From Prolixibacteraceae bacterium (GTDB lineage Bacteria; Bacteroidota; Bacteroidia; Bacteroidales; Prolixibacteraceae): a stretch of DNA of 33,559 bases. A program made the translations under genes and the position numbers. Below, in pieces: positions 1 through 33,559 of this stretch (its first letter is position 1; every line of letters starts with the position of its first letter). Location of the stretch: the NCBI GenBank assembly GCA_018648265.1, contig JABGRN010000065.1, positions 1 through 33,559 on the forward strand. Reading direction: 5' to 3'. Under the pieces are notes generated by a model that worked only from the letters and a program-made list of their open reading frames with translations, did not search any database and was not told the origin of the DNA.

Positions 1-53
1 CTATAAATGTTGGTTTTTTTCTATCTTGTGGTTTAAAGAGAAATTAAAACAAG

Positions 54-1115
54 GTGAAGAAAACCCTCTTAAATATATCTGTCGGATTAAATATTTTAGC
101 AGTTCTATCGCTGTTAATTTCCTATTTGTCAGTTTACTTTCCACCCGACAAATGGTGGTTTCCGTCGTTGTTTGGTTTGGCCTACCCCTTTATTCTAGCA
201 GGCAATTTACTTTTTATCCTTTTCTGGCTGCTTTTAAAACCAAAGTATTTATTGATTTCGTTAATTTCAGTATTAATTGGTTGGGGATATGTTTTACGTT
301 ACATCCAATTAAGCGGAGAAAAAATAGAAAACGGAGATGTAAAAGTAGTGTCGTACAATGTTCAACATTTCTACTGTGATGGGGATAATAAGCAGAAAGA
401 AAATGCTGAAAAAATAGTTGCTTTTCTCGATGAACAAGATGCTGATATTATTTGCCTTCAGGAAGTGAGGTTGCGTAAAAACAGTATTTTTAATCTTGAA
501 AAAACTGTAAAATCCCTCAGTACGATCAATCATTACCAGTATGCACGATCGAGCACAACTTACGGATCGGTTACAATGACACGCTTCCCAATTATAAATA
601 TGAGTGAAATAAGATTTGATAATTCAAGGAACATCACAATTTATACCGATGTTTTAATTCAAAAAGATACGGTCAGGATTTTTAATGTCCACTTGCAATC
701 GTATCAAATCGATCCCAGCCGATATTCAATTATCGAATCGCCGGGAATAACCGAAGAAGAAGATTTGCAAGATTTGCGGGAAATAGGTTTCAAGTTTAAA
801 AAAGCCTTTCAGTTGAGGGCCGGGCAAGTTCGCGAAATAAAAAAATACATCGACCAATCCCCGTACCATGTGATTGTTTGTGGCGATTTTAACGATACAC
901 CTGCTTCATTTTCGTATCGAAAACTACGCGGGAATTTGAAAGATGCATTTGTTACATCAGGCCATGGAATCGGACGGACATACGTTGGTAAACTACCTTC
1001 CTTCCGAATCGATTATATTTTTTACAGCGAAGGGTTTCAGTCGTTTAATTTTCAAACTTACGATTTCCGGATGTCGGATCATTTACCGATTTCGTGCGAA
1101 CTTATTAAAAATTAA
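54..1115 (+). CDS. Membrane-anchored endonuclease/exonuclease/phosphatase family protein
   Basis: The 353-residue protein has three hydrophobic segments (about residues 7-29, 42-61 and 64-84) followed by a complete endonuclease/exonuclease/phosphatase fold. Visible signature residues are the N-terminal SYNVQHF (Asn102), the metal-binding CLQEV (Glu137), NVHL, GDFND, and the terminal SDHLP with its catalytic His343. The family hydrolyses phosphodiesters in nucleic acids, inositol phosphates or sphingolipids; the substrate cannot be told here. The enzyme domain is joined to the membrane by the N-terminal helices. The start is a GTG: an in-frame TAA lies at 45-47 and no ATG occurs before the catalytic domain, so GTG is the best choice. 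It converges with ribF, with only four bases between stop codons. Confidence 0.85.
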   Translation: MKKTLLNISVGLNILAVLSLLISYLSVYFPPDKWWFPSLFGLAYPFILAGNLLFILFWLLLKPKYLLISLISVLIGWGYVLRYIQLSGEKIENGDVKVVSYNVQHFYCDGDNKQKENAEKIVAFLDEQDADIICLQEVRLRKNSIFNLEKTVKSLSTINHYQYARSSTTYGSVTMTRFPIINMSEIRFDNSRNITIYTDVLIQKDTVRIFNVHLQSYQIDPSRYSIIESPGITEEEDLQDLREIGFKFKKAFQLRAGQVREIKKYIDQSPYHVIVCGDFNDTPASFSYRKLRGNLKDAFVTSGHGIGRTYVGKLPSFRIDYIFYSEGFQSFNFQTYDFRMSDHLPISCELIKN

Positions 1116-1119
1116 ATGT

Positions 1120-2079
1120 CTATTTTGAAAGGATTCCAAGGGCAGTTATTTTATCTTTTTTTAATTGCCCGACCAAAGCATCAACACCATTAAATTTTTT
1201 TTCTTTCCTGATTTTGTCAACAAAAACCAGCGTAATTCCCCTGTCGTAAATATCCCCTTCGAAATCGAAAATATTAACTTCAATACTCCTGTTATCAGCA
1301 TTCTGATTAAATGTTGGCCGTGTCCCAATATTTAACATGCCCAGATATTCCTGCCTTCCAAAAATTATTTTTACCGCATAAACCCCATACCCCGGAATCA
1401 ATTTATGAACATCGGAAGCTTCAATATTTGCAGTCGGGAAACCAATTTTCCGACCAAGCCGTTTCCCCTCGACAACCGTTCCGTACAAAGTAAAATTATA
1501 TCCCAAATGCCGGTTGGCTTTTTTAATATTCCCTTTTTGCAATGCCGCTCGGATTATTGTCGAACTGATATTAATATCATCGAGCAATAAAGCTTCAAGC
1601 CGTTCAAGTTTGAAATTGTATTTCTGGGCACAACCTTTTAAATAATCGTAGCCCCCTTCGCGATCTTTCCCAAATTTGTGGTCGTAACCTACTACCAAAC
1701 AATGAGTTTTTATTTTTTCAATAAGAATACTTTTTACAAATTCAGAATACGAAAGTTCAGAAAATTGTTTTGTAAATGGATAAATAATTAGATGGTCGAT
1801 TCCTGATGCAGCCAAAAGTTGTTTTTTTTCTTCAAGTGTGGTCAGCAATCTCAAATTGGTTTCATTTGGCGATGTAATTTGTCGTGGATGCGGATAAAAC
1901 GTGAAAATTACTGTTTCCCCATTATATTTTTTGGCGAAATCTTTTAAACGTGCAATAACTTTCTGATGTCCTAAATGAACCCCATCAAAAGTCCCGATAG
2001 TTACAACCGGCCTTTTAGCTTCAAATTTATTTATATCCTGATGTATTTTCACGTCGCAAATTTGTACGTTAACGAACAT
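1120..2079 (-). CDS. ribF: Bifunctional riboflavin kinase/FAD synthetase
   Basis: RibF makes FMN from riboflavin and then FAD from FMN in the cytoplasm. The N-terminal FAD synthetase (nucleotidyltransferase) domain shows GTFDGVHLGH (residues 29-38), the FYPHP segment and the ISSTxIR motif (171-177). The C-terminal riboflavin kinase domain starts near residue 190 and has the GFPTAN motif (213-218) and NIGTRPTF. At 319 residues it has the usual length of about 310. It is transcribed convergently with the preceding nuclease gene and divergently from the following lipoprotein gene. The identification is secure. Confidence 0.96.
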   Translation of the reverse strand: MFVNVQICDVKIHQDINKFEAKRPVVTIGTFDGVHLGHQKVIARLKDFAKKYNGETVIFTFYPHPRQITSPNETNLRLLTTLEEKKQLLAASGIDHLIIYPFTKQFSELSYSEFVKSILIEKIKTHCLVVGYDHKFGKDREGGYDYLKGCAQKYNFKLERLEALLLDDINISSTIIRAALQKGNIKKANRHLGYNFTLYGTVVEGKRLGRKIGFPTANIEASDVHKLIPGYGVYAVKIIFGRQEYLGMLNIGTRPTFNQNADNRSIEVNIFDFEGDIYDRGITLVFVDKIRKEKKFNGVDALVGQLKKDKITALGILSK

Positions 2080-2097
2080 AAAATTTTTTCGTGAATA

Positions 2098-2127
2098 AAA
2101 AGGTACAAAAGAGATAAAAGATACAAA
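2098..2127 (-). promoter_or_regulatory. Possible Bacteroidetes-type promoter for ribF
   Basis: Read on the minus strand, TTTG (2127-2124) is followed after 18 nt by TACCTTTT (2105-2098), one mismatch from the TAnnTTTG element. It lies 19-48 bases before the ribF start. The spacing is slightly short and the region is AT-rich, so a chance match is possible. Confidence 0.3.
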
Positions 2128-2220
2128 ATCAATACAACATTTTAAAATATGTTATTTTCTGTGATAGTTATTTTTCGTGTTCGGGAAAATGTTAATTTTA
2201 CGGGCTTTAATAAAATGAGT

Positions 2221-3375
2221 ATGAATGTAAAAAGATTTTTAATAATAGCGGTTGCAGCAATTTTACTATTAAATGGTTGTCAAAAGAATAATCAATTTAC
2301 AATTAGTGGGAAAATTACGCATGCTGAAGGCGAAACTATTTTTCTGGAAGAATTATTGGTTTCGTCAACTGTACCTGTCGATTCTGTTAAAATCAATAAA
2401 AATGGTGAATTTAAAATTAAGGGGCAGGCCAGTATTCCAACATTTTATATGCTAAAACTCTCTGATCAGAAATTTATTACACTTTTGGTTGATTCAACTG
2501 AAAATGTGACAGTTGAAGCTGATGCTGCAAATTTTTCAAGAGAATATTATGTAGAAGGATCAGTAGGTTCGGTTTTGGTAAAAGAGCTTAATGATCAATT
2601 AAAAACTACCAGTGAGAAACTGGATTCGCTAGAATCCCTGAACACTCTTTATCAGGGAAATCCCGATTACCCGGATTTAAAAGTTAAATGGGATGAAGAA
2701 TATAATTCGATTTTACAGGAGCAGACCGATTTTTCAACAAATTTTGTAATGAATAATCCGTTCTCGATGGCAAGTGTTTTAGCGTTATATCAAAAATTTG
2801 GCGATCAAAGTTACGTGGTTAAAGATTTACAAACTATGCGGGTGGCAGCCTCGGCACTGAATTCGGTGTTCCCAAACTCTGCACATGCCAATGCTCTTTA
2901 CGAGAACACCTTACAATTATTAAGGGACGAAAAAAATGCACAGGTTCAAAAATTTATCCAGGAACAGGGACAAAACAGTCCCGAAATTATTTTACCCGAC
3001 CCCAATGGAAATGAAATTGCACTTTCGTCGTTGCAAGGCAAAGTTGTATTATTGCAATTTTGGTCGGCTCTCGATCGCGGTTCCCGGATAATAAACCCGG
3101 TATTGGTTGAGATGTATCAGAAATATAAAAACAAAGGCTTCGAAATTTATCAGGTTAGTGTTGACGAAAACCGGATAGAATGGGTAGATATCATTGACCA
3201 GGATAAACTTTCATGGATTAATGTGGGAGATATGGAGGGAAGTGCACATGCAGTACAAAGTTACAATATCCAAACAATCCCTTATAATTATTTGCTCGAT
3301 AAAGATGGTTCGATTATTACGCAAAACCTAAAAGGGCCAGGACTAAACAAGGTCCTTGCCGATATTTTCAAATAA
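2221..3375 (+). CDS. DUF4369/thioredoxin-like lipoprotein lacking the CxxC motif
   Basis: The protein begins with a lipoprotein signal peptide ending LLLNGC, so Cys20 should be lipidated. Residues about 25-110 resemble the DUF4369 domain (ISGKI, then VDSVKINKNGEFKIKG), a helical linker follows, and residues about 252-384 form an AhpC/TSA or TlpA-like thioredoxin fold. In TlpA proteins the active site is FWASWCPPCR; here the aligned stretch is FWSALDRGSR (280-289), so both cysteines are replaced (Asp285, Ser288). The cis-proline region TIPYNY (352-357) is kept. It cannot be a dithiol oxidoreductase and may bind a partner or ligand instead. I chose ATG 2221 because it gives a clean signal peptide; ATG 2215 is two codons upstream, and the frame opens further to 2149. 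Confidence 0.85.
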   Translation: MNVKRFLIIAVAAILLLNGCQKNNQFTISGKITHAEGETIFLEELLVSSTVPVDSVKINKNGEFKIKGQASIPTFYMLKLSDQKFITLLVDSTENVTVEADAANFSREYYVEGSVGSVLVKELNDQLKTTSEKLDSLESLNTLYQGNPDYPDLKVKWDEEYNSILQEQTDFSTNFVMNNPFSMASVLALYQKFGDQSYVVKDLQTMRVAASALNSVFPNSAHANALYENTLQLLRDEKNAQVQKFIQEQGQNSPEIILPDPNGNEIALSSLQGKVVLLQFWSALDRGSRIINPVLVEMYQKYKNKGFEIYQVSVDENRIEWVDIIDQDKLSWINVGDMEGSAHAVQSYNIQTIPYNYLLDKDGSIITQNLKGPGLNKVLADIFK

Positions 3376-3428
3376 TTTGGAAATTTTATTTCCAGTAGAA
3401 ACTAAAAATACCACAAATAAAATTCGCT

Positions 3429-4190
3429 TTGTCCGAAAAAAAGAAAATATACTTTGTTTCCGATGTTCATTTAGGGGCACAGGCACTCAAGAATAATCAC
3501 GAGCGTGAATTGCTCTTTGTGAAATGGTTGGACGAAATAAAAAACGATGTTACCGAATTGTATCTCTTAGGCGATATTTTTGATTTTTGGTTTGAATATA
3601 AAAAAGTAGTTCCAAGGGGTTTTATCAGGGTACTCGGCAAAATTGCAGAGATAGCCGACCGTGGAATCCCGGTTCATTTTTTTACTGGCAACCACGATCT
3701 TTGGGTTTTCGATTATTTACCAAAAGAACTGGGAGTTATCTTACACACACAGGAATTAATCACCGAAATCAGTGGTAAGAAATTTTTCCTGGCTCATGGC
3801 GATGGGTTCGATCCGGAAGATAAAGGATACAATCTGCTGAAAAAAATATTCACCAACAAAAAATTGCAATGGTTGTTTTCGAGGTTGCACCCGAATTTTG
3901 CATTTTATTTGGCTCACGAATGGTCAAAGTCGAGCCGTTTGTCAAAAATAAAAATTGAAGAAAAATTTAAGGTTAAGAATGAAGGAATGTATAAATTTGC
4001 CGAAAGTTTTTTAAAAAAGGAGCAGATAGATTATTTTATATTTGGCCATCGGCATCAAATGGTTGATGTTGAAATAAATAGAGATACGAAGTTTATTTTG
4101 TTGGGCGATTGGATTAGTAATTTTTCCTATGGCGTTTTCGATGGCGAAAAATTTGAATTAAAACGAGTTAAAGATTTTGCGGAGAGTTAA
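3429..4190 (+). CDS. lpxH: UDP-2,3-diacylglucosamine diphosphatase-like metallophosphoesterase
   Basis: This 253-residue calcineurin-like phosphoesterase carries all five metal-binding blocks: SDVHLG (Asp12, His14), LGDIFDFW (Asp49), GNHD (Asn88, His89), AHGDG (His123) and FGHRH (His207, His209). The GDIFDFWFEY block and overall length match LpxH-type enzymes, which cleave UDP-2,3-diacylglucosamine to lipid X in lipid A synthesis at the inner membrane. The start is inferred to be TTG: an in-frame TAG lies at 3396-3398 and no ATG occurs before the first metal motif. It sits 12 bases before the KAS III gene, probably in one transcript. The paralogous branch of the family cannot be excluded without a tree. 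Confidence 0.85.
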   Translation: MSEKKKIYFVSDVHLGAQALKNNHERELLFVKWLDEIKNDVTELYLLGDIFDFWFEYKKVVPRGFIRVLGKIAEIADRGIPVHFFTGNHDLWVFDYLPKELGVILHTQELITEISGKKFFLAHGDGFDPEDKGYNLLKKIFTNKKLQWLFSRLHPNFAFYLAHEWSKSSRLSKIKIEEKFKVKNEGMYKFAESFLKKEQIDYFIFGHRHQMVDVEINRDTKFILLGDWISNFSYGVFDGEKFELKRVKDFAES

Positions 4191-4202
4191 GAAGTTGAAG
4201 TT

Positions 4203-5285
4203 ATGGCAAAGGAAATTTACACAAGGATTATTGGAACAGGAAGTTACCTCCCACCCAAAATAATAAAAAACAGTCATTTTCTGGATTACAAATTTTACGA
4301 TCCTGCTACAAACCAGGTTTTCGATAAATCGAACGAAGAGATTATCCAGAAATTTAATACAATAACAAACATAGAAGAAAGACGTTATGTGGCTGACGAC
4401 CAGGTAACATCGGATATTGCTGCCCTGGCAATAAAAGATGCCTGCCAATCAGCCGGAATTACTTTGGAAAGTCTCGATTTTATTATTATTGGACACAACT
4501 TTGGCGATATTTATAAAGGAAATGTCCGCTCCGATATTTTACCAGGCCTGGCCAATAAGGTAAAAATGAAACTTAACATTACAAATCCAACGAGTATTTG
4601 TCACGATATTATTTCCGGTTGCCCGAGCTGGACACAGGGAATGATTGTTGCTGATGCCTATATAAAAAGTGGGTTTATGAAGCGTGGGGTTGTTGTGGGA
4701 GCTGATGTCCTTTCGAGGATTTCCGATCCTCATGATCGCGACTCGATGATTTATGCCGACGGTGCGGGTGCAACCCTTGTTGAAGCAGTTGAAAGTGATG
4801 AACCAACAGGTATTCTGGCACATTCAAGCCGTTCCGATTCTGTGCGTTATGCAAGTTTGTTGACGCTGGGAAAATCAAATAACCCCGATTTTGAAGATGA
4901 TGAATTGTTTATTAAAATGGTAGGACATAAATTGTATATTTATGCCATAAATACCGTTCCTGGTACTGTTAAAGAGAGTATTGAATTGGCGGGGCTTAAT
5001 TTAAGCGACATCAAAAAAGTTTTTATTCATCAGGCAAACGAAAAAATGGACGAGGCAATTTTAAATGGTATTTTTAAACTTTACCACGAAAAAAATATTC
5101 CTGAAGGAATTATGCCAATGAGCATTCGTAAATTAGGAAATTCTTCTACTGCAACCGTTCCGATGTTGCTCGACCTTGTTTTAAAAGGTAAAATGGAAGG
5201 ACAAGAAGTGAATGCTGGTGATTGCACAATTTTGTGTTCTGTTGGCGCCGGGATGAATATTAATTCCATCGTATATAAATGGTAA
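4203..5285 (+). CDS. Ketoacyl-ACP synthase III family protein (FabH-like)
   Basis: A 360-residue thiolase-fold condensing enzyme. The KAS III catalytic triad is intact: Cys140 in ISGCPSW, His276 in FIHQAN and Asn313 in LGNSS. The C-terminal glycine-rich end (SVGAGMN) is also present. Such enzymes condense an acyl-CoA starter with malonyl-ACP. At 360 residues it is longer than housekeeping FabH (about 320-330), mostly because of an extra segment at residues 28-50, so it may belong to one of the divergent Bacteroidetes KAS III groups rather than be the primary FabH. It follows lpxH by 12 bases, and a hairpin terminator ends the unit. Confidence 0.85.
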   Translation: MAKEIYTRIIGTGSYLPPKIIKNSHFLDYKFYDPATNQVFDKSNEEIIQKFNTITNIEERRYVADDQVTSDIAALAIKDACQSAGITLESLDFIIIGHNFGDIYKGNVRSDILPGLANKVKMKLNITNPTSICHDIISGCPSWTQGMIVADAYIKSGFMKRGVVVGADVLSRISDPHDRDSMIYADGAGATLVEAVESDEPTGILAHSSRSDSVRYASLLTLGKSNNPDFEDDELFIKMVGHKLYIYAINTVPGTVKESIELAGLNLSDIKKVFIHQANEKMDEAILNGIFKLYHEKNIPEGIMPMSIRKLGNSSTATVPMLLDLVLKGKMEGQEVNAGDCTILCSVGAGMNINSIVYKW

Positions 5286-5355
5286 AAGCTACACCTGAAC
5301 TTATTAGCAGGGAAGCTCGTAAAAACTGTTAACATTCTTTATTAAAATCTTAAAA

Positions 5356-5391
5356 ACTGGTACAGATTGGCTAAATTGTACCAGTATTTTT
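5356..5391 (+). terminator. Rho-independent terminator after the KAS III gene
   Basis: A perfect 9-bp stem (actggtaca at 5356-5364, tgtaccagt at 5377-5385) with a 12-nt loop is followed by one A and five T residues (5387-5391). It lies 70 bases after the KAS III stop codon and just before rmuC. Confidence 0.75.
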
Positions 5392-5410
5392 ATGCTCAAA
5401 ATATAAGCTA

Positions 5411-6760
5411 ATGGAATTAATTTATCTTTTCACCGGAATTATTGTAGGAAGTGGTGTTGCTTATTTCTTTTTCAGTTTAAAAAATCGAATTAAGACAGGT
5501 GCCATTCATCAGGAATTTCTTGAAAAGGAAAAGAATTTTGTTGAAGGTAAAGTAGAAGCTGAAAAACAAAGTATTATTTGGGAAGAGCGGTTTAAGTCAT
5601 TAAAAAACGAAACGGAAAACTGGAAATCAGATTTGGATAGGATTAAGGAGGAAAACACAAATTTGCTGGGCAGGCTTGAAAAAGCTAAAGTTGAATATCT
5701 AAATCTTCAGGAAAAATTACGAACTCAAAAAACGGAGCTTGAAGAAATTCAGAAGAAATTTACAACTGAATTTGAAAATATTGCCAACAAAATTTTAAAG
5801 AAAAACAGTGAGGAATTTACAGCAGCCAATCAGAAAAATCTGGGTGATGTATTAAATCCTTTAAAAGAAAAAATACAGCTTTTTGAAAAAAAGGTTGACG
5901 ACACCTATCAAAAAGGATTAAGAGATCAAACCGATTTGCGTGCCGAACTTAAAAAATTGCACGATCTGAATTCAAAAATCAGCGAAGAAGCAAACAACCT
6001 GACACGTGCTTTAAAAGGTGATGTAAAAAAACAGGGGAACTGGGGTGAAGTTGTGTTGGAACGAATCCTTGAACGTTCAGGTTTAAATGAGGGGGAACAA
6101 GGTTACCAAAAACAATTTAGCGACTCATCGGAAGACGGGAAGCGGATTCAACCTGATATTGTAATCAATTTGCCCGATAACAAACATATAATTGTTGATT
6201 CAAAAGTTTCGTTAATTGCCTTTGAAAGGGCGGTAAATTCTGTTAACGACGAAGACCGCTTAATTCATTTAAAAGAACATCTCGCTAGTTTAAAAGCTCA
6301 TATTAAAGGATTGAGCGAAAAACACTATCAAACAGCGCGAAAGTTAAATTCTCCCGATTTTGTATTGTTATTTTTACCTATAGAAGCCTCATTTAGTGTG
6401 GCCATTCAGGAAGACCAGGATTTGTTTACGTTTGCCTGGGACATGAAAGTAGTAATTGTTAGCCCGTCAACTTTATTGGCTACTTTGCGCACAATTGCTT
6501 CAATTTGGCAACAAGAAAACCAAACCAAAAATGCCCTCGAAATTGCCAGGCAGGGTGGTGCATTGTACGATAAGTTTGTGGGTTTTATTAACGATATGGA
6601 AAATATCGGCAAAAACATTGAAACCACACAAAAAACGTATGATTTAGCTATGAATAAATTACATGTCGGTAGCGGAAACCTGGTTCGCCGGGCAGAAAAT
6701 ATTAAAATTTTAGGAGCCAAAACTACCAAAGAATTGCCGGGTAAAATGTTGGAAAATTAA
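5411..6760 (+). CDS. rmuC: DNA recombination protein RmuC homologue
   Basis: The 449-residue protein has one N-terminal membrane segment (about residues 3-22), a long coiled coil (about 30-200) and a RmuC domain. Typical RmuC features are KKQGNWGEVVLERIL (206-220), then QPDIVINLPD and IVDSKVS (about 247-268), which give the PD-(D/E)xK-like core proposed for the family. RmuC limits recombination at short inverted repeats in E. coli; its exact biochemical activity is not settled. It starts 20 bases after a terminator and is probably transcribed alone. Confidence 0.93.
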   Translation: MELIYLFTGIIVGSGVAYFFFSLKNRIKTGAIHQEFLEKEKNFVEGKVEAEKQSIIWEERFKSLKNETENWKSDLDRIKEENTNLLGRLEKAKVEYLNLQEKLRTQKTELEEIQKKFTTEFENIANKILKKNSEEFTAANQKNLGDVLNPLKEKIQLFEKKVDDTYQKGLRDQTDLRAELKKLHDLNSKISEEANNLTRALKGDVKKQGNWGEVVLERILERSGLNEGEQGYQKQFSDSSEDGKRIQPDIVINLPDNKHIIVDSKVSLIAFERAVNSVNDEDRLIHLKEHLASLKAHIKGLSEKHYQTARKLNSPDFVLLFLPIEASFSVAIQEDQDLFTFAWDMKVVIVSPSTLLATLRTIASIWQQENQTKNALEIARQGGALYDKFVGFINDMENIGKNIETTQKTYDLAMNKLHVGSGNLVRRAENIKILGAKTTKELPGKMLEN

Positions 6761-6880
6761 TTTATACCTGACCATAAAGGCTACAATTTATGAAAAGAAC
6801 CAATAAATAACAAGCCTGACTTATAAAGACAGTTTCAACCTAATTAAACATTATAAACCTCATAAAAATTGCCTGTTCTT

Positions 6881-7285
6881 TTATTGCCAACCAACCGGCA
6901 AATTAGTACCTGCACCATTTAAATGAAGAATTACCTTAAATACCCCTGACTGTCTTATTTCCACCTTTTCATCAGTTAGATCAACCAATTGTCCTTCTTC
7001 AGTTTCTACTTCAATTCTAACACCAATAATATTTATCCCTTTTTCAGGAATTAAAAAATGATTCTTATACAATTCAAAAGTTGCAGTTTTTACAATAGTA
7101 CCCGATGCTGATAATGTTGTTCTTGATGAAATCGAAGGGAAATATTCTAACAGCCCGGTGTCTGGATTTTTTGCAATAAAATTTATTGTATTATCTCTAA
7201 TAATTATTGCTTGCGACCGTGCCTGATAAGAATTAAGTATTCCAAAGACAAATATTAAAACAAAAATTAATTTAACTGTTTTCAT
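6881..7285 (-). CDS. Secreted hypothetical protein
   Basis: A 134-residue protein with a clear signal peptide (basic start, hydrophobic core about residues 5-18, likely cleavage after the ARSQA region near residue 25). The mature part is about 110 residues, predicted from its alternating pattern to be beta-rich, with no cysteines and no motif I recognise. It lies 38 bases after the peroxiredoxin gene on the same strand, so the two exported proteins may share a transcript. The function is unknown. Confidence 0.65.
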   Translation of the reverse strand: MKTVKLIFVLIFVFGILNSYQARSQAIIIRDNTINFIAKNPDTGLLEYFPSISSRTTLSASGTIVKTATFELYKNHFLIPEKGINIIGVRIEVETEEGQLVDLTDEKVEIRQSGVFKVILHLNGAGTNLPVGWQ

Positions 7286-7323
7286 TTTTTGAATTTTAAT
7301 TTAGAATTAATTTAGTAAAGATT

Positions 7324-7896
7324 TTAACTTTTATTTTTAATGAAATTTAATACTTCCTCAGTGTCTTTCGTTGCGTCAACCTGCTTATTTTTATAAACTA
7401 TTTTACCTTCTTTATCCACAATAAAAGTCCAGCGGTTTGCGGTATTGCCCCTCACAAGGTCGAATGTTTTCCCGTCAATTTCGCGGGTAATTGTACCGCC
7501 ATCGCGGGTAGGCACTCCAAAACTTTTGGCAATTTCACCCGAAACATCAGAAAGCAGGGTGAAATTTAAATTTTCCGCTTTTTTAAATAATCTTAAGCCT
7601 TCAACATTATCGCCACTTACACCGACTACAATTGCATCTGCCGATTCAATGTCAGTTTTAAAGTCGCGATATGCACAAGCTTGTTTTGTACAACCTCCCG
7701 TCATTGCGGCCGGGTAAAAATATACCACTACATATTTTTTGCCTACAAAATTACTTATACTCCAGGAAGTACCATCGTCGGCAATGGTCTCGAAATCAGG
7801 CGCTTTATCGCCAATATTTAACGATTTAATTTCTTGCGAATACAAATTCATGGAAATTACAAAAAGGATTAAAAAGGAAATAAATATTGTTTTCAT
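7324..7896 (-). CDS. Exported BCP/PrxQ-type peroxiredoxin
   Basis: A thiol peroxidase of the bacterioferritin-comigratory (BCP/PrxQ) type that reduces hydrogen peroxide and alkyl hydroperoxides. The active site is FYPAAMTGGCTKQAC, with peroxidatic Cys69 and a second cysteine at residue 74, the five-residue spacing of two-cysteine BCP enzymes. Residues 1-20 form a hydrophobic signal peptide, so it should act outside the cytoplasm. I chose the start at 7896 because the signal peptide begins there; the frame stays open to an ATG at 7983, which would put a polar 29-residue stretch before the signal. A small secreted protein gene lies downstream. Confidence 0.88.
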   Translation of the reverse strand: MKTIFISFLILFVISMNLYSQEIKSLNIGDKAPDFETIADDGTSWSISNFVGKKYVVVYFYPAAMTGGCTKQACAYRDFKTDIESADAIVVGVSGDNVEGLRLFKKAENLNFTLLSDVSGEIAKSFGVPTRDGGTITREIDGKTFDLVRGNTANRWTFIVDKEGKIVYKNKQVDATKDTEEVLNFIKNKS

Positions 7897-8084
7897 TTGA
7901 TTATAAATTAAATTTTCAAAGTAATCGACTAAACTCACAAATAAAGAATCCTTTAGGATAAAATCTTTTAAAGCTCGTTTCATCTTATTATTTTCGATAT
8001 TAACAATACTACAGTTTACTCCTGAAATTGTTTCAACGTAAAAATAATTTTTTTTAACTAACTTTATAGAAATTCCTGGAAATT

Positions 8085-8501
8085 ATGGGTCACACATACA
8101 CATATCGTTGTGAACACTGTGGTTACGAAGAACATTTTAATCAGGGCCACGGGTATTTGGTACACTCGCAACCGGTTACAGAATACTTAAAACAACGGAC
8201 AAAACTCTTTCATTATAAAACGCATAATTTGGTAAAGCAGTTATCGAAGAAAGTTAAAAACCTGTATTTAAAAGCAGGATTTCAGGTATATAAATGTCAT
8301 AAATGCAAAATACTTTACGACAAAATTGAGGTAATTATTTTTAACCATGAAAAAGTAATACACAAAAGTGAGTTTCGGTGCAATAAATGCCGGACACGTT
8401 TACGACTTACAAATATTCACAGGTTAAAAAAAGCGACTTGCCCAAAATGTGACCATAAAACATTTCAGATCGATCATCAGCACCAACATTTGTGGGATTA
8501 A
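8085..8501 (+). CDS. Small protein with four CxxC zinc-ribbon pairs
   Basis: A 138-residue basic, soluble protein with four CxxC knuckles: Cys9/Cys12, Cys71/Cys74, Cys99/Cys102 and Cys119/Cys122. These could make two zinc ribbons, for example pairs 1+2 and 3+4. Histidines are frequent, including a HQHQH tail (131-135). The middle part (about 30-66) is strongly basic. No enzyme motif is visible. Zinc ribbons of this kind bind nucleic acid or act as structural modules, but the role here is unknown. It is divergent from the peroxiredoxin gene and convergent with the GntP gene. Confidence 0.7.
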   Translation: MGHTYTYRCEHCGYEEHFNQGHGYLVHSQPVTEYLKQRTKLFHYKTHNLVKQLSKKVKNLYLKAGFQVYKCHKCKILYDKIEVIIFNHEKVIHKSEFRCNKCRTRLRLTNIHRLKKATCPKCDHKTFQIDHQHQHLWD

Positions 8502-8559
8502 AGTAAAATTAAAAATATAATTATTCAGCGATCAGTGTCCATTTATATGACTTTTGAAT

Positions 8560-9918
8560 TTAAAAAAACAGACTAGCTAAAAGTGTAAATGCTAAACCGC
8601 AAACTGCGATAATCGATTCCATAACAGTCCACGATTGCAGGGTTTGTTTTTCAGTCATTCCGAAATATTTTCCAACCAACCAAAATCCACTGTCGTTTAC
8701 ATGCGAAAGCAGAGTTGCACCCGACGCAATGGCCAAAACTACCAATGCACGCTGCGGATCGTTTAATCCAAATTCGCTTATAATTGGTGCAATTATCCCG
8801 GCCGCTGTAATCATTGCCACGGTTGCCGAACCTTGTGTTACCCTAACAACAGCAGCAAGTAACCACGCCAGCAGAATTGGTGGCAAAGCAGAATTTGCCA
8901 TCGATTCGGCCATAATTGTTCCGATACCGCTATCAACTAAAATTTGTTTTAAAACCCCGCCAGCTCCGGTAATTAGAATAATAATTCCGGCAGGGCCCAA
9001 AGCTTTTGTACTTAAGTCTAATATTTTTTGTTTTCCCATTCCGCGTTTGATTCCTAAAAAGTAGGACGCAAGCAAAGTGGCGATTATTAAAGCTGAAAAC
9101 GGATGGCCAAGAAATTCAAGGACATCGGTTACAATAGATTTTGGAACCACTCCTTTGTCAACTATTAATCCGGTGAAAGTATTCACTAAAATTAAAAATA
9201 AAGGAACAGCAATTATTGTTGCAATTAAGCCAAATGGAGGGAGATTGTTTTCATCGTAGCTTTTTTCATTAGGTTTGTCAAATTCTGCAGGTGGTTCAAT
9301 GTAGATTTTTTTCGAAATGTAATTTCCCCAAATTGGCCCGGCAATTATTGCCGTTGGAAATCCTAAAATCACACCCAAAAGAATTACCCAACCCAACTGA
9401 ACATTAATAATGTCGGCAACTGCAACTGGTCCCGGAGTAGGTGGGATAAAACTGTGTGTTACGGCCAAACCTGCCAACAATGGAATTCCATAATAAAGGA
9501 GCGAACGTTTTGAATCTCGCGCCAGTGCATAAATTATCGGGACGAGAATAATAAACCCAACATCGAGAAAAACGGGAATAGCCACAATAAAACCGGTAAT
9601 GACCATTGCCCATGAAGCACGATCTTTCCCAAATTTTTTTAAAAGAAAATGTGCCAGTGATTCTGCCCCACCCGAACTTTCAAGCATTTGCCCGAAAATG
9701 GCACCCAAACCAACTACTGTTGCCACAAAACCAAGTGTCCCGGCCATCCCGTCCTGAATTGCTTTGGTCACTTCTTTTAAGGGCATCCCTGCAATAATTC
9801 CTACATAAATGGCCGTAATCAACAGCGAAATAAAAGCACTGATTTTTAGTTTCAAAACCATAAAGAGTAAAATTCCAACGGCTGAAACAACGATAAAAAT
9901 GAGAAACGGTGTGGTCAT
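8560..9918 (-). CDS. GntP family transporter (gluconate/organic acid:H+ symporter)
   Basis: A 452-residue integral membrane protein with about 12 or more hydrophobic segments. The GntP family is recognised from GQMLESSGGAESLA (about 76-89), PVFLDVGFIILVP, THSFIPPTPGPVA (about 154-166), GSATVAMITAAG and the C-terminal SHVNDSGFWLV. Members import gluconate or related sugar acids and other small carboxylates with protons; the substrate cannot be named from sequence alone. It lies 59 bases downstream of an AraC-type regulator gene on the same strand, which suggests co-transcription and regulated uptake. Confidence 0.9.
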   Translation of the reverse strand: MTTPFLIFIVVSAVGILLFMVLKLKISAFISLLITAIYVGIIAGMPLKEVTKAIQDGMAGTLGFVATVVGLGAIFGQMLESSGGAESLAHFLLKKFGKDRASWAMVITGFIVAIPVFLDVGFIILVPIIYALARDSKRSLLYYGIPLLAGLAVTHSFIPPTPGPVAVADIINVQLGWVILLGVILGFPTAIIAGPIWGNYISKKIYIEPPAEFDKPNEKSYDENNLPPFGLIATIIAVPLFLILVNTFTGLIVDKGVVPKSIVTDVLEFLGHPFSALIIATLLASYFLGIKRGMGKQKILDLSTKALGPAGIIILITGAGGVLKQILVDSGIGTIMAESMANSALPPILLAWLLAAVVRVTQGSATVAMITAAGIIAPIISEFGLNDPQRALVVLAIASGATLLSHVNDSGFWLVGKYFGMTEKQTLQSWTVMESIIAVCGLAFTLLASLFF

Positions 9919-9977
9919 TCTGATTTAGATTAGGATTTCTGGGTTAAAGTTAAAACATCGGAGGTGTAATGCAAATT

Positions 9978-10838
9978 TCAATTCACACGATTTCGGTAAT
10001 TCCGCGGAGACAGTCCCATTTTCTTTTTAAAGTCTTTTGTAAAATAATAGGGATCGGAATAACCCAAATGAAAAGAAACTTCCTTCACTTTCATTTGGGT
10101 ATAATCTAATAATTCACATGCTTTTACAATTTTTAAATGCGAAAAATAACTGATTGGCGAATAGTTGGTTTCTTTTTTGAACAACGTTGTAAAATATGTC
10201 GGCGAATATCCAACCTCGTCTGCAATTTGGTTCAGCGAAAGTTTTCTGTTAAGGTTTTTCCCCAGATAATTAATTGCCCTTCGTATAAGCGGGTTTGATT
10301 CATCGGCAATATCATCGCTGGTTTTATTGGCATAAATAAAAGTTGCCAAAAGATGCCCAAAACAAAAATTCACATATTCCAGATTTTCATCATGAAACCC
10401 TTTTGAAAGATTATTGAAAATTTCATCGAATAACATTTCGCGATTGGCAACCATATTATTAACCGATGGGATCAGATTTCGTACTACGGAAAACTCTTTC
10501 CCCAGTTGTTTTGCTTTTTTCCCATCAAACCAGGCAATTAAAAAATGTGTATTTACATCGGGAACTGAATAGAATTTAAACTCGTCGCCTTTGGAGATGA
10601 TAAAAAACTGATCGTTTGAAACTGGAACCTGTTCATCTAAAATAAGTGCAATCCCGTTTCCTTTTGTACAATAAACAAGTAGATAACTTTCGAGTTTTTT
10701 GTTGGTTCCCCAGATAGTTCCCTGTTCTACTTCAATTTCACCAGTTTCAGTTAAAAATAAGTCTTTTGTAAAAGAATTTTTCTTTTGTCCATCTATTAAA
10801 GGAACGGGGATTTTAAAGTATCGGGTTTCTGTTATCAT
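9978..10838 (-). CDS. AraC family transcriptional regulator
   Basis: The 286-residue protein has an N-terminal cupin-like sensor half (about residues 10-150) and a C-terminal double helix-turn-helix AraC domain (about 185-286). The DNA-binding half shows LSLNQIADEVGYSPTYFTTL (first HTH) and VSFHLGYSDPYYFTKDFKK followed by GLSPRNYR, the classic end of the family. Such regulators usually sense a small molecule, often a sugar. I chose ATG 10838; ATG 10868 is ten codons upstream. It precedes the GntP gene and is divergent from the corrinoid methyl-transfer cluster, so it may regulate either or both. Confidence 0.9.
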   Translation of the reverse strand: MITETRYFKIPVPLIDGQKKNSFTKDLFLTETGEIEVEQGTIWGTNKKLESYLLVYCTKGNGIALILDEQVPVSNDQFFIISKGDEFKFYSVPDVNTHFLIAWFDGKKAKQLGKEFSVVRNLIPSVNNMVANREMLFDEIFNNLSKGFHDENLEYVNFCFGHLLATFIYANKTSDDIADESNPLIRRAINYLGKNLNRKLSLNQIADEVGYSPTYFTTLFKKETNYSPISYFSHLKIVKACELLDYTQMKVKEVSFHLGYSDPYYFTKDFKKKMGLSPRNYRNRVN

Positions 10839-10883
10839 ACTATTTCTTGTATAAAATTCAAATTGCAAAATTAAATAAAGTAA

Positions 10884-10910
10884 TATTTTCCATCTTTTTC
10901 AAAGAAAATA
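10884..10910. promoter_or_regulatory. Inverted repeat in the AraC/corrinoid divergent region, possible operator
   Basis: A 7-bp inverted repeat, tattttc (10884-10890) and gaaaata (10904-10910) with a 13-nt spacer, lies 46 bases upstream of the AraC start and 26 bases upstream of the predicted corrinoid-gene promoter. It could be an operator, but it is AT-rich and could arise by chance. Confidence 0.3.
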
Positions 10911-10935
10911 CTATTTTTCCTAACTGATTTCATAA

Positions 10936-10943
10936 TACTTTTG
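10936..10943 (+). promoter_or_regulatory. Predicted -7 element for the corrinoid methyl-transfer cluster
   Basis: TACTTTTG is an exact match to the Bacteroidetes TAnnTTTG element. The -33 region holds only a T-rich run (about 10913-10918) and no TTTG, consistent with a weak or activator-dependent promoter. This would leave a leader of about 140 nt before the corrinoid gene at 11092. Confidence 0.45.
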
Positions 10944-11091
10944 TAAAAAACATTTGGGGGATTTTTAAATCGGGGAATTCAAAGAACGAATAAATTTATA
11001 AAATAATTTACTGTTGTAAATTTTAGAATTACGAAATCGCGAAATAACCGAGAGAATCCCATTCTTTGAAATTATATAAACCTTAAAAATC

Positions 11092-11760
11092 ATGAGCGAA
11101 TTGTTGTTAAAAATTGCCGATTGTGTTGAATTTGGAAAGATAAACAAGGCATCCCCGTACCCGCCTCAAATGAAAGGACAGGACGGGGCAGATGAACTAA
11201 CCAGGCAGGCATTGGATGAAGGTGTAAATCCACAGGAAATCCTTACAGGAGGATTAATGGTAGGAATGCAAAAAATAGGTGTTAAGTTCCGCGAAAATAA
11301 AGTTTTTGTTCCCCAGGTCTTGATGTCGGCGAAAGCTATGAGTACTGCAATGCTCCACCTTAAACCATTTTTTCTTTCGGGTGAAGTAAAACAAAAAGGA
11401 ACATTCATTATTGGAACAGTTGAAGGCGATTTACACGATATTGGTAAAAACCTGGTATCGATGATGGTTGAAGGAAACGGCTGGAAAGTTGTTGACCTAG
11501 GAACCGATGTAAAAGCCGATCAATTTGTTGCCGCGTTAAAAGAAAACCAAAATGCTTTTATTGGCTTGTCAGCTTTGTTAACAACAACAATGGTTAACAT
11601 GGAAAAAATCACCAAATCGATTAAAGATGCTGTTCCCGGGGCAATTGTTGCGATTGGTGGCGCACCGGTAACTGACGATTTCAGAAAGAAAGTTGGTGCC
11701 GATGCTTATGCACCCGACCCACAAGGATTAGTTGAGTATTTGAATTCGCAGTTAGATTAA
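11092..11760 (+). CDS. Corrinoid (cobalamin-binding) methyl-carrier protein, MtaC/MtbC/MttC-like
   Basis: A 222-residue carrier that holds a corrinoid whose cobalt accepts a methyl group from one methyltransferase and passes it to another. Residues about 1-95 are the helical cap domain; residues about 103-220 are the Rossmann-like B12 domain. The base-off/His-on motif is complete: DLHDIG (Asp113, His115, Gly118), then SAL (160-162) and GG (189-190). Length and layout match free-standing carriers such as MtaC, MtbC, MttC or MtgC. It is the first gene of the methyl-transfer cluster. No cognate substrate methyltransferase (MtaB, MttB, MtgB type) and no reductive activator (RamA/RACo type) is visible in the window. 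Confidence 0.92.
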   Translation: MSELLLKIADCVEFGKINKASPYPPQMKGQDGADELTRQALDEGVNPQEILTGGLMVGMQKIGVKFRENKVFVPQVLMSAKAMSTAMLHLKPFFLSGEVKQKGTFIIGTVEGDLHDIGKNLVSMMVEGNGWKVVDLGTDVKADQFVAALKENQNAFIGLSALLTTTMVNMEKITKSIKDAVPGAIVAIGGAPVTDDFRKKVGADAYAPDPQGLVEYLNSQLD

Positions 11761-11770
11761 ACTATCGTCT

Positions 11771-11794
11771 CCGGTTAAAGTTTTAGCTGGTTTA
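11771..11794 (+). terminator. Weak hairpin after the corrinoid protein gene
   Basis: ccggttaa and ttagctgg (11771-11790) form an 8-bp stem with two G-U pairs and a 4-nt loop, followed by a short T-rich tail. It may attenuate read-through into the next gene. The rest of the 290-base gap to 12051 shows no gene and no recognisable cobalamin riboswitch. Confidence 0.3.
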
Positions 11795-12050
11795 TTTACA
11801 TTTTTCCTGATTGTGTGATGATAAAAATTTCACGTAAAAGGATTATTGTATCTAAAATCCGTAATAAAAACTAGTATTAATCTGGTGGTTTTTTTTAATG
11901 TGAAACCGTAAATGTATTGAATTACAATTATTTACAAACGCCATTCAAAACTTCACAAAGCATCGGTTCAATAAATAAAATCTGGATAAATCCGGAATGA
12001 CGGTTCGAAAAAGTTAATATAAAACGGTCTTACAATTTACATCTTGAAAA

Positions 12051-13670
12051 ATGAAAGGACTTGAATTAATAAAAAAAGCATTTGCGCTAGAACCTGTTAA
12101 AAGGGTTCCCTGGGTTCCATTTGTTGGTGTGCACGGTGGGTTTTTAACAGGTATTGACGCAGAAAAATATCTGAAATCTTCAGAAGAAGTTGTTAAAGGT
12201 ATTAGCAAAGCCATCGAAGAATATAACCCTGATGGTGTTCCGGTGGTTTTCGATTTACAAATTGAAGCTGAAATCCTGGGATGCGAATTAAAATGGGCAC
12301 CCCACAATCCGCCGGCAGTAGTAACCCACCCGCTTGCCGATGGTAAACAATTAAAAGATTTACATATTCCAACCGAATTCGACGGACGAATACCGGAAGT
12401 TATTAAAGCCACAAAACTACTCAGGAAAAAATATCCTGACATTGCTTTATACGGATTAATAACCGGTCCATTTACATTGGCCCTCCATTTAATGGGAACC
12501 GACATTTTTGTGAAACTTTTTGAAGATCCTGAAGCTGTAAATGAAGTGATGGATTTTTGCACAAAGGTGGGAAAAAAAATGTCGGAATATTTAATGGAAG
12601 CAGGTTGCGATATAATCGCAGTAGTTGATCCAATGACAAGCCAGATTGATCCACAAACTTTTGAAACTTTTGTTACGCCTTTTGTTTCAAAACTATTCTC
12701 TTTTGTGCGCGAAAAAGGAAAATTAAGTTCGTTTTTTGTTTGCGGACATGCACAACAAAATATCGAAACTATGTGCAATTGCAAACCTGACAATGTCTCA
12801 ATCGATGAAAATATTCCACTTGATTTTGTAAAAGAAATTGCCTTAAGTAAAGGGATAAGTTTTGGCGGGAATATGAAATTAACGGTGGTTTTATTAATGG
12901 GCAACGAAGACGATTGCCGTGAAAATGCCATTGATTGCCTTGATATGGGAGGGAAAAAAGGATTTATACTTGCTCCCGGATGCGACCTTCCACGAGATAC
13001 GCCACCGGAAAATATTAAAGCAGTTACCAAATTGGTACACGACCCATACCAGCAAGAAGTGATCCGTGCCATGGATAAAAAGGAGACTACTCTGGAAATT
13101 CTAAACATGAACGATTACGGGCAGGCCGATAAAGTTATTGTCGATGTAATTACTCTCGATTCAGAATCGTGTGCCCCTTGCCAGTACATGGTTGAAGCAG
13201 TTAAAAGGGTGACGCCTCATTTTGAAGGAGTGGTTGAGTGGCGCGAACATGCCATAAAAAAAATGGAAGCAGTCACTTTTATGTCGTCGTTAATGGTAAA
13301 AAATATCCCTACTATTTGCATCGATGGTAAAATAGAATTTGTATCTCAAATTCCACCAAAAGGTGATTTAATTGCAGCCATTCAAAAACGTATTAACAAA
13401 AAACTAAAACTTAAAATAAAATCGAAACGAAGCGAAATACTTATTCTTGGCGAAGATAAAGATGAAACCAGCAAATTAAACAGTAAAATTCATCGTGCAA
13501 TTACCGAATTAGGAAAAGATGTTGAAGTAAAAATGATTTCGGATAAAAAGCAGATAGCAAACTATGGAGTTTCGCGGGGACCAGCCGTTGTTGCTGTAAA
13601 TTACAAACTAAAATCTGAAGGAACAGAACCCTCTTTGGAGGTTGTAAAAGAGTGGATAAAAGAGTTGTAA
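12051..13670 (+). CDS. URO-D family corrinoid methyltransferase fused to two thioredoxin-like domains
   Basis: The 539-residue protein has three parts. Residues 1 to about 345 are a uroporphyrinogen decarboxylase-fold methyltransferase (MtaA/MtbA type), with the distal zinc cysteine in APGCDLPRDTPPENI (Cys311) and a proximal site FFVCGH (Cys231, His233). Residues about 360-450 are a thioredoxin-like domain with the redox motif CAPC (374-377) and a NIPT cis-proline loop (418-421). Residues about 460-539 resemble a thioredoxin_3 domain (ILGEDKDETSK, then GVSRGPAVV) whose usual cysteines are gone. The URO-D part should move a methyl group between a corrinoid carrier and a thiol or other acceptor; the role of the added modules is unknown. 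It is not expected to decarboxylate uroporphyrinogen. Confidence 0.88.
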   Translation: MKGLELIKKAFALEPVKRVPWVPFVGVHGGFLTGIDAEKYLKSSEEVVKGISKAIEEYNPDGVPVVFDLQIEAEILGCELKWAPHNPPAVVTHPLADGKQLKDLHIPTEFDGRIPEVIKATKLLRKKYPDIALYGLITGPFTLALHLMGTDIFVKLFEDPEAVNEVMDFCTKVGKKMSEYLMEAGCDIIAVVDPMTSQIDPQTFETFVTPFVSKLFSFVREKGKLSSFFVCGHAQQNIETMCNCKPDNVSIDENIPLDFVKEIALSKGISFGGNMKLTVVLLMGNEDDCRENAIDCLDMGGKKGFILAPGCDLPRDTPPENIKAVTKLVHDPYQQEVIRAMDKKETTLEILNMNDYGQADKVIVDVITLDSESCAPCQYMVEAVKRVTPHFEGVVEWREHAIKKMEAVTFMSSLMVKNIPTICIDGKIEFVSQIPPKGDLIAAIQKRINKKLKLKIKSKRSEILILGEDKDETSKLNSKIHRAITELGKDVEVKMISDKKQIANYGVSRGPAVVAVNYKLKSEGTEPSLEVVKEWIKEL

Positions 13671-13753
13671 ATTTGGTGAAGCAACAATTGCAAACTAAAT
13701 TTGACAAAGATTACAAGTCAAATGGAATGTGTAAAAATACAATCTTTGACTAA

Positions 13754-13966
13754 CTCCGACATTTACGGGCTGTGTGAAAATGGGACTATCCTTTGCCGTT
13801 GGATTTATCCAACGGTTATTGAATAAAGAAAGAGAAATGGACTTTAGTCCTGAATATAAGACAATTGGACTAAAGTCCAGCAGTTTGTGTCATTGCAAAA
13901 TCCGTCCCATAAATGGGACGGTAAAGGATAAAAAGACTGTTTTCACACAGTCTGTTTATGTCGGAG
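13754..13966. mobile_element. MITE-like element with 27-bp terminal inverted repeats and internal hairpins
   Basis: The 27-base ends at 13754-13780 and 13940-13966 are inverted copies matching at 23 of 27 positions (shared cores ctccgacat and ctgtgtgaaaa). Between them lie three perfect hairpins: 8-bp ccgttgga/tccaacgg (13796-13815), 13-bp tggactttagtcc/ggactaaagtcca (13838-13879) and 9-bp ccgtcccat/atgggacgg (13902-13921). No coding capacity is convincing. It fills most of the 343-base gap between the URO-D fusion and the homocysteine methyltransferase. No clear target-site duplication was seen. A non-autonomous element mobilised in trans, or a RAYT-associated REP composite, fits best. Confidence 0.7.
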
Positions 13967-13987
13967 ATGGAGTAGCAGATAAAAACT

Positions 13988-13999
13988 GGGCTTCAGCCC
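13988..13999. repeat. Short palindrome gggcttcagccc
   Basis: A gggct/agccc hairpin lies 21 bases right of the MITE-like element and 14 bases before the homocysteine methyltransferase start. It has the same compact-stem style as the hairpins inside the element and may belong to the same repeat composite. Confidence 0.4.
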
Positions 14000-14013
14000 T
14001 TAACATTTAAATT

Positions 14014-14895
14014 ATGGGAAAAATAATCGACCAAATAAAAGCAGGCAAAACGCTGGTTTCCGACGGTGCCTGGGGTACTTTTCTTCAACAAAAGGGATTG
14101 AAGCCAGGCGAATGCCCGGAAGAGTGGAACCTTACTCATGCAAAAGAAGTTTTTGATATTGCCAAAAGTTACATCGATTCAGGTGCCGATATGATTGAGA
14201 CCAATAGTTTTGGCGGAACAATATTTAAAGTTGAAAAATATGGTTTGGCAGATAAAGTTTTTGAGCTAAACAAAGCAGCAGCAGAAATCAGCAGAAAAGC
14301 AGCCGGCGATAAATTTGTGCTGGGCTCGGTTGGCCCAACAGGCAAAATCCTGATGATGGGCGATGTTTCCGAAGAACAATTGTACGAAGCTTTTAAAGTA
14401 CAGGTTCAGGGTTTAGAAGCCGGTGGTGTTGATGCAATTATGATTGAAACCATGACCGATTTAGATGAAGCCCGCCTGGCAATAAAAGCTGCAAAAGAAA
14501 ATACAAGTTGTGAAGTTTTTTGTACAATGACATTTGAAAAAACCGTTAATGGGGAATATCGTTCGATGATGGGAATTTCACCAACCGACATGGTAAATAC
14601 AATAATTGAAGCCGGTGCAGAATTAATTGGCGCCAACTGCGGAAATGGAATTGCTGATATGATTGGGATTGTTGAAGAAATTCGCAAAGCAAATAGTGAG
14701 ATTCCAGTCCTGGTACATGCAAACGCAGGAATGCCAATTTACGACGATGGTAAAACAGTTTTTCCGGAAACACCCGATGAAATGGCTGTTTTGATTCCAA
14801 AAATTATTGATGCCGGGGCAAACATAATTGGCGGTTGTTGTGGTACTACTCCGGGGCATATCTGTCGGGTACGGGAAGAAGTTGACAAGAAATAA
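14014..14895 (+). CDS. Homocysteine S-methyltransferase domain protein (MetH N-terminal-like)
   Basis: A 293-residue TIM-barrel protein of the homocysteine methyltransferase family. The zinc-binding cysteines are present: Cys209 in GANCGNG and Cys275/Cys276 in GGCCGTTP. The N-terminal GAWGTFLQ and ETNSFGG segments match the N-terminal module of cobalamin-dependent methionine synthase. Free-standing, it lacks the folate, B12 and activation modules of MetH. In this cluster a separate corrinoid protein could supply the methyl group, giving methionine from homocysteine; an alternative is transfer of a methyl between the corrinoid and another thiol. It is separated from the URO-D fusion by a repeat element and from cobW by a REP-like repeat. 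Confidence 0.92.
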   Translation: MGKIIDQIKAGKTLVSDGAWGTFLQQKGLKPGECPEEWNLTHAKEVFDIAKSYIDSGADMIETNSFGGTIFKVEKYGLADKVFELNKAAAEISRKAAGDKFVLGSVGPTGKILMMGDVSEEQLYEAFKVQVQGLEAGGVDAIMIETMTDLDEARLAIKAAKENTSCEVFCTMTFEKTVNGEYRSMMGISPTDMVNTIIEAGAELIGANCGNGIADMIGIVEEIRKANSEIPVLVHANAGMPIYDDGKTVFPETPDEMAVLIPKIIDAGANIIGGCCGTTPGHICRVREEVDKK

Positions 14896-14920
14896 ACTAT
14901 ACGCATACTATTTTTAAAAT

Positions 14921-14985
14921 GTCATTCCCTCAAAAGAGGGAATCTCGTGAAATTTGTGTGGGATTCCTGTTTTCACAAGAACGAC
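14921..14985. repeat. REP-like bipartite palindromic repeat
   Basis: A perfect 8-bp hairpin attccctc/gagggaat with an AAAA loop (14924-14943) is followed by a degenerate second hairpin (about 14962-14983); the outer ends gtcatt and gaacgac are roughly inverted. It ends 20 bases before the cobW start. A related hairpin occurs at 30748-30767. Confidence 0.6.
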
Positions 14986-15005
14986 AATTTATCAAATAGT
15001 TAACT

Positions 15006-15905
15006 ATGCAAAAAATTCCATTCCATATTATTTCAGGTTTCCTCGGAAGTGGCAAAACCACATTTCTAAAAAGAATTATTGATAAATATTCTACCGAAAC
15101 TAAAATTGGTATTATTCAAAATGAGTTTGCCCCTGCAAATATTGATGGTGCCGAACTAAAACAATCAGGAAAAGATTTTAATCTTCTCGAAATAAATAAT
15201 GGTTCTGTGTTTTGCGTTTGTTTGCTAGGTGATTTTGTGAATTCGCTGGAAAAATTTGTTAACCAGCATCACCCTGAAATTATAATAATTGAAGCTTCCG
15301 GGCTTTCTGATACAACTTCAATTTCTGAAATAATTTCGGCAAGTACCCTGGCTGAAAAAATATATTTAGCATCGAACTGGTGCATTGTTGACGCGCAAAA
15401 TTTTGCAAAGGTTGGACTGATGAAACAGAGGGTTTCTCATCAGATACGAATGGCAGACATTGTGGTAATTAATAAAACAGATTTAATTGAAACCGGAATA
15501 AAAAAAATTCGCGAAGAGATAAAAAAAGCAAATCCGTTTACCGAAATCAGAGAAACCACATACTGTAATATTGATTTTGAATTGGGGGATTCAGCGATTA
15601 AAAAGTTCTTTTTCGATGAAGTAAAAACTTTAAGTAGTCCCAACGTTAACTCAATGGTTATTAAAAGCGGGCGAAAATTATCGCGCAAATCATTGGAACT
15701 ATTTTTATTCAAATGGTCTCCCAAAGCGTTCCGAATAAAAGGTTTTGTGAATTTGAAAGAAGATAAGACAGTAGCAATTCAATGTACCTTCGACTCGGTT
15801 GAAATTATTGAAATGGAGAATAATTTTCATCCAACAGAGTTGGTGGCGATTAGTCACCGGTTTACCCTTCGCGAATGGAATAAGTCGCTAAAGGAGTTTA
15901 GTTAA
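15006..15905 (+). CDS. CobW/COG0523-type G3E GTPase, putative metal or cofactor chaperone
   Basis: A 299-residue G3E-family P-loop GTPase. The Walker A motif is GFLGSGKTT (11-19), an EASGL segment (96-100) serves the Walker B/switch region and NKTD (156-159) is the guanine-specificity motif. The usual CxCC metal motif appears here as FCVCLLGDF, with only Cys70 and Cys72. A C-terminal CobW_C-like beta domain follows from about residue 215. COG0523 proteins deliver metals such as zinc or assist B12 enzymes. As last gene of the methyl-transfer cluster it probably loads or maintures the zinc sites or corrinoid carrier encoded upstream; this is inferred from position only. Confidence 0.88.
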   Translation: MQKIPFHIISGFLGSGKTTFLKRIIDKYSTETKIGIIQNEFAPANIDGAELKQSGKDFNLLEINNGSVFCVCLLGDFVNSLEKFVNQHHPEIIIIEASGLSDTTSISEIISASTLAEKIYLASNWCIVDAQNFAKVGLMKQRVSHQIRMADIVVINKTDLIETGIKKIREEIKKANPFTEIRETTYCNIDFELGDSAIKKFFFDEVKTLSSPNVNSMVIKSGRKLSRKSLELFLFKWSPKAFRIKGFVNLKEDKTVAIQCTFDSVEIIEMENNFHPTELVAISHRFTLREWNKSLKEFS

Positions 15906-16350
15906 CAGTAAGGGACCAAATTATTTTCCTGAAACCAGCATAAAATTAAGGGCAATTCACATCTTCTCATTAAATAAAACTTAGAAATCCACGTCCTTTG
16001 GTCGTGGTAATGTTCTTTAGGCTTTGCCATTAAAAAAACGGAATGTTTCAGGTTCCAGGGTTCAAGTTTAAGTGGCAAAGAACCTGTAACTTGTAACCTG
16101 TAACAAGGGGAGGAGCGGGCTTGCAAGTGCGGAAAAAGGCTTTGTTTTTTGTTTTTTACAAAACACATTCTTAGAGGGTGGTGGTTGATTAAAATTCTTT
16201 TGCTTTGAATCTGACAAGATTATCAATGAGATTGAACTGTTCTTAAATAATGCGATTCAAATAATTTTCCATTCCAAACATTTCATATCTAAAAATCTAA
16301 CTGTCTGGCTTCTTAGAAACGATATAAATTAGTTATTTTATTACTCGGAT
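15906..16350. other. Intergenic region with hairpin and heptamer repeats
   Basis: No convincing gene is seen between cobW and the sdh promoter. Notable structures are a short hairpin ccacg/cgtgg (15989-16007) and three tandem 7-base units of the form c(c/t)tgtaa (16083-16103), preceded by a partly complementary caggtt-rich stretch (16049-16066). A minus-strand open frame spans 15902-16168, but its length comes from repeat-like DNA and it has no recognisable protein feature. Confidence 0.5.
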
Positions 16351-16382
16351 ATTGGGAGTAAAATTCTGTTCTTCTACATTTG
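16351..16382 (+). promoter_or_regulatory. Bacteroidetes-type promoter of sdhCAB
   Basis: ATTG (16351-16354), a 20-nt spacer, then TACATTTG (16375-16382), an exact TAnnTTTG match, lie 41 bases before the sdhC start. This is the best promoter match noted in the window. Confidence 0.65.
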
Positions 16383-16422
16383 TACTTAAGTTTAAAATAC
16401 AATCAAATAAAATAGAAATTCT

Positions 16423-17103
16423 ATGAGCAATTTTTTATTGGCATCAATTGGCCGAAAATTTCTGATGAGTATTACCGGGCTTTTCCTGTTAATGTTTATT
16501 GGAGTTCATTTGGCCATAAACCTGTTATTGATTTTTGATGACAGCGGTGAACTTTTTAACGTGGGAGCACATTTTATGGCCTCAAATCCGGCCATAAAAA
16601 TTATGGAACCTCTTTTAGGTTTAGGGTTTTTGATTCATATTTTGTGGTCGTTTGTTTTGGAATACCAAAACTGGAAAGCACGTCCGGTAAAGTATAACAA
16701 AAAAGATCGGGGAGGATCAAGTACGTGGGCATCGCGTAATATGCTTATTCTTGGGGCATTAATTTTGGTTTTTCTTGTCATCCACATAATTAATTTTTTC
16801 TGGGTGATTAAGTTTAATCCTCATTCAATGCAAACGGTTACAATTGGAGGAACTGTAATGGAAGATGCATACACTTTGGTTGCCGATTTGTTTAAAGCAA
16901 GTATTGTGTACGACATTTTTTACGTATTTGGCGGGGTATTGCTTGGAATTCATTTAACACATGGATTCTGGTCGGCTTTTCAAACCCTGGGATTAAATAA
17001 TAAAAACTGGATGAAACGTTTGCAGTTTTTAGCCATGGTTTACGCAGTGATAGTTGCTGTTGGATTTTCGGTAATCCCACTTTATTTCCTTATTAAATTT
17101 TAA
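16423..17103 (+). CDS. sdhC: Succinate dehydrogenase/fumarate reductase cytochrome b subunit
   Basis: The membrane anchor of complex II, 226 residues with five hydrophobic helices (about 12-36, 58-82, 106-128, 158-180 and 200-224). Histidines placed inside helices are His29 (GVHLAIN), His72 (LIHILW), His121 (VIHIINFFW) and His177 (GIHLTH), which fit the ligands of a diheme, single-subunit anchor of the B type. It passes electrons between quinone and the iron-sulfur subunit. It is the first gene of an sdhCAB operon, 19 bases before sdhA. Confidence 0.93.
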
Positions 17104-17122
17104 CATAAAAAAGGATTTGGTT

Positions 17123-19063
17123 ATGAGTATATTAGAATCAAAAATTCCTGAAGGCCCTTTGGCTGAAAAATGGAACAAACATAAAGCCAGCATCAAGGTT
17201 GTGAGCCCGGCAAATAAGCGAAAGTTAGAGGTTATTGTAATAGGGACCGGATTAGGCGGTGCATCGGCAGCAGCTTCTTTGGCAGAACTTGGATACAAGG
17301 TAAAATCATTTTGCTATCAGGATAGTCCACGTCGTGCACATTCAATCGCAGCGCAGGGCGGAATCAATGCTGCAAAAAATTATCAAAATGATAATGATTC
17401 AGTTTTTAGACTGTTTCACGATACAATTAAAGGAGGTGACTATCGTTCGCGAGAAGCTAACGTTTACAGGTTAGCTGAGGTTTCCCCAAATATTATTGAC
17501 CAGTGTGTTGCACAGGGTGTTCCTTTTGGACGAGAATATGGAGGATTGTTAGCAAACCGCTCGTTTGGAGGTGTTTTGGTAAGCCGTACTTTTTATGCAC
17601 GCGGACAAACAGGTCAGCAACTTTTAATTGGTGCTTACCAGGCATTAAATCGCCAAATTTCGAAAGGGAATGTAGAAATGTACAATCGCCACGAAATGCT
17701 GGATGTTGTAAAAATTGATGGTAAAGCAAGAGGGATTGTTGCCCGCGATTTAATTACCGGAGAAATCAAACGATTCGGGGCACACGCTGTGGTCGTTGCA
17801 TCGGGTGGTTATGGAAATGTGTTTTTCCTTTCAACAATGGCAATGGGAAGTAATGGATCCGCCGCATGGCAATGTTATAAGAAAGGTGCTTTTATGGCAA
17901 ACCCATCTTTTGTACAAATTCATCCAACCTGTATTCCGGTTCACGGAGATCAGCAATCGAAACTTACTTTAATGTCCGAATCGTTGAGAAACGATGGACG
18001 TGTTTGGGTTCCAAAAAAATCAGAAGATGCTAAAAAATTACAATCAGGGGAAATAGGGGCAAATGATATCAGTGAGGAAGATCGTGATTATTATTTGGAA
18101 AGAAGATACCCATCGTATGGGAACCTTGTTCCGAGAGATGTAGCATCGCGAGCAGCAAAAGAACGTTGCGACGAGGGTTATGGTGTAAATTCTGAAGGAA
18201 AAGCCGTTTTTCTCGATTTCAGGGATGCAATTGAAAGATTGGGTAAAAATGTAATTGAAGCCCGCTATGGTAACCTATTCCAGATGTACGAAAAAATAAC
18301 CGACGTTGACCCGTACAAACAACCAATGATGATTTATCCTGCTATCCACTATTCTATGGGAGGAACCTGGGTAGATTACAATCTGATGAGTACCATTCCT
18401 GGTTTGTATTCCATTGGAGAAGCGAATTTTTCAGATCATGGAGGAAACCGTTTGGGAGCTTCTGCTTTGATGCAGGGTTTGGCCGATGGTTATTTTATTC
18501 TTCCTTATACAATCGGAGATTATTTAGCAGATGAAATAATGACTCCCAAAACGGATGTGAGTGCGCCGGAATTTGAAGAAGTTGAAAAAGAAGTGATTGG
18601 CAGGTTAGAGAAACTTTATAATATTAAAGGAACAAAAACTGTCGATTATTTTCATAAAAAATTGGGGCAGGTAATGTGGGATCATGCCGGGATGTCGCGA
18701 AATGCAGAAGGATTAACAAAGGCAATTTCTATGATTCAGGAGATTCGTAAAGATTTCTGGAAAGACGTAAAAGTAACTGGAGAAATGGACAACCTGAACC
18801 CAGAACTTGAAAAGGCAAGTCGTTTGGCTGATTTCCTTGATATTGGAGAATTGATGGTACGCGATGCCCTGAACCGAAATGAATCGTGCGGCGGGCATTT
18901 CCGCGAAGAATCGGTTACCGAAGATGGCGAAGCAAAACGCGATGATAAAAACTTTGCCAATGCTTCGTGCTGGGAATTCAAAGGAGAAACCGAGGAACCT
19001 GTTCTTCATATAGAAGATTTAGTATTTGAGAATGTGAAATTGACTCAGAGGAGTTATAAGTAG
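17123..19063 (+). CDS. sdhA: Succinate dehydrogenase/fumarate reductase flavoprotein subunit
   Basis: The 646-residue catalytic subunit oxidises succinate or reduces fumarate. The FAD-binding GTGLGG (41-46) is near the N terminus, and His73 in [14 protein letters not shown] is the covalent FAD attachment site. Active-site segments [26 protein letters not shown] and the catalytic arginine in [15 protein letters not shown] follow, as does the [14 protein letters not shown] block. ATG 17123 is chosen because an AAGGA Shine-Dalgarno site lies 7 bases upstream; a TTG six bases earlier is less likely. The direction of the reaction in vivo cannot be decided from sequence. Confidence 0.96.
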
Positions 19064-19085
19064 TATGTAATATAGTAGTTAGTCG

Positions 19086-19120
19086 TAAGAAATTTCTTAT
19101 CTCACTACTCACTACTACTA
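19086..19120. repeat. Palindrome and heptamer repeat between sdhA and sdhB
   Basis: A perfect 14-base palindrome taagaaatttctta (19086-19099) is followed by two 7-base units ctcacta (19101-19114) and a ctacta stretch. The tagtagttagt on the left (19073-19083) can pair with the right side, giving a longer imperfect hairpin in the sdhA-sdhB spacer. Confidence 0.5.
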
Positions 19121-19139
19121 ATCTAAAATCGAAAATAAA

Positions 19140-19901
19140 ATGGCTGATAAAATTCTTAAAAAACTCAATATAAAAGTCTGGAGACAAAACAGAGCTTCGG
19201 AAAAGGGGAAATTTGAAACTTACAAAATAGAAAATGTCTCAACCGGGTCGTCCTTCCTCGAAATGATGGATATTTTGAATAATGACCTTATTGAAAAAGG
19301 AATTGACCCAATTGCTTATGACCACGATTGCCGCGAAGGGATTTGTGGAATATGTAGCTTGTATATTAATGGACGGCCACACGGACCGGATACTGAAGTA
19401 ACAACATGTCAGTTGCACATGCGTAAGTTTAAAGAAGGAGAAACCATTGTTATTGAACCATGGCGTGCTGCTGCATTCCCGGTAATAAAAGATCTCGTGG
19501 TTGATCGTATAGCTTTTGAAAAAATTCTTCAGGCAGGAGGATTTGTATCGGTAAATACAGGTGGAGTACCCGAAGCAAATTCAATTCCGGTTGCTTATGA
19601 TGATGCTGAAGAATCAATGGATGCAGCGTCGTGTATTGGTTGCGGGGCTTGCGTAGCTGCCTGTAAAAATTCATCGGCGATGTTGTTTGTTTCAGCAAAA
19701 ATTTCGCATTTGGCAAAATTGCCTCAAGGTAAAATTGAAGCAAAACAACGTGCCCGTAATATGGTAGCAAAAATGGATGAACTTGGTTTTGGTGGTTGTA
19801 CCAATACCGGTGCCTGCGAAGTGGAATGCCCCAAAAGCATCTCGATTACAAATATTGCCCGTTTAAATAGGGAGTATTTGGTGGCGAGGATTAGTGAATA
19901 A
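19140..19901 (+). CDS. sdhB: Succinate dehydrogenase/fumarate reductase iron-sulfur subunit
   Basis: The 253-residue electron-transfer subunit of complex II. The [2Fe-2S] ligands are in [16 protein letters not shown] (Cys64, Cys69, Cys72) with Cys90; the [4Fe-4S] ligands are [11 protein letters not shown] (165-175); the [3Fe-4S] region is [15 protein letters not shown] (Cys220, Cys226, Cys230) together with the last cysteine of the ferredoxin motif. It links the flavin in SdhA to the hemes and quinone in SdhC. It ends the sdhCAB operon, just before a strong terminator. Confidence 0.96.
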
Positions 19902-19928
19902 AGATGATTCAAAAAGAAAATATTAAAA

Positions 19929-19959
19929 GCCTTCCTGTATGTTACGGGAAGGCCTTTTT
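19929..19959 (+). terminator. Rho-independent terminator of sdhCAB
   Basis: An 11-bp stem gccttcctgta/tacgggaaggc with one wobble pair and a 3-nt loop (19929-19953) is followed by five T residues (19955-19959), 28 bases after the sdhB stop. Confidence 0.9.
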
Positions 19960-20161
19960 AGAAGATTGTTCTTGACTTTATAGTCTGCATTCAAAATAAA
20001 AAACAATATCACAATCGGTGCACGATAAAATGCAAATAAGTAATTATGAAGGTTGTACAATTTGTTTGATTTTTTTATATTTTTAATCCACACCCATTTG
20101 TGAACAAAACAACAGGCGAACAAAGAATTTCAAGGGCAGATTTTGTATATTCGCCCACATT

Positions 20162-20902
20162 ATGCCTTACAGAAGATTACCGACAACCGACAAAGCCCGA
20201 CAACGTGCAATTGACACTGCAATAAATATAGCCACTAAAAAAACCAGCTCCGAACTAGCCTTTTCAAAAAGCACTTTAGATGAATTACATAACATAAATT
20301 CTTTGTTTCAAAATGTATTTAAGCAATATAAATTTGACATTAAAATTCAGGCCGATAAAAACAAAGATTACAAGGCATCGCTGGAAACTGCAAAAATGTA
20401 TGTTTCTCATTTTATACAGGTTTTATTTCTGACCAACGAAAGAGGCGAAATTAACGGGGGTATTAAATTTTATGGCGAATTGGAAAATTTTAATGGGAAA
20501 GTACCGGTATTAAATTCAGAAGAAGAAATTTTGAAATGGGGAAAAGTTATTATTGAAGGCGAACAAAAAAGGATACAAAACGGGGGGAGCGCAATTTATA
20601 ATCCATCGATTGCCCTGGTAAAAATTAAAGTAGAAAACTTTAAAGATACCGCTATATTTCAAAATAACCTGAAACGAAACACCCAGCGTTCACAACAAAA
20701 AATGAAAGAATTGCGTAAATCTGCAAACGATTTTATCAGCCGTTTATGGACAGAAATTGAAGATAACATACAAACTGGCCCACCTAAAATAAAAAGGCAA
20801 TTGTCGCAGGAATACGGTATTGTTTATGTTTTCAGAAGAAAAGAAAAAAAGCATTTACAATCGGAAGAATTACAACAGGATTTACTTTTTAAATTTGGTT
20901 AA
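20162..20902 (+). CDS. Hypothetical protein beginning MPYRRLPTTD
   Basis: A 246-residue soluble, basic and lysine-rich protein with no signal peptide, membrane segment or cysteine. The N-terminal MPYRRLPTTDKARQRAI is a conserved-looking start that I associate with uncharacterised Bacteroidetes proteins. Helical segments dominate, for example residues 25-60 and 165-205 (QQKMKELRKSANDFISRLW). It follows the sdhCAB terminator by 202 bases and is convergent with the CPBP protease gene. No function can be assigned. Confidence 0.75.
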   Translation: MPYRRLPTTDKARQRAIDTAINIATKKTSSELAFSKSTLDELHNINSLFQNVFKQYKFDIKIQADKNKDYKASLETAKMYVSHFIQVLFLTNERGEINGGIKFYGELENFNGKVPVLNSEEEILKWGKVIIEGEQKRIQNGGSAIYNPSIALVKIKVENFKDTAIFQNNLKRNTQRSQQKMKELRKSANDFISRLWTEIEDNIQTGPPKIKRQLSQEYGIVYVFRRKEKKHLQSEELQQDLLFKFG

Positions 20903-20941
20903 TACCGATTATCTAACAGCTCATTTCAAAATTGAATTGGT

Positions 20942-21883
20942 TTAACTGGTCTGTTCAACTGTCATATTCTCGTTAACATTTTGCCGTTTAATCATCCACA
21001 TAAAAATAACAACCAATAAAAGGCTTATTGCTGCCAAGTAATAACTCCCATTGCTTGACCCGATTTCTTCAACTTCGGGATTTAACATATTTTTATCTAT
21101 CATAAACATTGCAATTACTGCTAAAGCGTTATTTAGGAAGTGTGCAATAATCGGCAACCACATTGATCCTCCCCAAACCAGCATGTAACCAAACAAAACT
21201 CCGAGGAACATGCGGGGCACAAAGCCATAAAATTGCAAATGTAGGGCACTAAAAAGTATCGCCGAAATCCAGATTCCCCGGTGGTGGTTTTTTGTCATAT
21301 TTGTAAAAATACGTTGGATCACACCACGAAAAAGCAACTCTTCGCCAATGGCAGGCAAAAAGGCAATCATAAATATATTAAATAGCAATGCACCCACAGA
21401 ATCTACTTTCAGAAAAGCTTCAGTAATTACTGCCGCCTTTTCCTCAGCATTTTTCATCCAACTTTCAATTCCGGAAAGCCATCCGGGGAATTGCATTTTT
21501 GCATTTATTTCTCCAATAAAATTGATAAATGGTGCGGCGAAAAATGCTATTACAAAAACCAATAAAAGCGAAGAAACAGCAAACTGTTTATTAAGATAAA
21601 GGTACTCGGTAAATTGCCCATAAAATAACCAACCCAAAATTAGTGGTGGCACAATAAATAACCCGATGGATTGAACCACCTGGAAATATTTTAAAACAAA
21701 AATAGTTTCCGCATCGTTAAAATCATTTAACAACGATAAGTTCATAACTGGTTCGAGCCCAAAAAGTGGGATAGCAATTATTAGCGACAAAACCATAAAT
21801 GCCAGAAAACTTACAATAATTACAAACACAGAAAACATAAGTTGCGGGAATGGTTTCATCCCACGGAAAGCAGTAAAAGCCAT
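20942..21883 (-). CDS. CPBP family intramembrane metalloprotease
   Basis: A 313-residue membrane protein with about eight hydrophobic segments. The CPBP (CAAX protease/Abi) motifs are all present: EELLFR (Glu181, Glu182, Arg186), FSALH (His215) and HFLNN (His248, Asn252). Such proteins are intramembrane proteases; bacterial substrates are mostly unknown, with roles proposed in envelope processing and bacteriocin immunity. It stands alone here, between a hypothetical gene and a DUF1080 lipoprotein. Confidence 0.9.
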   Translation of the reverse strand: MAFTAFRGMKPFPQLMFSVFVIIVSFLAFMVLSLIIAIPLFGLEPVMNLSLLNDFNDAETIFVLKYFQVVQSIGLFIVPPLILGWLFYGQFTEYLYLNKQFAVSSLLLVFVIAFFAAPFINFIGEINAKMQFPGWLSGIESWMKNAEEKAAVITEAFLKVDSVGALLFNIFMIAFLPAIGEELLFRGVIQRIFTNMTKNHHRGIWISAILFSALHLQFYGFVPRMFLGVLFGYMLVWGGSMWLPIIAHFLNNALAVIAMFMIDKNMLNPEVEEIGSSNGSYYLAAISLLLVVIFMWMIKRQNVNENMTVEQTS

Positions 21884-22013
21884 TTTAAAAATTTATTTTG
21901 GGCAAAGATAGTTTTTTATAAAGAACGGAAACGCGCCATATTTCCCTTTATTCCTATTGATTCACAAATCAATTACTCTTTTTTATAGGATCCCTTTTTT
22001 AGAAGAAATAAAT

Positions 22014-22733
22014 TTACAATTCCCTTATTTTAATGTTTCGGAATATTGTTAAACCACCGTGATCCTGCAAACCAATATGACCATTTTTTGAAGCTCCGTA
22101 ATGAGGCATATCTTTCCATTTACTGGTTTCTTTCAATGCTTTCCATTCATCTGTCCACAAATCGTATTCAACCACCTTTTTCCCATTTAACCAGTTTTCA
22201 ACACGTGGATTATTAACTACAATTTTTGTTTTATTCCACTCATCCAATGGCTTTACTTTTACATTCTGCGGAACATGCATTGCATAATTTGACCCCGAAT
22301 ATTGGTGGGCTTCCAATTCTGTGGGCCAACCATTATCGTCAATCAACTGGTATTCTGGCCCGGATTCATAAATGGCATTTACAATTCCTTCCTGTACATG
22401 AAAAAACACACCTGAGTTACTTTCTGGTGCGACTTTCCATTCAAGGCATAATTCAAAATTTTCGTATTGCTTTTTTGTGATGATATCGCCACCGTGGTCG
22501 GAGCCAACACCTGAGTTGTGTAATTCGCCATCCACAATCTTCCATCCTGTCACTTCGCCCCCGTTAAAAGTTTTCCAATTGTCTGTCGATTTGCCATCGA
22601 ACAATAATTCCCAACCTTCTTTAATCTCCTTTTTTGAAAGTGTATTTAGTTTATTTTCATCTTTTTTCCCTGAAGAACAAGAAAATAACGTAGCAATTAT
22701 TGCAATTAAAAACAGGTGGCTTAAATTTTTCAT
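22014..22733 (-). CDS. DUF1080 (3-keto-disaccharide hydrolase-like) lipoprotein
   Basis: A 239-residue lipoprotein with signal peptide ending TLFSC (Cys19 lipidated). The rest is a DUF1080 concanavalin-like beta-sandwich, recognised from EGWELLFDGKSTDNW (39-53), the GDIITKKQYENFELCLEW block, SNSGVFFHV, and the C-terminal GHIGLQDHGG and FRNIKIREL. Some family members hydrolyse 3-keto-glycosides and are common in polysaccharide-degrading Bacteroidetes and Planctomycetes. No keto-sugar dehydrogenase gene is next to it in this window, though a sulfatase lies 3 kb away. Confidence 0.88.
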   Translation of the reverse strand: MKNLSHLFLIAIIATLFSCSSGKKDENKLNTLSKKEIKEGWELLFDGKSTDNWKTFNGGEVTGWKIVDGELHNSGVGSDHGGDIITKKQYENFELCLEWKVAPESNSGVFFHVQEGIVNAIYESGPEYQLIDDNGWPTELEAHQYSGSNYAMHVPQNVKVKPLDEWNKTKIVVNNPRVENWLNGKKVVEYDLWTDEWKALKETSKWKDMPHYGASKNGHIGLQDHGGLTIFRNIKIREL

Positions 22734-23148
22734 AATAAGTGGTTTTAAGTATTTTAATTATAAAAGTACAAATTCATATTTAATTTAGGTTTATGTAGTA
22801 CTTTTTTGAAACATTGTTATTGAATTTAAACGATTTCAAATTAACTTTAGCAGATAAGTGGAATTTTTAATGGATTAAATAAGTTTTTAACTCTTGTCTT
22901 AGCAACTAGTTAGTGTCTGTCCATAATGTCGTCAATTTTTGAAATGAAGCACCAAATAACAAAACACAAAAAACAAATAAATCCCAAATATCAGTGTTCA
23001 AATTCCCAAAACCGTTTTGTAAATTGAGATTTCGATCATTGTTAATTATTTGTATTTTGATGCTTGTAAATTGAGATTTTTATTATTTATATTGAATTTA
23101 GACTATAAAGACAGACTATAGTTAGATTTTGTTTGGGCAATTATTTTA
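22734..23148. repeat. Gene-free region with direct repeats upstream of the NfeD locus
   Basis: No gene is seen in this AT-rich stretch. It holds a 16-base direct repeat ttgtaaattgagattt (23017-23032 and 23064-23079, 47 bases apart), a 7-base repeat gactata (23101-23107 and 23114-23120) and the first copy of a 9-base repeat tttgggcaa (23132-23140; second copy 23149-23157). Confidence 0.55.
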
Positions 23149-23180
23149 TTTGGGCAAAGTTCAAAATAAACCTAAATTAG
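23149..23180 (+). promoter_or_regulatory. Possible promoter of the nfeD-lytTR/nfeD/SPFH locus
   Basis: TTTG (23149-23152), a 20-nt spacer and TAAATTAG (23173-23180, one mismatch to TAnnTTTG) lie 67 bases before the start. The -33 element is inside the second tttgggcaa repeat, so a protein binding that repeat would affect this promoter. Confidence 0.4.
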
Positions 23181-23246
23181 GGAAATACAGATGATTGAAA
23201 AAAGTATAATAATTTATTCAAAAAAATAACAACAAAGAAAAAATAA

Positions 23247-24080
23247 ATGGAATTTGAAATTTGGCATTATTGGGTTTTAGCTGCGATCCTGTTTTTTATT
23301 TTAGAGATTTTTGTCCCTTCATTTTTAATGGCAAGTATTGGGGTTGGCTGTGTTTTTGGATTTCTGGGTGCAGTGCTGGGAGGATCTTTAACATTACAGT
23401 TGATACTTTTTATTATTGGAACATTGGTAGGTTTTATAGGTATAAAACCAGTAATGAAAAAGTACGCCTATAGGCAAAAATCACTTAAAACAAATGCCAG
23501 CGGACTTGTTGGCCGTATCGGAAAAGTTATAGAAGTAATTGACGAAAATATGAATACCGGGTGTGTAGGCATCGATGGCGATCAGTGGAAAAGTATTACT
23601 CTTTCAAAAGAAATTATCCCGGTAAATGAAAGAGTACGAGTCGTAAGTCTCGACAGTATTGTTTTAACTGTTGAGCTACTTGAAGAAAATCATCCACATA
23701 AAATTAATGAATCAGAAATCCCGGTTAAAAATGAAAAGGAAAGATTGACCATAAAAATTGGCAGTAAAACTTTTTTTATTGGTTTAAGCGAAATTGCGTT
23801 TTTATATTCTACAAATAAAATTACATACATTGTAACATTCGAAGGCAAACAATACATTCACGATATGTCGTTAGAAATGTTAAATGATTTTTTGCCCGAC
23901 GAAAAGTTCTTCCGTGCCAATCGACAATTCATCGTTACCCGAAATGTAGTTTCGGAAATAAAACCAACAGATAATGGCAAATTAAGCATTCTACTGAATG
24001 TTAGCAATGGATTCCCCAACCGCATTTCGGTAAGCCGTTTAAAGGCTGCCGCATTTCGGGAATGGATAAAAAGGGGATAA
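23247..24080 (+). CDS. NfeD-like membrane protein fused to a C-terminal LytTR DNA-binding domain
   Basis: The 277-residue protein starts with NfeD-type hydrophobic helices (about 8-28, 29-47 and 50-68), then an NfeD beta-barrel domain (about 81-145; KTNASGLVGRIGKV, IDGDQWKS, SIVLTVE). After a polar linker (146-164) comes a LytTR domain (about 165-275): SEIAFLYSTNKITYIV, SLEMLNDFL, FFRANRQFIV and ISVSRLK are typical of Bacteroidetes LytTR regulators. The domain should bind DNA while tethered to the membrane. The N-terminal part is a clear paralogue of the next gene, which lacks the LytTR part. I know of no described NfeD-LytTR protein. Confidence 0.88.
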   Translation: MEFEIWHYWVLAAILFFILEIFVPSFLMASIGVGCVFGFLGAVLGGSLTLQLILFIIGTLVGFIGIKPVMKKYAYRQKSLKTNASGLVGRIGKVIEVIDENMNTGCVGIDGDQWKSITLSKEIIPVNERVRVVSLDSIVLTVELLEENHPHKINESEIPVKNEKERLTIKIGSKTFFIGLSEIAFLYSTNKITYIVTFEGKQYIHDMSLEMLNDFLPDEKFFRANRQFIVTRNVVSEIKPTDNGKLSILLNVSNGFPNRISVSRLKAAAFREWIKRG

Positions 24081-24203
24081 AGTGGACGAAATATTTTTAT
24101 CCGGGTTTTTATATCAGTTCAGAAGAAACGACTACAGAATATTTTTATAGTAAGGCCGTCGGTACTAATTTTGAAAAGTAATAATCAAAAAAAAACAAAA
24201 GTA

Positions 24204-24647
24204 ATGGAATTTGAACTCTGGCACATTTGGTTACTGATTGCCTTAATATCATTTATCATGGAAATATTTATTCCTTCGTTTGTTCTATTTAATTTTGGGG
24301 TTGGAGCCCTGTTTGGATCGCTGGCAGCTGGATTAAATCTTTCGCTCGAATGGCAGATTGTCCTTTTTTCAAGCGCGACTTTAATGAGTTTTTTCCTTGT
24401 CAGGCCCATTATGAAAAAATACGCTTACAAACGGTCCGATGGATTTAAAACAAACATCGATGCAATGGTGGGCCGACATGCACAAGTTACCGAAGAAATA
24501 AACAATGAAAACAACCGGGGCCTTGTTTCGCTTGATGGCGATATTTGGCAGGCGCGCTCTCAAAACAACGAAGTAATCCCGAAAGGAACCCTCGTTGAAA
24601 TTATTCAAATTAACAGTATCGTTTTAATTGTAAACAAATCATCTTAA
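24204..24647 (+). CDS. NfeD family membrane protein
   Basis: A 147-residue short-form NfeD protein with three hydrophobic helices (about 8-68) and a C-terminal OB-like domain (about 80-143). NfeD proteins partner with SPFH/stomatin proteins in membrane microdomains. It aligns along its whole length with the N-terminal half of the preceding gene (shared MEFE-WH-W, EIF-PSF, MKKYAY, KTN, VGR, DGD-W and SIVL). ATG 24204 is chosen because it matches the paralogue's start; a TTG at 24171 opens the frame but adds unmatched residues. It ends 11 bases before the SPFH gene. Confidence 0.88.
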   Translation: MEFELWHIWLLIALISFIMEIFIPSFVLFNFGVGALFGSLAAGLNLSLEWQIVLFSSATLMSFFLVRPIMKKYAYKRSDGFKTNIDAMVGRHAQVTEEINNENNRGLVSLDGDIWQARSQNNEVIPKGTLVEIIQINSIVLIVNKSS

Positions 24648-24658
24648 AACAAAAAACA

Positions 24659-25639
24659 ATGAATCCAACAATTTTAATTTTAATTCTTCTTGCCGTCTTT
24701 GTAATTATTTTTGCAGCCACAGGTATTCGTATTGTCCAACAATCGCAAACAATATTAATCGAGCGGCTGGGTAAATACCACCGCACCCTTTCATCGGGAA
24801 TTAATATCATAATTCCTATAATCGATGTTCCGAGAAAAATTACCTGGCGATACATCCGTGAGGATTTCGATGGGCGAAAAATTGTAATGTTCAAAACAAA
24901 AGACCGCATCGACCTGCGCGAAACAGTTTACGATTTCCCAAAACAAAACGTAATTACACGCGATAATGTAGGGACTGAAATAAATGCACTTCTTTATTTT
25001 CAAATAATGGATCCAATTAAGGCAGTGTATGAAATCGAAAATTTACCCGATGCCATTGAAAAACTAACTCAAACCACTTTAAGGAATGTGATTGGGGAAC
25101 TTGATTTAGACGGAACATTGACATCGCGTGATACAATTAATACCAAATTGCGGATTATTCTTGATGAAGCTACAAATAAGTGGGGAGTTAAAGTAAACCG
25201 TGTTGAACTGCAGGATATTAATCCTCCCCGCGATATTCGTGATGCCATGGAAAAACAGATGCGGGCAGAACGCGACCGAAGGGCAAAAATCCTGGAAGCA
25301 GAAGGTTTAAAGCGCGCCCAGATCCTTGAAGCAGAAGGTTATAAAGAATCTCAAATAAACCAGGCAGAAGGAGAAAAACAAGGTCAGATTTTAATTGCCG
25401 AAGGCGATGCTCAGGCCAGAATCAGGCGGGCAGAAGGTGAGGCGGAAGCTATTTTGAAAGTTACTGATGCAGTGGCTAAAAACGGAGACCCAATTAATTA
25501 CCTGGTAGCAATGAAATATTTAGAAACATTTAAAGAAATGGTAAGCGGAGAAAATAATAAAACTGTTTACCTGCCTTACGAAGCCAGCGGAATTTTAAGT
25601 TCTATTGGAGGTATAAAAGACCTATTAAAAGGTTCATAA
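24659..25639 (+). CDS. SPFH/band 7 (stomatin/QmcA-like) membrane protein
   Basis: A 326-residue protein with an N-terminal membrane segment (about 4-22), an SPFH domain (about 25-195; RIVQQSQTILIERLGKY, NVITRDNV, LRNVIGELDLD) and an EA-rich helical region with five 11-residue repeats built on ILEAEG (about 211-264). Such proteins oligomerise and organise membrane microdomains, often with NfeD partners, as the two upstream genes suggest. It is transcribed with the adjacent nfeD and ends at a bidirectional terminator. Confidence 0.93.
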   Translation: MNPTILILILLAVFVIIFAATGIRIVQQSQTILIERLGKYHRTLSSGINIIIPIIDVPRKITWRYIREDFDGRKIVMFKTKDRIDLRETVYDFPKQNVITRDNVGTEINALLYFQIMDPIKAVYEIENLPDAIEKLTQTTLRNVIGELDLDGTLTSRDTINTKLRIILDEATNKWGVKVNRVELQDINPPRDIRDAMEKQMRAERDRRAKILEAEGLKRAQILEAEGYKESQINQAEGEKQGQILIAEGDAQARIRRAEGEAEAILKVTDAVAKNGDPINYLVAMKYLETFKEMVSGENNKTVYLPYEASGILSSIGGIKDLLKGS

Positions 25640-25669
25640 CAGGAACTGGATTTTCTAAATCTATCAAAA

Positions 25670-25701
25670 AAGACCCGCTCTTTTGAAAGAGAACGGGTCT
25701 T
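25670..25701. terminator. Bidirectional terminator between the SPFH gene and the sulfatase gene
   Basis: aagacccg (25670-25677) and cgggtctt (25694-25701) form an 8-bp stem extended by ctctt/aagag. On the minus strand it is followed by six T residues, a strong terminator for the sulfatase; on the plus strand the T-rich tail is less regular. Confidence 0.85.
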
Positions 25702-25723
25702 CTATTTTTATTGAATGATACTT

Positions 25724-27307
25724 TTATTCCTCCATCAAATCAGAATCGTAATCAGTTTTACTAACCCATCCGGCTGGAATTTTTTCGCCGCCCATAAAAC
25801 GGTTGTAATAATTTTGAACCGCACCGGTATAAGGATAATTATCAAAAATATCACCGTTTCCTAAAATTCTTGGGTCACCTTGTTCGGTGAGTTTTTGTTT
25901 CATCATTTCGGCCATTTTGGTTTTTAATTCAGTCAGGCCTTCATTTTCTGCCAGGTTATTCATGCAGAAAGGATCTTCCACAATGTTGTACAATTCTTCT
26001 GCAACTCTTTTCCCGAAGTTGAGTTGCCAATATTCCATAATCCCTTTTTTGCGGCGGGAATCTAAAATAAATGTTTTTGTAGGGCTGCCATCGCAGTTTA
26101 AGTAACCGGTTTCAGGATTTCCTTTAGGCCAGCGATCTGGTTTAAAATTGCGTATATACAAATAATCATCAGTTAGAATTCCACGAACCGGGTAGCCTTG
26201 ATCGTCAGGTCTTCCAACGTCGTGGCGTTCTTTCCCTACCAACACAAAATCGCGTTCCAGAATAACAAGCCCTTCTTTTTCTGAGTTGAAAATTTCAGTT
26301 AAACTGGTTCCAGTAATTTTTTGCATCCCAATTTCTTCTGCAGTTAATCCGGCAACATCTAAATAAGTAGGAGTGAAATCAATAAAATTCACAAAATCGT
26401 CAACAACGCGCCCCGGGTTTTTAATTCCTTCTGGCCACATAATCGCCAAAGGCAAGTGGTTCGAATATTCGTAAACTTGCCCTTTTATTCTTGGGAAAGG
26501 CATTCCGTTATCTGCTGTTACAATAACAAGTGTATTTTCCAACTCGCCAATTTCTTCTAATTTTTCTAACATCATTTGAAGATGGCTGTCGAAATATTCA
26601 ATTTCAAAAGCATAATCCAGCATGTCGGTTCTAATGGTATCAACATCAGGCCAAAAAGGAGGAATTTCATCAATTTCATCTAAATTTTTTCCTCCGTATT
26701 TTACGCCTGCTTCAAATTCATAAGCACGATGAGGTTCCGTGCTTCCATACCAAAAACAAAATGGTTTGCCTTCGGGGCGCGCTTCTAAAAAAGCCTCAAA
26801 GTTTTTGGCGTAGTCGTTATTCGAAATAGCTTTTGCAGGTGGGGTGGTTTTGTGTTCATCAAATTTTGGACCTGTCAATTGACGTTTAATGCCATTGATT
26901 TCTCCCGGATCTCCCGGTGCCCAACCTTTAGCAACGCTTCCAACCCAGTAACCATTTTCTCCAAGTGCTTCTGCGTAAGTTTTAAACTTTGCCGGAAACA
27001 AAGGCGAGTGATTGGTTGCCTCTTCCAGTTGCCAACTATTTCTGCCGGTTAAAATACAAGAACGCGAGGGAGCGCATTTTGCATTTGGTGTGTATGCACG
27101 GGTAAATAAAATTCCTTCGCTGGCAACCCGATCAAAAGCAGGGGTTTTTACCCAATCGCAACCATAAGCACTAAAGTGTTTCCACGAAGCATCGTCTGCA
27201 ATGGCAAATAAAATGTTGGGGCGTCGTGGTTCTTCTCTTTTTGTTTCACAACTCTGAAATAAAACAAAAAGAAAAATAACAGATAATTTAAAAAAAAGAT
27301 ATTTCAT
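25724..27307 (-). CDS. S1 family sulfatase lipoprotein
   Basis: A 527-residue type I sulfatase with a lipoprotein signal (FQSC, Cys20). The formylglycine motif is CAPSR (78-82) followed by SCILTGR, so Cys78 would be converted by an anaerobic (anSME) or FGE maturase. Metal-binding residues include Asp38-Asp39 (AIADDAS) and TADNG. The GSTEPHR segment resembles heparan N-sulfatase-like (SGSH) S1 subfamilies, but the substrate is uncertain. It probably acts on sulfated glycans at the cell surface. No maturase or glycoside hydrolase gene is beside it. Confidence 0.92.
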
Positions 27308-28368
27308 TTTTTACATGGTTTAATTAGCTACAATTTGAAAAATAGTGAAATTAGCCTTTTAATTTTACAACATAAATTAAAACATCAAAAAAAAACAAAA
27401 TGAAGGAGTTATGCGAATCAAGGGTTGAAAATAAGCTAAAAAAATGTTCATTAAATAGCTGAAAATTAGTGGGTAAAATTTGTTTAAATTCTTGAAGTTC
27501 AGCATATTATAGCGAGTCGCAAATTGACAATTAGATATGATTTCCAAGCTTAAAGACGACAAGTATGTAAGAATTTACTTTTATATCTGTGAGCACTACT
27601 GTTTTGATGTTATAAAAATACGTTCTTTGAAACTATTGATAGATAAAGGATATATAAGATTTGAAGATTCAAACGATTTAAAAACAATTTTGCAGTAAAC
27701 AAAACGATTTATGAATCAGAGGAAATATGTTTTTTCGCTAATCTTTGAAATTGTTGTTTCTCACAATGATTTTATAAAGTGTGTCAGAAAATATCGTGGC
27801 AATAATAAAATCCAGTTATAAGTTTAGTCGATTAATTATTATCCAAAGTAAAAGCTTCGTTAGAATAAAAACATTGATAAAAGACAGGGAGTTATGATTT
27901 TAAGTTCTTCGTTCCCTTTAGAAAAGAGCCTGCCTCTTAAGCTTCGGGAGAAAATTCATAGGGATTTCTTTTTCATTCAAATAATCGTCCTATCCTATCA
28001 AGTTCCTCGGACACTTTATTGTAACTTTGGATTTGCAATCATGAATGTTTATAAACTAATAAACAAAACAAATTATTTAGGAATACGTCTTTTTCGTTTA
28101 TACTTCCTTGAATTTCTTTCAAATAGCTGTTGCTACTGTTCATTGTATCGTTTATTTTAATTGAAAATTTAGATAATCCCAATATAATATTTATGAAAAT
28201 GTAAAAGAATTGATCTTCACTTTTTGATGAAGGATATCTCAAAAATTGTTACTTTAGTCCTACCAATTTTCGTGTTAAGTTTGATATGATACATAAATTT
28301 TTTGGAACGAATTATTTATGTTAGAGCAGTCTTGACCCGACACTTATTAAAAGAACCAAATATGATTT
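27308..28368. other. Gene-poor kilobase upstream of the glycan region
   Basis: No convincing gene is seen in about 1.06 kb of very AT-rich DNA. The only entry worth noting is a 53-codon frame at 27537-27698. Other open frames (27894-28160 plus strand; 28039-28242 minus strand) have protein composition typical of random AT-rich DNA. This may be decayed sequence. Confidence 0.5.
27537..27698 (+). CDS. Possible 53-residue ORF or gene remnant
   Basis: The frame begins ATG with MISKLKDDKYVRIYFYICEH and ends at TAA. The start vaguely recalls the N termini of some transposases in Bacteroidetes, but the rest does not, so it could be a remnant. No ribosome binding site is evident. Confidence 0.2.
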   Translation: MISKLKDDKYVRIYFYICEHYCFDVIKIRSLKLLIDKGYIRFEDSNDLKTILQ

Positions 28369-29202
28369 ATGTCAAAAAAAAGAAAACATACGAATCAGCC
28401 TCTAAAGAGCAACGGTAATAAAAAGGATCCTGGTCGCAAAAGTAAAGCTAAATCAAGTTTGAAAAAGGAAGAAATATGGTCTTTCAAAAATGTTTCATTC
28501 AACAATTTTATTCCACTACTAATTGCACTAATATTCTTTAGTATATTGTGGTTTAGGCCCTTAGATATTAAAATAACTGATCCCTGGTATGAAGGAATTG
28601 CCTTAATTGATTCAGCAAACAAAGTCACGGAGAAAGAATTGAAAAATTTACTACTTGACGAAGCAGGTGAAAAACTGAGCGAACAAGTAAGAAAGCACCC
28701 CTACCACGCACGTGTACATTATTTATATGGATATTACTGGTTGCAGCGACAAAACTGGGATTCTGTAATATACCATGAAAGGGAAGCTATACGGATAGGT
28801 GCCGGAGGTGTTGTCGAACAGGTTGAGTTTAAGGCACAGGAGATGCTTAATTATGCCATAGGCAAAAAAGTAAATCCTTTAATTAATTCAGGAAATAACG
28901 AGGAAGCTCTTAAAGTTTTAGAGTATGCCACAACCAAAAATATGAATAATCCTGAGATTGACAGGAGCAAAGGAATTATTTATTTAAGAAAAGGGGATAA
29001 TGATAGAGCACTTGGGTGTTTTCTACGGTATGAGAAATCGCAACCCAACAATGTTCTTAACCTTACTAATATTGGACTTTCCTATATGCGAAAAAACAAT
29101 CTGGATTCAGCCAGGTTTTACATAAACCGAGCCATTAAACTGGATCCAAACCACAACCGGGCCAAACAACTCAACGCGCAACTCAACCCTCAAAACCAAT
29201 AG
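28369..29202 (+). CDS. Membrane-anchored TPR protein
   Basis: A 277-residue protein with a highly basic N-terminal tail (residues 1-34), one membrane helix (about 47-63) and an extracytoplasmic region with tetratricopeptide-like repeats: RVHYLYGYYWLQRQNWDSVI (about 115-134), a NNEEALKVLEYA unit, a GIIYLRKGDNDRALGCF unit (about 204-220), and NIGLSYMRKNNLDSARFY with AIKLDPNH near the end. TPR domains bind partner proteins. It lies two bases before the DUF2142 gene, so the two are probably translationally coupled. Confidence 0.8.
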   Translation: MSKKRKHTNQPLKSNGNKKDPGRKSKAKSSLKKEEIWSFKNVSFNNFIPLLIALIFFSILWFRPLDIKITDPWYEGIALIDSANKVTEKELKNLLLDEAGEKLSEQVRKHPYHARVHYLYGYYWLQRQNWDSVIYHEREAIRIGAGGVVEQVEFKAQEMLNYAIGKKVNPLINSGNNEEALKVLEYATTKNMNNPEIDRSKGIIYLRKGDNDRALGCFLRYEKSQPNNVLNLTNIGLSYMRKNNLDSARFYINRAIKLDPNHNRAKQLNAQLNPQNQ

Positions 29203-29204
29203 CA

Positions 29205-30590
29205 ATGAAGAAATTTTCTTTTAGCAAAATACCTTTGGAATATTACTTTTTGGTCATCGGCCTTTATTTTGGATTGCAACTGGTGTTTACCAACCCGCCA
29301 TGGCACACCAACGACGAAGATCGGCATTTTTACAATGCATGGCGTTTTGCCCACGGACAGTTTAAACCAACAGTTGAAAACAAGAAAAGCGGATATATGA
29401 TACCGCCAAAACTTTACAATCAGGCAAGAAGTTCTCAGGGAATTCGTTTTGACGAAAAAACCAAAATTAACAAAAACACATTCGATGTTCAAAAAAGAGT
29501 AAAGTACAATGCCAGGGATGCAGAATATCATAAAATTCCACTTATAAATAAACTTCCGGTTGGATTTATACCTCACATAATTGGCATTAAGATAGGTGAG
29601 GTATTCAAAAAAAATCCGCTCACGGTTCATTGGTGGGCAAGATCTTTTGGTTTATTTACCTTTTTACTTATCGTATTTTTTGCAATAAAAACAATCCCTG
29701 TATTTAAAAATGTGATGATGTTAGTGGCCTTGGCACCCATGAGTTTGTATCAGGCCTCATCGGTTACCTACGATATGCTTTGCAATGCCACAACTTTTTT
29801 AATTATTGCTTATGTAGTAAAATGGATTTATCAGGAAAACAGCATTTCCAGAAAGGATCTGCTGCTGTTTTTTGGCGCTTTTTTGATTCTGATTTTTTCT
29901 AAAAGTGGTTATTATGTCGTTCCCTTCCTGGCATTGATGGTTCCGTCCCAAAAATTTGGCTTTTCATATCCTAAAATCAAACTCATCCTGATTTTGGTCT
30001 TTATTACTTTTATTCCGGATTTGACCTGGCAACAATACATAAAAAGTCTGCATCTTCCGGGCAGTGGCGCTTTTCAAAATGACTTCGCTTTTGGGCTCAA
30101 AAAAAGTATAATGTATCATTTGCAGGATATTCCGACATTAATCTCTAATTTAGCATTAAATGTACTTTCACAAGGTAAGGACTGGATAATAGGTTGCATC
30201 GGGCGATTCGGATACTCCTATATCCCACTTCCTAATGTTTGGATATTTGCCTATGTTATCATTTTGTTTGTTATAGCTGCCATTGACCATAATGTAGATT
30301 TTAAATTGACTTTATCTCAAAGAGGAATAAGTGCTTTGATAATGCTGGCTTCGGTTGGAGCGCTTCTGGCAGCTTTTTACTTTTCATTTACTCCTATTGG
30401 AGCAAAAGCCATATTTGGTGCACAGGGAAGGTATTTTATACCGATTCTTCCTTTAATATTATTACAAGTGATAGGTACTGTTAGTATTTCCGGGAAAAAA
30501 TATTTATCGCTGGCAACTGTTTTGATATCCATCGTATTTTTATACCAAACCATTAGCTTTTTGGATGAAACATTCTATCATGCCAATTAA
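29205..30590 (+). CDS. DUF2142 family polytopic membrane protein
   Basis: A 461-residue protein with about ten hydrophobic segments. The N-terminal loop NPPWHTNDEDRHFYNAWRFA (about 30-49) is the acidic, aspartate-containing extracytoplasmic loop typical of DUF2142 and of GT-C-like glycosyltransferases; QGRYFIPILPLIL near the C terminus is another family mark. It may transfer sugars from lipid-linked donors during surface polysaccharide synthesis, but this is inferred from fold resemblance and from the neighbouring glycosyltransferases. Confidence 0.82.
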   Translation: MKKFSFSKIPLEYYFLVIGLYFGLQLVFTNPPWHTNDEDRHFYNAWRFAHGQFKPTVENKKSGYMIPPKLYNQARSSQGIRFDEKTKINKNTFDVQKRVKYNARDAEYHKIPLINKLPVGFIPHIIGIKIGEVFKKNPLTVHWWARSFGLFTFLLIVFFAIKTIPVFKNVMMLVALAPMSLYQASSVTYDMLCNATTFLIIAYVVKWIYQENSISRKDLLLFFGAFLILIFSKSGYYVVPFLALMVPSQKFGFSYPKIKLILILVFITFIPDLTWQQYIKSLHLPGSGAFQNDFAFGLKKSIMYHLQDIPTLISNLALNVLSQGKDWIIGCIGRFGYSYIPLPNVWIFAYVIILFVIAAIDHNVDFKLTLSQRGISALIMLASVGALLAAFYFSFTPIGAKAIFGAQGRYFIPILPLILLQVIGTVSISGKKYLSLATVLISIVFLYQTISFLDETFYHAN

Positions 30591-30747
30591 TTGAAATTAT
30601 TTTAAAAATCAGAAAATTAATCAAGACAATAATTGGTGCAATGGAATGCAATTGTAATATCTGAATTATAATTAAGGATATTTTTCTGTAAAAACATGAA
30701 AGAATTTATTGGAAGTTATTCTTTACTGAGAAACAAAATTTGGATAG

Positions 30748-30767
30748 ATTCCCGCTTTTGCGGGAAT
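30748..30767. repeat. REP-like hairpin attcccgc/gcgggaat
   Basis: A perfect 8-bp stem with a TTTT loop lies in the 328-base gap between the DUF2142 gene and the glycosyltransferase. It matches the stem pattern of the repeat at 14924-14943. The 76-codon frame at 30696-30926 reads through it and is not considered a gene. Confidence 0.65.
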
Positions 30768-30918
30768 GGCAGACATGATGTTCTTGTAAGGTCAATTAAG
30801 CGAAGATGCTACAAATGCTTATTTAATCTTTGTCAATTTCGTTATGACCATCAGGTTTTGCGGTATTTAGGGCAATTGAATTATATTTGTTTTCTACTAA
30901 TTACCGATACAATGCACA

Positions 30919-31815
30919 ATGAATGAAAAATTTGAATTGTCAATAATTATTCCTTCTTACAACGAGGAAGAGAATCTTAAGATTGTTTTACCACCATTAA
31001 TTGACTATTGCGGAAAAAAGGAATGGCAAATAATCGTTGTAAACGACGGTTCCAGTGACAATTCGAAGGCAGTACTTCAGGATTTGCAAGGTCCGGAACA
31101 TTTTAAAATTGTTCAACATAAACTGAACAGGGGATATGGAGGTGCTATTAAAAGCGGCATTATGGCTTGCGGCACAGAATACTGTATAACCGTCGATGCA
31201 GACGGGCAACACCAGGTTGAGGATGTAGGAAAACTGTTTGAATGTATGAAAGCCAATGATGCGGATATGGTGGTGGGTTCACGAAGAGGACACAAATCAA
31301 CATCCGTTATGCGTGGTATTGGAAAATGGATCATACGCAGACTGGCAAAAATACTGATGACAGTACCCATTTACGACATCAATTCAGGGATGAAGATTTA
31401 CCGAACCAAACTGGCACAAAAATACATCCATCTTACACCAGACACCATGGCTTTTAGCGATACTATCACCCTGGTGTTTATCAACAATCGGCATTTGGTT
31501 TTAGAAGAACCCATAACCGTATCTGACCGTCTGCAGGGGAAAAGCACCATTGGTATGCAAACCGCTTTTCAAACGGTAATGGAAATAATTAACATTATTA
31601 TTTTGTTTAATCCTTTAAAGATATTTTTACCCATTTCATTTACTACTTTGCTCATAACTTTGGGATGGGGAATTCCTTTATTAATTCAGGGGCGGGGAAT
31701 AAGTACAGGTACATTATTAGGAATAATCGCTGCATTACTTTTTTTCTTTCTTGGACTAATTGCGGAACAATTATCATTAATAAGAAGAAATCAGGTAAAG
31801 AACAATAACAAATAG
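30919..31815 (+). CDS. Family 2 glycosyltransferase, polyprenyl-phosphate sugar transferase-like
   Basis: A 298-residue GT2 enzyme with a cytoplasmic GT-A domain (about 1-225) and two C-terminal membrane helices (about 232-255 and 262-285). Motifs are IIPSYNEEENL (10-20), VNDGSSD (41-47), NRGYGGAIKSG and the metal-binding DADGQ (93-97). The layout resembles DPM1/ArnC-like enzymes that move a sugar from a nucleotide donor to a polyprenyl phosphate. Such lipid-linked sugars would be donors for a GT-C enzyme like the DUF2142 protein upstream. Confidence 0.9.
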   Translation: MNEKFELSIIIPSYNEEENLKIVLPPLIDYCGKKEWQIIVVNDGSSDNSKAVLQDLQGPEHFKIVQHKLNRGYGGAIKSGIMACGTEYCITVDADGQHQVEDVGKLFECMKANDADMVVGSRRGHKSTSVMRGIGKWIIRRLAKILMTVPIYDINSGMKIYRTKLAQKYIHLTPDTMAFSDTITLVFINNRHLVLEEPITVSDRLQGKSTIGMQTAFQTVMEIINIIILFNPLKIFLPISFTTLLITLGWGIPLLIQGRGISTGTLLGIIAALLFFFLGLIAEQLSLIRRNQVKNNNK

Positions 31816-31846
31816 GCTTTTAAAAAAGGGAAATACTCCTATTCAT

Positions 31847-32629
31847 TTATTTCAAAATTGCCATAAGCCTGTAAATCAGCAAGATAATATTTATTTTCAC
31901 CTTATGTACAAATAAGTAATACCACCTTTGATCAAAGACCTTATGGATTTGGTATTGCTCAGCAAAAAGAAGTTTGAAGTTGTTTAAACTTTTAGACTCC
32001 CCATGTAAACGGAATGAAGAAAGGTATTCATCGACAAAAATTGGTTCACTAAGATTAGCCAAACGTAACCAAAGATCATAATCCATAGCCCAATGTTGGT
32101 CAATAACAATAGGCCCTGTTTTTAGAAAGGCAGACTTGCGAAAAAAGGTTGAGGGTTGAGAAATAAAATTCTCAGTAAGAAGATTCGTGTACCTGTAATT
32201 TTTACAACTATGATTTTTGTATGAAGTGATCCATGATCGTGCTATTTGGTCATCCTCATCTATCATTTGACATTTGCCAAATAGCCATTGTTTTTCAGGA
32301 TTGGTATCAAACTGATTCACAACATTCTGCAAAATTCCGGGTGAATATACATCATCTGAGTTTAACCAACCAATAATCTCGCCTGAAGACATTGCTATAC
32401 CCTTGTTTAAAGCATCAGACTGTCCTTTATCCTTTTCAGAGACATATTTCATTTTGTCCTTGTATCTTTCAAGTATTTCAAATGTTCCATCCGTCGACCC
32501 CCCATCAACAATGATATATTCCAAAGAAAAATTAATGCTCTGTTCAAGTATACTTTTAATCGTTCTTTCAATATATTCTGCTTGATTGAAGGAAGGAGTA
32601 ATAATTGAAATTTTATATTGCAGAGACAT
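31847..32629 (-). CDS. Family 2 glycosyltransferase
   Basis: A 260-residue GT2 enzyme. It shows IITPSFNQAEYIERTI (9-24), VDGGSTDGT (41-49), KGQSDALNKG (68-77) and the metal-binding NSDD (90-93), all close to the N terminus as in WcaA-like transferases of surface polysaccharide loci. Acceptor and donor are unknown. It lies 14 bases downstream of another GT2 gene on the same strand and is convergent with the DPM1-like gene. Confidence 0.9.
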   Translation of the reverse strand: MSLQYKISIITPSFNQAEYIERTIKSILEQSINFSLEYIIVDGGSTDGTFEILERYKDKMKYVSEKDKGQSDALNKGIAMSSGEIIGWLNSDDVYSPGILQNVVNQFDTNPEKQWLFGKCQMIDEDDQIARSWITSYKNHSCKNYRYTNLLTENFISQPSTFFRKSAFLKTGPIVIDQHWAMDYDLWLRLANLSEPIFVDEYLSSFRLHGESKSLNNFKLLFAEQYQIHKVFDQRWYYLFVHKVKINIILLIYRLMAILK

Positions 32630-32643
32630 CTTATATTTTAAAA

Positions 32644-33369
32644 TTAATTTCTGAATTTAAGAAATAAGGCTCTCTTTACTACGTGAAACATCATGAATAG
32701 CCTGTATGTAATCATATACCAAATTGTAAAACCACTTTTTTCATGGCCTGGAGAAGCATTATTTTCATGTCTCCGATAATGAATCAAAGGTTTTTGTAAA
32801 AAATAATAGTCACCCCGAAGAGCAATATTAAGTCCGATCCAGATATCATGCATCGCTATACCCGTAGGAAAAGGAATAACATAATTTAAAACTTTACGGT
32901 TAAATGCCATACAACATCCCAGAAATGAATTTCTGTACCAATTTCTTAGCAAACCTCTTGAGGATTTGTTGACAACAAAAAAAGATGGATGCATCAATGT
33001 ATCATTTTTATCGATAACAGTTGCATCGCTTATAACTAAATCATATTTTTCCAGAAAAGGTAACATTTCAGCTATCTTGTCCTTGTACCAGATATCATCC
33101 TGATCGGCCATAAAAATATAATCACCTTTTGCATGATTTAGGGCATTTTCCATATTATTAACAACACCCTGCTCTTTTTTATTTTTTATTATTCTTATAC
33201 GGTCGTCATTGAATGCTTCAATTATTTGGATCGTATCGTCTGTTGAATGGTCGTCAGAAATAATAATTTCATCATTCTTACTAAGCTGGGCTAAAATTGA
33301 TTCTAATTGTTTATGTATATATTTAACTCCGTTATAAGTTGGAATACAGACGCTAAAGGAGATGTTCAT
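32644..33369 (-). CDS. Family 2 glycosyltransferase (rhamnosyltransferase-like)
   Basis: A 241-residue GT2 enzyme with SVCIPTYNGVKYIHKQLESI (6-25), SDDHSTDDT (38-46) and the metal motif ADQDDIW (88-94). The DQDDIW form is common in rhamnosyl- and related transferases of O-antigen and capsule loci. A C-terminal hydrophobic stretch (about 213-230) may be membrane-associated. It is the upstream member of a two-gene unit. Confidence 0.9.
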   Translation of the reverse strand: MNISFSVCIPTYNGVKYIHKQLESILAQLSKNDEIIISDDHSTDDTIQIIEAFNDDRIRIIKNKKEQGVVNNMENALNHAKGDYIFMADQDDIWYKDKIAEMLPFLEKYDLVISDATVIDKNDTLMHPSFFVVNKSSRGLLRNWYRNSFLGCCMAFNRKVLNYVIPFPTGIAMHDIWIGLNIALRGDYYFLQKPLIHYRRHENNASPGHEKSGFTIWYMITYRLFMMFHVVKRALFLKFRN

Positions 33370-33495
33370 CAGTTTTCAATAGGGTAATTAAATTGTTGTA
33401 AATGTATCTATTTTATTACAAAAATTGATACTGTTTTTTTTTAACTTTCAAGTAACGCATAAATTGAAATAATAATTTAAATAATACAAACTTTA

Positions 33496-33559
33496 TGCTA
33501 CTTCCGTGGATATTTCGGTGAAGCTGACCCCCCGGATTCGGAGTTAAAACTGGTTGTTT
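33496..33559. mobile_element. Possible insertion-sequence end cut by the window edge
   Basis: The final bases are much richer in G and C than their surroundings and hold two related units, ttcggtgaagctgaccc (from 33514) and ttcggagttaaaactgg (from 33537), a pattern like the multiple terminal repeats of IS21-family elements. No transposase sequence is inside the window. Confidence 0.35.

Follow-up and report, generated by a model that had tools for sequence, protein, structure and literature searches.

A URO-D/thioredoxin fusion protein of Bacteroidota, its subfamily with TGA-bearing relatives in a second phylum, and a candidate role in corrinoid-dependent methyl transfer

Methylamine use relies on a set of three proteins, MtmB, MtmC and MtbA, and selenoprotein families in organometallic biochemistry have reportedly been the subject of a paper. 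Kountz and Balskus (PMC10418091) ascribe to S-methyltransferases of the URO-D superfamily a His-Cys-Cys zinc site, suggest that MtaA-like proteins demethylate methyl-S or methyl-Se compounds, and describe one such protein assayed in the reverse direction. A further member of the superfamily, the methyltransferase CdmB, works without zinc, according to the available part of its description (PMC13222342). Neither for a URO-D/thioredoxin fusion nor for a URO-D selenoprotein was a paper named among the matches listed in a literature search that covered few subscription papers; PF01208, UroD and uroporphyrinogen find no mention in the accessible text of a 2026 selenoproteome review (PMC13188914), and none of the terms queried was found in the text on deep-Sep (PMC12013277).

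Here we describe a three-module protein in which a URO-D barrel is joined to two thioredoxins, and which, judged by its residues and phylogenetic placement, is a member of a distinct URO-D subfamily, newly recognised here.

Architecture and recurrence of the fusion

The window, by which we mean the whole stretch of 33,559 nucleotides analysed, from a Prolixibacteraceae genome, carries on its forward strand a single 539-residue ORF without internal stop (12051-13670). Its URO-D barrel (residues 5-331; 12063-13043) matches the PF01208 superfamily model at 211.1 bits (cut-off 23.9, E 2.9e-62) and resembles the MtaA structure 4ay7 in a Foldseek search (TM 0.90 by target). Thioredoxin 1 (residues 362-454; 13134-13412) has the active site CAPC at residues 374-377 (13170-13181) and NIPT at residues 418-421; thioredoxin 2 (residues 462-538; 13434-13664) bears at residues 467-475 (13449-13475) the degenerate site GEDKDETSK and, in the window protein, no CxxC. 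The whole protein scores 51 bits against PF13192 (Thioredoxin_3; cut-off 24.8); scanned alone, the thioredoxin 2 fragment (450-539) exceeds that cut-off at 37.8 bits and the thioredoxin 1 fragment (350-456) falls just below it at 24.2 bits. The best NCBIfam models lie below their cut-offs for every module: the MtaA/CmuA group for the barrel, HUIPC_Trx (NF047660; E 1.4e-10, 41 bits, cut-off 105) for thioredoxin 1 alone, and MTH895/ArsE (TIGR00412; 42 bits, cut-off 62) for the thioredoxin 2 fragment.

An AlphaFold2 model built from 25 sequences (mean pLDDT 83.7, pTM 0.63; pLDDT below 50 at residues 344-351 and 456-459) predicts the barrel and, for both 362-454 and 462-538, the order beta-alpha-beta-alpha-beta-beta-alpha; a second model, of the C-terminal pair alone (mean pLDDT 79.5, pTM 0.56), agrees on two thioredoxin folds. 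Foldseek matches this pair to the tandem thioredoxin proteins PDI, ERp44 and P. furiosus PDO, in which the mutual orientation of the two domains finds no counterpart, since the rmsd over both is 13-17. Pfam, AlphaFold2 and Foldseek thus agree on the three modules that a first-pass annotation, made from the letters of the window, had proposed, including the CxxC of thioredoxin 1 and a thioredoxin fold within residues 460-539. At gathering thresholds no RNA elements were found in the window.

That annotation had named a sequencing frameshift as a condition that would undo the fusion. A scan of genome contigs retrieved 27 loci, 24 of which were aligned with the window protein; the three omitted were L031, which has a distant URO-D, and two loci truncated at contig ends (L027, L029). 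In this first alignment 24 of 25 proteins, window included, have both modules and 538-540 residues, the double-module proteins being 62-83% identical to the window protein; the single exception (L026) has 451 residues and thioredoxin 1 only. Addition of eight proteins from the order and one from the phylum gave a Bacteroidota set of 34, with both thioredoxins in 26, window included, and thioredoxin 1 only in eight (L026, L071, L079-L084). Because both modules recur in 26 of 34 proteins, a frameshift artefact or chance fusion is ruled out. The CxxC of thioredoxin 1 is present in 46 of 46 fusions from both phyla considered here. The longest fusion ORF (L083:7841-9957, reverse strand) carries an extra 122 residues whose coding sequence runs over the end of the corrinoid gene in a different frame, and the true start of this ORF is probably internal.

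The barrel-thioredoxin unit was found at E 1e-20 in nine of 198 genomes spread evenly over the order, the window's own included. A search of the phylum with the thioredoxin pair gave matches in 76 of 395 genomes, among which the window's own (1e-106) and one other (G345, 1e-36) alone look by E-value like true homologues; the remainder, at 7e-10 and weaker, match mostly thioredoxin 2 alone.

Thioredoxin 2 is a decayed module. Aligned with an MTH895/ArsE-like thioredoxin of the same genome (contig C138; neighbouring genes include an SBF-type transporter and an LMWPc-type phosphatase/reductase), it places GEDKDETSK over the active site CVKC. The nucleophilic Cys column is without Cys in 26 of 26 double-module proteins; the other Cys of the original CxxC survives in 18 but not in the remaining eight, which include the window protein, and the cis-Pro position retains Pro in 25. 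The window protein thus shows a late stage in the decay of a once catalytic thioredoxin. The earlier description of the module as cysteine-less is accurate for the window and does not extend to the family, and action as a monothiol is ruled out for the window protein, which has no Cys there. Absence of thioredoxin 2 from eight of the 34 Bacteroidota proteins and from all 12 Bacillota-type fusions read shows that it is dispensable for the core function. The part of docking surface for the corrinoid protein that the first-pass annotation gave it is conjectural.

Subfamily residues and TGA codons at position 311

We compared 56 subfamily members (34 Bacteroidota and 22 Bacillota-type, the latter comprising 11 Cys fusions, four Cys copies without a fused module and seven TGA forms) with a reference set of 17 further URO-Ds taken from these loci and genomes. 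Where alignment to 4ay7 places the His-x-Cys of MtaA, the window protein has Phe229-Val-Cys231 (12735-12743): position 229 is Phe in 54 members and Leu in two, against His in 17 of 17 other URO-Ds, and Cys231 is present in 56 of 56. His28 (12132-12134), a candidate replacement for the lost metal ligand, occurs in 55 members (Gln in L119) and in none of the 17 others, four of which are gapped there in a loosely aligned N-terminal region. Asp252-Glu253 (12804-12809) is likewise conserved (Asp in 55, Glu in 56 of 56). Position 311 (12981-12983, within APGCD) is Cys in 49 members and encoded by TGA, as for selenocysteine, in seven. H233 of the CGH motif, considered as a substitute metal ligand, is ruled out by its presence in only 24 of 56.

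In a midpoint-rooted FastTree tree of 67 sequences, the subfamily (50 members used) forms a clade with support 0.95. Within it the Bacillota-type fusions group with one unfused copy (0.999) and the Bacteroidota with one another (0.74); the double-module proteins do not form a clade of their own (support 0.23), and the TGA forms are split over two or more parts of the tree, L121 lying with the fusions and the others in the unfused group.

These data bear on the reading of an ordinary MtaA-type zinc methyltransferase whose fused thioredoxin is purely protective or structural. The fold and both Cys positions do match MtaA, and oxidation of zinc thiolates would be a plausible threat; yet the His ligand is replaced in 56 of 56 members, TGA stands at codon 311 in seven, and every curated cut-off is missed (TIGR01463, MtaA/CmuA, 166.1 bits against 235.4; NF004889, 172.4 against 244; the MtaA model, 160.8 against 400; the MtbA model, 134.4 against 600). 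Moreover, zinc is dispensable to some URO-D methyltransferases, as the available text on CdmB (PMC13222342) indicates. Since both the cut-offs and the His ligand fail, we do not file the fusion as MtaA or MtbA; identity as plain MtaA is ruled out, and we regard this reading, even in its protective form, as very unlikely.

The TGA forms come from the second phylum, that of the genome of L031, a Peptococcaceae MAG, to which we refer as Bacillota or Bacillota-type. Of 398 such genomes drawn, 75 gave some match at 1e-10, mostly to the barrel only; barrel and thioredoxin were spanned in one reading in 13, one of them through TGA. We read 20 regions from 18 genomes, picked for strength or for separate modules and so not a random sample. 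Seven have an in-frame TGA at codon 311 (L109, L110, L112, L114, L115, L121, L127); neither TAA nor TAG occurs there among subfamily members. The frame continues for 21-139 codons past the TGA, and its translation scores 78-156 against Cys forms, compared with at most 50 for shuffles (200 each, run against a quarter of the Cys forms). Among five TGA forms, all 10 pairs differ most at third codon positions.

All seven TGA-form genomes yield a tRNA-Sec match of 72-81 bits, as do six Cys-form genomes of the same phylum at 64.8-72.5 bits. In the other five Cys-form genomes and all 15 Bacteroidota genomes searched, nothing exceeded 50.9 bits; seven of these 20 pass the Rfam gathering score of 47 (47.3-50.9 bits; the window's genome reaches 45.4), and we take these matches as cross-matches to other tRNAs because all 14 control genomes match too. 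SECIS-like hairpins after the TGA are weak: among the six of seven that were folded, z was -4.56 and -1.97 in two and -0.18 to -0.95 in four. A TGA at the Cys column, continued coding and a tRNA-Sec thus coincide in seven of seven relatives, the window protein itself having Cys, and TGA at 311 in these relatives appears to be read as selenocysteine.

Exchange for selenocysteine in several relatives makes Cys311 probably the reactive residue; it may bind a metal, or act in redox chemistry or as a nucleophile, and its selenocysteine forms hint that this subfamily branch uses thiol redox chemistry. In six of the seven TGA forms the thioredoxin is a separate neighbouring gene (L121 is fused), and a thioredoxin gene adjoins seven of the ten unfused copies. 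In L109, L110 and L112 a further thioredoxin-like gene lies upstream of the TGA-form URO-D, with TGA at its first active-site position so that it reads UTPC or UMPC; that of L110 reaches 32 bits with NF047660, whose cut-off is 105.

Gene company and candidate roles

In the window, a divergent AraC-type regulator gene (9978-10868, reverse strand), which adjoins the corrinoid gene in many close relatives, is followed on the forward strand by genes for a corrinoid protein (11092-11760; B12-binding_2 plus B12-binding domains), the fusion, a homocysteine S-methyltransferase domain protein (PF02574; 14014-14895) and a CobW-family GTPase (15006-15905), these assignments resting on Pfam and NCBIfam; beyond them, frames resembling succinate dehydrogenase genes were noted by eye. 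An inverted-repeat element of about 213 bases (13754-13966) between the fusion and homocysteine methyltransferase genes has seven more copies in the genome at 88-95% identity and is accordingly interpreted as a MITE-like mobile element.

Neighbourhoods were scored by tblastn and blastp at Bacteroidota loci with enough flank; L005, L029 and L082 have no upstream flank for scoring the corrinoid gene. Of 33 loci that could be scored, 31 have that gene in the company of the fusion, with opposite orientation in L022 and L078; in the remaining two (L021, L030) it is found elsewhere in the genome, beside a homocysteine methyltransferase gene, so that the suggested co-occurrence of fusion and carrier holds. 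A CobW gene accompanies 30 of the 32 fusions that could be scored for it, L017 and L077 being the exceptions, and 19 of 33 assessable loci have a homocysteine methyltransferase gene. Loci of more distant members also encode RACo (PF14574), a MetH-activation-like protein (PF02965) and a second URO-D. This second URO-D neighbours genes for L-rhamnose transport and mutarotation (RhaT/RhaM) in L023, RhaT in L026 and a galactokinase-like gene in L080 and L081.

The window's genome has one fusion, one free corrinoid protein (that of the window; apart from the MetH frame nothing else matches B12-binding_2), one RACo match, on contig C43 and hence away from the one URO-D and one corrinoid protein of the window cluster, ten URO-D matches, and one stand-alone MetH-activation-like protein. 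The homocysteine and corrinoid modules that a split methionine synthase would have both lie in the window, but the genome has in addition a 1227-residue frame with the corrinoid and activation domains of MetH; with a full-size MetH frame present, the cluster is unlikely to be a MetH replacement.

Genes for the corrinoid protein, the fusion and the homocysteine methyltransferase form one group in the window and in the majority of its close relatives, and MtaA-like methyl-S or methyl-Se demethylases have been proposed (Kountz and Balskus, PMC10418091). Both speak for a rival account in which the fusion would methylate the corrinoid from methyl-S or methyl-Se compounds and its thioredoxin would keep the substrate or the site reduced. 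Against this, 14 of 33 assessable fusion loci have no homocysteine enzyme nearby (in two of these genomes, L021 and L030, its gene is found at another site, next to that of the corrinoid protein), other and variable methyltransferases occupy the donor place, and Mlps are said in PMC10418091 to keep His-Cys-Cys almost throughout, which the subfamily does not. We consider this account unlikely, if the strongest of the competitors.

In the second phylum we scored company by tblastn at 1e-6 in the 20 regions, some of them short. The corrinoid protein was found in 11, CobW-like genes in ten, RACo in seven and MtrH in four; no corrinoid gene was found in nine regions, some short (L111, L116-L119, L123, L126-L128). 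MtmB-like genes occur in four (L113, L120, L124, L125), Pfam confirming those of L120 and L124. These two monomethylamine methyltransferase genes beside the fusion (L120:777-2168, L124:4967-6388) are open in the standard code with no in-frame TAG and so apparently lack pyrrolysine. The combination of MtmB, corrinoid protein and subfamily protein recalls MtmB/MtmC/MtbA and would give the subfamily protein an acceptor-side place.

A GcvH-like lipoyl protein occurs in five of the 20 regions (L109, L110, L112, L123, L126), adjoining the fusion in L123 and L126 and accompanied in L110 and L112 by lipoyl synthase and a pyridine nucleotide-disulfide oxidoreductase. In the latter two stretches (L110:6083-13299, L112:5730-11458) the GcvH-like and lipoyl genes flank the TGA-form URO-D and its thioredoxin, and DGC-domain proteins and MtrH are also encoded, with a lipoate ligase in L110.

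Such company, with selenocysteine at 311, conserved Cys231 and neighbouring thioredoxins, some UxPC, would suit a thiol or selenol redox enzyme that acts on an alkylated or oxidised corrinoid protein in reductive removal or repair, rather than a usual methyltransferase, with thioredoxin as electron source, joined in some relatives by a lipoyl H-protein and an enzyme resembling dihydrolipoamide dehydrogenase. Thiol potentials are, however, too high for cob(I)alamin formation, several of these loci already contain RACo and MetH-activation-like proteins, and the best structural match of the barrel is a methyltransferase; we judge a redox enzyme of this kind unlikely.

From the observed architecture, residue patterns, gene company and comparative TGA recoding we infer a corrinoid-side role, a thiol acceptor, a metal and reduction by thioredoxin. 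The protein is a URO-D superfamily member that probably works like a corrinoid methyltransferase. Our leading explanation, held tentatively and at somewhat under even chances, is that the fusion serves a methyl-transfer module as its common enzyme on the side of methyl-corrinoid, with a Cys231/Cys-Sec311 site that depends on its own thioredoxin. Other methyltransferases, varying by genome, would load methyl onto the corrinoid protein, and the fusion would handle methyl-Co(III), probably with a thiol acceptor and independently of the substrate; donor-side company indeed changes between genomes (other URO-Ds, MtmB-like) while the fusion is constant. The barrel would keep the MtaA thiol positions Cys231 and Cys311 and, having lost His, perhaps use His28 instead, CobW supplying a metal that the three residues may hold. 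The thioredoxin, fused or next door, would reduce the Cys231-Cys/Sec311 pair or an acceptor disulfide and so let the site cycle; a part in holding the thiols of the metal site in reduced form would agree with the conservation of both thiol positions and with the selenocysteine relatives. Thioredoxin 2, an extra MTH895/ArsE-type module with catalysis lost, may serve structure or contacts. Against this explanation stand the nine second-phylum regions in which no corrinoid gene was found and the weakness of the SECIS-like hairpins; CobW could serve the corrinoid pathway rather than the fusion, and a second acceptor-side enzyme may seem redundant, since the homocysteine methyltransferase could take the methyl of the same corrinoid.

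As for donors, five of the nine other URO-Ds of the window's genome, on contigs C56 (L129), C103 (L132), C118 (L070), C133 (L130) and C155 (L131; gene C155a), have HxCG and a His at the Cys311 position. These H-C-H URO-Ds neighbour an MFS transporter (C56), a fucosidase and hexokinase (C103), a rhamnosidase-like gene (C118), GH2, an SSF symporter and SusD (C133), and sulfatases (C155), which suggests sugar O-demethylases feeding the single corrinoid protein; such genomes are rich in glycan genes, so this context is weak evidence. Near a GH88 gene of the same genome (L133:33-3482, contig C127) lies a 1150-residue type II CRISPR nuclease frame matching RuvC_III, HNH_4 and the Cas9 bridge-helix.

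If the H-C-H URO-Ds cut methyl from O-methylated sugars (for example methyl-rhamnose, methyl-fucose, methyl-galactose), a shared methyl-transfer hub in Bacteroidota may receive the methyl of plant and algal sugars without oxygen, as a counterpart of oxidative sugar demethylation. The joint proposition, an undescribed thiol/selenol branch of corrinoid enzymes in which Cys231-Cys/Sec311 handles the methyl with a dedicated thioredoxin, coupled to a sugar-methyl outlet in glycan-degrading Bacteroidota, is speculative and rather doubtful as a whole. The URO-D corrinoid methyltransferases would thereby gain a branch that is linked to thioredoxin and able to take selenocysteine, with residue 311 singled out as one to test.

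Comparison with known systems

Thioredoxin 2 shares fold and sequence with MTH895/ArsE-type proteins (TIGR00412, PF13192), and the paralogue in its own genome aligns over most of its length; it differs in having lost the nucleophilic Cys in 26 of 26 proteins and in scoring 42 bits, below the cut-off of 62. Thioredoxin 1 differs from the HUIPC motif thioredoxin-like (seleno)protein of NF047660 in reading CAPC, without selenocysteine.

With the type 1 mlp MtaA-like proteins, as described in PMC10418091, the fusion shares its nature as a bacterial MtaA homologue with a corrinoid protein. Those clusters occur in anaerobes and are linked there to S or Se methyl groups; all their proteins except several Mlps1 reportedly retain His-Cys-Cys, and each cluster is said to have two or more Mlps and a Ram protein, whereas the window cluster has one such protein and its site reads Phe-Cys-Cys (Phe or Leu in 56 of 56 members).

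A further likeness is to MtaA and MtbA, soluble coenzyme M methyltransferases (4ay7; TIGR01463, NF004889, NF040654, NF041608), with which the fusion shares the URO-D barrel (26% identity to 4ay7 over 344 columns), both zinc-motif Cys positions and a corrinoid partner. It departs from them in its scores (134-172 bits against cut-offs of 235-600), in having Phe for the His ligand, in the gain of His28, and in carrying two thioredoxin modules.
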